64,000 nucleotides of DNA, from NCBI RefSeq assembly GCF_000378125.1, contig NZ_KB899242.1:992001-1056000 (forward strand), in the 5' to 3' direction. Positions within the stretch are counted from its first letter, which is position 1. Every line of letters begins with the position of its first letter. Below are positions 1 to 64,000 of the stretch, piece after piece. Below the pieces are notes generated by a model. It did not search any database and was not told the DNA's origin. It saw only the letters and a program-made list of their open reading frames with translations. Position numbers and translations under genes: made by a program. The DNA is from Rudaea cellulosilytica DSM 22992. Its GTDB lineage: Bacteria > Pseudomonadota > Gammaproteobacteria > Xanthomonadales > Rhodanobacteraceae.

Positions 1-506
1 CGACGAGTTTCTCGACCTCGCTGTTCGGTCTCGCTTCCTCGCTCGTGCTCGGCTTTCTCGACCTGCAGGCGGGCCACGCACAGAACCGTTTCTACAATGA
101 ACTCGAGGAATGGCTGTCGGGACAGACGCGACTGTCGTCCGGCGCGTTGCAGGGCGATGGCGATGCAAATGTGCCGGCCTACGTGCAGGCGCTGCTCGAA
201 CAGACGGCCGACGGTCTCGAACGCATGCAGCGCGCGCTGATCGAGTCCGAGCGCGAGCGGCGCAATTCGTCCGAACAGCTCGGCGAACTCAATACCCAGC
301 TCGCGCGCCTGACCGACCTGCTCAGCCGCGAATCGCGCGAGATGCGCGGCATGAGCGAGACCCAGGAAGAACTGAAGAACGTGCTGAAGACGCTCGCCGC
401 CGCGCCGAACCAGGGCGCGCGCCTGACCGATGACCTGCGCAGCGAATTCCGCCTGCTCTCGCGCACGATCGCCGCCGCGGTCGACGGCAAGCGCAACGGG
501 GTCTGA
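1..506 (+). CDS. MotA/TolQ/ExbB-like proton-channel subunit (3' part, truncated by window edge)
   Basis: The reading frame is open from base 3 with no start in view, so only the C-terminal part is present. It begins with a hydrophobic stretch (TSFSTSLFGLASSLVLGF) that resembles the last membrane helix of MotA/TolQ/ExbB channel proteins, where Ser/Thr residues line the proton path. About 130 residues of charged, heptad-rich sequence follow, probably a cytoplasmic coiled-coil tail. The next gene starts 3 bp downstream and encodes a MotB-like partner, so the two should form an inner-membrane stator complex energised by ion flow. The overall plan (MotA-like protein with coiled-coil tail plus OmpA-domain partner) recalls ZorA/ZorB of Zorya defence, but the tail is far shorter than typical ZorA and no effector gene is visible. 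Function is unknown. Confidence 0.7.
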   Translation, partial: TSFSTSLFGLASSLVLGFLDLQAGHAQNRFYNELEEWLSGQTRLSSGALQGDGDANVPAYVQALLEQTADGLERMQRALIESERERRNSSEQLGELNTQLARLTDLLSRESREMRGMSETQEELKNVLKTLAAAPNQGARLTDDLRSEFRLLSRTIAAAVDGKRNGV

Positions 507-509
507 GCG

Positions 510-1574
510 ATGAACTCGCTCGCGCGCCGCCGCCGCGGCCTCGACATCTGGCCGGGGTTCGTCGATGCGTTGACGAGCCTCATCCTCGTGATGGTCTTCG
601 TCCTGCTGCTGTTCGCGGTCGGCCAGTTCGTGCTGTCGCAGACCCTGGTCGGCAAGAACAAGGCCCTGGCCGATCTCAATGCGCAGATCGCGCAACTTGC
701 ACAGACACTGTCGCTCGCGCAAGACGCGAAGGCCAAGCTCGATACCAAGGTCAACGAATTGTCGGCCTCGCTCGGCCAATCCAACACCGCGCTCGATGCG
801 GCGCATGCGGAAGCGGCCAAACTGAGCGCCGATATCGCCGCGCTGACCGAGCTGAAGACCCAGCTCGAACAGCAGGTCGCGCAGATGGCCGCGCAGCTCG
901 ACACGTCGAAGAAGGACCTCGTCGCCGCGACCGACCTCAATGCCAAGTCCGCCGCGCAAGTCGAACTGCTCAACCGCCAGCTCGCCGCAGTGCAGGACCA
1001 ACTCAAGCAGATTACGGCCGCGCTCGAGATCGCCAACAAGAACGTCAAGGACAAGGACGTGAAGATCGCCGAGCTCGGCAAGGAGCTGAACATCGCGCTC
1101 GCAAACAAGGTCAACCAGCTCGAGAAGTACCGTTCGGAATTCTTCGGCAAGCTGCGCGAGGCGCTCGGCAATCGGCCCGATATCCAGGTCGTCGGTGACC
1201 GCTTCGTCGTGCCCACCGATATTCTGTTCGATACGGGCTCGGCCGAGCTTTCGCCTGATGCGCAGGCGTCGATGGCCAAGCTGGCGAAGACGCTCAATGA
1301 AGTCGCCGCCGAAATTCCGTCCAGCCTCGACTGGGTGCTGCGCATCGACGGCCACACCGACAAGCGCCCGATCCATACCGACCAGTTCCCCTCGAATTGG
1401 GAACTCTCGACTGCGCGCGCCACCGCGATCGTCAAGCAGCTCGCCGTCCAAGGTATCCAGCCGCGGCATCTCTCCGCGAACGGTTTCGGCCAGTTCCAGC
1501 CGCTTGATCCCAAGGACAGCGAAGCCGCCTACGCGAAGAACCGGCGCATCGAGATCCAGCTGACCAATCGTTGA
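510..1574 (+). CDS. MotB/OmpA-like peptidoglycan-anchored stator subunit
   Basis: A 354-residue protein. After a basic N-terminus a single membrane helix begins at about residue 13 (DIWPGFVDALTSLILVMVF). The Asp in FVDALTS occupies the place of the proton-carrying Asp of MotB. Residues ~45-215 are a long alanine/glutamine-rich coiled coil. The C-terminal ~130 residues are an OmpA/MotB peptidoglycan-binding domain with the hallmarks ILFDTGSAELS, IDGHTDKRPI, NWELSTARA and NRRIEIQL. It starts 3 bp after the stop of the MotA-like gene, so translation is probably coupled. It would anchor a rotating or force-transducing channel to the cell wall. The length and coiled coil differ from flagellar MotB, and no flagellar genes are nearby. 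It could be ZorB-like or belong to an uncharacterised stator family. Confidence 0.82.
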   Translation: MNSLARRRRGLDIWPGFVDALTSLILVMVFVLLLFAVGQFVLSQTLVGKNKALADLNAQIAQLAQTLSLAQDAKAKLDTKVNELSASLGQSNTALDAAHAEAAKLSADIAALTELKTQLEQQVAQMAAQLDTSKKDLVAATDLNAKSAAQVELLNRQLAAVQDQLKQITAALEIANKNVKDKDVKIAELGKELNIALANKVNQLEKYRSEFFGKLREALGNRPDIQVVGDRFVVPTDILFDTGSAELSPDAQASMAKLAKTLNEVAAEIPSSLDWVLRIDGHTDKRPIHTDQFPSNWELSTARATAIVKQLAVQGIQPRHLSANGFGQFQPLDPKDSEAAYAKNRRIEIQLTNR

Positions 1575-1605
1575 TGTGCGCTGCGGGCGCGACGAGCCAC
1601 GTCCG

Positions 1606-2460
1606 TCAGAGCAGGCCTGCTTTGTCTTCGGCTTTGGCGCGTTCCCAGTACGCGTCCTGCACGGTCAGCGATTTGCCGTCGAGCTGTGTGTTTTCGGCTT
1701 GGGCCAACGCCTCCATGCGGCGGAAGCGGCGCTCGAATTTCGCATTCGCCGCGCGCAGCGCCTGCGAGTAATCGACCTTGGCCAGGCGCGCGAGATTGAC
1801 CGCGACGAACAGCACGTCGCCGATCTCGTCTTCCAAGCGCGCGCGATTGGCCGCCTTCGCCGCGACGTCGTGCGCATCGATTTCCGCCGCGGCAACGAGT
1901 TCGCTGCGCACCTCGGCGATTTCTTCCTCAAGCTTGTCGAGCACCGGCCCCGGGTCGGACCAATCGAAACCGATCGTCGATGCGCGCTTCTGCAGCTTGT
2001 AAGCACGCTGCCATTCGGGCAATCCGCGTGAAACACCGGCGAGCACGCTCGTGTCCGCATCGCCCTTGTCCTGGCGTTCGCGGCGCTTCAATTCCTCCCA
2101 TGCTGCGGTTTGCGCGTCGGCGTCCTCGACGCTGAGCAGCTTGCCGGCGGCGTCGGGGAACACGTGCGGATGTCGGCGCAGCATCTTCGCGCAGATCGCA
2201 TCGACCACGTCGGTGAAGGCGAAATGCCCGGCCTCCTCGGCCATGCGCGAGTGGAACACGACCTGCAACAGCAGATCGCCGAGTTCGTCGCGCAGGTCGG
2301 CATAGTCCTTACGGTCGATCGCGTCGGCAACCTCGTACGCCTCTTCGATCGTGTACGGCGCAATTGTGGCGAAGTCCTGCTTCACGTCCCACGGGCAGCC
2401 GCGCACGGGATCGCGCAGCGTGGCCATGATGCGCAGGAGATCTTCGATGGTATGACTCAT
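1606..2460 (-). CDS. mazG: Nucleoside triphosphate pyrophosphohydrolase MazG
   Basis: A 284-residue protein with two MazG repeats. The N-terminal one has the family opening RDPVRGCPWD followed by an EEAYEVADAI and RDELGDLLLQVVFH helix pair. The second has KLEEEIAEVRSEL and LEDEIGDVLFVAVNLARL. Both retain the EExxE and ExxD metal-binding patterns of all-alpha NTP pyrophosphatases. MazG hydrolyses (d)NTPs to NMP and pyrophosphate, which cleans the nucleotide pool and affects (p)ppGpp responses. I chose the ATG at 2460 because it overlaps the cysQ stop (ATGA) and gives the standard start; an in-frame extension to 2637 is unlikely. It is the last gene of a nudE-cysQ-mazG operon of nucleotide-hydrolysing enzymes. 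Confidence 0.95.
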   Translation of the reverse strand: MSHTIEDLLRIMATLRDPVRGCPWDVKQDFATIAPYTIEEAYEVADAIDRKDYADLRDELGDLLLQVVFHSRMAEEAGHFAFTDVVDAICAKMLRRHPHVFPDAAGKLLSVEDADAQTAAWEELKRRERQDKGDADTSVLAGVSRGLPEWQRAYKLQKRASTIGFDWSDPGPVLDKLEEEIAEVRSELVAAAEIDAHDVAAKAANRARLEDEIGDVLFVAVNLARLAKVDYSQALRAANAKFERRFRRMEALAQAENTQLDGKSLTVQDAYWERAKAEDKAGLL

Positions 2461-3269
2461 TCGTCGGCGCTTCCGTCGCGCAGCAGCGCCGCCCAGTCGA
2501 CTGCCTTGTCGCCGAAGGCGAGGAAATCGGGATTGAGCAGCGATTCCTTCGTGTTGTAGGTCAACCGCGAACCGTCGAGCCGGGTCACGCCGCCGCCGGC
2601 CTGCTCGAGCACGCATTGCCCGGCGGCCGTGTCCCACTCGCTGGTCAAGCCGTAACGGACGTACAGATCGGCCTCGCCTTGCGCGGTGCGACAGAACTTG
2701 AGCGAGGAGCCGAGAGAAATCAGCTCGTGCGTGCCGAGCTTGTCCAGCGCGGTAAGCATGCGCGGATCCGCATGCGAGCGGCTGCCAGCGACGATGAGCG
2801 GGGTCATACGCGCACGCGTGGAGATTGCAACGATTCCATGCTGCGGCGTTTGAGCATATGCATGCCCGCCTTGCCAGGCCAGGTACATCTCATCGAGCGC
2901 GGGCGCGTAGACCACACCGAGCGTCGGCGCGCCATCCTCGATCAAGGCGATGTTCACCGTGAATTCGCCGTTGTGCTTGATGAACTCGCGCGTGCCGTCG
3001 AGCGGATCGACCAGCCAATAGCGCGCCCAGCCGCGACGCTCGCTCCACGCCGCCTGTTCGGCGGATTCCTCGGATAGCACCGGAATCTGCGGTGTCAGTT
3101 CCGCGAGGCCGTCGACAATCGCATGGTGCGCGGCAAGATCGGCCGCGGTCAGCGGCGAGGCATCGTCCTTGCGCGCGATCGTGTAGTCGGCGTCGTAGAT
3201 GCGCATGATCGCGGCACCGGCGGTGCGCGCAATCGCGGCGCATTCGCGCGCCAAGTCGGCATGATTCAT
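2457..3269 (-). CDS. cysQ: 3'(2'),5'-bisphosphate nucleotidase CysQ
   Basis: About 270 residues of the inositol-monophosphatase superfamily. Metal-site motifs are visible: SEES, WLVDPLDGTREF and, near the C-terminus, EWDTAAGQCVLEQAGG. The spacing and the DPLDGTREFI form point to CysQ rather than to SuhB or HisN. The enzyme removes the 3'-phosphate from PAP, the by-product of sulfate assimilation. The start is taken as the ATG at 3269; a GTG at 3275 that overlaps the nudE stop is an alternative. The stop overlaps the mazG start by 4 bp. Placement between two other nucleotide hydrolases suggests a shared housekeeping transcript. Confidence 0.93.
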   Translation of the reverse strand: MNHADLARECAAIARTAGAAIMRIYDADYTIARKDDASPLTAADLAAHHAIVDGLAELTPQIPVLSEESAEQAAWSERRGWARYWLVDPLDGTREFIKHNGEFTVNIALIEDGAPTLGVVYAPALDEMYLAWQGGHAYAQTPQHGIVAISTRARMTPLIVAGSRSHADPRMLTALDKLGTHELISLGSSLKFCRTAQGEADLYVRYGLTSEWDTAAGQCVLEQAGGGVTRLDGSRLTYNTKESLLNPDFLAFGDKAVDWAALLRDGSADE

Positions 3270-3271
3270 TG

Positions 3272-3832
3272 TCACACTCGGGGTTGGTAGCGGCCGGCGA
3301 GATACTCGCGCGCCATGAACAGCGCGGCGATCGAACGACCCTCGCTGACTTCAGGATGGGTGAGCAGTGTGTGCAGCTCGGACAGTTTCCACGGCACGAC
3401 TTCGAGTTCCTCAGGCTCGTCGCCGACGAGGCGCTCGGGATACAGGTCGCGCGCGAGGACGACGTGAGTCATTGCGCTCATGTACGAGGGCGACAGCGAC
3501 AGCGTGCCGAGGATGTGCATTTCGCGCGCGCCGTAGCCGATCTCTTCCTTCAGTTCGCGATCCGCGCCCTGCTCAACCGTTTCGTCCTGGTCGAGGCGAC
3601 CCTTGGTCAGGCCGAGTTCGTAGCGCTCGATCCCCGCACCGTATTCGCGCACGAGCAGCACCGTGTCGTCGTCGAGCATCGGCACGACGATGACCGCACC
3701 GAGCCCGGAACTCCTGAGCTTCTCGTAGGTGCGGCGTTCGCCGTTGGAAAATTCGAGGTCGAGCTGCTCGACCTTGAGGAAGCGGCTGCCGTCGACGCTG
3801 CGACGGGCGTGGATGATGGGCGGGATGCGCAT
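3272..3832 (-). CDS. nudE: ADP-compound Nudix hydrolase NudE
   Basis: A 186-residue Nudix protein. The Nudix box is complete: Gly of LTKGRL, then Glu of QDE, then RELKEEIGY, fitting GX5EX7REUXEEXGU. The N-terminal FLKVEQLDLEFSNGERRTYE and the SPSYMSAMTHVVLA stretch after the box resemble NudE, which hydrolyses ADP-ribose, Ap3A and NADH. It is first in the nudE-cysQ-mazG cluster, with 2 bp or an overlap to cysQ. The start at 3832 (MRIPPII) is preceded by the divergent non-coding gap to the Ig-repeat gene. NudF (ADP-ribose pyrophosphatase) is the closest alternative. Confidence 0.88.
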   Translation of the reverse strand: MRIPPIIHARRSVDGSRFLKVEQLDLEFSNGERRTYEKLRSSGLGAVIVVPMLDDDTVLLVREYGAGIERYELGLTKGRLDQDETVEQGADRELKEEIGYGAREMHILGTLSLSPSYMSAMTHVVLARDLYPERLVGDEPEELEVVPWKLSELHTLLTHPEVSEGRSIAALFMAREYLAGRYQPRV

Positions 3833-3907
3833 GACCTTATTCTAACGCGCGCAGCCGCCAAGGCGTCCAATGCAAACCGGGTGCTGCGCGCGGCCCGAAA
3901 GTGACGC

Positions 3908-6358
3908 CTACGCCTGCGAGCGCGGGCGCAGCAGCATCGCACCGATCAGCGCGATCAATCCTGCGAGCGCGGCGAGCATCCAGGACGACGACGCCGGTGC
4001 AGCAACCGGCGGTGCCGGCGCAACATTGACGGCGAGAGTGATCGAGCTTGTCGCCGGCGCGGTATCCGCGTCGCCCGCGTATGTGGCGGTGATCGTGTGC
4101 GTGCCTAGCGACAACGTTGCCGTCGTGTAGCTCGCAGCGCCTCCCGCAAGTGAAACCGTGGCCAGCAGCGTGCTTCCATCGGCGAAGGAAACATTACCGG
4201 TCGCAGCGATAATTACCTTGGATTCGAGCGTCGACTGAATACCGGAATCATGCGTCACTGCAACGGTAGCAGGCGTTGCCGCATTGACCGTGGCCGAGAA
4301 CGTCACCGGAGCGCCTTGCGTGGCCGGATTGGGCGTCGCGGTGAGAGTCATGCTGCTCGACGCTTGCGCGATCGTCACCGCAAGCGTCGCCTGTGTCGCG
4401 GCAGAATAGTCAGGATTGCCGGCCTGATCGGCGAGCACGGTGCAGGTGCCACCGCTCAGCATCGTGACGGTCGCGCCATTCGTATCGCCCGCACTGCAGA
4501 TACCGCTGCTGCTCGCGGCGATCGTGAACACGACCGCATTGCCGGAGACGCCGCCGTTTGCGGAAACCGTGAACGTACCGCCGACCGAGAACACGGGACT
4601 GGCCGGCGTCGCCATGAAGGCAGTGATCGTCTGGCTCGCCATGGCAATGCTCAAGGTCTGATTCGCGGAGGCAGGCGCATAGGTCGCGTCACCCGCCTGG
4701 CTCGCGGTGATCGTGCAGTTGTTCGTGCCGGCATGGATGCCCGTGACGACTCCGGACGTCGCGCCGACCGAACAAGCGGTCGACACGGTGGAGAAGGTGA
4801 TCGGATAGCTGGCACTCGGCGTTGCGCTAGTCGATGCGGTGACGCTGCCGGTGCCGCCGACAACGACACTCGGCGCCGCCCCGAACGTGATCGTCTGTGC
4901 CGTGCCGCTGCTCGTTACCGTCAATGTCGCAGCGGTGGTCGTGGCGCTGCCGATCGTGTTGGTGAACACGGCGCGATACTGGTTGCCGTTCTGCGAGGCC
5001 AAGGTTGTGAACGACAGCGTCGTCGATGTCGCACCGGCGATGTTGGCGAATGTCGCACCGCCATCGGTGCTCTGCTGCCACTGCACGGTCGGCGTCGGAT
5101 TGCCGTTGGCCGCGGCGGTGAACGTCGCGGCGCCGCCGGCCGAGACCGACTGGCTGCTTGGGTTGGTCGTGACCGTCGGTGCGAAGTTCACCGTCAGCGT
5201 CGCCGCCGTGGTCGTCGCGCTGCCCGAGGTGTTGGTGAACACGGCACGGAACTTCGTGCCGTTCTGGCCAGTGGCCACGTTCGGCACGGTCAAGGTCGTG
5301 GTCGTCGCCCCGGCGACGTTCTGGAACGTCGCGCCGCCGTCGGTGCTGAACTGCCATTGCACGGTCGGCATCGGCGTGCCCGATGCCGCCGCGGTGAACG
5401 TCGCCGTCTGCCCGGCGTTGACCGTCTGGTCGGTCGGGTTCTGCGTGATCACAGGTCCGGCTGTTACCGTCAAGGTCGCAGCCGTGGTGGTCGCGCTGCC
5501 AACCGTGTTAGTGAACACCGCGCGATACTGATTGCCGTTCTGCGAGGCCAGCGTCGTGAACGATAGCGTCGTGCTCGTCGCACCGGCGATGTTCTGGAAC
5601 GTCGCGCCGCCATCGGTGCTCTGCTGCCACTGCACGGTCGGCGTCGGATTGCCGTTGGCCGCGGCGGTGAACGTGGCGGTGCTTCCGGCCGAAACCGACT
5701 GGCTGACCGGATTGGTCGTGACCGTCGGTGCGAAGTTCACCGTCAGCGTCGCCGCCGTGGTCGTCGCGCTGCCCGAGGTGTTGGTGAATACCGTACGGAA
5801 CTTCGTGCCGTTCTGGCCGGCCGCCACGTTCGGCACGGTCAAGGTCGTGGTCGTCGCGCCGGCGACGTTCTGGAATGTCGCGCCGCCGTCGGTGCTGAAC
5901 TGCCATTGCACGGTCGGTGTCGGCGTGCCGGTCGCTGCGGCAGTGAACGTCGCCGTCTGCCCAGCGTTGACCGTCTGGTCAACTGGGTTCTGCGTGATCA
6001 CCGGTCCTTGCGTCACCGTCAACGTTGCTGCTGTCGTCGTGGCACTGCCGACGGTGTTGGTGAAAACGGCGCGATACTGATTACCGTTCTGAGATGCCAA
6101 CGTTGTGAACGACAGCGTCGTGCTCGTCGCCCCGGCAACGTTCTGGAACGTCGCACCACCGTCGGTGCTCTGCTGCCACTGCACGGTCGGCGTCGGATTG
6201 CCGTTGGCCGCCGCGGTGAACGTCGCGGTACTGCCGGCCGAAACCGACTGGCTGCTTGGGTTAGTGGTGATCGAGGGGGCTTGTGCCGACGCCGAATTGG
6301 CAAAAAGCAAGCCGAACGCGAGCAGAAAGACCGCTGTCGAGAGCCTGACAATGTTCAT
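3908..6358 (-). CDS. Exported Ig-like repeat protein with IPTL-CTERM-like C-terminal anchor
   Basis: An 816-residue protein. Residues 1-25 are a signal peptide (FLLAFGLLFANSASA, cut before QAPS). Residues ~29-486 are five Ig-like modules in the order A-B-A-B-A, each ~91 residues with the core pattern TVQWQxSTDGGATFxN and SGSATTTAATLTV. Two Big/MBG-like modules with paired Cys follow (~490-660), then one Ig-like_3 module (~665-785, GNVSFADGSTLLATV). The end is PASSSW, a hydrophobic helix and an RPR tail, resembling the IPTL-CTERM/PEP-CTERM sorting signals, though the IPTL tetrad itself is absent. It is probably a surface or cell-envelope protein for adhesion or matrix contact. The start at 6358 was chosen for the signal peptide; an upstream in-frame start at 6532 would bury it and would precede the promoter at 6464-6492. 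No enzyme domain is visible. Confidence 0.88.
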   Translation of the reverse strand: MNIVRLSTAVFLLAFGLLFANSASAQAPSITTNPSSQSVSAGSTATFTAAANGNPTPTVQWQQSTDGGATFQNVAGATSTTLSFTTLASQNGNQYRAVFTNTVGSATTTAATLTVTQGPVITQNPVDQTVNAGQTATFTAAATGTPTPTVQWQFSTDGGATFQNVAGATTTTLTVPNVAAGQNGTKFRTVFTNTSGSATTTAATLTVNFAPTVTTNPVSQSVSAGSTATFTAAANGNPTPTVQWQQSTDGGATFQNIAGATSTTLSFTTLASQNGNQYRAVFTNTVGSATTTAATLTVTAGPVITQNPTDQTVNAGQTATFTAAASGTPMPTVQWQFSTDGGATFQNVAGATTTTLTVPNVATGQNGTKFRAVFTNTSGSATTTAATLTVNFAPTVTTNPSSQSVSAGGAATFTAAANGNPTPTVQWQQSTDGGATFANIAGATSTTLSFTTLASQNGNQYRAVFTNTIGSATTTAATLTVTSSGTAQTITFGAAPSVVVGGTGSVTASTSATPSASYPITFSTVSTACSVGATSGVVTGIHAGTNNCTITASQAGDATYAPASANQTLSIAMASQTITAFMATPASPVFSVGGTFTVSANGGVSGNAVVFTIAASSSGICSAGDTNGATVTMLSGGTCTVLADQAGNPDYSAATQATLAVTIAQASSSMTLTATPNPATQGAPVTFSATVNAATPATVAVTHDSGIQSTLESKVIIAATGNVSFADGSTLLATVSLAGGAASYTTATLSLGTHTITATYAGDADTAPATSSITLAVNVAPAPPVAAPASSSWMLAALAGLIALIGAMLLRPRSQA
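4901..6274 (-). repeat. Tandem 549-bp coding repeat (A-B-A-B-A Ig modules)
   Basis: Matching landmarks recur at exactly 549 bp. The A-type string ttrccgttctgmgakgcc lies at 4983, 5532 and 6081. The B-type string gtgccgttctggcc lies at 5256 and 5805. The period equals 183 codons, that is one A plus one B Ig module. Near-identity at the DNA level, not only protein level, points to recent duplication or gene conversion, and copy number may vary between strains. Boundaries are given to about 20 bp. Confidence 0.85.
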
Positions 6359-6463
6359 GCCGTCCGCCTTGGTCAAAGACAAACCTTGCCGGCCGCACCT
6401 CTGCCCCAGGTGCAGCAAGAGACTGAAGGCACTATCCCCTGCCTTGACGCAATGAGCGGGCCC

Positions 6464-6492
6464 TGTATAGAGGAACGCTAGCCCATTTGCAA
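6464..6492 (-). promoter_or_regulatory. Sigma70-type promoter for the Ig-repeat gene
   Basis: Read on the minus strand there is TTGCAA (6492-6487), a 17-bp spacer and TATACA (6469-6464). This is a good match to the -35/-10 consensus with ideal spacing. Transcription would start near 6457 and leave a leader of about 100 nt with a small CACCT-AGGTG hairpin before the ATG at 6358. Confidence 0.65.
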
Positions 6493-6604
6493 GAAATCCA
6501 GGAGAACCAGGAGATCTAAGCGCAATGGGCATTCGCAGGGCACCTCATCCGCGTCGATCGTTCCTTGATCCAACCCCATCCGTGGCGAACTTTTCCTGCG
6601 GGCC

Positions 6605-7339
6605 TCAGAAGTCGCCGAAAAATGCCTGCAGTGCCGCAACCGCGGCGATGCCGGCCGTCTCGGTGCGCAGGATGCGCGGGCCGAGGCGCAGGCCGTGGAA
6701 CCGGGCGTGGTGCAGCTGAGCGACGTCGTTGTCGGAGAAGCCGCCCTCGGGGCCGACACAGAGGACGACGCCGTTTTCCATGTCCGCAAACTGGCGCAAA
6801 CCCGCATCGCCTTCCGGCAGCAGCGCCAGGCGCAGCGCGGCACCGTCGCCGAGATCGCCGAGCCAGCGGTCGAGACGCAACGGCGCGACGATCTCGGGCA
6901 GGCGCGTGCGTCCGCTCTGCTCGCAGGCGCCGGCAACGACGCTGCGCCAGTGCGCGACACGGCGCTCGGCGCGCTCCTCGTCGAGTTTGACCTCAGTGCG
7001 CTCGGTGACCAGCGGCACGATGCGCGCGACACCGAGCTCGGTCGCCTTCTGCAGAATCCAATCCATCTTCTCGCCGCGCGCGACGCCCTGCGCGAGCGTG
7101 ATGTCGAGGGTCGATTCGCGATTGACCTCGCGCGCCTGCCTGACCTCGGCCGTCACCGCACGCTTGGCAAGCTGCCCCAGTGCCGCGTCGTATTCGCAGC
7201 CGTCGCCGTTGAACAGGATCAGCGGATGCCCGCGCTCCATGCGCAGCACGCGCGCGACGTGCTCGCCAGCCTGTTCCGGCAGCAGCACTTCGATGCCGGC
7301 GCGCAGTGGCTGGTCGGTATAAATTCGTGGAATGCGCAT
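6605..7339 (-). CDS. rsmE: 16S rRNA (uracil(1498)-N(3))-methyltransferase RsmE
   Basis: A 244-residue SPOUT-family protein. An N-terminal PUA-like domain (RIYTDQPL, EHVARVLRMERG, LFNGDGCEYDA) is followed by the knotted SAM-binding domain with the signatures KMDWILQKATELGV, EQSGRTRLPEI, VGPEGGFSDNDV and LGPRILRTETA. RsmE methylates U1498 of 16S rRNA in the assembled 30S subunit. The start is the ATG at 7339 (MRIPRIYT); the in-frame extension upstream has no support. It lies alone between the Ig-repeat gene and the amylase gene on the same strand. Confidence 0.96.
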   Translation of the reverse strand: MRIPRIYTDQPLRAGIEVLLPEQAGEHVARVLRMERGHPLILFNGDGCEYDAALGQLAKRAVTAEVRQAREVNRESTLDITLAQGVARGEKMDWILQKATELGVARIVPLVTERTEVKLDEERAERRVAHWRSVVAGACEQSGRTRLPEIVAPLRLDRWLGDLGDGAALRLALLPEGDAGLRQFADMENGVVLCVGPEGGFSDNDVAQLHHARFHGLRLGPRILRTETAGIAAVAALQAFFGDF

Positions 7340-7408
7340 CGCCAGATTGTAATGAAAGAGCAACGGACGCGGGATAGGCGAACGGCGAGTCGCGCCTCTC
7401 GCGCCGCA

Positions 7409-9289
7409 TTATTTCCCTTGCGAATCGCTCCCAGCCGCTTTGCAGGCGACGAAATCGAGTGCCGGCACTTCGACCGCGTAGCTGCCGGTTGCCACGCTGC
7501 GCGGAGCGCAGGCGCCGTGCAGTGCCGTCCATCGAACGGACGTCGGCCCAACGGATATGCGTGCCGATATCGCAGTCGCGCTTGTGTTGAACACGGCGAG
7601 CACTTCGTCGCCTGCCGCCGAAATCCGCGAGATAGCGAGCAGCCCCGGCTTGTCGCCCGAAAGGCGCGTGATCTGGCGTCCGCGCCGCAGCGCTTCTTCC
7701 CGGCGGCGGATGCGGACCATCTCGGCGATGTCCCGATACAACGGATGGGTCGTGTCGAAGTGATCGGACTCCACACTGGAAACCGGACTCAGCCGCTCCG
7801 CGGCGCGGAAGCTCGGCACTTGGCTTGCGAACATGTCCTCGCGCGAATCCTGGTCGCTGTGTCCGGCGCCGGTAAAACCCTGCTCGTCGCCATAGTAAAG
7901 AACCGGAACGCCGCGCGCGAACAGGATGACGGCGTGCGCGAGACGCACGCGGCGCAGGACTTCGTCGGACGGCGCATCCGGCCGCGCCTCGCGCACGGCA
8001 TGGGCGAAACGCTTGACGTCGTGATTTCCGGTCAGCGTCGCCAGGCGCGCAGCGTTGCTCTCGCCGCCTTCGTAGAGCACATCGGCGGCGAACACTTCGG
8101 CGATGCGATCGGTCGGACCGTCCTTGGCGATCGCGTCGACCAATGCGCCCTGCAGCGCGAAGTCGTTCACCCCGGGCAGGCCGTCGACGCGCGTGTGGCG
8201 CGCGAGCATCGCCGGCGAGAACTCCATGACTTCGCCGAAGATATGGAAGTTGGCGATGCCCTTCGCCTTCGCCCGGACCAGCATCGCCGGTACGAACACC
8301 TGCCAGAACTCGGGGTTCACGTGGCGCGCGGTGTCGATGCGGAACCCGTCGAGGCCGAAGTCGTCGATCCACTGGCCGTAGATGTCGATGAAACCCTGCA
8401 CGACGCGCGGGTTCTCGGTGAACACGTCGTCGAGACCGAAGAAGTCGCCGAACTGCGAGCTTTCGCCTGCGAACGTCGACTCGCCGCGGTTGTGGTAGTA
8501 GATCGGATCGTTGAGCCAGTCGGGCTTCTTCGCGTGCTTCTCCGCCTCGGGCACGTAGGGCGTATAGGCGTAGTCCGCGCGGGTCAGGCGGGCGAAGTTC
8601 TGCGCGTCGAGACGGGGTGCCTCGTCGCCGAGGAAGCCCGGGTTAATCGCCTCGCCGGAAGCCGCGCTGCGCACGTACGGGAAATCCGCGCGCGAACGAT
8701 AGGTGCATGCCGTACCTGCGCATTCGCGATATTTGATGACGTCGGCGGTATGGTTCACGACGAGATCGAAGTACACCTTCATCCCACGCGCATGCGCAGC
8801 GTCGACGAAGGCCTTGTAGTCGGCCTTCGTGCCAAGATGCGGATCGACGTCGGTGAAGTCGAGTCCCCAGTAGCCGTGGTATCCGGCCGATTCGTTTCCG
8901 TCGAGGCTCTGCACGGCCTTGTTGCGCAACACTGGCGTCAGCCAAATCGCAGTCGCGCCCAAGCCTTGGATGTAGTCGAGCTTGTCGAGGACGCCCTTGA
9001 TGTCGCCGCCGTGATAGAACGCCTTGTCGCGCGGATCGAATCCGGTTTTCGATCGGTTACCGGACACGCCGCCGCGATCGTTGCGGCGATCGCCGTTGCT
9101 GAACCGGTCCGGCATGACGAGGTAGATGATCTCGTCCTCGGGCAGGCGTGCGCGCAGCGCCGCAAGCGCCTGCGTCGCATGCGAACCCGATGCGGCAGGC
9201 GCCGCCGCAGCACTGATCGCACAGGCGAGCGGGAACGCCAGACGCACACCCCGGCGCTTTGCTTGCATAAACGCGCTGCTGCGAATCAT
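7409..9289 (-). CDS. Exported alpha-amylase family glycosidase (GH13)
   Basis: About 626 residues with a cleavable signal peptide (LAFPLACAISAAAAPAASG). GH13 conserved regions appear in order: I DLVVNHTAD, II GFRIDTARHV with the nucleophile Asp, III FGEVMEF with the acid/base Glu, and IV LTGNHDVKRF. The N-terminal IIYLVMPDRFSNGD and AIWLTPVL are typical of cyclomaltodextrinase/amylase-like enzymes, and a C-terminal beta domain follows the barrel. It should act on alpha-glucans in the periplasm or outside the cell. The ATG at 9289 is preferred over the ATG at 9304 because GGGGA precedes it by 5 nt. No sugar transporter is adjacent. Exact substrate cannot be read from sequence. Confidence 0.9.
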   Translation of the reverse strand: MIRSSAFMQAKRRGVRLAFPLACAISAAAAPAASGSHATQALAALRARLPEDEIIYLVMPDRFSNGDRRNDRGGVSGNRSKTGFDPRDKAFYHGGDIKGVLDKLDYIQGLGATAIWLTPVLRNKAVQSLDGNESAGYHGYWGLDFTDVDPHLGTKADYKAFVDAAHARGMKVYFDLVVNHTADVIKYRECAGTACTYRSRADFPYVRSAASGEAINPGFLGDEAPRLDAQNFARLTRADYAYTPYVPEAEKHAKKPDWLNDPIYYHNRGESTFAGESSQFGDFFGLDDVFTENPRVVQGFIDIYGQWIDDFGLDGFRIDTARHVNPEFWQVFVPAMLVRAKAKGIANFHIFGEVMEFSPAMLARHTRVDGLPGVNDFALQGALVDAIAKDGPTDRIAEVFAADVLYEGGESNAARLATLTGNHDVKRFAHAVREARPDAPSDEVLRRVRLAHAVILFARGVPVLYYGDEQGFTGAGHSDQDSREDMFASQVPSFRAAERLSPVSSVESDHFDTTHPLYRDIAEMVRIRRREEALRRGRQITRLSGDKPGLLAISRISAAGDEVLAVFNTSATAISARISVGPTSVRWTALHGACAPRSVATGSYAVEVPALDFVACKAAGSDSQGK

Positions 9290-9390
9290 CGCCGTCCCCG
9301 TCATTGTCGATACGCGGCGATTCTATTGTCCGTGCGATCGTGGCAGACCGTTGCCCGCATACGTATTCATGCGGCCGCGACGTTCGACGG

Positions 9391-10824
9391 TTATGGAGTT
9401 GTCGCCGCGTCGATGCTTTTGACAGCCACCTCGACCATGAAATCGATCTCGTCCGGAGCGATCACGTACGGCGGCATGAAATAGATCACGTCGCCGAGCG
9501 GACGCAGCAGCACGCCCAGTGGCAGCGCATGCCGATATGCGCGCAGGCCGCGGCGCTCGGCGGCAGGAAACGGTGTGCGCGTCGTCTTGTCGCGCACGAG
9601 TTCGACCGCGGCGATCATGCCGGTCTGGCGTACCTCGGCGACGTGCGGATGATCGGCGAGTGGTGCGAGCCGCTCGCGCAGGCGTTGCGCGAGCACGCCG
9701 TTGCGTTCGATGACGGGCTCGTCGCGGAAGATCGCGAGCGTCTCCAGGGCCGCGCGGCAGGCGAGCGCATTGCCGGTGTAGCTGTGCGAATGCAGGAACG
9801 CCTTGCCGGCCGTGTACTCGGCGTAGAACGCGTCATAGACGCGCGCCGTCGTCAGCACCGCGGAAAACGGCAGGAAGCCGCCGGTGATGCCCTTCGACAG
9901 GCAGAGGAAGTCGGGCGTGATATTTGCCTGCTCGCAGGCGAACAGCGTGCCGGTGCGGCCGAAGCCGACCGCGATCTCGTCGGCGATCAGGTGCACGTCG
10001 AACTCGTCGCAGAGCCGACGCAGGCCGGTGAGATAAGCCGGGTGATACATGCGCATGCCGCCGGCGCACTGCACGAGCGGCTCGACGATCACCGCACTGA
10101 CCTCGTGTGCGTGGTGTTCGAGCGCCGCGCGCATGTCGGCGAGCTTGCGCAACGAATGCGTTTGCCAATCCTCGCCCGCTTCGCGCTCGTGGCAGTCGGG
10201 CGAGGCGACGAAGATCGGCTCGCCGAGCAGCGGCGCATAGGTCGCGCGGTACAGCGGCACGTCGGTGACGGTCAAAGCGCCGAGCGTCTCGCCGTGATAG
10301 CCGCCGCTCAGCGCGATGAAGCGCGTCTTGCCGTCGCGACCCAGGTTGCGCCAGTAGTGGAAACTCATCTTCAGCGCGATTTCGATCGCGCTCGAACCGT
10401 TGTCGCCGTAGAACACGCGTGCGAGGTGTCGATCTTTCTCGCCCTGCGAAACAGAGCCGGGGTTCGGCGCGACGCGGAGCAATTCTTCGGCGAGCAGGAT
10501 GCCCGGCTCGTGGCTGAACCCGGCGAAGATCACATGCTCGAGCTTGTCGAGCTGATCCTTGATCGCCGCAGCTATACGCGGATTGGCGTGGCCGAACAGA
10601 TTCGTCCACCACGAGGAAACCGCGTCGAGATAGCGCTTGCCGTCGTGGTCGATCAGCCATGCGCCTTCGCCGCGCGCGATCGGGGTCAGCGGCACGCGCG
10701 CGCCGTCGAGGTCGGCGTGGTCGCGCATCTGCGTGCATGGGTGCCAGAGCACGGCGAGGTCGCGCGCGGTCCAGTCGGCCTTGAGCGAGCGGAGGGACGG
10801 ATCGGACGGAGGTACGGAAGTCAT
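9391..10824 (-). CDS. bioA: Adenosylmethionine--8-amino-7-oxononanoate aminotransferase BioA
   Basis: A 477-residue class III PLP aminotransferase. BioA hallmarks: WHPCTQM near the N-terminus, SSWWTNLFGHANP, FYGDNGSSAIEIALKM, SGGYHGETLGAL, IADEIAVGFGRTG, and CLSKGITGG with the PLP-binding Lys. It uses SAM as amino donor to make 7,8-diaminopelargonate in biotin synthesis. The start at 10824 (MTSVPP) was chosen over an in-frame extension to 10857 that would overlap the hisN promoter. No other bio gene is nearby, so the pathway is split. It is divergent from hisN with 47 bp between starts. Confidence 0.96.
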   Translation of the reverse strand: MTSVPPSDPSLRSLKADWTARDLAVLWHPCTQMRDHADLDGARVPLTPIARGEGAWLIDHDGKRYLDAVSSWWTNLFGHANPRIAAAIKDQLDKLEHVIFAGFSHEPGILLAEELLRVAPNPGSVSQGEKDRHLARVFYGDNGSSAIEIALKMSFHYWRNLGRDGKTRFIALSGGYHGETLGALTVTDVPLYRATYAPLLGEPIFVASPDCHEREAGEDWQTHSLRKLADMRAALEHHAHEVSAVIVEPLVQCAGGMRMYHPAYLTGLRRLCDEFDVHLIADEIAVGFGRTGTLFACEQANITPDFLCLSKGITGGFLPFSAVLTTARVYDAFYAEYTAGKAFLHSHSYTGNALACRAALETLAIFRDEPVIERNGVLAQRLRERLAPLADHPHVAEVRQTGMIAAVELVRDKTTRTPFPAAERRGLRAYRHALPLGVLLRPLGDVIYFMPPYVIAPDEIDFMVEVAVKSIDAATTP

Positions 10825-10826
10825 TT

Positions 10827-10835
10827 TGTTATGAT
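10827..10835 (+). promoter_or_regulatory. Extended -10 promoter for hisN
   Basis: TGT followed directly by TATGAT (10830-10835) fits the extended -10 pattern TGnTATAAT; no convincing -35 is needed or seen. The start of transcription would be near 10842, 30 nt before the hisN ATG. The element sits just outside the bioA start codon, so the two divergent genes share a very compact control region. Confidence 0.5.
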
Positions 10836-10871
10836 CTGCGCCCTCCCCTCGCCACACAAGACTTGCAGTTC

Positions 10872-11651
10872 ATGCCGACTCCTGCCTTCCTCGATTCCGC
10901 GCTCGATGTCGCCAGGCAGGCCGCGCAAGCCGCCGCGGAAGTGATCGCGCGGCATTGGCGCGCCGGTACCGAGGTCGAAATCAAATCCGACCAGACTCCG
11001 GTGACGATCGCCGACCGCGAAGCCGAAGCGGCGATCAAGCACGTGCTGCGCGCGGCGTTCCCCGAGCACGCCTACTACGGCGAAGAGGAAGGCCGCGAGG
11101 GTGACGGCGATTTTCTGTGGCTGATCGACCCGATCGACGGCACGCGCAGCTTCGTACGCGGCTATCCGATGTTCTCGACCCAGATCGCGCTGATGCATCG
11201 CGGCGAACTCGTGCTCGGCGTGTCGAGCGCATCCGAATTTGGCGAACTCGCCTGGGCGCGCAAGGGTGGAGGTGCGCTCCTCGGCGGCAAGCCGATCCGG
11301 GTCGCGGCGACGAACGCATTCGATGCGCAGACCGCGATCTCGTTCGGCAACGTGAAGACGCTTTCGCGCGGCCCCGGTTGGAACGCGCTCGCGGGACTGG
11401 TCCAGCGCTGCGGTCGCACGCGCGGCTACGGCGATTTCTACCACTATCACCTGCTCGCGCGCGGCAGCCTCGATCTGGTCATCGAATCCGACGTCAATAT
11501 CCTCGACATCGCCGCGCTCGCCGTGATCGTGCGCGAAGCGGGCGGCACGTTCACCGATCTCGGTGGACATGCGTTGTCGCTGGCGACGACGAGCGTGCTC
11601 GCCGGCACGCCGGCGCTGCATGCGCAGGCGCTGCAGCTCGGGCTGACTTAG
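10872..11651 (+). CDS. hisN: Histidinol-phosphatase / inositol-phosphatase family protein (HisN type)
   Basis: A 259-residue protein of the inositol-monophosphatase superfamily. Metal-site motifs are GEEEGREGD, WLIDPIDGTRSFVRGYPMF and, near the end, DVNILDIAALAVIVREAGG. The form SFVRGYPMF and YGDFYHYHLLARG match HisN-type histidinol-phosphate phosphatases, which complete an alternative histidine route in organisms lacking the HisB N-terminal phosphatase; general inositol or sugar phosphatase activity is the alternative. The ATG at 10872 is used; a TTG at 10863 is in frame but weaker. There is no clear Shine-Dalgarno. The gene is followed after 16 bp by a TIR element. Confidence 0.85.
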   Translation: MPTPAFLDSALDVARQAAQAAAEVIARHWRAGTEVEIKSDQTPVTIADREAEAAIKHVLRAAFPEHAYYGEEEGREGDGDFLWLIDPIDGTRSFVRGYPMFSTQIALMHRGELVLGVSSASEFGELAWARKGGGALLGGKPIRVAATNAFDAQTAISFGNVKTLSRGPGWNALAGLVQRCGRTRGYGDFYHYHLLARGSLDLVIESDVNILDIAALAVIVREAGGTFTDLGGHALSLATTSVLAGTPALHAQALQLGLT

Positions 11652-11667
11652 CCGGCGACAGAAAACT

Positions 11668-11893
11668 AGAACCTATCTCAAAACGTAGCGAGCGAAGACA
11701 GTTCGTGCGTCGCCGGAGCGCAGGAACCGGAGTTTACAGACGGTAAATGAGGATTACATGCCGCTCCTGCGGCATGCCCTGCGGGCCAGCTTCGCTGTTC
11801 GCTTCGGCATCCTGCCTCCGCAGTCCGAGCGCCGCCGGCGCGCCCGATTTTGGTTTGAATCGGGTCGAGCGCAGTAGTTTTGAGACAGGTTCT
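11668..11893. repeat. Long TIR element, copy 1 (226 bp)
   Basis: The ends are inverted repeats: 17 bp at 11668-11684 (AGAACCTATCTCAAAAC) and its complement at 11877-11893, with one mismatch. The interior is shared in blocks with the element at 45260-45472, for example GTAGCGAGCGAAGA, GGAGCGCAGGAACCGGAG, TGAGGATTAC and CATCCTGCCTCCGCAGTCC. No protein is encoded. It fills the gap between convergent hisN and the methyltransferase gene, and its right end supplies two bases of that gene's stop codon. Confidence 0.88.
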
Positions 11894-12665
11894 ACACCAG
11901 CGCCGCGACCATCACGCGCTTGCCGTGACGCAGCTGCTCGTAGCCATCCGCCGGCACGGGCAGCACATAGGCTTCGCGGAAGCCGACTGCACGCAGCAAC
12001 CACAGCAATCCCTCGGTGCTCGGCGCGAGGCAGACGCCGGTGACGCTGGCTTCCGGCGCATGCGTTTCGTCGACCTCGTCGATGATGCCGAAGCAGCCCT
12101 TGAGCGGACGCACGTATTCGTACGAGCCCCAATCGACCATGCCGGACATGTGCGGCACGACCTGGGTCTCGATCACGCAGGCGCGTCGCGCGAGCGCGCG
12201 CGCGACGCGCAGCGCACCGATCGGATTCTCGAGGTGATAGAGCAGGCCGAACATCAGCACGAGATCGTGCACCCCGTCGGTCTCGGGCTTCAGCGCGAAC
12301 ACGTCGCGCTGGCGCGTCTTGATCGCGTCCAGTTCGTAGATGCTCGCGAGCAACGCGGCGTCTTCGACATGCTCGTCGCGCGCATCGACCGAGGTGACCT
12401 GACCGAAACCCGCGCGCGCGAGCTGCAACGAAAACCAGCCCTGGTGGCAGGCCAGATCGATCGCGCTCAGCGCGCCGCGATCGCCGGCGAACCTGTCGGC
12501 GAGGAATTTATCGAGCATGCGCGCGCGCGTGTGGTGGATCGCATCGACGCGGCCGTCATGCGTGCTCGTCAACGTGCGTCCGTCCGGCAACGCCAGCGGA
12601 TAGAACCAGGATTTTGCCAACGCGCGCGCATACAGCGCTTCGCGGTCGGGGGTGGCTGTCGACAT
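11892..12665 (-). CDS. Class I SAM-dependent methyltransferase (CmoB-like fold)
   Basis: A 257-residue protein. The N-terminal WFYPLALPDG resembles the CmoB/DUF1698 group. The SAM-binding core is visible: AIDLACHQGWFSLQLARAG (motif I), VTSVDARDEHVEDA (motif II) and HDLVLMFGLLYHLENPIGAL (motif IV/post IV). The substrate is not identifiable; a tRNA wobble carboxymethyl transfer like CmoB is only one possibility because the protein is shorter than CmoB (~320). The TAG stop lies within the end of the TIR element. The start at 12665 (MSTATPD) is followed upstream by a 153-bp gap with nothing recognised. Confidence 0.8.
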   Translation of the reverse strand: MSTATPDREALYARALAKSWFYPLALPDGRTLTSTHDGRVDAIHHTRARMLDKFLADRFAGDRGALSAIDLACHQGWFSLQLARAGFGQVTSVDARDEHVEDAALLASIYELDAIKTRQRDVFALKPETDGVHDLVLMFGLLYHLENPIGALRVARALARRACVIETQVVPHMSGMVDWGSYEYVRPLKGCFGIIDEVDETHAPEASVTGVCLAPSTEGLLWLLRAVGFREAYVLPVPADGYEQLRHGKRVMVAALV

Positions 12666-12818
12666 TACTGCTCCGTCTGAGGGTCTGCGGATCGATCGGC
12701 GCGGCGCGCTCTAGGCGACAGCCGGTGCCGGGGCAGTTCATGCTTCGATCCGCTGCGGGCTGCGAATCATAGCAAGCAATGCGCATGCCGGCACGGCAGT
12801 GCGATGCTGCAGTGTTGC

Positions 12819-13571
12819 TCAGACGCGCCCGGCAAGCAGATGGAACTGCCAGCACACCTCGCGTACGCGCGGCGGATCGCCCCAGGCCACTCGCAGGTCG
12901 GGCTCGACGATGCCGACCGGGTCTTCGCCATTGGCCTTGATGTAGCGCTGCGTCGCCGACCATGAGCGCAGATAGGCGAGCAGTTGATCGACGTTCCAGC
13001 GCATGATCATCGGAAATTCGGGCGCGTCGATCGCTGCGAAAGGAAACGGAATCGTGCGGTAGCCCGCGTCGACATAGGCGCGCTCTTGCGGCCAATGCGG
13101 GCCGGTGAGCGCATCGCCGTAGAGATGCTCGATCACACCGTCGATCGCCGCTTCGCCGGTGCCGCAGGCGGCGTAGGCCCACGCTGCGAAAACGCCGCCC
13201 GGCTTGAGCACGCGCCTCACCTCGGCGTAAAACGCAGCGAAATCGAACCAATGCAGAGCCTGCGCGACGGTGACGAGGCTCGCGCTCGCGTCGGCGAGCG
13301 AAGAGCGTTCCGCCGGCTCGACCCGGTAGTCGATATTCGCACGCGGCTCCGCGTCGGCAATCTGGTTCGCGCTTGGATCGGTGGCGACGACGCGATCGAA
13401 GTGCCGTGCGAGCGCGACGCTGGCCTGGCCGTTGCCGCAACCGCAATCCCAGGCGAGCGCACGGTCCGGAGCCTGCGCGGCGAGCCAGTCGAACAGCGCG
13501 TCCGGATAGGTCGGCCGCGCTTCGCGATACAAATCGGCATGGCCGGAAAAGTGATCCTTGAATTGGCTCAT
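12819..13571 (-). CDS. Class I SAM-dependent methyltransferase (UbiE/TAM-like)
   Basis: A 250-residue protein beginning FKDHFSGHADLYREARPTYP, a common opening of small-molecule methyltransferases related to trans-aconitate methyltransferase. Motif I is AWDCGCGNGQASVALA, motif II VVATDPSANQI, then VTVAQALHWFDFAAFYAEV and VLKPGGVFAAW. The substrate is unknown. Its ATG overlaps the stop of the pseudouridine synthase gene upstream (ATGA), so the two are co-translated. Single-gene function would be guessed as small-molecule O- or C-methylation. Confidence 0.85.
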   Translation of the reverse strand: MSQFKDHFSGHADLYREARPTYPDALFDWLAAQAPDRALAWDCGCGNGQASVALARHFDRVVATDPSANQIADAEPRANIDYRVEPAERSSLADASASLVTVAQALHWFDFAAFYAEVRRVLKPGGVFAAWAYAACGTGEAAIDGVIEHLYGDALTGPHWPQERAYVDAGYRTIPFPFAAIDAPEFPMIMRWNVDQLLAYLRSWSATQRYIKANGEDPVGIVEPDLRVAWGDPPRVREVCWQFHLLAGRV

Positions 13572-14119
13572 GGCGGATCTTCCTCGTTTCTCGTTTCGCC
13601 GGGTTTCAGTGCGCCCAGATCAATCCCGCCGATGCGTACCCGGACCAGCCGCAGAGTCGGCAAGCCGACCGCCGCGGTCATGCGTCGCACCTGGCGATTG
13701 CGGCCTTCGCGGATCGTCAGTTCGATGAACGCGTCTGCCACCGACTTGCGAAAGCGCACGGGCGGATCGCGCGGCCACAGCCATTCGGGTGCATGTGCCA
13801 ACAGCGTCGCGCGGGCGGGCAAGGTCGGGCCGTCGTTCAAAAGTACACTTTTTCGCAATTGCGCGAGTTGTTCCGCACTCGGTGCGCCTTCGACCTGGAC
13901 GAGATAGGTCTTCTCGACCTTGAACTTCGGATCGGTCAGGCGTTGTGCCAACTTGCCGTCGTCGGTCAGCAACAACAGTCCCTCGCTGTCGTAGTCGAGA
14001 CGGCCGGCGGGATAGACGCCCGGCTGGGCGATGAACTCGGCCAGTGTCCGCCGCGGCGGCGAGCTTTTGTCGGTGAACTGGCAGAGAACGTTGAACGGCT
14101 TGTTGAACGCGAGCAGCAT
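13568..14119 (-). CDS. rluE: RluE-like 23S rRNA pseudouridine synthase (RsuA family)
   Basis: A 183-residue protein. The catalytic motif GRLDYDSEGLLLLTDDG carries the Asp nucleophile; the opening LLAFNKPFNVLCQF, VEKTYLVQVEG and REGRNRQVRRMTAAVGLPTLRLVR are typical of RsuA/RluE. There is no N-terminal S4 domain, which agrees with RluE (U2457 of 23S rRNA) rather than RsuA or RluB. The ATG at 14119 is preferred to an in-frame upstream start at 14167 that would run through the hairpin at 14129-14159. It is translationally coupled to the following methyltransferase gene. Confidence 0.87.
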   Translation of the reverse strand: MLLAFNKPFNVLCQFTDKSSPPRRTLAEFIAQPGVYPAGRLDYDSEGLLLLTDDGKLAQRLTDPKFKVEKTYLVQVEGAPSAEQLAQLRKSVLLNDGPTLPARATLLAHAPEWLWPRDPPVRFRKSVADAFIELTIREGRNRQVRRMTAAVGLPTLRLVRVRIGGIDLGALKPGETRNEEDPP

Positions 14120-14128
14120 GCACGGATT

Positions 14129-14159
14129 GTCCCTTCCCCGGGCCGGCAGGGGAAGGGAC
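14129..14159 (-). terminator. Hairpin between exported methyltransferase-like gene and rluE
   Basis: Perfect 11-bp arms GTCCCTTCCCC (14129-14139) and GGGGAAGGGAC (14149-14159) with a 9-nt loop. It lies 22 bp after the stop of the upstream minus-strand gene. There is no good T-run, so termination may be weak or the structure may only stabilise the 3' end. Confidence 0.5.
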
Positions 14160-14181
14160 GGTCGCAAGTTCCTCGATGAAC

Positions 14182-15030
14182 CTACTTCTTCGGCTTGACG
14201 AACTTCAGCGTCATCCGGTCCGACTCGCCGATCGCGGCGTATTTTTCACGATCGACGTCCTTGAGCGCATACGTCGGCGGCAGCGTCCACACACCCTTCG
14301 GATAGTCCTTCGTGTCCTTCGGATTGGCGTTGATCTCGCTCTGCGCCTCGAGCTTGAAGCCGGCGTCGGTGGCGAGCTTGACCACGGCATCGACCGGAAG
14401 ATAACCCGATTCCTTGTCCTGCTCGAGCGTCGTGCCCGGCTTGGCGCGATGGTCGACGACGCCGAGCGTGCCGCCCGGCTTGAGCACGGCGAACATCGCC
14501 TTGAATATCGGTTCGGCGACGCTGTCGTCAGTCATGTTGTGCACGTTGCGAAACGTCAGCACGACATCCGCGCTCCCCGGAGGACCGAGCACCGCCGTCT
14601 TCGGCACGAACTCGACGACCTGGGCCGCGGAATACCGCGCCGGGTCCGCCGCCAGCTTGGCCTTGATCCCGGTCTTGTTGAGCGCTTCCTCACCGCCCGG
14701 CTTATCCGGCTTGATGATGGCGGCGACGTAGTGGCCGTGCTCCTTGAGGTACGGCGCCAGAATTTCGGTATACCAGCCGCCTCCGGGATACAGCTCGATC
14801 ACGCTCTGGTTCGGCGCAACGCCGAAGAACGCGAGCGTTTCCTTCGGGTGGCGGTATTTGTCGCGCGCCTTGTTCTTGTCCGAGCGCCAGTCGCCGGCCA
14901 GAACCGTGTCGATCGATGTTGCCTGCGCGAGTGCGCCCGGCGTGACTGGCGCCTTGGGCTGATCGGCGAAGGCGGAATTCGCGGCCAATGCGGCCGCGAG
15001 TGCCAGGGTCAATGTTGCGATATTGCGCAT
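14182..15030 (-). CDS. Exported class I SAM-methyltransferase-like protein
   Basis: A 282-residue protein with a clear signal peptide (LTLALAAALAANSAFA, cut before DQPK). The mature part has a methyltransferase fold: SVIELYPGGGWYTEILAPYL (motif I), HYVAAIIKPD, DVVLTFRNVHNMTDD and MFAVLKPGGTLGVVDHRA. Relatives are annotated as predicted periplasmic or lipoprotein methyltransferases (COG4798-like), but SAM is not known to be available outside the cytoplasm. The start at 15030 (MRNIATL) was chosen because it gives the signal peptide; the frame stays open upstream into antisense of aceK. It may bind another ligand. Confidence 0.83.
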   Translation of the reverse strand: MRNIATLTLALAAALAANSAFADQPKAPVTPGALAQATSIDTVLAGDWRSDKNKARDKYRHPKETLAFFGVAPNQSVIELYPGGGWYTEILAPYLKEHGHYVAAIIKPDKPGGEEALNKTGIKAKLAADPARYSAAQVVEFVPKTAVLGPPGSADVVLTFRNVHNMTDDSVAEPIFKAMFAVLKPGGTLGVVDHRAKPGTTLEQDKESGYLPVDAVVKLATDAGFKLEAQSEINANPKDTKDYPKGVWTLPPTYALKDVDREKYAAIGESDRMTLKFVKPKK

Positions 15031-15061
15031 GAAACTGCTCCCTCTTGTGGTGATAACCGGC

Positions 15062-16852
15062 CTAGAGACCGGCATTCGGTGAAAAAGATTCCACGCCGAC
15101 GCGCACCTGCAGCGGATACGGCGGCAGATCGGCGACGAGGCCGCGGGCGAGGCGCTCCTGCAGCTCGCGCCACCAGCGCACGCTGAAGATGTCGCCGTGC
15201 GCTTCGAGCAGGGCCGCGCGCTGCGCCGCGTCCATGCCGAGAAAGCGCGGGAACTGTTCGGGAAACACGTCGAACGGGCCGACGTAGAACGATTCGCCGC
15301 GATCGTCGTCCTCGGGCAATTCGCGAAAGCGGCATTCGCTGACCAGGCAAAGCTCATCGTAGTCGTAGAAGATCGCGCGACCCGTGCCGGTGACGCCGAA
15401 GTTCTTGAACAGCAGGTCGCCCGGGAAGATGTTGCTCGAAGCGAGATCGCGGATCGCCTGGCCGTAGTCGACCACGGCACGGATCCCGGCGTCGGGCTCG
15501 GCCTCGCGCACGTAGAGGTTGAGCGGGCGGACGCGGCGCTCGACATAGCAATGCGCGACGACGAGATCATCGCCGTCGATCTTCACCGTTTCGCTGCAAC
15601 TCGCCAGCAACTCGTCGAGCAGCGCGGGTGCGAACTGGTTGCGCGGAAAGCGCAGGAAGTGGAATTCCTGTGCATCGACGAGGCGCCCACAGCGGTCGTG
15701 GCGGAACACGAGCGTGTATTTCTGCATGACTTCGGCACGCACGCTCTCCTTCGGAAACGCGAACTTGTCGCGGATCAGCTTGAACACGAGCGGATACGAA
15801 GGCAGCGTGAACACGGCCATGACCATGCCGCGCTCGCCATCGGCATGCACGAACTGCTCGTCGCGATGTGCGGCGAGATGGCGGAAGAAATGTCGGTAGC
15901 GCTCGGTCTTGCCTTGCTTGGCGCGGCCGAGCGCGGTGTACAGCTCGTCGATCGGCTTGAACGGCAGCAGCGTGCGCAGGAACACGACCGCGTCGCCCAC
16001 GGTCGGCAGATCGGCCTGGAAATAGCTGCGCGTGTAGCCGAACACCTGGGCCACATGCGCGCGCTCGGTCAGCACCGCATCGACGCGCAGACCCGCGTCC
16101 TCGTTGACCAGCGCGATCACGAGCGGCGCAATGCGCTCGGCACCGAAGATGCGGCCGACGAGATAAGCGCGGCGCTCGCGGTAGAACACCGTATCGAGCA
16201 ACTCGATCGCGCGGATCGGATTGGCGTTCGCTGCGTCCGTGCCACCCCATTCTTCCAGACGCTGGGCCAACGTCTCGGCGATGCGCAGCGCACACAAGCT
16301 CTGGTGCGCGTACGCCACGTCGAACGAATAATCCTCGAGCATGCGCTGGCAGACGCGCGGCAGTTGCCCCCACACCGCGTAGCTGTGGCGTTCGACCGGG
16401 TGGGTGATGCGGTCGGTCGGTTCGATGTCGAGCGCGACGAACTCGATCTGCGCATCGACGCCCGAGGTGCCGAAGAAGCGCCGTGTGAGCGTGTTGTAGA
16501 AGGTCTTGTTGAGTTCCTGATCGAGCAGCGGGGCAATCAACTCGGCGAAGCTGCCGCGGATGTCGACCCACAGCGCGCGCTCGCGCACGCGCTCGCGCAA
16601 CAGACGCTCCAGGCGCGACGTGGTTGCGCGCACGCAGATGTCGTAGAGGTCCATGCGCTCGACGTTGTCCATCTGCGCCGAGATGAAGTCGCGCGCCTCG
16701 AAACGCTGCTTGGCGCGGCGCGTGACCGCGCGGAAGCGGTCGTTGTAGTCGGCGAAGCCGTTACGGATGTCGACAGCCGCCGCCGCGGCCAATGCCGCGC
16801 GTTCTTCGGCCGGCGCGCTCGATTCGACGGTGGCGGCGTCTTCGGAACTCAT
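15062..16852 (-). CDS. aceK: Isocitrate dehydrogenase kinase/phosphatase AceK
   Basis: A 596-residue protein close to the usual AceK length (~580). The N-terminal regulatory half has [17 protein letters not shown] and [11 protein letters not shown]. The kinase/phosphatase half has [21 protein letters not shown] (ATP-binding Lys), NLYVREA and a catalytic segment [17 protein letters not shown] followed by FYDYDELC. AceK phosphorylates and dephosphorylates isocitrate dehydrogenase to divert isocitrate to the glyoxylate shunt during growth on acetate or fatty acids. aceA and aceB are not in the window. It fits with fadH and the prp genes also present. Confidence 0.97.
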
Positions 16853-16873
16853 CGCGCCCTACCATACCGGAAA

Positions 16874-18109
16874 TCAGCGTTCTTTTTTCGCCTTGCCCGG
16901 TGCAGGCATGAACGGGTTGCGATCGAGCGCGGCCAGTGCCGCCCATGCCGTCGCGCCGAGGTGCGGACGGCGGTAGTAGTGAAAATCAGCCGAGGTGCTG
17001 TCAGCACCGATGGCGAGGCCGGTCGTGATGCGCGGCTCGCGCGTGGCGTAGAGGAACCCGCCCGTCGAAGCCTGCTGTGCGATTGTCGCAACCAGCATCG
17101 AAGCGTCGTTCTTGCGACCGGACCTATGATAGACCAGCGCCGCCTGCGCCGTGCCTTCGGTCCACAATCCGTCGCGGTCGTCGTTGAAATCGAAGCCACC
17201 GGCCACGCCATGCTTGCGCTCGACCCAGGCCAGCGCTCGCTGCCATCGCTTGTCCGCATTCGGCAGCAATTGCGCCCACAGTTGCACGTCGAGTCCGGAC
17301 ACGCCGCGATTCGGAGTGTGGCCATCGGTCAGCGTGCCGATCCAGAAATGCGCAGTCGTTTCATCCCACTGCGCGTCGACGAAGCCGCGTGCCTGTTGCT
17401 CGTATCGTTTCCACTCGCCTTTCGCATCGGTGCGATCGAGCCAGGCGAACAGCGCGACGAGATCGATGTTGTGCTCGGTCGATTTCCACGAAATTTTTCT
17501 CGGTGCCGCATCGAAGCCTTCGGTGCCGCCGCTGAAACCTCCGGCACCACGCATGTCCGAGGTGTTCGCGATGATCCAGTTCGCCAGCTTCACCGCGGCA
17601 TCGCGCCAGCGGACTTCGCCGGTAGCGTCATGCATGGCGAGCAGGGCGAGCGCGGCCCAGGCGACATTGCCGGTCGCGGTGCCGTCCTGATACGCGTCTT
17701 CGAACCAGCGGCTTGCTTTCCGGTCCCACCAGCCGTTCGGCAGCGGCCTGCCATTTTCGAGCACACCGGCGCGATACGTGTTGCGCAAGCGCACATCGCT
17801 CACCGCAGCGAGGCGCAACGCTTCGCCGATGCGCGCCGCCTGCGCGGGCTTGTCGCAGCCGAGCAGCGCGATCACCGCCAGCGCGTTGTCGTAGGTGAAC
17901 GCCGCCGTGCGCAGCGCTGGCTCGTCCGACTCGCCGGTGCCGCGCTCGTGGTCGTAGCTGCGCAGGAAGACCGCTGCATTTCCCGAAGTGGCATCGACGC
18001 GCGACGCAAGCGCATTGCAACTCGTCGTCGCAACGTTTTTCGCATCACCCGCCGCGTGGACTACGCTCGCGGAAAACAGCAGCGCTAAACCGAAAATGCC
18101 GAAACGCAT
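16874..18109 (-). CDS. Exported alpha/alpha-toroid-like protein of unknown function
   Basis: About 411 residues. A signal peptide (FGIFGLALLFSASVVHA) precedes a helical domain with repeated A/W/L-rich helices, such as TYDNALAVIALLGC, VAWAALALLAMHDATGE, AAVKLANWIIANT and GTAQAALVYHRSG. The pattern resembles six-hairpin glycosidase folds, and acidic-aromatic segments (GFDFNDDRDGLWTEGT) might form a catalytic cleft. No family could be named. The start is the ATG at 18109, with GAGG 9 nt upstream; a GTG at 18124 overlaps the tldD stop. It is directly behind tldD and may share its transcript, though a functional link is not evident. Confidence 0.68.
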   Translation of the reverse strand: MRFGIFGLALLFSASVVHAAGDAKNVATTSCNALASRVDATSGNAAVFLRSYDHERGTGESDEPALRTAAFTYDNALAVIALLGCDKPAQAARIGEALRLAAVSDVRLRNTYRAGVLENGRPLPNGWWDRKASRWFEDAYQDGTATGNVAWAALALLAMHDATGEVRWRDAAVKLANWIIANTSDMRGAGGFSGGTEGFDAAPRKISWKSTEHNIDLVALFAWLDRTDAKGEWKRYEQQARGFVDAQWDETTAHFWIGTLTDGHTPNRGVSGLDVQLWAQLLPNADKRWQRALAWVERKHGVAGGFDFNDDRDGLWTEGTAQAALVYHRSGRKNDASMLVATIAQQASTGGFLYATREPRITTGLAIGADSTSADFHYYRRPHLGATAWAALAALDRNPFMPAPGKAKKER

Positions 18110-18120
18110 GTCGGCGCGCC

Positions 18121-19560
18121 TCACGCCGCCGTGCCACCCACCGTCATCGCATCGATACGCAACGTCGGCTGGCCGACGCCGACCGGCACGCTCTGCCCTT
18201 CCTTGCCGCAGACGCCGACACCTTCGTCGAGCTTCAAGTCGTTGCCGATCATCGATACGCGCGTGAGCACTTCGGGGCCCGAGCCGATCAGCGTCGCGCC
18301 CTTGACCGGCCGCGTCACCTTGCCGTTCTCGATCAGGTAAGCCTCGCTCGCCGAGAACGTGAACTTGCCATTGGTGATGTCGACCTGGCCGCCACCGAAG
18401 TTTACGGCGTACAGTCCGCGCTCGACCGAAGCGATGATCTCGCCCGGATCGTGCTGACCTGCAAGCATGTAGGTGTTGCGCATACGCGGCATCGGCAGAT
18501 GCGCGAACGATTCGCGCCGGCCATTGCCGGTCGAGCGCTGGCCCATCAGCTGCGCGTTGAACTTGTCCTGCATGTAGCCCTTGAGGATGCCGTCTTCGAC
18601 CAGTACCGTGCGCTCGGTCGGCGTGCCTTCGTCGTCGACGCTGAGCGAACCGCGCCGATTCGCGAGCGTGCCGTCGTCGACGACGGTGACGCCCTTCGCC
18701 GCGATGCGATCGCCATAGCGGCCCGCGAATGCGCTCGTGCCCTTGCGGATGAAATCACCCTCGAAGCCGTGACCGATCGCCTCGTGCAGCAGCACACCGG
18801 GCCAACCAGGGCCGAGCACCACAGTCATGCTGCCCGCAGGCGCCGGCACCGATTCGAGATTGACCAGCGCCTGCCGCACCGCTTCGCGCGCGAACGCGTG
18901 CGCGCGCCCGTTCGCGAGCAGTTCGCGATAACCGTAGCGGCCGCCGCCGCCCGAGCTGGCCGATTCGCGCCGGCCATTCTGCTCGGCGATCACGTTGACG
19001 TTCATGCGCACGAGCGGGCGCACGTCGGCAGCGAGCGTGCCGTCCATCGCCGCCACGAGCACCGTATCGAGCGTCGCCGACAGGCTCACGATCACCTGCG
19101 TCACGCGCGGATCGAGCGCGCGCGTGAACTTGTCCACTTCGCGCAGCAGCGCGATCTTCTCCTCGTTGGCGATGCTCTCGACCGGATCGATCGCCGGGTA
19201 CAGCGACTGCGCGTTGCGCGCGGTGAGCGCATGCGCAGCGCGATCGTTGCCCGACTGCGCGATCGCGCGCGCACTCTTCGCTGCAGTCAGCAGCTCGGGC
19301 AGCACGATCTCGTCCGAATAGGCGAAGCCGGTCTTCTCGCCGCTCATCGCGCGTACGCCGACGCCCTGCTCGATCGAATGATTGCCCTCCTTGACGATGC
19401 CGTCTTCGAGCATCCACGACTCGCTGCGCGAATGCTGGAAATACAAATCGGCCGCGTCGATCGACGGCCCGGCAAGCTGGCCGAAGACGCGGTCGAGGTC
19501 GGTGGAGGCGAGGCCGCCGGGGGCGAGCAGGCGCTGTTCGGCGAGAGCAAGTACAGACAT
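18121..19560 (-). CDS. tldD: Metalloprotease TldD
   Basis: A 479-residue protein, the usual TldD length. The zinc motif [16 protein letters not shown] (HExxxH) is intact. Other conserved parts are [47 protein letters not shown] and [29 protein letters not shown]. TldD works with TldE/PmbA to cleave unfolded peptides, for example in antitoxin decay and in maturation of modified peptides. pmbA is not in the window. A 197-bp gap upstream separates it from the divergent SYLF gene. Confidence 0.96.
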
Positions 19561-19687
19561 GAATTTTCCTTTAACGAGCCGCCGCTGGATTCACGGCGGA
19601 AATCTCATAGCAGATCAAAGATCAACGATTTATTTACATGGGATCGACGAGGCGAGCTTGCAAGCTCGGTGTCCGTTCAGGTCATTG

Positions 19688-19696
19688 TGATATAAA
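19688..19696 (+). promoter_or_regulatory. Extended -10 promoter for the SYLF lipoprotein gene
   Basis: TGA directly followed by TATAAA (19691-19696) fits the extended -10 form. Transcription would begin near 19703, about 55 nt before the ATG at 19758. No clear -35 is seen. Confidence 0.45.
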
Positions 19697-19757
19697 AAAA
19701 CCGGCGAATCATGTGTCGATGCCGATTCACTTCACCATCACTCGAAGGAGAAGGATC

Positions 19758-20345
19758 ATGCAGATACGCAAACTCGTAGTTATGCTCGGCGCGGCGATCG
19801 CCGTCTCCAGCTTCGGACTGACCGGCTGCACGACCACGCCGGACAAGCCCAACTCCGCCGCGACCAACGCTTCCAAACGCACCGCGCTCGATGCCGAGGT
19901 AGACGCCACGCTGTCGCGTACGCACTCGGTCGTGCCCGGCTCGCGCGAGCTGATGGCCAAGGCCGCCGGCGTGCTCGTATTTCCGAAGGTGATCCAGGCA
20001 GGCCTGGTCGTCGGCGGTGAGCACGGCAACGGCGCGCTGCATATCGGCGGCAAGACCACCGGCTACTACAACACCACTTCGCTCTCGGTCGGCCTGCAGG
20101 CCGGTGCGCAATCGAAGTCCGTCGTATTCCTGTTCATGACCAAGGATGCGTTGGACAACTTCCGCAGATCGTCTGGCTGGTCGGCCGGTGCCGATGCGTC
20201 GGTCGCGGTGGTCAAGGTCGGCGCAAATGGCTCGGTCGACACGACGACTGCCACCGCACCGGTCGAGGTTATCGTCCTGACCAATGCCGGCTTGATGGGC
20301 GACCTGTCCGTCGACGGTACCAAGATCTCGAAGATCGACCTGTAA
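19758..20345 (+). CDS. SYLF-domain (Ysc84-like) lipoprotein
   Basis: A 195-residue protein. The N-terminus is a lipoprotein signal with lipobox FGLTGC, so Cys is probably lipidated. The rest is a SYLF/Ysc84 lipid-binding domain: ELMAKAAGVLVFPKVIQAGLVVGGEHGNGAL and a later VFLFMTKDALDNFRRS, ending in a VIVLTNAGLMGDLSVDGTKI segment. The family binds phosphoinositides in eukaryotes; bacterial members sit at the envelope and their role is not settled. GAAGGAGAAGG gives a strong ribosome site before the ATG at 19758. A terminator follows 17 bp after the stop. Confidence 0.92.
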   Translation: MQIRKLVVMLGAAIAVSSFGLTGCTTTPDKPNSAATNASKRTALDAEVDATLSRTHSVVPGSRELMAKAAGVLVFPKVIQAGLVVGGEHGNGALHIGGKTTGYYNTTSLSVGLQAGAQSKSVVFLFMTKDALDNFRRSSGWSAGADASVAVVKVGANGSVDTTTATAPVEVIVLTNAGLMGDLSVDGTKISKIDL

Positions 20346-20362
20346 CCAGCGCGACTCGTTGC

Positions 20363-20391
20363 AAGCAAGCCCCGCCAAGCGGGGCTTGCTT
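20363..20391 (+). terminator. Terminator after the SYLF gene
   Basis: Perfect 13-bp arms AAGCAAGCCCCGC and GCGGGGCTTGCTT with a 3-nt CAA loop, followed by a GTTGTGTGG stretch that is only partly T-rich. It is placed between the SYLF stop and fadH. Confidence 0.8.
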
Positions 20392-20410
20392 GTTGTGTGG
20401 AGGGTTCTAG

Positions 20411-22542
<2,132 letters not shown>

Positions 22543-22543
<1 letters not shown>

Positions 22544-22583
22544 GAACCTGTCCCAAAGCTACTACGCTTTGAGGACAGGTTCT
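22543..22583. repeat. Short TIR-only element, copy 3 (41 bp)
   Basis: AGAACCTGTCCCAAAGC (22543-22559), a 6-nt spacer TACTAC, then GCTTTGAGGACAGGTTCT (22566-22583). The arms match the terminal repeats of the two long elements, and the interior is missing. It forms a strong hairpin at the fadH 3' end, in the gap between convergent fadH and the TIGR03118 gene. Base 22543 is the A of the fadH TGA stop. Confidence 0.88.
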
Positions 22584-22639
22584 GAATCCGGCGGGCCGGC
22601 GGCAGCCGCTGCGCGTCGCTCCATCGGGGCGTCTGCTCT

Positions 22640-23764
22640 TCAATCGTCGCTCGAGTCGTCGCCGCTGCTAGTCGCCACAGCATCGATGCGTCCGTACGCG
22701 CCGTGCGCCTCATCACCCGGTCCCGCGGCGAAAAACAGCGTGTCGACAGGCTGGCTCGCGGAACCGCTGCCGAACGCGATCCCCCACAACCCGTCGATCT
22801 CAATCGGCCGGTTCTGAATGTCGCGCAGAGTACCCAGCGGCTGGCCGGACGCGATATCGTAGGCGTTGATACGTCCGTCGCCGAAATTGCCGACGAGCAG
22901 CTTGCCTCCTACGCGGCCGAAGCCGGCCGGTGCAACGGCCAAGCCCCAAGGCGCATTGAGCAAACCGCGCGTGGCAATACGGTGCAGCAATTTACCGTTC
23001 GGATCGTACACGTCGACGTAACCGAGGCCGGGCCCGTGCACGTCGTCGTGCATTTCAGCATCCTGCTTGGCGTAGGTGACATAGACATCGCCGTTGATCG
23101 CCTGGATGCCGAACGGCGCAAAGCCCGACGGCACATGCGGATCGACGAACGCGCCTGCGGGCAGGCTGACTGGGGCGAACTTGCTGTCGAAGACGTCGAT
23201 CTTTGCGTTGTGAAAATCCGTCGCGTAGAGCAACTGGCCACTGCCACCCGCACTCAGTGCCAGCCCCTTGTAGGCCGCGCCGCTCGCCGAGTTGTCGACC
23301 GCACGCAGCGCGTGCGTCACGTCCACATTCGGTGCCCAACCTGCAATCAGGCCATCTTCCGTGGCGAAGAGGAAGCGGCTCGGCCCGGTCGTGGTGCCGT
23401 TGCCGACCGTGAATCCGCTCGATGCGTTGAAGACAATGCCGGTCGGATTGCCGCCGCTCACGTCGGTCGGGCTCGGAATCATGACGACGAGCGACTGCGG
23501 AGTACCCGTCCCGTCATAGAGGGTCGACAGTCCTGTGCCATTGTCCGCGACCCAGACGACGCCGAACGGATTGAACGCGATGCCCCAGGCGTTGACGAGG
23601 TTGGGATCGGTGTGATCCGCTGCGATCGAACCGTCCGAGACAAGGGTGTGCTGCTGATATACGCCGAGGTCCTTCGCCAGCGCCGGCGACGAAATTCCGG
23701 CAAGGGCGACCCCGGCAGTGAAGAACGCGATGATGAAGCGGTCGAGGGGCTTTGAACTGCGCAT
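22640..23764 (-). CDS. Exported TIGR03118-family beta-propeller-like protein
   Basis: A 374-residue protein with a signal peptide (FFTAGVALAGISSPALA). The mature part carries the typical TIGR03118 run: NLVNAWGIAFNPFGVVWVADNGTG near the start, later SRFLFATEDGLIAGWAPN, YKGLALSAGG, LYATDFHNAKIDVFD, GFAPFGIQAINGDVYVTYAKQD and DGLWGIAFGSG. These repeats suggest an NHL-like beta-propeller outside the cytoplasm. The biochemical role of the family is unknown. The Asp/Ser tail DDSSDD is unusual. It is convergent with fadH, and the gap holds the short TIR element. Confidence 0.86.
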   Translation of the reverse strand: MRSSKPLDRFIIAFFTAGVALAGISSPALAKDLGVYQQHTLVSDGSIAADHTDPNLVNAWGIAFNPFGVVWVADNGTGLSTLYDGTGTPQSLVVMIPSPTDVSGGNPTGIVFNASSGFTVGNGTTTGPSRFLFATEDGLIAGWAPNVDVTHALRAVDNSASGAAYKGLALSAGGSGQLLYATDFHNAKIDVFDSKFAPVSLPAGAFVDPHVPSGFAPFGIQAINGDVYVTYAKQDAEMHDDVHGPGLGYVDVYDPNGKLLHRIATRGLLNAPWGLAVAPAGFGRVGGKLLVGNFGDGRINAYDIASGQPLGTLRDIQNRPIEIDGLWGIAFGSGSASQPVDTLFFAAGPGDEAHGAYGRIDAVATSSGDDSSDD

Positions 23765-23885
23765 AGCAATCTCCGGTTGGCTGCCCCCTGATTGCGATCC
23801 CGCAGCGCTGCCGCAGGACCGTGATCAGTTCATTCCTTGTCGAGCACCACCGGTTCAATCGCCGGCAGGCCGGCTTCCGGAAAAA

Positions 23886-25259
23886 TCACATTTCCCGCAC
23901 TGCACCAGGCCGCGCCAGCTCCGCCGACATGCCGAACCGTTCGCGTATTTCGCCTGCCAGCGCTTCGCGCGCGATGTCTTCGCCGTGAACGAGCACGACC
24001 GGAGGATGTTGTGGAATGCCGCCGTACCAATCGAGCAAGCCATTCTGGTCGGTATGCGCGGAAAGACCACCGACGGTGTGGCATTGCGCATTGACGCGAT
24101 AGTCCTCGCCGTACATGCGCACCCACTGCGCACCGTTGACGAGGCGCCGCCCGAGCGTGCCTTCGGCCTGGTAGCCGACGAACACGACGTGCGCCTCGCG
24201 CCGGCCGATGTTGTGGCGCAGGTGATGGACGATACGGCCGCCGTTGGCCATGCCGCTGCCGGCTATGATGATCGCGCCGTTGCGAATCTGGTTGATCGCC
24301 ATCGATTCCTGTAGCGACTCGGTCGCATGCAGATTCGGCAGGCGGAACGGATTGGGCGTCCCCTTCCACACTTTGCGCGCGTCTTCGTCGAACAATTCGT
24401 GGTGGCGATCGTAGATTTGGACCACCTTCGCCGCCATCGGGCTGTCGATGAAGATGCGCCAGCGCGACAGGTTCCATTCGTTCCAGTATCGCGCGAACCA
24501 ATACAGAATCTCCTGGGTGCGACCGACCGCGAATGCAGGAATGAGTACGTTGCCGCCGTCGCGCCACGCCGTGTCGAGGATGCCGCCGAGTTCGCGCACC
24601 GTGTCCGCGCGGTCCTTGTGATTGCGGTTGCCGTAGGTCGACTCCATCAGCACCAGATCGGCAACGGGCGGGGTTTCGGGATCGTTCAATATCGGCGTCC
24701 CCTTGGGCCCGAGGTCGCCCGAGAAGACAAGCGTGCGTCCGTCGGCGAACAGCTCCACGATCGCCGAACCGAGAATATGGCCGGCATCGCGCAAATTCAC
24801 CTCGATGCCCGGGAACAACGACGTGCGCTGGTGATACGGCAGCGGCCGCGTCTGCTGCAGCATTTTTTGTACGTCTTCGCGCGTGTACAGCGGCGCCACT
24901 GCGTCTTCGCCGCGCGCGCGCCTGCGATTGCTGCGTTCCGCGTCGCTTTCCTGCAGCGAGGCGGAATCGAACAGCATGACCGGCAGCAATTCGACCGTGG
25001 CTTGCTGCGCATAGATCGGGCCGCGATAGCCACGCGCCGAGAGCAGCGGCAGTCTGCCCGTGTGATCGATATGGGCATGACTGACAACAACCGCGTCAAT
25101 GCTGCTCACATCGAACGGAAACGGGTCGACATTGCGCGCCTCTTCCATCGCGCCACCCTGGATCATGCCGCAATCGAGCAGGATGCGTTTGCCCGCCGCT
25201 TCGACGAGATGCATGGAACCGGTTACCGTACCTGCCGCGCCGAAGAAATTCACTTTCAT
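23886..25259 (-). CDS. MBL-fold/beta-CASP metallo-hydrolase (RNA-processing type)
   Basis: A 457-residue protein. The metallo-beta-lactamase metal motif is VSHAHIDHTGRLP; further sites are AGHILGSA, FSGDLG and the C-terminal GLSAHTDQNGLLDW. A beta-CASP domain is inserted (STYGNRNHKDR, IPAFAVGRTQEILYW, IDSPMAAKV, AIIIAGSGMANGG). The plan matches CPSF73/YSH1-like nucleases also found widely in bacteria, where they are annotated as RNA-specificity exonucleases; the true substrate is unknown. The ATG at 25259 (MKVNFFGAAGTVTG) is the family start; the frame extends to 25469 but without support. Confidence 0.93.
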   Translation of the reverse strand: MKVNFFGAAGTVTGSMHLVEAAGKRILLDCGMIQGGAMEEARNVDPFPFDVSSIDAVVVSHAHIDHTGRLPLLSARGYRGPIYAQQATVELLPVMLFDSASLQESDAERSNRRRARGEDAVAPLYTREDVQKMLQQTRPLPYHQRTSLFPGIEVNLRDAGHILGSAIVELFADGRTLVFSGDLGPKGTPILNDPETPPVADLVLMESTYGNRNHKDRADTVRELGGILDTAWRDGGNVLIPAFAVGRTQEILYWFARYWNEWNLSRWRIFIDSPMAAKVVQIYDRHHELFDEDARKVWKGTPNPFRLPNLHATESLQESMAINQIRNGAIIIAGSGMANGGRIVHHLRHNIGRREAHVVFVGYQAEGTLGRRLVNGAQWVRMYGEDYRVNAQCHTVGGLSAHTDQNGLLDWYGGIPQHPPVVLVHGEDIAREALAGEIRERFGMSAELARPGAVREM

Positions 25260-25364
25260 GCAGTTTTCCCCATTACATGTCCGATCCAATCTACGCGAGT
25301 CTGCCGACGCTCGCAAAGTTCGCGCATGTACACTTGCCTGCACTCGAACGACAGGATCGATCCG

Positions 25365-26117
25365 ATGCCTCGCCCGATACCCATAATATTGATCGCACTT
25401 ATGTTGGCGGCATGTCAGTCTGCTAGCCCGTCGCATGCGGTTACGGCGGATGCGCCGGCATTTTTCCACATCAATCCCGTGCGGCCCGTGGCCGAACTGC
25501 TACCTGACGCGTTGGCCGCAACACCGCCGGCCGAAACAGGCGAATTGCGCAAAACTGATCTCGTCGAATTGGTTACGCTCGATCCGGTGATCAAGCTCGA
25601 CATCCGCTATGCCACGACACGCAACTTCCTCGGCACACCGCTGTACAGCCAGGCGCGCGCGTTCTTGCAGCGGCCGGCGGCGGAAGCCCTCACCCGGGTC
25701 GATCATGCGCTGGCGAAAGAAGGCTACGGCCTGCTTGTGCACGATGCGTATCGCCCCTGGTACGTGACGAAAATTTTTTGGGACGCGACACCGCCCGGCA
25801 AACATCAATTCGTCGCCAACCCTGCGACCGGTTCGCGCCACAATCGCGGCTGCGCGGTCGACCTGACGTTGTACGACTTGAAGACCGGCAAAGCCATCGA
25901 AATGCCGAGCCTGTACGACGAGATGAGCGAGCGCGCCTACCCGAGCTACACAGGTGGCACCGACGCCGCCCGCGCGCGGCGCGATCTACTGCGCCGCCAC
26001 ATGGAGGCCGAAGGCTTTACCGTCTACGAGTACGAGTGGTGGCATTTCGATTATCGCGACTGGAAATCGTATCCGATCGGCAACGTGCGCTTCGAAGATA
26101 TCGCTCGCGCTCGATAG
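25365..26117 (+). CDS. D-alanyl-D-alanine dipeptidase (VanX/DdpX type), lipoprotein
   Basis: A 250-residue protein with a lipoprotein signal (ILIALMLAACQS). The M15D peptidase core has LDIRYATTRNFLG, HDAYRPWYVTKIFW, the zinc motif SRHNRGCAVDLTL (SxHxxGxAxD), and EYEWWHFDYRDW with the catalytic Glu and third zinc His. It should hydrolyse D-Ala-D-Ala released from peptidoglycan in the periplasm, a nutrient role as in DdpX; vanH and vanA are absent, so a resistance role is not indicated. The ATG at 25365 has AGGAT upstream. Only 105 bp separates it from the divergent metallo-hydrolase start. Confidence 0.92.
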   Translation: MPRPIPIILIALMLAACQSASPSHAVTADAPAFFHINPVRPVAELLPDALAATPPAETGELRKTDLVELVTLDPVIKLDIRYATTRNFLGTPLYSQARAFLQRPAAEALTRVDHALAKEGYGLLVHDAYRPWYVTKIFWDATPPGKHQFVANPATGSRHNRGCAVDLTLYDLKTGKAIEMPSLYDEMSERAYPSYTGGTDAARARRDLLRRHMEAEGFTVYEYEWWHFDYRDWKSYPIGNVRFEDIARAR

Positions 26118-26130
26118 GGTCGCGCGAGCC

Positions 26131-26380
26131 TCAGCAACCCGGCCCGTTGGCGACACCTGCGAGCTTGTGAAGATTCCAGCTCATATTGCCGGGGGCGAAG
26201 GCAGAACCGCTCAATGTTGCCGCAGCCAGCTTGCAGTCGAAGAACGTCACTTTCAGCGAGCCGGAACACCCGCGCCGGCAATGATGAGCGGCGCGCCCAC
26301 GACGATATCCGCATGGACGCTTTGTCTGCCCGCGACGAGCGGCGCGGCAAGAAGGTGCAGAAACTTGCGCTGCGAACATC
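26131..26380 (-). pseudogene. Remnant of a secreted protein related to the gene at 29318-30124
   Basis: In one minus frame, a C-terminal segment ends at the stop at 26131: GSLKVTFFDCKLAAATLSG, then NLHKLAGVANGPGC. It aligns with the C-terminus of the 268-residue protein at 29318-30124 (GQLTITFTSCTTATATLTG, NLTMLTGVIGMPGC). In another frame just upstream is a signal-peptide-like stretch FLHLLAAPLVAGRQSVHAD followed by a stop. The middle (~200 residues) is missing and the frames differ. No intact start joins them. It fills the gap between the dipeptidase gene and prpC. Confidence 0.6.
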
Positions 26381-26452
26381 GACTCTGAAGGATGCCACCC
26401 TGCCTCTGCCTGGACGAATATCCGGGTGGGAGCATCGCAAGTCGGGCCGGGT

Positions 26453-27610
26453 TTACGTCCGTTTGCTCAGCGGCACGAACTTGAGATCTTCCGGACCGAC
26501 ATAGTTCGCACTCGGACGGATGATCTTGCCGTCGATACGCTGCTCGATCACGTGCGCGCTCCAGCCCGAAGTGCGCGAGATCACGAACAGTGGCGTGAAC
26601 ATCGCCGTCGGCACGCCCATCATGTGGTAGCTCACCGCGCTGAACCAGTCCAAGTTCGGGAACATCTTCTTGATTTCCCACATCGTCGATTCGAGGCGCT
26701 CGGCGATGTCGAACATCTTGGTGTTCTCGGCTTCCTTCGACAGGTCGCGCGCAACTTCCTTGATCACCTTGTTGCGCGGATCGCTGACCGTGTACACCGG
26801 ATGGCCGAAGCCGATCACGACTTCTTTGTTCTCCACGCGCTTGCGGATATCGGCCTCGGCTTCGTCCGGGGTGTCGTAGCGCTTCTGGATCTCGAACGCG
26901 ACCTCGTTCGCACCGCCGTGCTTGGGCCCGCGCAGCGCGCCGATTGCGCCGGCGATGCACGAGTGGAAATCGCTGCCGGTGCCAGCAATCACGCGCGCAG
27001 CAAAAGTCGAGGCATTGAATTCGTGCTCGGCGTAGAGGATCAGCGAGGTATGCATCGCGCGCACCCACGAATCGCTAGGCACCTTGCCATGCAGCAGGTG
27101 CAGGAAATGGCCGCCGATCGAGTCGTCATCGGTCTCGACGTCGATGCGCTTGCCGTTGTGGCTGAAGTGGTACCAATACAGCAGCATCGAGCCCAAAGAG
27201 GCCATCAGCTTGTCGGCGATGTCGCGCGCGCCGGGGTGGTTGTGGTCGTCCTTCTCGGGCGAGACGCAGCCGAGTGTGGAGACGGCCGTGCGCATCACGT
27301 CCATCGGATGCGCCGACGGCGGCAGTTGCTCGAGCGTGGCCTTCACTGCCGCCGGGATTCCACGCAGCGCCTTGAGCCTTGTCTTGTATGCGGCGAGTTC
27401 CGCTACCGTGGGCAGCTTGCCGTGCACGAGCAGATGCGCGATTTCCTCGAACTCGCAGGCCGTGGCCACATCGAGGATGTCGTAGCCGCGATAGTGCAGG
27501 TCGTTGCCGCTGCGGCCGACCGTGCACAACGCGGTGTTGCCCGCGAGCGTGCCGCTCAGAGCGACGGATTTCTTAGGCTTGAAGGGGGTAACTGGGGCGT
27601 TGTCGCTCAC
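26453..27610 (-). CDS. prpC: 2-methylcitrate synthase PrpC
   Basis: A 385-residue citrate-synthase-family protein. Active-site and family motifs: [61 protein letters not shown] and [16 protein letters not shown]. Length and these forms fit the shorter methylcitrate synthases rather than GltA (~430). It condenses propionyl-CoA with oxaloacetate. I chose GTG at 27610, which has AAGGAG 6 nt upstream; an in-frame extension to 27769 would overlap the upstream gene. It is the third gene of the prpB cluster. Residual citrate synthase activity is usual in the family. Confidence 0.92.
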
Positions 27611-27668
27611 GTCTGTCTCCTTGTTGCAAGTGCTGCCTACGTGCAGTGGCGTGGATGCCGCTGCCGCA

Positions 27669-28235
27669 TCAATCTTTGAATTGCTGATCTGCCGGCCAGG
27701 CCGGGCAGGTATCGACCTGCGTGGTGTTCTGATCGCGCACCTTGCGATCGCGAATCCAGCATTCGCCAAGAGTGGAGCAATAGCAGATGCTGATCTTCAG
27801 GCGCTTTTGTGCGGCCAGCCGGAAGCGCTCGTAGCTCGCATCATCGAGCATCTGCATCGCCTCAACCTTCTCGCCGGCCGACAATACGTTGCCGCTGATC
27901 GTCGATTTGCCGAGATTGTCGCTGTCGAGGCCGAGTGCCTTCACCACGTCGCTCCAGCTTCGCTGCGGCTTGTCGTCGACCAGCACCTGCATGGCGCGCA
28001 CCTGTGCCGGGCCGACGCCCTTGTTCATGACGATGATCGAGCGTTCGGGATCGGCGTAGCCGATCAGCAGGTACGGCCACACCTGTGCACTCACCTGCTG
28101 ACGCTGGATAAGCGCGGTATAGCCGGACACGAGCAAGGCCATGAAACCGATCAGCGCGGCGACGACCGCGGCGACGCCGCTCCAATCGCGCGCCTCACGC
28201 CGTTCGCCCACGGTCTGGGGAGAAATTTCGTTCAT
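27669..28235 (-). CDS. Membrane-anchored protein of unknown function in the prp operon
   Basis: A 188-residue protein. One membrane helix near the N-terminus ([23 protein letters not shown]) is followed by an extracytoplasmic domain of ~140 residues ([37 protein letters not shown]). The two Cys in CYCSTLGEC could form a disulfide. Its ATG overlaps the prpB stop (ATGA), so it is translated with prpB, and prpC starts 58 bp after its stop. No known prp gene has this form. Its position points to a role tied to propionate use, but this is inference. Confidence 0.8.
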
Positions 28236-29125
28236 CCGTTCTTCGACGAAGCGGCAAACAGGGTATCGAGCTTGTTCTCGTAGTTGTGGTAGCCGATGCG
28301 CTCGTACAGTTCCTCGCGCGTCTGCATCGTCTCGAGCACGTTCTTCTGGTGGCCGTCGCGGCGGATCGCGTTGTAGACGTTTTCCGCCGCCTTGTTCATC
28401 GCGCGAAACGCGCTGAGCGGATACAGGACGATGCCGACACCGGTCGTGCGCAACTCGTCGACCGTAAACAGCGGCGTCTTGCCGAATTCAGTGATGTTGG
28501 CGAGCACGGGCACCTTTACCGCGTCGACGAATTTCCTATAGGTCGGCAGATCGTAGGCCGCTTCGGCGAAGATGCCGTCGGCTCCCGCCTCGACACAGGC
28601 GAGTGCGCGCTCGATCGCGGCGTCGACGCCTTCCATCTGGATCGCATCGGTGCGCGCGATGAGGAAGAAATCCGTATCCGTCTTCGCATCGGCAGCAGCC
28701 TTGACCCGGTCGGCCATCTCCTGGCGGCTGACGATCTCCTTGCCGGGGCGATGGCCGCAGCGCTTTGCGCCGACCTGGTCCTCGATATGGCAGGCGGCCG
28801 CGCCGAACTTGATCAGCGACTTCACCGTGCGCTCGATGTTGAACGCCGACGGGCCGAAGCCCGTGTCGATGTCGACCAGGAGCGGCAGGTCGCAGACATC
28901 GGTGATACGACGCACGTCGGTGAGCACGTCGTCGAGCGTATTGATCCCCAGGTCGGGCAGGCCCAACGAGCCGGCCGCGACGCCGCCCCCGGACAGGTAG
29001 ATCGCGCGATAGCCCGCGCGCTTGGCCAGCAGCGCATGGTTGGCGTTGATCGCGCCGATGACCTGCAGTGGCGATTCGGCGGCGAGCGCGGCGCGGAAGC
29101 GCGCTCCTGCGGAAGCGATGCTCAT
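28232..29125 (-). CDS. prpB: 2-methylisocitrate lyase PrpB
   Basis: A 297-residue protein of the isocitrate lyase/PEP mutase superfamily. It has [55 protein letters not shown] with the catalytic Cys in KRCGH, and IARTDA. PrpB cleaves 2-methylisocitrate to pyruvate and succinate. The ATG at 29125 has an ideal AGGAGG. It is the first gene of prpB-unknown-prpC and has a compact promoter upstream. prpD or acnD/prpF for the dehydration steps are not seen. Confidence 0.96.
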
Positions 29126-29149
29126 GGGGACCTCCTGGCTAAGTTACAT

Positions 29150-29158
29150 ATTTTAGCA
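29150..29158 (-). promoter_or_regulatory. Extended -10 promoter for prpB
   Basis: On the minus strand TGC (29158-29156) is followed by TAAAAT (29155-29150), fitting the extended -10 form. Transcription would start about 18 nt before the prpB ATG. No good -35 hexamer is present 16-18 bp upstream, which would suit an activated promoter; no PrpR gene is in view. Confidence 0.45.
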
Positions 29159-29317
29159 CCAAGCCCCTCATACACTGGCTGCGTCCAGCCGACCCGCGCG
29201 GCCGGCATTCCAGCCGCGCAATCCGGCTCGGCAGGGATGAATTGCATCCGGACAGAAGACAAAATACCGTCGCGGGGGAAAATCGCAGACAATTGAATCT
29301 CGAATGGAGCAGCCGAC

Positions 29318-30124
29318 ATGAAGAAGCATTCCCTCGCCGATTTCCGTTCTTTTGCATGGATGTTCGTTGCCCTGATCGCACTGATTGGTCGCGAGGTGCA
29401 CGCCGACTCGATCGGAGTAGGCACTTACACTGGTATCTACACGGGCGGCGACTACGGCACGGTTACGATCGTCGTCGACGCACAGGGTAATGTCAGCTGC
29501 GATTTTTTCAGCTCGCCCGGTTTCACCCACCACCAAGGGACCGGTACGGTGAACACCAACTCGTCGTGGTATCTCGTCAACTGCGTGACACCCGGTACCG
29601 ACGCGTATTATTGGTCCGCAAGCAGCAATCCAAGCAGCGTCGCGGGTAGCGCCATCATTGGCTTTTGGGGCGGAGGCGCAGGTAACACTCAGATCAACGG
29701 CGATTTCACCGCCTACTATTCATCTATCGGCACCGACTACGCCGGCTCGATCGCCACGGGTTCCTTCGCCGGACTCTGGTACGACCATACGTTCACCGGA
29801 ACCGGCTTCAACATCCTGCCCTCCTCCGCCGTCGGCCTTATCGTCACCTATTATGGCGTCAACGCAAGTGGCGGCCCGCTGTGGCTAATTTCCGATTTCG
29901 GCCCAAAGACGATCGCGTTAGGCAGCCCGATCACGCTGAACATGAGCTATTCGAACTCGGGCACGTTCCAGGCCCCGCTGCGCGTTCCCGTCACTTGGGG
30001 TCAGCTCACGATCACGTTCACCAGTTGTACCACCGCGACGGCAACACTGACCGGAACCGATGGCCACGTATCCGAGAATCTCACCATGCTGACCGGCGTG
30101 ATCGGCATGCCGGGCTGTACCTGA
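29318..30124 (+). CDS. Secreted protein of unknown function (WYD/GxGF-type family)
   Basis: A 268-residue protein with a signal peptide (FAWMFVALIALIGREVHA). The mature part is Gly/Thr/Ser-rich. Its C-terminal half follows a pattern seen in many secreted lysobacterial-type proteins: GLWYDHTFTGTGFNI, then LIVTYYGVNASGGPLWLISD, MSYSNSGTFQAPL, TWGQLTITFTSC and a final LTGVIGMPGC. I cannot name a Pfam family. Four Cys in the mature part could pair. It is divergent from prpB with a 192-bp gap and sits between prpB and prpE on the opposite strand. A decayed relative lies at 26131-26380. Confidence 0.75.
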   Translation: MKKHSLADFRSFAWMFVALIALIGREVHADSIGVGTYTGIYTGGDYGTVTIVVDAQGNVSCDFFSSPGFTHHQGTGTVNTNSSWYLVNCVTPGTDAYYWSASSNPSSVAGSAIIGFWGGGAGNTQINGDFTAYYSSIGTDYAGSIATGSFAGLWYDHTFTGTGFNILPSSAVGLIVTYYGVNASGGPLWLISDFGPKTIALGSPITLNMSYSNSGTFQAPLRVPVTWGQLTITFTSCTTATATLTGTDGHVSENLTMLTGVIGMPGCT

Positions 30125-30189
30125 TCGATGCTCCACGGCGCAGGACATGGGCAGCCGAATCCAGGTTCCGTCAGCGCTTCGGCGGAGTC

Positions 30190-32091
30190 TCAGTTACTCA
30201 CATCCGGTCCGCGCCTGAGCGCATTGCGCACCTCCTCGAGCGAATTCGGATCGTCGAGCGTGGAGAGATCGCCGGGATCGCGATCCTCGGCGAGCGCCTG
30301 CAGTGAGCGGCGCAGCAACTTGCCCGAGCGCGTCTTTGGCAACGCGTTGACGATGTAGACGCGCGCCGGCTTGGCCACGCCGCCGAGCATGTCGACGACG
30401 CGCTGCTGCATGCCAGCGGCCGCTTCGTGCTTGTTCGCCGCATCGGCGGCAGCCGACTTCAGCGTCGCGAACACGATCGGCACCTGCCCCTTCAGTTCGT
30501 CCTTGACACCGATCACCGCAGCTTCGGCGACGCTCGCATAGCTTGATATCGACTCCTCGATCTCGCGCGTGCCGAGGCGGTGGCCGGCGACGTTGATCAC
30601 GTCGTCGGTACGGCCGAGGATGTAGGTGTAGCCGTCCTCGTCACGGATCGCCCAGTCGAGCGAGGAGTACAGCAGCTCCTTGAAATGGGAAAAGTAGCTT
30701 TGTATAAACCGCGCATCGTTATGCCAGATCGTGGTCATGCAGCCCGGCGGCAACGGCGGTACGGCGACAAGCACGCCCTTCTCGTTCGGCGCGCAGTCGA
30801 GGCCAGTGGTCTCGTTGATCACGCGATAGCGATAGCCGAAATTCGGCAGGCCCGGGGAGCCGAACTTGATCGGCTTGAGGTCGAGCCCGGGATGCAGGCA
30901 CAGCGCGGGCCAGCCCGTTTCGGTCTGCCAGTAGTTGTCGATGACCGGCTTGCCGAGCCCTTCGGAGATCCACTTCGCGGTCGGCTCGTCGAGCGGTTCG
31001 CCGGCGAGGAAAAGATACTTCAGCGAGGACAGATCGTACTTCCTCAGGAACGCCGCATCGTGCTTCTTCAACACGCGGATTGCGGTCGGCGAGGAGAACA
31101 TTGTACGCACGCGGTACTTCTCGCAGAGCTGCCACCAGATGCCCGCATCGGGGCTGATCGGCAACCCTTCGTAAAGCAGCGAGGTCGCGCCTGCCAGCAA
31201 CGGGCCGTAGATGTTGTAGCTGTGGCCGACTGCCCAGCCGACATCGGAAGTGGAGAACATCGTCTGCCCGGGACCGACGTCGAAGATCGCGCGCATCGAC
31301 AACGCGAGCGCGACGAGGTGGCCGCCGACGTCGCGCTGAACCCCCTTGGGCTTGCCGGTCGTGCCCGAGGTATACAGGATGTAGCTCGGCTCGTTCGCCT
31401 CGCACCATGTCACCGGCACTTCAGCGCCTTCATGCTGCCTGCGCAGCTCGGCGTAGTCGAGATCGCGATCGGCGACGCGTTGCATCTCCTTGTCGATGCC
31501 GCGCGACACGATCAAAACGTGCGGCGGCGGACTTTTCGCCTGCGCGAGCGCTGCGTCGACAAGCGGTTTGTACGCAATCGCCTTGCCACCGCGCATGCCC
31601 GCATCGGCCATGATCAACAGCTTCGGCTCGGCGTCGTCGATGCGCACGGCGAGATTGTGCGAGGCGAAGCCGCCGAACACGACCGAGTGGATCGCGCCGA
31701 GTCGCGCGCAGGCGAGCACCGCGAACACCGCCTCGGCGATGTTCGGCATGTAGATCACGACGCGCTCGCCCTTGTTCACGCCGAGCGAGGCAAGGACCGC
31801 GGCAAACGTGTTCACTTCGCGATAAAGTTCGCGATAGGTGATCTCACGCGTGACGCCGGTCTCGGTCGATACCGCGACCAGCGCAAGCTGATCGCCCCGC
31901 GCCTGCAGGTGCCGATCGACCGCGTTGTAACACGCGTTGGTTTCGCCGTCGACGAACCATTTGCGAAAAGGCGGATTCGTGTACTCGAGGATCTTCCGCG
32001 GCGGCTTGTGCCAATGAATCAGCTTGGCCTGCTCGGCCCAGAATTCCTCGGGCTGTTCGATCGAACGACGGTATTCGGATTCGTAGCTCAT
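30190..32091 (-). CDS. prpE: Propionyl-CoA synthetase PrpE (acyl-CoA synthetase family)
   Basis: A 633-residue ANL-superfamily enzyme. The P-loop-like motif is YILYTSGTTGKPKGV; A5 is NYWQTETGWP; A8/A10 parts are YILGRTDDVINVAGHRLGT and LPKTRSGKLLRRSL with the acylation Lys. Length and the N-terminal AEQAKLIHWHKPP and WFVDGETNACYNAVDRH are closer to PrpE than to Acs (~650). It activates propionate (or acetate) to the CoA thioester, which feeds PrpC. The start at 32091 (MSYESEYRRS) has GGAGGGGAG upstream; the frame is open to 32586 but that start is unsupported. It is separated from prpB by the secreted-protein gene. Confidence 0.93.
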   Translation of the reverse strand: MSYESEYRRSIEQPEEFWAEQAKLIHWHKPPRKILEYTNPPFRKWFVDGETNACYNAVDRHLQARGDQLALVAVSTETGVTREITYRELYREVNTFAAVLASLGVNKGERVVIYMPNIAEAVFAVLACARLGAIHSVVFGGFASHNLAVRIDDAEPKLLIMADAGMRGGKAIAYKPLVDAALAQAKSPPPHVLIVSRGIDKEMQRVADRDLDYAELRRQHEGAEVPVTWCEANEPSYILYTSGTTGKPKGVQRDVGGHLVALALSMRAIFDVGPGQTMFSTSDVGWAVGHSYNIYGPLLAGATSLLYEGLPISPDAGIWWQLCEKYRVRTMFSSPTAIRVLKKHDAAFLRKYDLSSLKYLFLAGEPLDEPTAKWISEGLGKPVIDNYWQTETGWPALCLHPGLDLKPIKFGSPGLPNFGYRYRVINETTGLDCAPNEKGVLVAVPPLPPGCMTTIWHNDARFIQSYFSHFKELLYSSLDWAIRDEDGYTYILGRTDDVINVAGHRLGTREIEESISSYASVAEAAVIGVKDELKGQVPIVFATLKSAAADAANKHEAAAGMQQRVVDMLGGVAKPARVYIVNALPKTRSGKLLRRSLQALAEDRDPGDLSTLDDPNSLEEVRNALRRGPDVSN

Positions 32092-32265
32092 GCCTGTGTC
32101 TCCCCTCCATTGCGCGCAATGTAGCGGGCTTGGTTCGATCCAGCCATGCGACTTTAGCTGAATGCCCGCGGCAGCTGAATGTTTGCTGCATGCGTCGGCG
32201 CGAATCGTAAACGCGCATCGCGGTGATTCGTTCTTGTGAGTGAAGCCACTCCTTCGGATACCACC

Positions 32266-32490
32266 ATGAAAACGTTTCGTCGCTTTGGCCTCATCGCAAT
32301 TGCTTTGATCGGCACCGCTGCCACAGGCGGCTGCGTCTACTATCCGACGCGGCCCTACTATGGCGCCGAGTTCTATCCCGACGGCTACACGCCTTACTAC
32401 ACCAACTATTACGCCCGTCCTTATGTAGGCGCCGTTTGGGTTGGCGGCTACTACCGCTACAACCATTGGGTGCGCCCACACTGGCGTTGA
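32266..32490 (+). CDS. Small Tyr-rich lipoprotein
   Basis: A 74-residue protein. A signal with lipobox (IALIGTAATGGC) is followed by a short domain in which about one residue in four is Tyr (VYYPTRPYYGAEFYPDGY, YYTNYYARPY). Such small Y-rich envelope proteins are common but uncharacterised. The ATG at 32266 is used; a GTG at 32236 is in frame but would disrupt the signal. It is monocistronic. Confidence 0.7.
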   Translation: MKTFRRFGLIAIALIGTAATGGCVYYPTRPYYGAEFYPDGYTPYYTNYYARPYVGAVWVGGYYRYNHWVRPHWR

Positions 32491-32569
32491 ACGCAGCGTC
32501 TGGTTCGAATCCGGCCGGACAAACCGGGTTGTTCGCACGCCTTCTGCGAAAAAGCATTTGCATCCGTGC

Positions 32570-32598
32570 TTGACATATTCAACCATTTAGTTGAATAT
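32570..32598 (+). promoter_or_regulatory. arsR promoter with overlapping palindromic operator
   Basis: TTGACA (32570-32575), 17 bp, GAATAT (32593-32598). Between and over the two hexamers lies a perfect palindrome with 9-bp arms, ATATTCAAC and GTTGAATAT (32575-32598), around CATTTA. The shape is that of an ArsR/SmtB operator, so the ArsR protein made from this promoter probably represses it. The predicted start of transcription is at about the A of the arsR ATG (32605), so the mRNA may be leaderless. Confidence 0.82.
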
Positions 32599-32604
32599 AA
32601 AGGC

Positions 32605-32937
32605 ATGCCCAAACTCGACCTCGCTTTCGCCGCCCTTGCCGACCCCACGCGCCGCCGCATCGTCGCGCGCCTGGCACGCGGACGCACGCGCGTGACCGAC
32701 CTCGCGCTGCCGTTCGAGATGTCGCTCAATGCCGTGTCCAAGCACATCAAGGTGTTGGAGCGCTCCGGCATCGTGAAGCGCGAACGGCTCGGCCGCGAGC
32801 ACTACCTGCAACTGCATGGCTCGCCGCTGCGCGAAGTCGTGCAATGGGTGTCGCGCTACGAGCGCTTCTGGAACGAAAAACTGGACTCGCTTGAAGAATT
32901 TCTTGCCAACCAACCCGACGAGGAGCAATCGTCATGA
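32605..32937 (+). CDS. ArsR-family transcriptional regulator
   Basis: A 110-residue winged-helix protein. It opens LDLAFAALADPTRRRIVARLARG and has the recognition segment MSLNAVSKHIKVLERSGIVKRERLGREHYLQL. There is no CxC metal site. This type is typically paired with SRPBCC/AHSA1 genes, as here. The ATG at 32605 is chosen because the only longer alternative (32566) begins inside the promoter. Its stop overlaps the next start (ATGA), so it is first in a four-gene operon and probably autoregulated through the 32575-32598 palindrome. Confidence 0.92.
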   Translation: MPKLDLAFAALADPTRRRIVARLARGRTRVTDLALPFEMSLNAVSKHIKVLERSGIVKRERLGREHYLQLHGSPLREVVQWVSRYERFWNEKLDSLEEFLANQPDEEQSS

Positions 32938-33392
32938 ACGCCGCAATGAAAAATCCGCTGATGCAAGGCCGCAACATCAAGGTAATGGGCCCGCATTCCG
33001 TCCGCCTCACGCGCACCTACGCCGCCAAGCCGGAGAAAGTGTTCAAGGCCTGGACCGATCCGGCCAGCATCGGCGCCTGGCTCGCCAAGGGCGAATACTT
33101 CAGTGCCGACGTGCGTGTCGGCGGCCTGTTCTATCTCGAGATGCGTGCTCTGGAAAAAATCAATCCGCACTACGGCCGCTATCTGCGCGTCGACGGACCG
33201 CGCGCACTCGAGTTCACCTGGGTCAGCGAATGGACTACGGGCAAGGAATCGGTCGTGCTGATCGAACTCGCCGAGCGCAACGGCAAGACCGAACTGACGC
33301 TGACCCACGACGGACTGCCGAACGAGATCCTTGCCGGCGCGCATCAGCAAGGCTGGAACCAGTTTCTCGAAGAACTCGAGCCGCGCCTGTAG
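32934..33392 (+). CDS. SRPBCC/AHSA1-domain protein 1
   Basis: A 152-residue protein with an Activator-of-Hsp90-like START-fold domain: VRLTRTYAAKPEKVFKAWTD, IGAWLAKGEYFSADVRVGG, LEFTWVSEW, TELTLTHDGLPNE and HQQGWNQFLEELE. The fold binds hydrophobic ligands; the ligand is unknown. GAGGAG precedes the ATG, which overlaps the arsR stop by 4 bp. It is co-transcribed with arsR and the next two genes. Confidence 0.9.
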   Translation: MNAAMKNPLMQGRNIKVMGPHSVRLTRTYAAKPEKVFKAWTDPASIGAWLAKGEYFSADVRVGGLFYLEMRALEKINPHYGRYLRVDGPRALEFTWVSEWTTGKESVVLIELAERNGKTELTLTHDGLPNEILAGAHQQGWNQFLEELEPRL

Positions 33393-33415
33393 CGCATCCG
33401 AACGGGAGAAATTTC

Positions 33416-33871
33416 ATGAGCAGACAATCCTTCAACAGCCGTTTCCTGGTCGACCGAAGCCCGGAAGAAGTGTTCGCCGCAATCAACGACGTGCGCGCGT
33501 GGTGGTCGGGAGAAATCGAAGGCGACACCGACAAACTCGGCGCCACGTTCCGCTATCGCTACGAGAATCTGCACGACTCGACCCAGACGGTGACCGAACT
33601 CGTCCCCGACAGGAAAGTCGTCTGGCGCGTGATCGACGGCCATCTTGCCTTTGTTGACGATCAGAGCGGATGGAAAGGCACGGACATCGTGTTCGAGATC
33701 ATCCGCAAAGGCGGCAAGACCGAACTGTGCTTCACTCACGTCGGTCTCGAGCCGAACTGCGAGTGCTACGCCGCCTGCTCAGAAGGCTGGGATGCCGTCA
33801 TCAACGGCAACCTGCGCCAGCGCATCGTCACCGGCGAGGCGCAGCCGAATCCGTTCGACGAAGCCGCTTGA
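33416..33871 (+). CDS. SRPBCC/AHSA1-domain protein 2
   Basis: A 151-residue protein of the same fold as its upstream neighbour but divergent: FNSRFLVDRSPEEVFAAIND, VRAWWSGEIEGDTDKLGATF, VWRVIDGHLAFVDD and LCFTHVGLEPNCECYAAC. The two genes are 23 bp apart. Similar ArsR-AHSA1 pairs are found widely, but their ligand is not known. GGGAG lies upstream of the ATG at 33416. Confidence 0.88.
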   Translation: MSRQSFNSRFLVDRSPEEVFAAINDVRAWWSGEIEGDTDKLGATFRYRYENLHDSTQTVTELVPDRKVVWRVIDGHLAFVDDQSGWKGTDIVFEIIRKGGKTELCFTHVGLEPNCECYAACSEGWDAVINGNLRQRIVTGEAQPNPFDEAA

Positions 33872-33932
33872 AGCTTCGGCATTCGCTGGGTGCGTGTGCC
33901 CCGGCGATTTAACCCTCGCTGTGGAGATTTCG

Positions 33933-34505
33933 ATGCGCAAAATGATTGCCGCGATGAAGATCTCGGCGGACGGAAAATTCGGCAACCCGGACGGCTACGC
34001 GGACTGGGTGGAAGCATGGTCCGAAGACTACGGCCTGACTTCGCAAATCGATGCCTGCGTGCTCGGCGGGCGCATGTATCCCGGCTATGAGCAATACTGG
34101 ACCGCGATCCAGAACGCGCCCGATCAGCCCCTACCGATGACTGGCAGATTGGCGGCGCCGGCCGAGGTCGAATGGGCGCGTTTCGCCGCGCAGACCACGC
34201 ACTACGTGCTGTCGAACACGCTTGCGTCTGCCGCCTGGCCAAAGACGCGCATCCTGCGCCGAGTCGAAGAAATCACCGCACTCAAGCAGCAGCCCGGCAA
34301 GGACATCTACTTGATGGGCGGTGGCCAGATCATCTCCAGCTTGATCGAAGCCGGGCTCGTCGACGAACTGCGCCTGATCGTGCATCCGTTGCTCGCGGGT
34401 AACGGAAGGCCGTTGTTTACGATGGGCGAACGCCGTCTGCTTGAATTGCGCAATGCTCAGCCGCTCTCGCAGGGACGATTGAGCCTGGTCTACGCAATCA
34501 ACTGA
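33933..34505 (+). CDS. DHFR/RibD C-terminal-domain family protein
   Basis: A 190-residue protein of the dihydrofolate-reductase-like RibD_C family: KMIAAMKISADGKFG, DACVLGGRMYPGYEQYW, KDIYLMGGGQIISSLIEAGLVDELRLIVHPLLAGNGRPLF. The NADPH-binding MGGGQ segment is present. Members next to ArsR/AHSA1 genes are usually annotated as dihydrofolate reductase family without a proven substrate. It is the last gene of the arsR operon (61 bp after the previous stop) and is followed by a bidirectional terminator. Confidence 0.88.
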   Translation: MRKMIAAMKISADGKFGNPDGYADWVEAWSEDYGLTSQIDACVLGGRMYPGYEQYWTAIQNAPDQPLPMTGRLAAPAEVEWARFAAQTTHYVLSNTLASAAWPKTRILRRVEEITALKQQPGKDIYLMGGGQIISSLIEAGLVDELRLIVHPLLAGNGRPLFTMGERRLLELRNAQPLSQGRLSLVYAIN

Positions 34506-34571
34506 GCGCTGAGACTGGCCAGGCCGCTCCCGCGTCGCGCTACGGAACTCACATCAATCGGCGTGGGAAAC

Positions 34572-34604
34572 GACAAGGCCGCCGCCCATGCAGGCGGCCT
34601 TGTC
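34572..34604. terminator. Hairpin between the arsR operon and mdh (convergent)
   Basis: Perfect 12-bp arms GACAAGGCCGCC (34572-34583) and GGCGGCCTTGTC (34593-34604) with a 9-nt loop. It lies between convergent genes and can serve both. A strong T-run is absent on both sides. Confidence 0.7.
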
Positions 34605-34636
34605 ATGTACTCCATTCCGCGCGCATGCGCGATGCA

Positions 34637-35623
34637 TCACTTCTTCGCGAACAGGTGTTCGACGCCAGCGCGCTCCTCGCGCAGTTCCTTGTCGGTCGCA
34701 TCCATGCGCGCACGCGAGAAGTCGTTGATCGCAAGACCCTGCACGATCGCGTACTTGCCGTTCTTCACCGTGACCGGATAGCCGTAGATCACGCCCGGCG
34801 CGATGCCGTAGCTGCCATCGGACGGAATGCCCATCGACACCCAGTCACCTTCGTCGGTGCCGAGCGCCCAAGAACGCATATGGTCGACCGCAGCCGACGC
34901 CGCCGAGGCCGCCGACGAGGCACCGCGCGCCTTGATGATCGCCGCGCCGCGCTGCTGCACGGTCGGGATGAAGTCCTTCTCGTACCAGTTTTGGTCGACG
35001 AGGCTCAGCGCCGCCTTGCCCTGCACCGTCGCGTGATGCAGGTCGGGGTACTGGGTCGAGGAATGGTTGCCCCAGATCGTGACCTTCTTGATCTCGGTCG
35101 TATGCACGCCGGTCTTCTCGGCGAGCTGCGACAGCGCGCGGTTATGGTCGAGGCGCACCATCGCGGTGAATTGGCCCGGATCGAGATCCGGCGCGTTCTG
35201 CTGCGCGATCAGCGAGTTCGTGTTCGCCGGATTGCCGACGACGAGCACCTTGACCGTGCGCTTGGCGTGGTCGTTGAGTGCCTTGCCCTGCGGGCCGAAG
35301 ATCGCGCCGTTCGCTTCGAGCAGATCCTTGCGCTCCATGCCGGGACCGCGCGGGCGCGCGCCGACGAGCAGTGCGTAGTCGACGTCCTTGAACGCGACGC
35401 TGAGGTCATCGGTGGCGACGATGCCGGCGAGCGTCGGGAACGCGCAGTCGTTGAGCTCCATGACCACGCCCTGCAACGCCGGCAGCGCAGGCGTGATTTC
35501 GAGCAGGTGCAGGATGACCGGCTGGTCCTTGCCGAGCATGTCGCCCGAGGCGATGCGGAACAGCAGGGCGTAACCGATCTGGCCGGCGGCGCCGGTGACT
35601 ACTACACGGACGGGGGATTTCAT
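34637..35623 (-). CDS. mdh: Malate dehydrogenase (328-residue cytosolic type)
   Basis: A 328-residue NAD-dependent malate dehydrogenase. The dinucleotide-binding [21 protein letters not shown] and the active-site parts [44 protein letters not shown] and [12 protein letters not shown] are all present. This group (like eukaryotic cytosolic MDH) is common in Xanthomonadales. It makes the oxaloacetate consumed by PrpC and citrate synthase. AAAGGAG precedes the ATG at 35623; the longer frame to 35677 is not supported. It is 50 bp downstream of the aminotransferase on the same strand. Confidence 0.97.
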
Positions 35624-35673
35624 CGAACGATCTCCTTTCACAATAGTTTGTTTGTTTCGGCGCCGAGCAAAAT

Positions 35674-36873
35674 TCAACTCAACTCCGCGAAGAATTCCTT
35701 GATGCGCCTCATGCCCTCGTCGAGCTGCGCATCAGGACAGGTATACGAAATGCGCAGCGCGCGCGGTTCGCCGAACGCCGAACCCGGCACGCAGGCGACG
35801 CCCTTGGCCTCGAGCAGCGCATTGCACAGATCGACGTCGTTGCCAATCACAGTCGAGCCGTGCTTCTTGCCGAACGCGACCGAGATGTCCGGGAACACGT
35901 AGAACGCGCCTTGCGGCCGCGGGCAGTTCACGCCGGGAATCGCACTCAACGCCGCGAGCACGCGATCGCGCTTGGCGGCGAATTCGATCGCCTTGCGCGC
36001 CGGAAGGTCCTGCGGACCCGACAGCGCAGCGACCGCCGCGGCGGTGACGACTTCGGGCAGGTTGGTGATGTGGTTCGAGTTCAGCGTGACCAGCGCCTGC
36101 GCCACTTTCTCGGGCGCAGCGATCAAGCCGACGCGCCAGCCGGGCATGCCGTAGGTCTTCGAAATCGAGTCGACTACGATCGTGCGCTCGCGCAGCTCGG
36201 GCCGGACGTGCAGGAAATTGTGGTAGCCGACGCCGTCGAAGACGAGGCGGTTGTAGATGTCGTCGCAGATGATCCAGGTGTCGGGATGCGCGGCAAGCAC
36301 CTCGGCGAGCGCGGCGATCTCGGCCTTCGAATAGACCATGCCGGTCGGGTTCGACGGATTGTTGAACAGGAACACCTTGGGCTTGCTCGCCAGCGCCTTG
36401 GCCAGCTGCTCGGGCTTGAGCTTGTAGTCCTGCTCCGGCGGGCACGGCAGCAGCGTCGTCTTCGCACCAACGATGTCGGCGATGTCGGCGTAGCTCGTCC
36501 AGTACGGCGTCGGGAACACGATCTCGTCGCCCGGATTCAGCAGCGCCTCGGCGAGGTTGTACAGCACTTGCTTGGCGCCGATGCCAACGACGAGGTTCTT
36601 GCGCTCGTAGCCGTTGAAACCGCCGTCCTGCAGATGCTTGAGGAACGCGTCGAGCAGCGCTTCGCTGCCGCGGTTTGAACCATATTGACCGCTATCGTGC
36701 GCGAGCGCCTCGCGCGCCGCGGCGTAGACATGTTCGCCCGGCAGGAAATTCGGCACGCCGATCGAGAAGCTGATGATGTCCTTGCCCGCCGCCTTGAGCT
36801 GCTTCGCCTTCTCCGCCACGACCATGATGGCGCTGGGCTTGGCCCGGCTCATGCGTTCAGCCAGCAAAGGCAT
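35674..36873 (-). CDS. Class I PLP-dependent aminotransferase (aspartate aminotransferase-like)
   Basis: A 399-residue fold-type I enzyme. Conserved segments: [72 protein letters not shown] with the PLP Lys, and the C-terminal LRISYTC with the substrate-carboxylate Arg. It belongs to the AspC/I-beta-like group of bacterial aspartate or aromatic aminotransferases. Position just upstream of mdh fits aspartate-oxaloacetate exchange. The ATG at 36873 has GGAG. Substrate range beyond aspartate cannot be judged. Confidence 0.92.
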
Positions 36874-36909
36874 TTCAGTCTCCTGGGTTAGAGGTAGGAA
36901 CAGCGCTCC

Positions 36910-36918
36910 AGTTTAGCA
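36910..36918 (-). promoter_or_regulatory. Extended -10 promoter for the aminotransferase gene
   Basis: On the minus strand TGC (36918-36916) plus TAAACT (36915-36910). Transcription would start about 30 nt upstream of the ATG at 36873. No clear -35. Confidence 0.4.
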
Positions 36919-37014
36919 TATTTGCTGCAGCGCAGCGGCGCGTACAGCCGGCGGCAGATGCATCTACATCACGCATCTCAGAAGCGTTTTTAAGCTTTTG
37001 CGAACAAACGTATT

Positions 37015-37023
37015 TGCTACACT
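37015..37023 (+). promoter_or_regulatory. Extended -10 promoter for the GlsB/YeaQ gene
   Basis: TGC followed by TACACT (37018-37023) fits the extended -10 form; a T-rich stretch lies upstream (36987-37000) and there is no good -35. The start would be near 37030, 60 nt before the ATG. Confidence 0.45.
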
Positions 37024-37089
37024 CGCATCGCCCTGCCTGCGGCACATTTCGGCAGAACCGCTGTTCCGGACACGTCCTAAGGAGATCGC

Positions 37090-37347
37090 ATGCTGCACAT
37101 CATCTGGTCCATCATCATCGGTTTCATCGTCGGCTTGCTAGCGCGTTGGTTCTATCCGGGGGCGATGCACCTGGGGTTCATCCTGACCGTACTCCTCGGC
37201 ATCGGTGGCTCGATCGTCGGCGGCCTGATCGGCAGCCTGTTCAACAAGCCCGCTGACGGCCAGATGTTCCACCCCGCAGGTTTCATCATGTCCGTCATCG
37301 GGGCGGTCATCCTCCTGTTCATCGTCAAGCAGCTCGGTTACATGTAA
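37090..37347 (+). CDS. GlsB/YeaQ/YmgE-family small membrane protein
   Basis: An 85-residue transglycosylase-associated family protein with three membrane helices: IIWSIIIGFIVGLLARWFYPG, FILTVLLGIGGSIVGGLIGSLF, and FIMSVIGAVILLFIVKQLG. The Gly-rich second helix is typical. Members are linked to general stress; the molecular role is unknown. AAGGAG precedes the ATG by 6 nt. It is monocistronic with a strong terminator. Confidence 0.93.
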   Translation: MLHIIWSIIIGFIVGLLARWFYPGAMHLGFILTVLLGIGGSIVGGLIGSLFNKPADGQMFHPAGFIMSVIGAVILLFIVKQLGYM

Positions 37348-37368
37348 ACCGACCCGCTTTACGCAAAC

Positions 37369-37398
37369 AAAAAGGCCGCCCTCGGGCGGCCTTTTTTT
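37369..37398. terminator. Bidirectional Rho-independent terminator
   Basis: A-run plus GGCCGCC (37369-37380), CTCG loop, GGCGGCC and T7 (37385-37398). The A-tract/T-tract makes it a classic two-way terminator for the GlsB-like gene (+) and the convergent cyclophilin gene (-). Confidence 0.95.
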
Positions 37399-37414
37399 GT
37401 GCTCTGTTCCCGCG

Positions 37415-37933
37415 TCAGCGCGAAGCGAGCGTCTTGTTCCACTGTTCGAGCAGCGGCACGACCTTCCGGTTGGCGAACAGCGCCGCGGTGTCGCCAACGA
37501 TCGTGATCGATTCGATCTGGTCGCCCTGCTTGATGCTGTCGATGACCTTCTGGTCGTCCGCGCTCAGCACTTCGCCGAACACCGTGTGCTTGCCGTCGAG
37601 CCAGGGCGTGACCACGTGGGTGATGAAGAACTGCGAACCGTTCGTGCCCGGCCCGGCATTCGCCATCGACAGCACGCCCGGCTTGTCGTGGCGCAGGTGC
37701 GAGACGAACTCATCGCCGAAGCGATAGCCCGGACCGCCGCGACCCGAACCTTCCGGGCAGCCACCCTGGATCATGAAATCCGGGATCACGCGGTGGAAAC
37801 TCAGCCCATCGTAGAACTTGTGCTGGACGAGATTGACGAAGTTCGCCACCGTCACCGGCGTGTGCTCGGGCGTCAGGCGGATATGGATCGTACCGCGCGA
37901 GGTCTTGATATGGGCTTGCAGGTCTTGGCTCAT
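37415..37933 (-). CDS. ppiB: Peptidyl-prolyl cis-trans isomerase (cyclophilin, PpiB-like)
   Basis: A 172-residue cyclophilin. Active-site parts: [22 protein letters not shown] (FHRxIxxFMxQGG), [20 protein letters not shown] and [17 protein letters not shown]. There is no signal peptide, so it acts in the cytoplasm, as PpiB does. The N-terminal [21 protein letters not shown] is typical. The C-terminus [11 protein letters not shown] extends slightly past the core. GGAG precedes the ATG at 37933. Confidence 0.95.
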
Positions 37934-38041
37934 GCAGAAAAATCTCCGGGGAAAACGCTATTTTTGCATAGCCAGCGCATCAGAACACCCCACAGGCGAC
38001 TCGCGCGTCCGCGAAGTCGGCTTCGCTGGCAATTGCCAGCA

Positions 38042-38731
38042 TCAGGGTTTGTCGGAGCTATCCGATTGTTTGGGCGCGGTCGCTGGAGGGTCAACTTCCT
38101 CGACCGGACCCACGGTGACGCTGTTCTTCCATTCGCGATCACGCGTGGCGAAATACAACGCAGGGTCCCAATCCTTCTTCGGATACTTGCCGGCGGCATC
38201 GTATCCAGCCAGCGAGCCAGTCATCTGCATGATCGCTTGCTTCAGCTCGAACACCATGCGCGGCTGGGCGACTTCGTCCGCATAGCGCTTGGCGAGTTGA
38301 GTGCGCTGGCTCTCGGCGCGAGCCAGCTGCGCCGGTGTCAAGGTCTCTTTCAGTTCGTCGCGCGTGGCGACAAACTGCGGATAGCCGCGCTCGCAAGCCA
38401 GATCCATCCATGCGTAGGCCATTACGGGATCCTTGGCAACGCCCTCGCCGTTCTTGTACATCAAGCCGATGCTGAGCTGGGACAGCTTGTCCGCATACTG
38501 TGCTCCGACTTCGAAATATTTCATCGCGTCGCCATAGCGGCGATGGGCATAGGCGCGCATACCAGCGGTCATGCCCCACTGGTCGGGGTGATGCCAAGTG
38601 GACATCTTGCTCATTGCGAGCAGCGTTTTCATTACCTCCGGGTCTTCGGCAGGATCGCCTGCACCTCGGGCATTAGCGGCCAACAGACCAATGCCCATGA
38701 GCATGCAGAAAACGGTCCGGGCACTTCGCAT
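38042..38731 (-). CDS. Exported Sel1-repeat-like protein
   Basis: A 229-residue protein with a signal peptide (VFCMLMGIGLLAANARGAG). Residues ~60-115 resemble Sel1/TPR units: RRYGDAMKYFEVGAQYADKL, QLSIGLMYKNGEGVAKDPVMAYAWMDLACERG. A helical middle and a Pro/Ser-rich tail follow. Sel1 repeats mediate protein contacts in the envelope; the partner is unknown. The ATG at 38731 has GAGG 8 nt upstream; an in-frame ATG at 38749 is less likely. Upstream is the typA promoter region, in divergent orientation. Confidence 0.8.
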   Translation of the reverse strand: MRSARTVFCMLMGIGLLAANARGAGDPAEDPEVMKTLLAMSKMSTWHHPDQWGMTAGMRAYAHRRYGDAMKYFEVGAQYADKLSQLSIGLMYKNGEGVAKDPVMAYAWMDLACERGYPQFVATRDELKETLTPAQLARAESQRTQLAKRYADEVAQPRMVFELKQAIMQMTGSLAGYDAAGKYPKKDWDPALYFATRDREWKNSVTVGPVEEVDPPATAPKQSDSSDKP

Positions 38732-38832
38732 ACCTGTCACCTCGATCATGCCGTGGCCGGTAACGACTTTCAGGTCATTCGGCGCGCCATCAGCCTAACT
38801 ATTGCTGCGCCGCAGTATCAAATTAAATCGGG

Positions 38833-38838
38833 TATAAT
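38833..38838 (+). promoter_or_regulatory. -10 element (TATAAT) for typA
   Basis: A perfect TATAAT at 38833-38838 lies 50 bp before the typA ATG. The best -35-like hexamer TTGCTG is 25 bp upstream, too far, so only the -10 is certain. Transcription would begin near 38845. Confidence 0.6.
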
Positions 38839-38888
38839 CTTGTAAATCCTTGTCTCATTCAGCCTGCCGCGAGGGCGGGCTTATCACC

Positions 38889-40721
38889 ATGTCCATCGAA
38901 AATCTGCGCAATATCGCCATCGTCGCCCACGTCGACCATGGCAAGACCACCCTCGTCGACTGCCTGCTCAAGCAGTCCGGCACGTTCAGCGAACGCACGG
39001 TGCTCGCTGAGCGCGTGATGGACTCGAACGACCAGGAAAAAGAACGCGGCATCACGATCCTGGCCAAGAACACCGCGATCACCTGGCAGGGCAACCGCAT
39101 CAATATCGTCGACACGCCGGGACACGCCGATTTCGGCGGCGAGGTCGAGCGCGTGCTGTCGATGGTCGATTCCGTGCTGCTGCTGGTCGACGCGATGGAC
39201 GGTCCGATGCCGCAAACGCGCTTCGTCACCCAGAAAGCGTTCCAGATGGGCTTCAAGCCTATCGTCGTGATCAACAAGGTCGACCGCCCCGGTGCGCGCC
39301 CGGACTGGGTGCTCGACCAGACCTTCGACCTGTTCGACCGCCTCGGCGCGACCAACGAGCAGCTCGACTTCCCGGTCGTCTACGCCTCGGCCCTGCACGG
39401 CTATGCGGGCCTGACGCCCGACGTGCGCGAAGGCGACATGACGCCGCTGTACGAGGCGATCATGAAGCACGTGCACGCGCCCAAGGTCGACCCGGATGGT
39501 CCGTTCCAGATGCGCATCTCGCAGCTCGACTACAACAGCTATGTCGGCTTGATCGGCATCGGCCGCATCCAACGCGGCAAGGTGCGCACCAACATGCCGG
39601 TCGCCGTGGTTGACCGCGAAGGCAAGAAGCGCAACGGCCGCGTCCTGCAGGTGCTCGGCTTCATGGGCCTGGAGCGCCGCGAAGTCGCCGAGGCAGAAGC
39701 CGGCGACATCGTCGCCATCAACGGCGTCGAAGACTTGGGCATTTCCGACACGATCTGCGCGCCCGACGTGCCGGAACAACTGCCCGTGCTGACGGTGGAC
39801 GAACCGACCATCAGCATGACTTTTCAGGTCAACAACTCGCCGTTCGCCGGCAACAAGGAGCTGTCCGGCGGCAAGTTCCTGACCAGCCGCCAGCTGCGCG
39901 AGCGCCTCGATCGCGAGCGCGTGCACAACGTTGCGCTGCGCGTCGAGGAAGGTTCCGATGCGGACAAATTCCTCGTCTCCGGCCGCGGCGAGCTGCATCT
40001 GTCGGTGCTGATCGAGAACATGCGCCGCGAAGGCTATGAACTGGCCGTGTCGCGCCCGGAAGTCATCATCAAGGAAATCGACGGCCAGTTGATGGAGCCG
40101 ATCGAGCAGCTCGTCGTCGACGTGGAAGAAATCCACCAGGGCGGCGTGATGGAAAAACTCGGCGCGCGCAAGGCGCAGTTGAAGAACATGGAGCCGGATG
40201 GAAAAGGTCGGGTGCGCCTCGAGTATCAAATCCCGGCGCGCGGCTTGATCGGTTTCCAAAACGAATTCCGCACTCTCACCCAGGGTTCGGGCCTGCTGTT
40301 CCACGTCTTCGACCATTACGGCCCGAAGGAACAGGGCACGATCGCCAAGCGTCTCAATGGCGTGATGATCGCCAACGCGCCGGGCGCCACGCCGGCCTAC
40401 GCGCTGGGGCCGCTCGAAGAGCGCGGCAAACTGTTCGCCGCCGAAGGCGACCAGGTATACGAAGGCCAGCTGGTCGGCATCCACTCCAAGGACAACGACC
40501 TCACCGTCAACGCGATCAAGACCAAGCCGCTGACAAACATGCGTGCCTCGGGCAAGGACGACGCGATCAAGCTGACCCCGGCGATCAAGTACTCGCTGGA
40601 GCAGGCGCTCGATTTCATCGAGGACGACGAACTGGTCGAAGTCACGCCGAAGGAAATCCGCCTGCGCAAGAAGCACCTGACCGAGAACGATCGCAAGCGC
40701 GCTTCGCGCCAGGCGGCGTAA
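38889..40721 (+). CDS. typA: Ribosome-associated GTPase TypA/BipA
   Basis: A 610-residue translational GTPase. G motifs: G1 [11 protein letters not shown]3 [16 protein letters not shown]4 NKVDRPGA, G5 SALHG. The switch-1 RGITILAKN form and the C-terminal domain ([44 protein letters not shown]) are typical of TypA/BipA. It binds 70S ribosomes and supports 50S assembly, cold growth and stress survival. The start at 38889 ([14 protein letters not shown]) is standard. Confidence 0.98.
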
Positions 40722-40743
40722 AAGCTCGAGCAATAGTTTTGTC

Positions 40744-40766
40744 CCGCACGCCGCAATGGCGTGCGG
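40744..40766 (+). terminator. Hairpin after typA
   Basis: 9-bp arms CCGCACGCC and GGCGTGCGG around GCAAT, 22 bp after the typA stop. No T-run follows, so its strength is uncertain. The rest of the 193-bp gap to the cupin gene holds nothing else recognised. Confidence 0.5.
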
Positions 40767-40914
40767 AGGCTGCAACCCTTTACAGGGTTCCGGGCAAGTC
40801 TCCCGGATCGCTCCAGCCGACTTCCATTCCGGCTATCCTTGCGGCCGCGGCTACCCGTCGATCGAGGCTAGTCATAGCTCGGTCCGCTGTCGCTTCCAGC
40901 TCTAAGGGATACCG

Positions 40915-41322
40915 ATGAACGCAGCGGCGAATATTCTCGGCGCCTATCTTCACGCCCACGACGGAGGCAGGATCGACGCGATTCCGCCGTCCGAATCGTT
41001 TTGGCAGGATGTCGCCAGCGGCGCCTATCCCGACCTGGACCAGGGTCGGCTGATGTCAGCGTTCACGTTCTCCGAGCCATGGGCAACCTGGGAGCGCCAT
41101 CCCGTCGGCGAAGAGGTGGTCATGCTGCTCTCCGGTGCGGCGACTCTGGTCATCGAGGAGTCGGGCAGTGAATGCGAGGTGCATCTGAACTCGCCCGGCG
41201 ACTATGTCCTCGTGCCGCAAGGCGCCTGGCACACGGCAAAAACGCATGTCCCCACCACGATGCTGTTCCTGACTCCGGGCAAGGACACCGAGCATCGGCC
41301 GGTCGGATTCGTTGCCGGCTAA
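40915..41322 (+). CDS. Cupin-domain protein
   Basis: A 135-residue single-domain cupin. The two cupin motifs are visible: WERHPVGEEVVMLLSGAATLVIE (motif 1, with H and E metal ligands) and DYVLVPQGAWHTAKTH (motif 2, with the final His). It probably binds a metal and a small ligand; the reaction is unknown. AAGGGA precedes the ATG. The next gene starts 8 bp after its stop, so they are probably co-transcribed. Confidence 0.88.
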   Translation: MNAAANILGAYLHAHDGGRIDAIPPSESFWQDVASGAYPDLDQGRLMSAFTFSEPWATWERHPVGEEVVMLLSGAATLVIEESGSECEVHLNSPGDYVLVPQGAWHTAKTHVPTTMLFLTPGKDTEHRPVGFVAG

Positions 41323-41330
41323 CCCCTGAC

Positions 41331-41738
41331 GTGCGCCCATTCCTGCACGTGATCAGTGTTCTCTGCCTGCTGCCCAGCGTGCTGCTCGCCTCCGCCTTTC
41401 TCGCGCTGGGGCACGCCATCGCAGCCGGCACGCTGCTCGGTTTCTTCGAGCAGTTGTTGGTCATGGCGACCTGGCTGATTCCTTGGGGTCTGCTGGCCAG
41501 TCTTGCAGCTTTCCTTGTGCTGCTGTCGGCGGGTTTTTCACAACGCCTGCGCTGGCTGGCGGGCTCGTGCGTGGCTGCCTTCTCTATCGGCAGCGTCGCG
41601 GTGATCCTCGCGTTCGACAGCCAGCCGCTGTCGTTGGGCCAACTGACGTTTTTCGTGCCTGCGCTGTTCTCGACATGGATCGGCCTCTGGCTGGCCGTGA
41701 GCGAGGGTCCGCACACCAAGATCGCCCGGCCAACTTGA
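41331..41738 (+). CDS. Small integral membrane protein of unknown function
   Basis: A 135-residue protein with four predicted helices: SVLCLLPSVLLASAFLALG, LLVMATWLIPWGLLASLAAFLVLL, LAGSCVAAFSIGSVAVIL and TFFVPALFSTWIGLWLAV. It starts with GTG at 41331, 8 bp after the cupin stop, in a different frame from antisense or longer readings. No family recognised. It lies between the cupin and amidase genes (13 bp to the amidase), probably in one transcript. Confidence 0.72.
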   Translation: MRPFLHVISVLCLLPSVLLASAFLALGHAIAAGTLLGFFEQLLVMATWLIPWGLLASLAAFLVLLSAGFSQRLRWLAGSCVAAFSIGSVAVILAFDSQPLSLGQLTFFVPALFSTWIGLWLAVSEGPHTKIARPT

Positions 41739-41751
41739 ATGGAGACTCGCC

Positions 41752-43344
41752 ATGATCGATCTCGCCATGCCGCGATTGTTTGCGTTTCTCATCGCCACCG
41801 TTTGCGTACCCATGGCCACGTCGGCGGCGGAACCCGTTTCGCCACCAGCAGAGGAGCTCTCGATCCGCGACTTCGCGCAGAAATTGCAGCATGGGGAATG
41901 GACTGCACATGCATTGGCGCAGCAGTATCTCGACCGCATCGCCGCGATCGACAGGGCCGGCCCTGCGATCAACGCGGTGATCGAACTCAACCCCGATGCG
42001 CTCGCGATCGCCGACGAGATCGACGTTAGCCGGAAAAGTGGAAAAGTGTACGCATCGTTGCGCGGCATTCCGGTGCTGATCAAGGACAACATCGACACGG
42101 CCGACAAGATGCACACGACCGCCGGCTCGCTCGCGCTGGCCGATTCGATCGCGGCGCGCGACGCTACCATCGTGGCGAAATTGCGCACGGCCGGCGCCGT
42201 GATCCTCGGCAAGACCAACCTGTCGGAATGGGCCAACTTCCGCTCGAATCACTCGACCAGCGGCTGGAGCGGACGCGGCGGCTTGACGAAGAATCCCTAC
42301 GCACTCGACCGCAACGCCTGCGGCTCAAGTTCGGGCACGGGCGCGGCCATCGCGGCGAATCTCGCCGTGGCCGGCATCGGCACCGAGACCGATGGCTCGA
42401 TCGTCTGCCCCGCGTCGGCGAACGGGCTGGTCGGGATCAAGCCGACGCTCGGCCTCGTCAGCCGCGCCGGCATCGTGCCGATCGCGCATAGCCAGGATAC
42501 CGCCGGACCAATGGCACGCCGCGTCGCCGATGCGGCCGCCTTGTTGACCGCAATCGCCGGCAGCGACATACGTGATCCGGCGACGAAAGACGCGGACAAG
42601 CATCGCGCGGAATACACGAAATTCCTCGACGCGAAGCGCCTGCGTGGAGCGCGTATCGGCGTCGTGCGCAAGCTGGCCGGCGTCGGCCCCGAGGTCGATC
42701 GCGTGTTCGATGCGAGCATCGCCGCGTTGAAGGCCGCTGGCGCCGTGATCGTAGATCCGGTCGAACTGCCGAACCAGGGCAAATACGACGACGAGGAAAA
42801 CATCGTGCTGCAATACGAATTCAAGGCCGATCTCGATGCCTATCTCGCCACGCTCGCGCCCGATGTGAAGACGCGCAGCCTCGCCGGCCTTATCGAGTTC
42901 GACAAGGCGCATGCGGATCGCGAAATGCCCTGGTTCGGCCAGGAGACGTTCGAGCAGTCGCAGGCGCGCGGCGGCCTCGACGAAAAAGTATACAAAGACG
43001 CTCTGACGAAATCGAAGCGCCTCGCCGGCGCCGAAGGCATCGACGCGGCGCTGGCCAAGGACAAACTCGACGTGCTGATCGCACCGACCGGCGGCCCAGC
43101 CTGGGTCACCGATCTCGTCAACGGCGATCACTACACAGGCGGCAGCTCGACGCCGGCCGCGGTGGCCGGCTATCCCGCGATCAGCGTACCGATGGGCTTC
43201 GTGCATGAGTTGCCCGTGGGCATCACATTCTTCGGCGCAGCCTGGAGCGAGGCAAAACTGATCAGCTACGCCTACGCATTCGAGCAGGCTACGCGGGCGC
43301 GCAAGCCGCCACGATTTCTTGAGCACGTCGGCACGTCGGATTGA
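41752..43344 (+). CDS. Exported amidase-signature-family protein
   Basis: A 530-residue protein with a signal peptide (LFAFLIATVCVPMATSAAE). The amidase signature triad is present: Lys in PVLIKDNIDTADK, and Ser pair in NACGSSSGTGAAIAANLAV; TETDGSIVCPASANGLVGIKP follows. It should hydrolyse an amide bond in the periplasm. Relatives include putative exported amidases and are distinct from the tRNA amidotransferase GatA, which is cytoplasmic. The substrate is not identifiable. It is 13 bp downstream of the small membrane-protein gene. Confidence 0.9.
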   Translation: MIDLAMPRLFAFLIATVCVPMATSAAEPVSPPAEELSIRDFAQKLQHGEWTAHALAQQYLDRIAAIDRAGPAINAVIELNPDALAIADEIDVSRKSGKVYASLRGIPVLIKDNIDTADKMHTTAGSLALADSIAARDATIVAKLRTAGAVILGKTNLSEWANFRSNHSTSGWSGRGGLTKNPYALDRNACGSSSGTGAAIAANLAVAGIGTETDGSIVCPASANGLVGIKPTLGLVSRAGIVPIAHSQDTAGPMARRVADAAALLTAIAGSDIRDPATKDADKHRAEYTKFLDAKRLRGARIGVVRKLAGVGPEVDRVFDASIAALKAAGAVIVDPVELPNQGKYDDEENIVLQYEFKADLDAYLATLAPDVKTRSLAGLIEFDKAHADREMPWFGQETFEQSQARGGLDEKVYKDALTKSKRLAGAEGIDAALAKDKLDVLIAPTGGPAWVTDLVNGDHYTGGSSTPAAVAGYPAISVPMGFVHELPVGITFFGAAWSEAKLISYAYAFEQATRARKPPRFLEHVGTSD

Positions 43345-43356
43345 AACCGATGTCGC

Positions 43357-43371
43357 GCCGGGCATCCCGGC
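43357..43371 (+). terminator. Hairpin after the amidase gene
   Basis: GCCGGG-CAT-CCCGGC, 12 bp after the stop, followed after 7 nt by a T-run at 43381-43385. A weak intrinsic terminator is likely. Confidence 0.55.
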
Positions 43372-43387
43372 ACAAAGAAGTTTTTCG

Positions 43388-43416
43388 TTGACATCGAAGC
43401 GCCCCGCGCCTACCCT
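43388..43416 (+). promoter_or_regulatory. Promoter for the small gene and porin
   Basis: Consensus TTGACA (43388-43393), 17-bp spacer, TACCCT (43411-43416). Transcription would start near 43423 and leave a ~205-nt leader before the ATG at 43630. That leader has no gene. Confidence 0.55.
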
Positions 43417-43629
43417 TCGCCGCGCTTCAGTCCGCCGAAGCATTTCCTCCAGCCAACCACTGACATCAATGGACAGCTATCCGAGTACCAACGCAGCACC
43501 GGGCCTTCGCGGGCCATGGGCTGCCTTGGCCGCACAAACCCTGCCGCTCCGCGCGGATACGGGCCGTCTCGCGATCTAGCCGATAGCTGGTCGTGATTCA
43601 CCCGTTCCGTCATGGAATCGAGGTGAATC

Positions 43630-43827
43630 ATGAAAATGCAGTTCCTGCTCTCCCTGTTCCCGCACGATCGTCGTTTCGGCGTGCGCGATGCCTATTGCGC
43701 GACCTCGCGCGCCCTGCCCTACGTCGCCGCGAACGATGCCTCGTTCGCGCGCCGGAAGCTCGTCTGCCGCTGGCGGCGCAGCCCGACCAGCGGCAAGCTC
43801 GAAGCACGCTGGACGACACAGGATTGA
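43630..43827 (+). CDS. Small basic protein of unknown function
   Basis: A 65-residue protein, rich in Arg (KLVCRWRRSPTSGKLEARW). It has a good ribosome site (GAGGTG, then AATC before ATG) and sits upstream of the porin gene (76 bp gap), downstream of a plausible promoter. There is no signal peptide or membrane helix. No family recognised; codon bias looks like its neighbours, which argues that it is real. Confidence 0.55.
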   Translation: MKMQFLLSLFPHDRRFGVRDAYCATSRALPYVAANDASFARRKLVCRWRRSPTSGKLEARWTTQD

Positions 43828-43838
43828 AACCAAGCCCG

Positions 43839-43871
43839 CCCATGCTGCGCAATCAATGCGCGCAGCATGGG
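43839..43871 (+). promoter_or_regulatory. Hairpin upstream of the porin gene
   Basis: Perfect 12-bp arms CCCATGCTGCGC (43839-43850) and GCGCAGCATGGG (43860-43871) with a 9-nt loop, between the small gene's stop and the porin ATG (32 bp from it). It has no T-run, so it may stabilise mRNA or modulate porin translation rather than terminate. Confidence 0.5.
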
Positions 43872-43903
43872 ACCATGTTCACGTGCTCATGGAAACCGGA
43901 ATC

Positions 43904-45241
43904 ATGAAACTCAAGCCAGCCTTCGCCATCTTTGGCGCACTCGTCCTTGCGGTCCCTCCAGCCTCGGTCCTCGCCGTCGACGCGCCGACCGAATTCGTGC
44001 CGCAGCTGCTCGGCGCGCAATACACCTTCGTCGACCAGCATCAGGATGCGTTGCGTTCGCCCTATTCCGGCCCTTTAAGTCTGCGCGCGAGCGGCGACAC
44101 GGAGCGTTCGCACACCTTCGGCGCCTACTTCGGCGTGGCGTTGCCATGGCACTTCCAGTTCTATCTCGATGCGGAAATGTTCAAGGGTGCCGGCGTCAGC
44201 AATGCCACCGGTATGGCTGGGTTGAGCAACGGCGACGTGATCCGCTCGGGCACCGCAAACCTCGGCAAGCGCCCGTACATCGCGCGCCGAGTGCTGCGCT
44301 ACGCGCTGCCGCTCGGCGAAGAGACCTACGATGTCAAAGCCGCGCAGGGCCAGCTCGCGGGCAAGGAATATGCGAGCCGATTCGAGGTGAAGCTCGGCAA
44401 GCTCGCAGTCAGCGACGATTTCGACAAGAACCGCTACGCGAATTCGACGCGCACTCAGTTCATGAACTGGGCGCTGTTCAACAACGCCGCCTGGGATTTC
44501 GCCGCCGATACGCGCGGCTACACGGGCGGCGCGATGCTCGCCCTCGTGCAACCGGCGTGGACGTTGCGTTACGGCATTTATGAAATGCCGCGCGAGGCGA
44601 ACGGACAGGCGCTGGAATGGCCGATCTCGCGCGCGCGCGGCGAGCAGATGGAGTTGACCTGGCAACCGCAGAAGGACGGCTACGCAGTGCGCGTGCTCGC
44701 GTTCCGCAACATCGCGCGCATGGGCGTGTATCGTGACGCGATCGCTGCCGCGCAGGAATCGGGCGCGACGCCGGATATCCGCGCCGATGATCGCGATGGC
44801 CGTCGCAAGCATGGCTGTGCGATCAATGCTGAACTGCCGCTCGCCGACGACGGTGAAACTGGCCTGTTCGCGCGCATCGGCTGGAACGACGGCCGCACGG
44901 AATCGTTCGCGTTCACCGAAGCGGACCGCGCCACCAGCATCGGCGGACAACTATCGGGTCTGCACTGGGGACGCGCGCAGGATCATCTCGCGCTCGCGAT
45001 CGCGGTGAACGGCATTTCGCAAGACCATCGCGACTATCTCGCGCTCGGCGGCAGCGGCTTTCTGATCGGTGACGGCCGGATCGACTACGGCCATGAACAG
45101 ATCGCCGAGCTTTACTACGCGGCGCAAATCGTGCCGCATGTGACGATCAGCCCCGACTTCCAGTTTGCCCGCAACCCGGGATACAACCGCGACCGCGGAC
45201 CGGCGCGCTTCTTCGGCCTGCGCGCGCACGTGGAACTTTGA
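43904..45241 (+). CDS. OprB-family carbohydrate-selective porin
   Basis: A 445-residue outer-membrane protein. The signal peptide (FGALVLAVPPASVLA) is followed by beta-strand-rich sequence of the OprB type: LGAQYTFVDQHQDALRSPYSG, RSHTFGAYFGVALPW, YANSTRTQFMNWALFNNAAWDF, LALAIAVNGISQDHRDYLALGG and the C-terminal FARNPGYNRDRGPARFFGLRAH ending in VEL. It would form a channel for sugars or other small solutes. The start at 43904 is preferred to longer in-frame options because it opens with the signal peptide. It is followed after 18 bp by a TIR element. Confidence 0.88.
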   Translation: MKLKPAFAIFGALVLAVPPASVLAVDAPTEFVPQLLGAQYTFVDQHQDALRSPYSGPLSLRASGDTERSHTFGAYFGVALPWHFQFYLDAEMFKGAGVSNATGMAGLSNGDVIRSGTANLGKRPYIARRVLRYALPLGEETYDVKAAQGQLAGKEYASRFEVKLGKLAVSDDFDKNRYANSTRTQFMNWALFNNAAWDFAADTRGYTGGAMLALVQPAWTLRYGIYEMPREANGQALEWPISRARGEQMELTWQPQKDGYAVRVLAFRNIARMGVYRDAIAAAQESGATPDIRADDRDGRRKHGCAINAELPLADDGETGLFARIGWNDGRTESFAFTEADRATSIGGQLSGLHWGRAQDHLALAIAVNGISQDHRDYLALGGSGFLIGDGRIDYGHEQIAELYYAAQIVPHVTISPDFQFARNPGYNRDRGPARFFGLRAHVEL

Positions 45242-45259
45242 GGAAAGAAAACTTCCCTC

Positions 45260-45472
45260 AGAACCTGTCTTCAAAGCGTAGCGAGCGAAGAGAATTTGCG
45301 CGTCGCCGGAGCGCAGGAACCGGAGCATACAAGCAGTATGTGAGGATTACTCGCCGCTTCCGCGGCTCGCCCTCCGGGCCGGCTTCGCCGTTCGCTCCGG
45401 CATCCTGCCTCCGCAGTCCGAGCACCGCCGGCGCGCAAATTATCGAGCGCAGTAGCTTTGAGGACAGGTTCT
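45260..45472. repeat. Long TIR element, copy 2 (213 bp)
   Basis: The terminal repeats are AGAACCTGTCTTCAAAGC (45260-45277) and GCTTTGAGGACAGGTTCT (45455-45472), one mismatch in 18. The interior shares long blocks with the element at 11668-11893. No protein is encoded. It fills the gap between convergent porin and DAHP synthase genes; its last base (45472) is also the last base of the DAHP synthase stop codon on the minus strand. Confidence 0.88.
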
Positions 45473-46884
45473 CAGGGCCTGCCGCCGCGCTTGCGCACGA
45501 TCAGCATCGCAATCTCGAGCGACTGTTCGTAATTGAGACGCGGATCGACGCTCGACTTGTAGGCACGGGCAAGATCCACTTCGGTCAGGTCGCGCGCGCC
45601 GCCGAGGCATTCGGTGACATTCTCGCCGGTCAGTTCGAGATGCACGCCGCCGAGGCGTGTGCCGCAGGCGGCGTGGATATCGAAGGCATGGTCGAGTTCG
45701 GCGCGGATGTTCTCGAAGCGCCGCGTCTTCACGCCGGACGGCAGCGTCTCGCCGTTGCCGTGCATCGGATCGCAGCACCAGAGCACGCGTTTGCCTTCGG
45801 CCTTGACGGCATTCAGATGCTGCGGCAACTCAGCTTCGACCTTGGCCGCGCCCATGCGCGTGATCAGGGTCAGCCGGCCTGGTTCGTTGTGCGGATTGAG
45901 CGCATCGATCGTGCGCAGCAGCTGGTCCGGCTTCACCCCGGGGCCGAGCTTGAGCCCCATCGGATTCTGGATGCCGCGGCAGTACTCGACGTGGGCGCCG
46001 TCGAGCTGCGCGGTACGCATGCCGATCCACGGGAAATGCGTGGATAGGTTGAACCAACCCGGGTTGCGCGGCACCTCGCGCGTCACTGCGCCTTCGTAGT
46101 TGAGCAGCAACGCCTCATGCGAAGTATAGAAATCCACTTTCTGATATGACGGCGATTCGCCGGCCAGCGTTTCCATGAAGCGCACTGCCTCGCCGATGGC
46201 TTCGACCATGCGCTGATACTCTTCCTGCAGTGGCGAGTGCTTGACCCATTCGAGGTCCCAATATTCTGGGTGATGCAGGTCCGCGAAGCCGCCATCGATC
46301 AGCGCGCGCACGAAGTTCATCGTCAGCGCCGAGCGAGAATGCGCTTCGATCAGGCGCTGCGGATCCGGCTCGCGTGCGACCGCAGTGAATTCGGGAGCGT
46401 TGACGATGTCGCCGCGATAGCACGGCAAGGTCACGCCGCTGCGCGTCTCGGTGTCGGCCGAGCGCGGCTTGGCGTACTGGCCGGCGAACCGGCCGACGCG
46501 CACGACCGGAAGCTTCAAACCGTGCACCAGCACGAGGCTCATCTGCAGCAGCACCTTGAGCCGGTTGGAGATGATCGGCGAGGTGCAATCGGCGAAGCTC
46601 TCAGCGCAGTCCCCACCCTGCAGCAGGAAGCAGCGTCCCTCCTGCGCTTCGGCCAGCTTGCGCTTGAGCGCGAGCACTTCCCACGACGTCACCAGCGGCG
46701 GCAATTCACGCAACTGTGCGACGGCGCGGTCGAGCACGGCTGCGTCCGCATAAACCGGCTGTTGCACGGCCGTGCGCGACTGCCATGACGTCGGTGACCA
46801 AGATTCCGCCGCGCTCTGTCTCGTTGCTTCTGGACTCGTTGCCGCCATGGTGTCGTCGCCGACGTGGGAAGGGTTTTTCATCAT
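45472..46884 (-). CDS. Class II 3-deoxy-7-phosphoheptulonate synthase
   Basis: A 470-residue class II (plant-like) DAHP synthase. Motifs include LQGGDCAESFADC with the metal-binding Cys, RVGRFAGQYAKPRS, LPCYRGDIVN, FYTSHEALLLNYE, RGIQNPMGLKLGPG, WCCDPMHGNGE and GVHLELTGENVTEC. It starts the shikimate pathway by joining PEP and erythrose-4-phosphate. Class II rather than AroF/G/H is normal in Xanthomonadales. The start is given as 46884; a Met at 46848 (MAATSPEA) is an alternative. It is downstream of dsbB on the same strand. Confidence 0.97.
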   Translation of the reverse strand: MMKNPSHVGDDTMAATSPEATRQSAAESWSPTSWQSRTAVQQPVYADAAVLDRAVAQLRELPPLVTSWEVLALKRKLAEAQEGRCFLLQGGDCAESFADCTSPIISNRLKVLLQMSLVLVHGLKLPVVRVGRFAGQYAKPRSADTETRSGVTLPCYRGDIVNAPEFTAVAREPDPQRLIEAHSRSALTMNFVRALIDGGFADLHHPEYWDLEWVKHSPLQEEYQRMVEAIGEAVRFMETLAGESPSYQKVDFYTSHEALLLNYEGAVTREVPRNPGWFNLSTHFPWIGMRTAQLDGAHVEYCRGIQNPMGLKLGPGVKPDQLLRTIDALNPHNEPGRLTLITRMGAAKVEAELPQHLNAVKAEGKRVLWCCDPMHGNGETLPSGVKTRRFENIRAELDHAFDIHAACGTRLGGVHLELTGENVTECLGGARDLTEVDLARAYKSSVDPRLNYEQSLEIAMLIVRKRGGRP

Positions 46885-46905
46885 GCCAGATCGCGGCGCA
46901 GAACT

Positions 46906-47421
46906 TTAGCGCTTGCGGAAACCGGCCCAGATTGCGCCGGCGCCGAGCGCCACGAACGAAACCAGCGTCCAGAACGGCATCGATAAACCGAGGAAAGTCC
47001 AATTGATCTCGGCACAGTCGGCATGACCAGTGAACGCGGCCTGGATCGTCTTGCTCCAGGCGTAGCTCACCGAAAAATTCTCGACCCAATAGTTCCAGCC
47101 CGGCGTGCATCCAGCCAACGGATTGGGCGGCTGGTGCTGCACCCAGACGTGATAAGCCGCGATGCCGATGCCGGCACATGCGCCGAGCAGTACGAGCAGC
47201 GCATAGACACGCCGCCCGGTCGTCTTCGGGTTGTGCAAGGCACCGATCAGGAAGAACACGCCCATGGCGATCACTGCGATACGCTGGAAGATGCACAGCG
47301 GACACGGCTCGATGCCAAGGTTGAACTGCACGTAGTAGGCATACGCCAGCATCGCCGCACAGATGGCGAAGCCCGCCAAATAGGTCAACCGGTAAGAGGG
47401 AGCGGGAAAATTAGATGTCAT
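46906..47421 (-). CDS. dsbB: Disulfide bond formation protein DsbB
   Basis: A 171-residue protein with four membrane helices. The first periplasmic loop carries CPLC in GIEPCPLCIFQRIAVIAMG, and the second loop has the other Cys pair (AGCTPGWNYW and HADCAEIN). It reoxidises DsbA and passes electrons to quinone. The length matches the family. It is 21 bp upstream of the DAHP synthase gene. Confidence 0.96.
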   Translation of the reverse strand: MTSNFPAPSYRLTYLAGFAICAAMLAYAYYVQFNLGIEPCPLCIFQRIAVIAMGVFFLIGALHNPKTTGRRVYALLVLLGACAGIGIAAYHVWVQHQPPNPLAGCTPGWNYWVENFSVSYAWSKTIQAAFTGHADCAEINWTFLGLSMPFWTLVSFVALGAGAIWAGFRKR

Positions 47422-47466
47422 GTTCTGTCGCCTCGACTGCCAAACGTGTGGATTCGCGACGGCCCC

Positions 47467-48687
47467 CTACAGACTGAAGCGGCCGGTGAAGGTACCCAGG
47501 CAAGCACAGACCGCAAGTACCGCCCAAAGTGCCGTCGTCGCGGTTTCGATTTTTTCGTTCTGCCGCTCGCGGAATACCTGCCACAACGCGAGCGGCACCA
47601 GCGCGTAACGGTGCTCGATCATCCACGAACTCGCCAATGCGACGAATGTCAGGGGGTACAACATCCACGCCGATCGCGGATGCAGACGCGTTCCCGACAA
47701 CCCGCAGGCGGCCGCCACCGCGACCAGGCCGAACGCCGCCTTCCACCACCATGCCGACACGACGAACCGAAGGAGATGATTGTGCACCGTCCACGGCTCG
47801 TCGGCCTGATTGAACGGATGATCGACGCGGAATCCCGCCCAGAATATGCCGAATGCGATTGCCGGAACCGACAGCAGCCAGGGGTGCAGGCGCGCGTTCC
47901 GCACGAACTCCTTGAACCCGTTTCGAACATGCAGCGGAAACAATAGCGCACACAGGAACGAGGTGAAATACAGGTTGCCGATGTGAAACGAAAAATCCGG
48001 ATGCATCATCGTCTGCTCTTTCGAGAGCGAAATGCTTCCATTCCACATCCAATAAACCAGAAACAGACCAACGCCCAGGGCATAGGGCCACGTCCTCGTC
48101 AGCACCTGCCGCAGCGACGGCGCCGCGGCCTCATCGCGCGACAACGCCAGCCAGGCAAATAGAGGCAGCCAAACGACGTTGGTCTGGCGCACGCAAAGCG
48201 CAGCGATCATCAACACGCCCGCGAGGATGTCGCGCCGACCGAGCGTAGCCGCGCCGGCCGCCAGCACGAATGCCAGCGACAGCACGTCGGTGTAAACCAT
48301 GAAGTCGTAGGGAAACAGGATCGGCAGCAGGGCGAACTGCAGCGTCGCAGCCGCGTCGGCCTTACCGGCAGCATTCTTCCGCAACCAATGGAATGCGCCG
48401 ATCGCGAGCAGACCATACACGGCGTTGAGAACGCGCGCCGCGGCCAACGTGCGCTGGTCCGTCGCCCAAAGCACCACCGCCGAAAGAGCGTGATAGCCCG
48501 GCAAAACGGTCAGAATGTCCCAGGCAATGCGGAAGTCGCCGTGATCGAAACGGTTGATATGGACGTAGTGCGCGATCTCGTCGACGATCGGCTTGGCACC
48601 GGCGGCCAAATACGCCATTGCGAGGTACAGAAATGCGAATCCGGCCCATGCGAGCCGGATTCGAGAGAATTGCAAGGGGGCGAGCAT
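47467..48687 (-). CDS. GT-C membrane glycosyltransferase, ALG10/DIE2-like
   Basis: A 406-residue protein with about ten membrane helices. The first loop has an acidic pair in AKPIVDEIAHYVHINRF, at the place of the GT-C catalytic Asp, and is followed by WDILTVLPGYHALSA. Further motifs are LCVRQTNVVWLPLFAWLAL and VDHPFNQADEPWTVHNHLLRF. These correspond to the DE, TTxPG, RQTN and HPFLLADNR motifs of ALG10/DIE2, the ER glucosyltransferase that adds the last glucose to the dolichol-linked glycan (GT59). A bacterial member would use a polyprenyl-linked sugar, but this is inference. It is 50 bp downstream of rplQ, outside any polysaccharide locus. Confidence 0.75.
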   Translation of the reverse strand: MLAPLQFSRIRLAWAGFAFLYLAMAYLAAGAKPIVDEIAHYVHINRFDHGDFRIAWDILTVLPGYHALSAVVLWATDQRTLAAARVLNAVYGLLAIGAFHWLRKNAAGKADAAATLQFALLPILFPYDFMVYTDVLSLAFVLAAGAATLGRRDILAGVLMIAALCVRQTNVVWLPLFAWLALSRDEAAAPSLRQVLTRTWPYALGVGLFLVYWMWNGSISLSKEQTMMHPDFSFHIGNLYFTSFLCALLFPLHVRNGFKEFVRNARLHPWLLSVPAIAFGIFWAGFRVDHPFNQADEPWTVHNHLLRFVVSAWWWKAAFGLVAVAAACGLSGTRLHPRSAWMLYPLTFVALASSWMIEHRYALVPLALWQVFRERQNEKIETATTALWAVLAVCACLGTFTGRFSL

Positions 48688-48737
48688 CAGCCCAACCCGT
48701 CAGATGCAGCGATGTGCTGCACGCGAACCGGTGAAAC

Positions 48738-49124
48738 TTATTCTTCCACCGCCGCCGCTTCGGTGCGCGGGCGATCGACGAGTTCGACATACGCCATCGG
48801 CGCGTTGTCGCCGACGCGGTTGCCGCACTTGAGGATGCGCGTGTAGCCGCCCTTGCGCTCGCGGTAGCGCGGGCCGAGTTCGACGAACAGCTTGCCTACG
48901 GCGACCTTGTCGCGCAGGCGCGCGAACGCGAGACGGCGATTGGCGACGCTGTCGACCTTGGCCAGCGTGATCAGCGGCTCGGCGACGCGGCGCAGTTCCT
49001 TCGCCTTCGGCAGCGTGGTCTTGATCAGCTCGTGCTTGATGATCGACGCCGCCATGTTCTTGAACATCGCTTCGCGATGCGAACTGGTGCGGTTGAGCTT
49101 GCGACCGGATTTCATATGACGCAT
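48738..49124 (-). CDS. rplQ: 50S ribosomal protein L17
   Basis: A 128-residue protein with the standard L17 opening [19 protein letters not shown] and [19 protein letters not shown]. It binds 23S rRNA near the exit tunnel. It ends the alpha operon. The start is taken as 49124; MKSG at 49115 is possible. The 169-bp spacer to rpoA contains two hairpins. Confidence 0.98.
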
Positions 49125-49252
49125 AAATAATTCCTCGGTGTAGATTTATAATTATGGATATCTGCACATTTGTGCAGCGGACACTTGGTCCGTAATTGCG
49201 CCATCCGTTCTGGCGTACAACTTCCGGATACTGCGACGTCCCTGTAGTCTGG

Positions 49253-49303
49253 ATCCCGGCAATCCGTGCCGGGATGAATTGACGGCTATGCCGTCAATTC
49301 ATC
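49253..49303. repeat. Two adjacent palindromes in the rpoA-rplQ spacer
   Basis: First palindrome: ATCCCGGC-7 nt-GCCGGGAT (49253-49275), like common REP units. Second: GATGAATTGACGGC-TAT-GCCGTCAATTCATC (49273-49303), a perfect 14-bp stem with a 3-nt loop that includes the last codons and stop of rpoA. Together they form a strong double hairpin on either strand. Confidence 0.75.
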
Positions 49304-50292
49304 TGCATGCCGTGCTGCAGGCCCGACGGCGGCCAGTTCTCGAGCTTCATGCCGAGCGAGAGGCCACGCGAGAACAGCACGTCCTTGATCTCGGTCAGCG
49401 ACTTCTTGCCGAGGTTCGGCGTCTTCAGCAGCTCGACTTCGGTGCGCTGCACGAGGTCGCCGATGTAGTAAATGCTCTCGGCCTTCAGGCAGTTCGCCGA
49501 ACGTACGGTGAGTTCGAGGTCGTCGATCGGACGCAACAGCACCGGATCGACACCGGCCTTGTCGGTCTTCGCTTCCGAGGTCTCGCGGCGGGTGAAGTCG
49601 CCGAAGATCGTGAGCTGATCGAGCAGCGTTTCCGCGGCCTTGCGCACGGCTTCTTCCGCTTCCACGGTGCCGTTCGTTTCGATGTCGAGCACGAGCTTGT
49701 CGAGGTCGGTGCGCTGTTCGACGCGCGCGCTGTCGACTTCATACGCCACGCGGCGCACCGGGCAGAACGAGGCATCGAGCTGCAGGCGGCCGATCGGGCG
49801 ACTCTCGTCGTCCGGACGGCGACGCGAGGTGGCCGGCTGGTAGCCGATTCCGCGCGCGACCTTCAAGCGCATGTTGAGCGCAATGTCCTTGGTCAGGTGG
49901 CAGATCACGTGCTCGGGATTGACGATCTCGACGTTGTGGTCGACCTTGATGTCCGCAGCCGTGACCACGCCCTTGCCCTTCTTCGACAGGGTCAGGGTGG
50001 TTTCATCGAGGTTGTGCAGGCGCAGAGCCACGTCCTTGAGGTTGAGCAGGACTTCGATCACGTCCTCCTGCAGACCTTCGAGGGTCGTGTACTCGTGCAG
50101 CACGCCATCGATCTCGACTTCGATGATCGCAGCGCCCGGGATCGACGACAGCAGGACGCGACGCAGCGCGTTGCCGAGCGTGTGGCCGAAGCCACGCTCC
50201 AGGGGTTCAACCGAAACTTTCGCGCGGTTCGCACCGAGCTGTTCTACATGCAGGCCGCGCGGACGCAGGATGGTAGTAGGCGAATTTGCCAT
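49294..50292 (-). CDS. rpoA: RNA polymerase alpha subunit
   Basis: A 332-residue alpha subunit. The N-terminal domain has [29 protein letters not shown], and the C-terminal domain has [19 protein letters not shown] and [20 protein letters not shown]. It dimerises to nucleate the polymerase and contacts UP elements and activators. Its 3' end lies in a perfect hairpin. Confidence 0.98.
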
Positions 50293-50406
50293 GAACTACG
50301 CTCTCCGTAAGGTGTGGGGAATTCGGAAAATATGTGTGCGAAAAGCGGCACATTCAAGCTTGCCGCGCACTGCGCCGGACATTGCCCGACGCGGTGGATG
50401 AAACGG

Positions 50407-51042
50407 TTACTTCGAGTACAACTCGACGATCAGCGATTCGTTGATGTCGCTCGGCAGATCCGAGCGTTCCGGCAGCGCCTTGAGCGTACCGGCGAACTTG
50501 TTCGCGTCGACTTCGAGCCACGCCGGGGCCAGGTCCATTTCCTGCGACAGGGTCAGCGCTTCCTTGATGCGCAGCTGGCTGCGCGACTTCTCGGCGACGG
50601 AGATCTGGTCGCCGGCCTGGACCGCGTACGACGGCAGGTTGACCTTCTTGCCGTTGACCTCGATCGCCTTGTGCGCGACGAGCTGGCGGGCCTGGGCACG
50701 GGTCACCGCGAAACCCATGCGGTAGACGATATTGTCCAGACGCGATTCGAGCAGACGCAGCAGGTTCTCACCGGTGTTGCCGCGGGTCTTCGACGCCTTG
50801 ACGTAGTAGTTGCTGAACTGGCGCTCGAGCAAGCCGTAGATGCGCTTGACCTTCTGCTTCTCGCGCAGCTGCACCGCGTAGTCCGACAGGCGCGACTTCT
50901 TCGCACCGCCGCCGGCGCCATGCTGGCCGGGCTTGTTCTCGAGCTTGCACTTCGAGTCGAGCGCGCGAGCCGGGCTCTTGAGGCTGAGGTCGGCGCCTTC
51001 GCGGCGCGCGAGCTTGCAGGTGGGACCGATGTAACGTGCCAT
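50407..51042 (-). CDS. rpsD: 30S ribosomal protein S4
   Basis: A 211-residue S4 with [18 protein letters not shown] and the S4 RNA-binding domain [23 protein letters not shown]. It nucleates 30S assembly by binding 16S rRNA and in enterics represses the alpha operon. The true start is 51042 (MARYIG); longer readings are spacer. A 176-bp spacer with two GGCC palindromes lies upstream. Confidence 0.98.
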
Positions 51043-51067
51043 AAAATTCTTCTCTTCGTTGCGAGTC

Positions 51068-51083
51068 CGGCCACGCGTGGCCG
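51068..51083. repeat. GGCC mini-palindrome 1 (rpsD-rpsK spacer)
   Basis: CGGCCA-CGCG-TGGCCG, preceded by GAGTC. It belongs with the elements at 51151-51168 and 55197-55214. Confidence 0.5.
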
Positions 51084-51150
51084 ATTCTTTGAATTTAGTG
51101 ATCAACAGATCACATCAGACTCTGGTGTATTTAAGATTTCTATTGAAAGT

Positions 51151-51168
51151 GCGGCCACGGACGGCCGC
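51151..51168. repeat. GGCC mini-palindrome 2 (rpsD-rpsK spacer)
   Basis: GCGGCC-ACGGAC-GGCCGC, followed by TTCCTC. Same core type as the other two spacer palindromes. Confidence 0.5.
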
Positions 51169-51218
51169 TTCCTCATTCTTGCAATCAGGGATGATTGCTG
51201 AAATAGCTTCGATCGCAA

Positions 51219-51611
51219 TTACACCCGGCGCTTCTTCGGGGGGCGGCAGCCGTTGTGCGGGATCGGAGTCACGTCGATGATGTTGGTCACCTTCACGCCG
51301 ATGTTGTTCAGCGAACGCACCGCCGACTCGCGACCCGGGCCCGGGCCCTTGATGCGCACTTCGGCGGTCTTCACGCCGTATTCCTGTGCGACACGGCCGG
51401 CCTTCTCCGCCGCAACCTGGGCGGCGAACGGGGTCGACTTGCGCGAACCGCGGAAACCCGCGCCGCCCGCAGTCGCCCACGACAGCGCATTGCCCTGGCG
51501 ATCGGTGATCGTCACGACGGTGTTGTTGAACGAAGCCTGCACGTGAACGATCGCATCGGTAACGACGCGTTTGGCTTTCTTCTTGGTCTTGGCAGCGACC
51601 GGCTTATTCAT
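51219..51611 (-). CDS. rpsK: 30S ribosomal protein S11
   Basis: A 130-residue S11: [58 protein letters not shown] and the C-terminal [18 protein letters not shown]. It sits at the 30S platform. It follows rpsM by 56 bp. Confidence 0.98.
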
Positions 51612-51667
51612 GAGTCAAGGTTTCCTGATGTTCGCAAGGACGCGCCTCGCGTACTTGCAAAAATGAA

Positions 51668-52027
51668 TTAATTCTTCTTGATCGCGCGGCGCGGACCCTT
51701 GCGCGTGCGCGCATTGGTACGCGTGCGCTGGCCGCGCACTGGCAGGCCGCGACGGTGGCGCATGCCGCGATAGGTGCCGAGGTCCATCAGGCGCTTGATG
51801 CTGATGCCGACTTCGCGGCGCAGGTCGCCTTCGACCACGAACTTCGCAACTTCGGCACGAAGCTTCTCGACTTCGGACTCGGTCAGCGACTTGATCTTGG
51901 TCGCCGGATTGACGCCCGCGGCGTCACACACCAGCTTCGACCGCGTGCGGCCGATACCGTAAATGCTTTGCAGTCCGATCACGACGTGTTTCTGGACCGG
52001 CAGGTTGACACCCGCAATACGCGCCAT
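51668..52027 (-). CDS. rpsM: 30S ribosomal protein S13
   Basis: A 119-residue S13: [37 protein letters not shown], and the C-terminal [22 protein letters not shown]. It contacts the P-site tRNA and the 50S bridge B1. The usual small gene rpmJ is absent from the 152-bp spacer to secY. Confidence 0.98.
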
Positions 52028-52179
52028 CTTTCTATCTCCGAGAAAATCAAAGCGCTTGAAAGCGCAGTGAACTGTAAATTATAACTGGTTTTTTACGTCT
52101 CCGGAAGCCCAAAGGCCTGCCGGATATGGTTTTTTTCCAACCGGGCCGGGACCTTGCTCGGCCCAGCCCGATTCCGGGC

Positions 52180-53526
52180 TTAGCGCGCCGGGCTTCCGCC
52201 GCGGCCGTAGCCCTTCAGATTCGCCTTCTTCAGCAGGCTTTCGTACTGATGCGACACCAAATGCGCCTGCACCTGCGCGGTGAAATCCATGACCACCACC
52301 ACCACGATCAGCAACGAGGTGCCGCCGAAATAGAACGGCACATGGAAGTACTGCTGCAGGAACGTCGGCACCACGCAGACCAGCACGAGGTACAGGGCCC
52401 CGGCTCCGGTCAGGCGCGTCAGCACGCCGTCGATGTATTCGGCCGTCGCCTTGCCCGGGCGGATGCCCGGAATCAGCGCGCCCGACTTCTTCAGGTTCTC
52501 CGCAGTCTCGTTTGAATTGAACACGAGCGCGGTGTAGAAGAACGCGAACACGATGATCAGGATCGCGTACAGGATCTCGTACAGCGGCTCGCCCGGCGCA
52601 ATCGCCGCGGTCAGCTGCTGCAGCCAGCGGATGTTCGTGCTGCCGCTGAACCATGACGATGCCGTCGCCGGAAACATAATCAGCGACGAGGCAAAAATCG
52701 CCGGAATCACGCCCGACATGTTGAGCTTGAGCGGCAGGTGCGAACTCTGGTTCATGTACGCCTGGCCGCCACCCTGGCGCCGCGCGTAGTTGACCGTGAT
52801 GCGGCGCTGGCCGCGCTCGACGAAGACGACGAACGCCGTCACCGCGACCACGATCAGCAGCACGAGCAGGACCTTGATGAAGTTGAGCTCGCCGTTCTGC
52901 GCCATCTGCAGGGTGTGATAGGTCGCACCCGGCAAACCGGCGACGATGCCAGCAAAGATCAGCATCGAGATGCCGTTGCCGATGCCGCGCTCGGTGATCT
53001 GCTCGCCCAGCCACATAAGGAACAGCGTGCCCGAGGTCAACGCGATCATCGAGGTCATGATGAAGCCGAAGCCCGGGGCGTAAACCACCGATTGGCCGTT
53101 CGCTGTCTGGTGCATGAGCCAGCTCGAGATGCCGAACGACTGCACTGCAGCCAAGACCACGGTGAAGTAACGCGTCCACTGGGTCAGCTTGCGCCGACCG
53201 GACTCGCCTTCCTTGCGCAGCGACTGCAGCGACGGCACCACCTGGGCGACCATCTGCACGATGATCGACGCCGAGATGTACGGCACGACGCCGAGCGCGA
53301 AGATCGAGAAGCGCGCGAGCGCGCCGCCCGAGAACATGTTGGCCAGATCGATCAACCCGCCGCCACCGCCGAGCAGCGAGGTCATCGCCGCCGACTTGAC
53401 GCCCGGCACCGGAATGAACGAGCCGAGGCGATAGACGACGAGCGCACCGATGAGGAACAGGATGCGCTGCTTGAGCTCGGTCAATTTGCCGAGGCCTGCG
53501 AGCATGCTGGCTTGGGAAGCCGCCAT
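52180..53526 (-). CDS. secY: Protein translocase subunit SecY
   Basis: A 448-residue, ten-helix Sec[24 protein letters not shown], plug-region [60 protein letters not shown], and a late cytoplasmic loop [15 protein letters not shown]. It forms the protein-conducting channel with SecE and SecG. It is 12 bp after rplO. Confidence 0.98.
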
Positions 53527-53538
53527 GAGGTCGGTCCG

Positions 53539-53973
53539 TTACTCTACGCTGCCGCCGGCCGCGAGGATCGCTGCCTTGGCGCCGGCCGTGACCGCCACGC
53601 CCTTGAGCTTCACCGCGCGCTTGAGCTCGCCCTTCTTGACGATCTTCGCACGCTCAGCGCGCGTATCGATCAGACCGGCGGCCTTGAGTGCGTCGAAGTC
53701 GACCACGTCGGCCGTGACCGACTCGAGCTTGTACAGCAGCACTTCGGACACCTTGTGCGCGAGCTTCGAGCGGAAGCCAACCTTCGGCAGACGACGCTGC
53801 ATCGGCATCTGGCCGCCTTCGAAGCCCGGCTTGACCTTGCCCTTGCCGGTACGCGCGAACTGGCCCTTGTGGCCGCGACCCGCGGTCTTGCCGAGGCCGG
53901 AACCGATACCGCGGCCGACGCGAACGCGCTTCGTGCGGGCGCCCTTGGCGGGTTTGAGAGTATTAAGACGCAT
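53539..53973 (-). CDS. rplO: 50S ribosomal protein L15
   Basis: A 144-residue L15: [55 protein letters not shown]. The start at 53973 is standard; the longer frame to 54054 overlaps rpmD. It is a late assembly protein of the 50S subunit. Confidence 0.98.
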
Positions 53974-54001
53974 TGTTCGATGCTCCGATATCTTGCTTTG
54001 C

Positions 54002-54208
54002 TCAGGCGCTTTCTTCGATGCGCACGAGATAACTGACCGTATTGACCAGACCACGCACCTGCGGCGAGTCTTTCAGCTCGCGCACGTCATTGAGCTTGTT
54101 CAGACCGAGCGCTTTCACGCTCAGGCGATGCTGCCACTTGCAGCTGTTCATGCTCTTGTACAGGCGGACCTTGATCGTGCCGCTTTCCGTCTTCTTAGCC
54201 TTGGCCAT
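54002..54208 (-). CDS. rpmD: 50S ribosomal protein L30
   Basis: A 68-residue L30: [20 protein letters not shown] and [25 protein letters not shown]. Its ATG (54208) lies inside the end of rpsE, a 14-bp overlap that should couple the two. Confidence 0.97.
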
Positions 54209-54710
54209 AACCACCCACCTCTTCAACCTTCTTGCCGCGCTTGGCCGCGATGCGCTCAGGCGTCGCCATCGCTTCCAAGCCCTTGATCGTGGCGCGCACG
54301 AGATTGATCGGGTTACGCGAACCCTGCGCCTTGGCCAGCACGTTCTTCACACCGACCACTTCGAGCACGGCGCGCATCGCGCCGCCGGCGATCACGCCGG
54401 TACCTTCGGACGCCGGCTGCATGTAGACCTTGGCCGCGCCGTGGTTGGCCTTGACCGCGTGCCAAAGGGTGCCGTTGTTGAGCTTTACCTGGGTCATGCC
54501 GCGGCGCGCACGTTCCATCGCCTTCGAGATCGCGACCGGCACTTCGCGTGCCTTGCCGTAACCGAAGCCGACCTTGCCGTCGCCGTCGCCGACCACGGTC
54601 AGCGCGGTGAAGCTCATCTGCCGACCGCCCTTGACCGTCTTGGAGACGCGGTTGACGGCAATGAGCTTCTCGAGCATGCCGTCGCTGTTTTCACGTTCAT
54701 TCGTTGACAT
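54195..54710 (-). CDS. rpsE: 30S ribosomal protein S5
   Basis: A 171-residue S5: [60 protein letters not shown] and [12 protein letters not shown]. It is important for decoding accuracy. Its 3' end overlaps rpmD. Confidence 0.98.
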
Positions 54711-54797
54711 TACTTTTCACCTTGTGCCGCCCGTATCGCAGCGGACTTTTGCTTGCGGCGAAGCCGCTTAGAATTGTAAAGAAGTATATTTTTTAAA

Positions 54798-55157
54798 TCA
54801 GAACTTGAGACCCGCTTCGCGCGCCGCATCCGCCAGTGCGGCGATGCGACCGTGATAACGGAAACCCGAACGGTCGAACGCGACGCTTTCGATGCCGGCG
54901 GCCTTCGCCTTCTCGGCGATCGCCTTGCCGACAGCGGCGGCGGCGGCCTTGTTCTTGGTGCCCTTGACCTCGCCCTTGATGGCCTTCTGCACGGTCGACG
55001 CGGCCGCGATCACCTTGCCGCCGTCGGCCGAAATGACCTGGGCGTAGATGTGCTGGTCGCTGCGATGCACGGTCAGGCGCGGCACGGCAAGCTTCTTGAT
55101 GTGCATGCGCGTGGACTTGGCACGACGCAGGCGGGATTCGTTCTTTTCGTTCGACAT
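54798..55157 (-). CDS. rplR: 50S ribosomal protein L18
   Basis: A 119-residue L18: [41 protein letters not shown] and [28 protein letters not shown]. It binds 5S rRNA. The start is 55157 ([14 protein letters not shown]). Confidence 0.97.
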
Positions 55158-55196
55158 GGTTTCGTCTCCGGATAGCTGAAAGCTTTGTTGAAGAGT

Positions 55197-55214
55197 CCGG
55201 CCAGGGATGGCCGG
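55197..55214. repeat. GGCC mini-palindrome 3 (rplR-rplF spacer)
   Basis: CCGGCCA-GGGA-TGGCCGG, again preceded by GAGT, and followed by GCTTCC. Same core as at 51068-51083. Confidence 0.5.
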
Positions 55215-55253
55215 GCTTCCCGCGGAAGGATCCGCTTGAAGCTCTCCGACTGA

Positions 55254-55781
55254 TTAGGCCTTCTTGGCTTCCTTGATGGTGATCTTCTCGCCGGCGTAAC
55301 GCACACCCTTGCCCTTGTAGGGCTCGGGCGGACGGAACGCGCGGATCTTCGCGGCGGTCTCGCCGACGCGCTGCTTGTCGGCACCGGCGATCAGCACTTC
55401 GGTCTGGGTCGGCGCGGTGATCGTGATGCCTTCCGGCGCCTTGAACAGGATCGGGTGCGAGAAGCCGAGCGAAAGGTTCAGATCCTTGCCCTGCAACGCG
55501 GCGCGATAGCCGACGCCGACGAGCTCGAGCTTGCGCTCGTAGCCTTCGCTGACGCCCTTGACCATGTTCGCCAGCACGGCGCGCGCGGTACCCGCGAACT
55601 TCATCGTCTCGGCGTCCTTCGAGGCGAGCAGGACTTCACTGCCATTGACGTTGACTTCGACGCCTGCGGGCAGAGCAAACGACAACGTACCCTTCGGGCC
55701 CTTCACCGTCACCGCTTCACCGGCGACCTTGAATTCGACGCCCTTCGGCAGCGCGATCGGTTTTTTAGCAACTCGTGACAT
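55254..55781 (-). CDS. rplF: 50S ribosomal protein L6
   Basis: A 175-residue L6: [26 protein letters not shown] (conserved opening, read as two parts), [27 protein letters not shown] and the C-terminal KPEPYKGKG-like [16 protein letters not shown]. It binds helix 97 near the sarcin-ricin loop. It follows rpsH by 24 bp. Confidence 0.98.
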
Positions 55782-55805
55782 TTGTATTCTCCAGTCGGGC
55801 CGCGA

Positions 55806-56204
55806 TCAGACGACGGTGCCGATGACTTCGCCGCCGACGCCCTGCGCACGCGCCTGCGCGTCGGTCATGATGCCGGCCGGCGTGGTGACGATGGCAATGC
55901 CGAGGCCGCCCATCACTTTCGGCAGCGCGTCCTTGCCGCGGTACACGCGCAGGCCCGAACGGCTGACGCGGCTGATCGATTCGATCGCCGGCCTGCCTTC
56001 GAAATACTTCAGCGCGATCTCGAGCTCGGCCTTGTTGTTGGCCAGCTTGTTGACCTGAAAGTCGCGCACATAGCCCTCGTCCTTCAGCACCTTGGCGATG
56101 GCTTGCTTGGTCTTGGATGCCGGCATGCGCACCGTCGGCTTCGCGGTCGCTTGCGCGTTGCGAATGCGGGTGAACATATCGGCGATGGGATCAGTCATGC
56201 TCAT
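55806..56204 (-). CDS. rpsH: 30S ribosomal protein S8
   Basis: A 132-residue S8: [52 protein letters not shown] and [19 protein letters not shown]. In enterics S8 represses the spc operon. The start at 56204 has AAGGAA 8 nt upstream; 56198 is an alternative. Confidence 0.97.
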
Positions 56205-56304
56205 GTTTCTAGTTCCTTAGCATCGATATCCGAAATGGATTTCGTTTGTGTTTCTAAAAGATAAAAAGATAAATCGTCGAAAATCCGAAATGGATTTTCG
56301 GGCG

Positions 56305-56610
56305 TTACCAGGAAGCCTTGCGCAGGCCCGGCACGTCGCCGCGCATGGTCGCTTCACGCAGCTTGTGGCGGCCGAGCGAGAACTTGCGGTAGACGCCGCG
56401 CGGACGACCGGTCAGCTCGCAGCGGTTGCGCTGGCGCGAGGGGCTCGCGTCACGCGGCAGCTTCTGCAGCTTGGTCTGCGCTTCCATCTTCTCTTCGTAC
56501 GAAGACTTGGGGCTGAGCACGATCGCCTTCAGCTCCGCGCGCTTCGTCGCGTACTTCTTCACGATCTTCGCGCGCTTCTTCTCGCGCTCCACCATGCTGG
56601 TCTTTGCCAT
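56305..56610 (-). CDS. rpsN: 30S ribosomal protein S14 (zinc-free type)
   Basis: A 101-residue S14 of the long, C-minus form without CxxC pairs: [45 protein letters not shown]. Lack of the zinc ligands is normal for this type. It is 33 bp after rplE. Confidence 0.97.
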
Positions 56611-56643
56611 TGTCGTATCTCTTTGAGAATTAGTTGCAGCGCA

Positions 56644-57183
56644 TCAATTACGGAAGGGGAAGCTGAAGGCCTCGAGCAGCGCCTTGGCTTCGGCGTCCGT
56701 CTTCGCCGTGGTCGTGATCGCGATGTCCATGCCGCGCATCGCGTCGACCTGATCGAAATCGATTTCCGGGAAGATGATCTGTTCCTTGATGCCCATGTTG
56801 TAGTTGCCGCGGCCGTCGAAGGCGCGGCCGGACACGCCGCGGAAGTCGCGCACGCGCGGCAGGGCGACCGTGATCAGGCGATCGAGGAACTCGAACATCT
56901 TCGCGCGGCGCAGGGTGACCTTGCAGCCGATCGGCCAACCGTCGCGGATCTTGAAGGTCGCGATCGACTTCTTCGACAGCGTCGCCACGGCCTTCTGACC
57001 GGCGATCTTGTTCATGTCGGCGAGTGCGTTCTCGAGCACCTTCTTGTTCGCCGCGGCTTCGCCCACGCCCATGTTGAGCGTGATCTTCACCAGGCGCGGC
57101 ACTTCCATCACGTTCTTGTAGCCGAACTTTTCGGTCAGCTTCGGAACGACGGTTTCTTTGTAGTGTTTTTCCAAACGGGTCAT
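56644..57183 (-). CDS. rplE: 50S ribosomal protein L5
   Basis: A 179-residue L5: [57 protein letters not shown]. The ATG at 57183 is preferred to 57189 because AAGGAG is then 8 nt away rather than 2, and the length equals E. coli L5. It binds 5S rRNA. Confidence 0.97.
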
Positions 57184-57195
57184 GGCCATGGCTCC

Positions 57196-57507
57196 TTATA
57201 CGTCCGCCTGTTCGCCGGTCTTGAACACGCGCACCTTGCGCCCGTCGCCCAGCGTCTTGAAGCCGACGCGGCCGCCCTTGCCCGTAGCGCCGTTGAACAG
57301 GGCCACGTTCGACACGTGGATGGGGGCTTCGCGCTCGACGATGCCGCCCGGCTGGTTGGCCTGCGGGTTCGGCTTGGTGTGGCGCTTGACCAGGTTGATG
57401 TTCGCGACGACCACGCGGTCGGCAGCGACGCGCAGCACTTCGCCGCGCTGGCCCTTGTATTTGCCGGTGGTCACGATGACTTGATCACCTTTGCGAATTT
57501 TGTTCAT
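57196..57507 (-). CDS. rplX: 50S ribosomal protein L24
   Basis: A 103-residue L24: [23 protein letters not shown] (KOW motif) and [23 protein letters not shown]. It initiates 50S assembly. A 134-bp spacer with a perfect palindrome separates it from rplN. Confidence 0.97.
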
Positions 57508-57591
57508 AACGTAACCCTATATTTCAGTAGAGCCCGGATCGTTGTTGGCTTCGACCCACGCTGTGGCACTTCCACAACCCTGGCTTTCGCC

Positions 57592-57612
57592 GCCCCCTTA
57601 ACTTAAGGGGGC
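57592..57612. repeat. Perfect palindrome in the rplN-rplX spacer
   Basis: GCCCCCTTAA-C-TTAAGGGGGC, 10-bp arms around one base. No T-run follows on the transcribed strand, so it is not an obvious terminator. It lies 29 bp after the rplN stop. Confidence 0.65.
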
Positions 57613-57641
57613 TCAAAAAGCCGATATTTCTTCGATGTCCC

Positions 57642-58010
57642 TTACAGCACTTCCGGCGCGAGCGAAACGATCTTCATGAAGCGCTCGCTGCGCAGTTCGC
57701 GCGTGACCGGCCCGAAGATGCGCGTGCCGATCGGCTCGAGCTTGTTATTCAGCAGCACTGCAGCGTTACCATCGAAGCGGATCAGCGAACCGTCAGCGCG
57801 ACGCACGCCCTTGCGCGTACGCACGACGACCGCGTCGTAGACCTCGCCCTTCTTGACCTTGCCACGCGGGATCGCATCACGGATCGACACCTTGATGATG
57901 TCGCCGATGCCGGCGTAACGACGCTTGGAACCGCCGAGCACCTTGATGCAGAACAGCAGCTTGGCGCCGCTGTTGTCGGCTGCGGACAACGTGGATTGCA
58001 TCTGGATCAT
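57642..58010 (-). CDS. rplN: 50S ribosomal protein L14
   Basis: A 122-residue L14, the usual length: [65 protein letters not shown]. It forms bridge B5/B8 contacts with the 30S. Its 3' spacer to rplX is unusually long (134 bp). Confidence 0.98.
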
Positions 58011-58036
58011 GTTCTACTCCTCAACGTCCCACGTTG

Positions 58037-58312
58037 TTACTGCGCGGCGCGCGTCAGCACCTGCACGACGCGCCAGTTCTTGGTCTTCGACAGCGGGCGC
58101 GTCTCGACGATGCGCACCACGTCGCCTTCCTTGCACTCGCCGTTCTCGTCATGCGCGTGCACCTTGGTCGAGCGGCGCACGATCTTGCCGTACAGCGGAT
58201 GCTGCACCTGGCGCTCGAGCAGCACGGTGACCGTCTTCTGCATCTTGTTGCTGACCACACGACCTTCGATCGTGCGCTGGGCCTTCTCGGCCTTGTTCGT
58301 CTGTTCGCTCAT
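58037..58312 (-). CDS. rpsQ: 30S ribosomal protein S17
   Basis: A 91-residue S17: [39 protein letters not shown] and [19 protein letters not shown]. It is a primary 16S-binding protein. It is 9 bp after rpmC. Confidence 0.98.
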
Positions 58313-58321
58313 GGCCTGCCC

Positions 58322-58519
58322 TTACTTCGCCGCAGCCGACTTTTCAGTCAGCAGCGTCTTGATTTGCGCGATTTCGTTACGCACGCGCTTGAAGTGATGC
58401 GTCTGGGTCTGCTGACCGGCGCTCTTCTGCATGCGCAGATTGAATTGCTCGCGGCGCAGCTCGAGGAGCTGGCTGTTGAGTTCTTGCGCGGATTGCTTGC
58501 GGAGGTCTTGGATGTCCAT
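58322..58519 (-). CDS. rpmC: 50S ribosomal protein L29
   Basis: A 65-residue L29: LRKQSAQELNSQLLELRREQFNLRMQ (read in parts) and HHFKRVRNEIAQIKTLLTEK. Its ATG shares one base with the rplP stop (TAATG), so the two are coupled. Confidence 0.97.
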   Translation of the reverse strand: MDIQDLRKQSAQELNSQLLELRREQFNLRMQKSAGQQTQTHHFKRVRNEIAQIKTLLTEKSAAAK

Positions 58520-58932
58520 TACATCACCGTACGATTCACGAATTGGGTCTGCACCGAGAGCTTCGCCGCGGCCAGACGGAACGCCTCGCGCGCCTCGACT
58601 TCGCTGATGCCCTCGATTTCATAGAGCATGCGGCCGGGCTGCACGACAGCGACCCAGTACTCGACGTTGCCTTTGCCGGCGCCCATGCGGACTTCGATCG
58701 GCTTCTTGGTGATCGGCTTGTCGGGGAACACGCGGATCCAGAGCTTGCCGCCGCGCTTGACGAAGCGCGTCACGCAACGGCGCGCGGCCTCGATCTGGCG
58801 CGCGGTCAAGTGACCGTGCGTGGTCGCCTTCAAGCCGTACTCGCCGAAGCTCACCTTGGTGGCAACGGTGGAGACGCCGCGGTTGCGGCCCTTCATCACC
58901 TTGCGGTATTTGGTATTTTTGGGTTGCAGCAT
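58519..58932 (-). CDS. rplP: 50S ribosomal protein L16
   Basis: A 137-residue L16: [62 protein letters not shown]. It organises the A-site tRNA elbow region. It is 16 bp after rpsC. Confidence 0.98.
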
Positions 58933-58948
58933 GACTTAGGCTTCCTGA

Positions 58949-59713
58949 TTACTTGTCACGCGGAGCGCGGTCGCCGCGATCGCCACGCGGCTCGCGTTCC
59001 GTGCGTTCGCGACGCTCACCGCGCTCGCTGCGCGGAGCGGCATCGCGCTGTTCTTCTTTGCCGGCTTCGGCGGTGTGTGCGGCCAGGTCGAACACCTCGC
59101 CCTTGTAGATCCACACCTTGATGCCGATGATGCCGTAGGTCGTTTTCGCCTGAGCGAAGCCGTAGTCGATGTCGGCGCGCAGCGTATGCAGGGGCACGCG
59201 ACCTTCGCGGTACCACTCCGAACGCGCGATTTCCGCACCGTTGAGGCGGCCACCGACGTTGATCTTGATGCCGAGCGCGCCGAGGCGCATCGCATTGCCG
59301 ACCGCACGCTTCATCGCGCGGCGGAACATGATGCGGCGCTCGAGCTGCTGGGCGATCGATTCGGCGACAAGCTGCGCGTCGAGCTCGGGCTTGCGCACTT
59401 CGCTCACGTTGATGTGGGCCGGAACGCCCATCAGCTTCGACACGTCCTTGCGCAGCTTCTCGATGTCTTCACCCTTCTTGCCGATGACGACGCCCGGACG
59501 CGCGGTGTGGATCGTGATGCGCGCGGTTTTCGCCGGACGCTCGATCGCGATCTTCGACACGCCGGCCTGGGCGAGCTTCTCGCGCAGCATTTCGCGCACC
59601 TTCAGATCCGCCGCGAGGTACTGCGCGTATTCGCGCTTGTTCGCGTACCACTTCGAATTCCAGTCCTTGGAAATGCCGAGGCGAATGCCGGTGGGATGAA
59701 CCTTGTGACCCAT
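58949..59713 (-). CDS. rpsC: 30S ribosomal protein S3 with charged C-terminal extension
   Basis: A 254-residue S3. The KH domain ([20 protein letters not shown]) and C-terminal domain ([20 protein letters not shown]) are normal. After residue ~222 there is a low-complexity tail of R/E/D/P ([19 protein letters not shown], ending APRDK) that makes it ~20 residues longer than E. coli S3. The true start is 59713 ([13 protein letters not shown]). Confidence 0.97.
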
Positions 59714-59717
59714 GTGA

Positions 59718-60053
59718 TTAGCTCCCGACGACCACGGTGACGTGGCTCGTGCGTTTGATGATCCGCGAACCGCGGCCCTTGGCGCGCGCATGCATGCGCT
59801 TCAACTGCGGGCCGTCGTCGACCATGATGGTTTTCACCTTCAGCTCGTCGACGTCCGCACCGAGGTTGTTCTCGGCGTTGGCGACGGCGGAGAGCAGCAC
59901 CTTCTTGATCAGGTGCGCCGCCTTCTTGTCGCTGAACTGCAGGAGACTGGTCGCGCGCCCGACCGGCAGGCCGCGGACCTGGTCAGCGACCAGTCGCGCC
60001 TTCAGCGAGGAGATGCGCGCGCCGCGCAGGATGGCTTTTGCTTCGATGCTCAT
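59718..60053 (-). CDS. rplV: 50S ribosomal protein L22
   Basis: A 111-residue L22: [46 protein letters not shown] (read in parts). Its beta-hairpin lines the exit tunnel. It starts 9 bp after rpsS and ends 4 bp before the rpsC ATG. Confidence 0.98.
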
Positions 60054-60062
60054 GTCGTCACC

Positions 60063-60347
60063 TTACTTCTTGGCTTCGGCGGCTTTCTTGTCGCCGGAGT
60101 GACCCTTGAAGGTGCGCGTCGCGGCGAACTCGCCGAGCTTGTGCCCGACCATGTTCTCGTTGACCAGCACCGGCACATGGGCCTTGCCGTTGTGCACGGC
60201 GATGGTGAAACCCACCATTTCCGGCAGGATCATGGAGCGACGCGACCAAGTCTTGATCGGACGCTTGGTATTGGAACCCGACGCCGCTTCCACCTTCTTC
60301 AGCAGGTGCAGATCGACGAACGGACCTTTTTTCAGTGAACGTGCCAT
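60063..60347 (-). CDS. rpsS: 30S ribosomal protein S19
   Basis: A 94-residue S19: [41 protein letters not shown] and [18 protein letters not shown]. It binds the 30S head. It is 20 bp after rplB. Confidence 0.98.
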
Positions 60348-60367
60348 TGTTGTCTAGTCCTGTTCTA

Positions 60368-61195
60368 TCAACCGCGACGATCGCGCACGATGAATTGCGT
60401 GGTGCGCTTGTTCTTGCGCGTCTTGTAACCCTTGGCCGGCTGACCCCACGGCGACACCGGATGCGGGTTGCCCTGGCCGGCTTTCGCTTCACCACCACCG
60501 TGCGGATGGTCGACCGGGTTCATCGCCGCACCGCGAACGGTCGGGCGAACACCGCGCCAACGCTTCGCACCGGCCTTGCCGAGCTTGCGCAGGTTATGTT
60601 CCGAGTTGCCGACTTCGCCGATCGTGGCGATGCAGTCCACCGGCACCTTGCGCATCTCGCCCGAACGCAGACGCAACGTGGCGTAACCACCTTCACGCGC
60701 GATCAGCTGCACCGAGGCGCCGGCGCTGCGCGCGAGCTGCGCGCCCTTGCCTGGCTTCATCTCGACGCAATGCACGGTCGAACCGATCGGGATATTGCGC
60801 AGCGGCAGCGAGTTGCCCGCCTTGATCGGCGCGTCGCGGCCGGCCATGAGCTGATCGCCCACCGCCACGCCCTTCGGCGCGATGATGTAACGGCGCTCAC
60901 CGTCGACATAGAGCAGCAGCGCGATGTTCGCGGTGCGGTTCGGATCGTATTCGAGGCGCTCGACGCGGCAGGCGATGCCTTCCTTGTCGCGCTTGAAGTC
61001 GATGATGCGGTAGTGCTGCTTCGAACCACCGCCCTTATGGCGCGTCGTGATGCGACCGTAATGGTTACGGCCGCCGGTCTTCGACTGCGGTTCGGTCAGC
61101 GGTGCGTACGGATCGCCCTTGTACAGCCCCGGCGTCGTCACGCGCACCATGGCGCGGCGTCCCGGAGAAGTTGGCTTCAATGTGATCAGTGCCAT
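60368..61195 (-). CDS. rplB: 50S ribosomal protein L2
   Basis: A 275-residue L2: [40 protein letters not shown], and the conserved C-terminal [20 protein letters not shown] with the His needed near the peptidyl transferase centre. Confidence 0.98.
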
Positions 61196-61232
61196 TGTTT
61201 TGGTTCCGATGAATTCTTGGAGCGAGCCTGAC

Positions 61233-61538
61233 TCAGGCCTTCGCCGTCACGTCGATGGTCTGGCCGTCGGTCAGACGCACATACGCCTTGCGCCAGCCAT
61301 TGCGCGAACCCGCGCGCTGCTTGAACGACTTGGTCTTGCCCTTGACGTTGATGATGTTGACCGACTCGACCTTGACGCTGAACAGCGCTTCGACCGCATC
61401 TTTGACCAGTTTCTTGTCTGCGCCAGCAGCCACTTCGAAAACGTACTGGTTGTGTTCCTGCGCGCGCGCACTCTTTTCAGAGATGTGCGGGGCGCGAATC
61501 ACGGTGTACAGTTTTTCGTTCTTGATTTCGGTGCTCAT
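61233..61538 (-). CDS. rplW: 50S ribosomal protein L23
   Basis: A 101-residue L23: [60 protein letters not shown]. It docks trigger factor and SRP at the exit. The ATG at 61538 overlaps the rplD stop (ATGA) and has GAGGAG inside rplD; a GTG at 61547 is less likely. Confidence 0.97.
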
Positions 61539-62134
61539 GCCAGCCACTCCTCGATCTTCTTGACCGAGTCGACGGTCATGACAACATGCTGCGCATCGAC
61601 CAGGGTAACCGGGTCCATCGCGGCGACATCGACCACGGCGACCTTATGCAGGTTGCGCGCGGACAGGAACAGATTCTGGTTGACGTCCTCGGTGACGATC
61701 AGCGTGCGACCGGTGTGATCGGCAAGCTTGGCGGCGAGCGCCTTGGTGCTGACCTTGTCGACGTTGAACGACTCGACGATCTGCAGACGGCCTTCGCGAT
61801 TGAGCTGCGAAAGGATCGCCTGAATCGCGCCGCGGTACATCTTCTTGTTGACCTTCTGCGAGAAGTCGCGCGGCTTCGCGGCGAACGCGCGACCGCCGCC
61901 GACGAAGATCGGAGCGCGATAGTCGCCGTGACGCGCGCCGCCGCCCTTCTGCTTCTTGAACTTCTTCGTCGTACCCGACATATCCGAGCGCGTCAGCTGC
62001 GCCTTGGTACCCGCGCGACCGGCGTTGCGATAGGCAACGACGACCTGATGCACGAGGCCTTCGGAATATTCACGGCCGAACACTGTGTCGGAAACCGACA
62101 GCGGCTGCTTGGCGCCTACAACCTGCAATTCCAT
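61535..62134 (-). CDS. rplD: 50S ribosomal protein L4
   Basis: A 199-residue L4: [65 protein letters not shown]. In enterics free L4 represses the S10 operon through its leader; the long leader here makes that possible. GAGGAGAAGG precedes the ATG at 62134. Confidence 0.97.
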
Positions 62135-62145
62135 GATCCTTCTCC

Positions 62146-62787
62146 TCAAGCCTTGGCAGCGGGGCTGACGATGACGTTGCCGCCCGGCGCGCCCGGCACC
62201 GCGCCGCGCACGGCGATCAGGTGCTTCTCGGCGTCGATCTTGACCACTTCAAGGTTCATCATCGACTGACGCGTGGCGCCCATGTGGCCGGACATCTTCT
62301 TGCCCGGGAACACGCGGCCCGGCGTCTGACGCTGACCGATCGAGCCCGGCGCGCGGTGCGACAGCGAGTTACCGTGCGTCGCATCGCCCATCGTGAAGTT
62401 CCAGCGCTTGATCGTGCCCTGGAAGCCCTTGCCCTTGGTCACGCCGGCGACGTCGATCTTCTGACCGACCTTGAACACTTCCTCGGCCTTCAGTTCGCCA
62501 CCGACCGCGTAGCCGCCGATGTCTTTCGCGTCGACGCGGAATTCCCACAAACCGCGGCCGGCTTCGACCTTGGCCTTGGCGTAATGACCGGCAAGCGGCT
62601 TGGTCACGAGCGCAGCACGCTTCGTGCCCGCCGTCACCTGGATGGCCGTGTAACCGTCCGTCTCGACCGTCTTCACCTGGGTGATGCGGTTCGGCGTCGC
62701 TTCGATCAGCGTAACTGGCACCGATTCACCGGCTTCGGTGAAGACTCGCGTCATGCCGCACTTGCGGCCGATAATTCCGATAGTCAT
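62146..62787 (-). CDS. rplC: 50S ribosomal protein L3
   Basis: A 213-residue L3: [70 protein letters not shown] (read in parts), including the Gln that is methylated by PrmB in relatives. It is 10 bp after rpsJ. Confidence 0.98.
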
Positions 62788-62797
62788 TGCTGTGATC

Positions 62798-63109
62798 TCA
62801 ATAAAGCTTGATCTGCACGTCCACGCCGGCGGCGAGGTCGAGCTTCATCAAGGCGTCCACGGTCTTGTCGTTGGGATCAACGATATCCATGACGCGCTTG
62901 TGCGTGCGGGTTTCGTACTGGTCGCGCGCGTCCTTGTCGGCGTGCGGCGAGGTCAGGATGGTGTAGCGCTCGATCTTGGTCGGCAGCGGAATCGGGCCGC
63001 GCACTTGCGCGCCGGTGCGCTTCGCCGTCTCAACAATCTCGCTCGCCGAGCGATCGATCAAGCGATGATCGAAGGCCTTGAGCCGGATGCGAATCTTCTG
63101 GTCAGCCAT
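62798..63109 (-). CDS. rpsJ: 30S ribosomal protein S10
   Basis: A 103-residue S10: [40 protein letters not shown] and [20 protein letters not shown]. It also serves NusB in antitermination. It opens the S10 operon after a leader of about 270 nt. Confidence 0.98.
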
Positions 63110-63389
63110 TGCCGTGTCCTAATCTGAAAGAACGTTGCTTGCCCGCAGCGAAGCCTTTGCCTTACTGCGGCGACCCGGTTCCGGGTCGATGGGTAAAACT
63201 GCATTACTGGATACGAACAAATGGGCGAGCCGTTGCGGGCTCGCCCAAACTTGAAATTTTTTCGCCCACCGATGCCTTATCAGCACCGAAGCGATCGACC
63301 ATCCTTGTCCGCGAAGTCGAAGTCCGTCCTGGGCCTCATTTCGCTGCATCGCCAGCCAAACTTAAACGGTTGGTCGGCGAGGGTCTTCC
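63110..63389 (-). promoter_or_regulatory. S10 operon leader (untranslated)
   Basis: There is no gene in this 280-bp stretch. If transcription begins at the -10 at 63390-63395, it becomes a ~270-nt 5' leader of rpsJ. It contains GACCCGG-AA-CCGGGTC (63168-63183 region, minus strand) and the stem at 63222-63247. Length and structure are compatible with an L4-type autoregulatory leader; the enteric L4 target sequence was not recognised by eye. Confidence 0.45.
63222..63247 (-). terminator. Hairpin with short T-rich tail in the S10 leader
   Basis: On the minus strand TGGGCGAGCC-6 nt-GGCTCGCCCA followed by TTTGTTC. 10-bp GC-rich stem. It may terminate tuf read-through or attenuate the S10 operon. 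Confidence 0.6.
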
Positions 63390-63395
63390 ATTATA
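63390..63395 (-). promoter_or_regulatory. -10 element (TATAAT) for the S10 operon
   Basis: The minus strand reads TATAAT here. No good -35 is found at 16-18 bp upstream. The start would be near 63383. Confidence 0.5.
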
Positions 63396-63480
63396 ACGGG
63401 ATTTTTCCGAAATGGAATAGGCTGAACAAAAAATCTCAGCATGCCTTCCGCCTAACTCATTTTGATCTCGCCGACATGAA

Positions 63481-63500
63481 GCGACCGGCTTCCCGGTCGC
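63481..63500 (-). terminator. Hairpin after tuf (second)
   Basis: GCGACCGG-CTTC-CCGGTCGC, 8-bp arms with a tetraloop, 47-66 bp downstream of the tuf stop on the minus strand. There is no long T-run. Confidence 0.55.
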
Positions 63501-63519
63501 CTTGAACGGCAAGCAGTTA

Positions 63520-63541
63520 TTGCGACAGCGCGCTGTCGCAA
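63520..63541 (-). terminator. Palindrome directly after tuf
   Basis: TTGCGACAGCG-CGCTGTCGCAA, a perfect 22-bp palindrome starting 6 bp after the tuf stop. With the next hairpin it probably ends or buffers the tuf transcript. Confidence 0.6.
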
Positions 63542-63546
63542 TGACC

Positions 63547-64000
<454 letters not shown>

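Follow-up and report, generated by a model that had tools for sequence, protein, structure and literature searches.

Small inverted-repeat elements with an sX9-like RNA core often adjoin stop codons, and then in one preferred orientation, in Rudaea cellulosilytica and its relatives

In the genome of Rudaea cellulosilytica DSM 22992, the last base of the stop codon of a fadH-like gene (positions 20507-22543, plus strand) is also the first base of a small hairpin. Two longer copies of this inverted-repeat element lie in the window, that is, the whole 64,000-nucleotide stretch of DNA analyzed here. An earlier note on this DNA had claimed that all three copies lie between convergent genes and begin inside a stop codon, and had offered as explanations target choice at gene 3′ ends or selection for a two-way terminator or an mRNA 3′ stabilizer. 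We asked why these elements meet stop codons, and the relevant features are as follows.

11649-11651, plus strand: true TAG stop of the hisN-like gene, 16 bp before copy 1 and not shared with it
11668-11893, plus strand: copy 1, long element of 226 bp, with its L end at 11668 and its R end at 11893, at the methyltransferase stop
11667-11668 and 11893-11894: TA on both sides of copy 1
11671-11748, minus strand: sX9-like stretch of copy 1 (37.1 bits, under the 44-bit cut-off)
11892-11894, minus strand: TAG stop of the methyltransferase gene (11892-12665), with two bases in common with copy 1
22541-22543, plus strand: TGA stop of the fadH-like gene and left copy of a TGA direct repeat, the right copy being 22583-22585
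22543-22583, plus strand: copy 3, solo hairpin of 41 bp, arms without a core
45258-45260 and 45472-45474: TCA on both sides of copy 2
45260-45472, plus strand: copy 2, long element of 213 bp, with its R end at the DAHP synthase stop
45266-45341, minus strand: sX9-like stretch of copy 2 (39.8 bits, under the 44-bit cut-off)
45472-45474, minus strand: TGA stop of the class II DAHP synthase, with one base in common with copy 2

All three gaps are indeed convergent, and the shared A was confirmed both at the TGA of the fadH-like gene and at that of the DAHP synthase (45474-45472). The AG of copy 1 is held in common with the TAG of the methyltransferase (11894-11892) but not with the hisN-like TAG 16 bp away, so only the methyltransferase shares its stop there. 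In each copy, a single end touches a stop: the porin stop lies 18 bp from copy 2, and the far gene ends 56 bp past copy 3. Gene calls came from a home-made script based on codon usage instead of a standard annotation program. The flank repeats TA, TCA, and TGA fit target duplication. The motif AGAACCTG occurred 7 times in the window versus 0.80 expected; two of these occurrences (50761-50768 and 52492-52499) fall within called genes and are isolated matches, not elements. A scan for an intrinsic terminator (hairpin plus U-run), made at the three window sites only, found none. The solo hairpins, namely, the one in the window and two elsewhere in the genome (C2:118630 and C3:266615), resemble full elements collapsed by core deletion and keep a short loop of the CTAC/GTAG type.

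The 4.34-Mb genome holds about 50 small hairpin elements of this family. BLAST and pattern matches gave 54 rows, and after removal of one spurious intragenic hairpin, 53 copies were kept; this set is incomplete, as 40 of 116 and 40 of 107 candidates were scored. It leaves out, among others, two solo-like copies (C1:1163710 and C1:1530892) and five degenerate or partial ones (C2:968930, C5:50944, C2:970476, C1:142535, and C2:448425). The 53 copies comprise 19 long elements (207-235 bp), 31 short elements (114-161 bp), and the 3 solo hairpins. Their gaps are mostly tandem (25 ++ and 13 --, together 38), with 9 convergent (+-) and 6 divergent (-+); a preference for convergent gaps was therefore rejected for the collected copies, and the earlier expectation drawn from three of three copies in the window does not generalize. 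At C1:1583796, two convergent genes have their TAG stops at either end of one element. Contact with stops, in contrast, was widespread: 34 of the 53 copies had a stop within 0-1 bp when junction tables were read by eye, and 36 of 53 did under an automated rule (-9 to +3 bp). The same automated rule placed 46 of 94 elements at stops in nine relatives, where 120 loci among the matches listed were sampled and those that lacked a detected element or were called intragenic were set aside. The relatives varied (G011, 12/19; G010, 10/17; G012, 9/17; G013, 6/11; G003, 2/13; G002, 0/4; and G007, G009, and G006 together, 7/13). The element was matched in all 15 relatives of the same genus and, counted by genus, in 14 of 39.

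One way for an element to end up at a stop is to create it by truncating the gene. For fadH and the methyltransferase, this was rejected, since relatives that have no element at the site stop at the same codon. The fadH stop was found there in 28 of 28 relatives' loci shown, the closest with 89.6 percent identity over the gene end, although for matches that ended early the position was extrapolated over as much as about 30 nt. The methyltransferase stop was at the same codon in 9 of 9 homologue rows from 8 genomes; in one of the relatives (G012), an element match lies about 90 nt further on. Among DAHP synthase homologues, that of G002 shares the stop position and that of G010 ends one codon before it, the rest ending elsewhere or not being resolved, so the rejection of truncation at this gene draws on these two.

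The elements are probably mobile. They have terminal inverted repeats, as IS5-type MITEs do, with a mean identity of 0.87 between the two arms of an element (137 elements). TNA and CTAG targets are grouped with IS5. TNA/TA flank repeats are present at the three window copies and are unclear at many others, a few of which suggest 4 bp; judged without a systematic count, a clear repeat is missing at many copies away from stops and at some at stops. Among IS with DUF4096 in the same bacterial family, all 13 G030 copies examined were flanked by TNA at each end, identical in 10, and the G031 copies had TA within CTAG, which follows partly from the construction of the search pattern; two G030 loci and one G031 locus yielded no end pair. 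Across this family, 21 of 147 genomes contain DUF4096. When seven IS terminal repeats were compared with element arms, only that of G087 against an element of G086 beat every shuffle, the G086 arm having been added after the likeness was noticed; for the others, shuffles did as well in 2 of 300 cases (G031) and 71 of 300 cases (G030), and the rest were weak. In the G087-G086 pair, 12 of the 14 positions compared agree between an sX9-type arm (L462, G086) and an IS terminal repeat (L169, G087) from two genera of one family. Two further observations stand against movement by an IS5-like transposase: searches of the R. cellulosilytica genome gave no match to PF05598, PF13340, or PF01609, and IS copies were rarely at stops (1/13 in G030 and 2/19 in G031). 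IS loci with PF05598 had no terminal repeats matching the element.

We nevertheless consider it somewhat probable that the element is an sX9-type inverted repeat moved by an IS5-like transposase, landing at stop codons and kept in orientation by selection. Such a transposase, acting in trans, would cut at TNA or CTAG and duplicate TNA or TA. Where gaps are short and GC-rich, the stop would usually be the sole such site outside coding sequence, and duplication together with the first G of the element would regenerate TGA, TAA, or TAG, so that insertion at a stop would leave the gene intact. The gaps that hold elements have a median length of 49 nt and a median of 2 TNA sites. With these gaps alone taken into the null, 9.6 of 53 copies were expected at stops if any position was allowed, 29.4 if TNA and TA sites were (P = 0.036), and 32.1 if only TNA sites outside coding sequence were (P = 0.25), against the 34 observed. 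The junctions displayed for these 34 copies contain 39 stops, including a few on the far side: 22 TGA, 14 TAG, and 3 TAA (window usage for comparison, 39 TGA, 26 TAA, and 8 TAG), the mix expected if the G of the element completes TA to TAG. Target choice at gene 3′ ends is supported to the extent that short, GC-rich gaps often offer no TNA site besides the stop, which a duplicated TNA restores. It leaves over an excess in long gaps: where gaps were at least 100 nt, 7 of 12 elements were at stops versus 1.7 expected (P = 0.0001), and 5 of 9 versus 2.1 when the 20 nt before starts were excluded (P = 0.007). A pure motif account is limited by this excess and by the orientation of the elements.

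The core is asymmetric, so the R and L ends can be told apart. At stops in ten genomes, the R end faced the gene in 67 elements and the L end in 9, with three further elements having stops at both ends and three being solo hairpins. Of the 65 elements not at stops, 36 had a facing gene end and split 18:18, the other 29 being divergent (Fisher, 2.7 × 10−5 for 67:9 versus 18:18). The bias was seen in R. cellulosilytica (30:2 at stops versus 6:5 away; Fisher, 0.008) and in the nine relatives (37:7 at stops), and it persisted when sites with shared flanks were merged (63:9). It was found in tandem (54:5) and convergent (13:4) gaps and with TAG (21:3), TGA (38:4), and TAA (8:2). In tandem gaps, elements 4-30 nt after stops showed no bias (6:7). 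Exceptions were G003, with 1:1 at stops, and G002, with no element at a stop; the two L-end cases in R. cellulosilytica (C2:305522 and C4:180812) are insertions at stop/start junctions, with the stop of the upstream gene on one side of the element, the start of the downstream gene on the other, and both codons preserved. Operon polarity as the cause was not supported, the bias being 18:3 where more than 60 nt separated the element from the next gene. Among loci found by the sX9 model in other genera, 9 of 28 had the R end no more than 2 bp from a same-strand stop, and none had the L end there (arms were located by a rough search, and L467 and L489 are one place). The coupling of element orientation to the stop codon is new here.

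In the at-stop (R-end) orientation, the strand transcribed from the gene is that of the Rfam family sX9 (RF02228), a small RNA of Xanthomonas. All 76 positions of this model align with the left part of the element, on one strand. In the R. cellulosilytica genome, there were 26 matches at an E value of ≤0.001, one of them over the gathering cut-off (45.7 bits). Matches occurred in 18 of 121 genomes and 10 of 57 genera, its own included. Exact core matches, among the 80 of 86 stretches listed, came from Pseudolysobacter, Rudaea, Rhodanobacter, Rhodanobacteraceae, Lysobacteraceae, Nevskia, and Billgrantia, as well as one Spirochaetaceae bin and unnamed proteobacterial bins; the records labelled Spirochaetaceae, Billgrantia, and Nevskia (L359, L378, and L351) are candidates for transfer or mis-binning. 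With all instances counted, sX9 reportedly ranks with the most abundant sRNAs (PMC9029176). In the literature searched, which did not extend to the original sX9 description, nothing presents this RNA as belonging to a mobile element.

The arms are variable and yet paired, with identity between elements averaging 0.50 against the 0.87 within them. Among 127 pairs of R. cellulosilytica copies whose cores are 93 percent or more identical, arm identity is 50 percent or less in 72; arms and cores are thus decoupled, and gene conversion between cores or a swap of arms may be responsible. Evolution of the arms in place at shared sites found no support: of 8 pairs inspected for which the flanks are homologous, most are unlike in size or core, as if the two elements had inserted separately. 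In an alignment of 55 of the 61 listed short copies (6 of atypical length were left out), paired double changes were found at 21 of 45 base pairs, of which 16 belong to the arms and 5 to the core. The 361 double-change cells exceeded all 500 shuffles (122.7 on shuffling) and the at most 66 of slid pairings, although the structure was derived from the same alignment and relatedness inflates the shuffle test. The apical core pair was UA in 24 copies, GC in 18, and AU in 13, with none broken. Neither counts of G-U versus A-C pairs nor fold energy gave a clear answer as to which strand is the RNA: one strand was predicted to be more stable at 60-100 nt and the other at 40 nt and for the element as a whole, and the antisense alignment folds better. 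Predicted fold energies do not explain the orientation, and they neither back nor exclude an effect within reach of the ribosome.

Such an effect is our preferred, though unproven, cause of the orientation. At a stop, the RNA stem would be within reach of the terminating ribosome, selection would keep mainly the orientation that places the sX9 strand in the mRNA, and beyond that reach orientation would have no effect. Ribosome stalling has been reported for REPs that lie no more than 15 nt from a stop (PMC12306157), which suggests this reading. Alternatively, the transposition complex may join the R end to stops, for instance because the target is asymmetric or because insertion is coupled to transcription or translation, with position and orientation arising together. 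The restriction of the bias to stops and the excess in long gaps speak for such directed insertion, as do the at-stop copies of R. cellulosilytica whose far side spans about 100 nt or more, 7 of 7 of which have the R end at the stop. Because TNA and CTAG are symmetric sites, each copy has near-identical arms, all three stop classes are biased, and the IS relatives show no preference for stops, we regard it as rather unlikely. We give a similarly low probability to a one-way functional 3′ UTR that ends or stabilizes the upstream mRNA or releases the sX9 small RNA. The common strand with sX9, the compensatory pairs, and a report that several sX9 genes are up-regulated by copper in X. campestris (PMC10924375) argue for it; the lack of a hairpin followed by a U-run at the sites of the three window copies and the 6:7 split 4-30 nt after stops argue against it. 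That split also speaks against the mRNA 3′ stabilizer of the earlier note in its simple form; a one-way RNA role in the 3′ UTR may still apply, the transcribed strand being that of sX9. The two-way terminator of the earlier note is not supported, given the mostly tandem copies, the terminator scan of the window, and the single preferred orientation, which is unlike a symmetric device. A purely neutral account, in which nothing but the target motif and the removal of harmful insertions is at work, fits the overall stop counts under the TNA null, but it is very improbable, as it yields neither the orientation counts nor the long-gap excess.

We read the element as a MITE of the IS5-like kind that carries an sX9 RNA core. 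What it has in common with IS5-family MITEs are TNA or TA repeats in the flanks, clear at the window copies, and terminal repeats broadly resembling those of IS from the same bacterial family; it differs from them in its conserved structured core, in arms decoupled from that core, and in that no partner was found in its own genome. The sX9 model spans only one side of the inverted-repeat element. The YPAL (RU-2) repeats of Yersinia reportedly insert close after stop codons, according to a 2006 study. By their description, these are also small mobile repeats with target duplications, with internal inverted repeats and duplications of 3-26 bp (PMC2229807) in contrast to terminal repeats and 2-4 bp here. 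GTAG REPs are described near gene 3′ ends, where they often supply a TAG stop (PMC3733652), but they are palindromes of 20-40 bp with GTAG at one end and are tied to RAYTs, whereas the present elements reach 235 bp, 50 of the 53 copies measuring 114-235 bp, and have arms of the GAACC type.

These observations link sX9, a widely annotated small RNA with no assigned role, to an inverted-repeat, probably mobile element, and they show a way for a TNA-cutting element to reach stop codons without harm to the gene. The orientation rule is testable and separates insertion bias from selection where translation ends. More tentatively, the element may be a modular mobile RNA, with an sX9 core, exchangeable self-complementary arms, and orientation-dependent insertion or survival at stops; if so, genes would acquire ready-made 3′ RNA structures that start at the stop codon.
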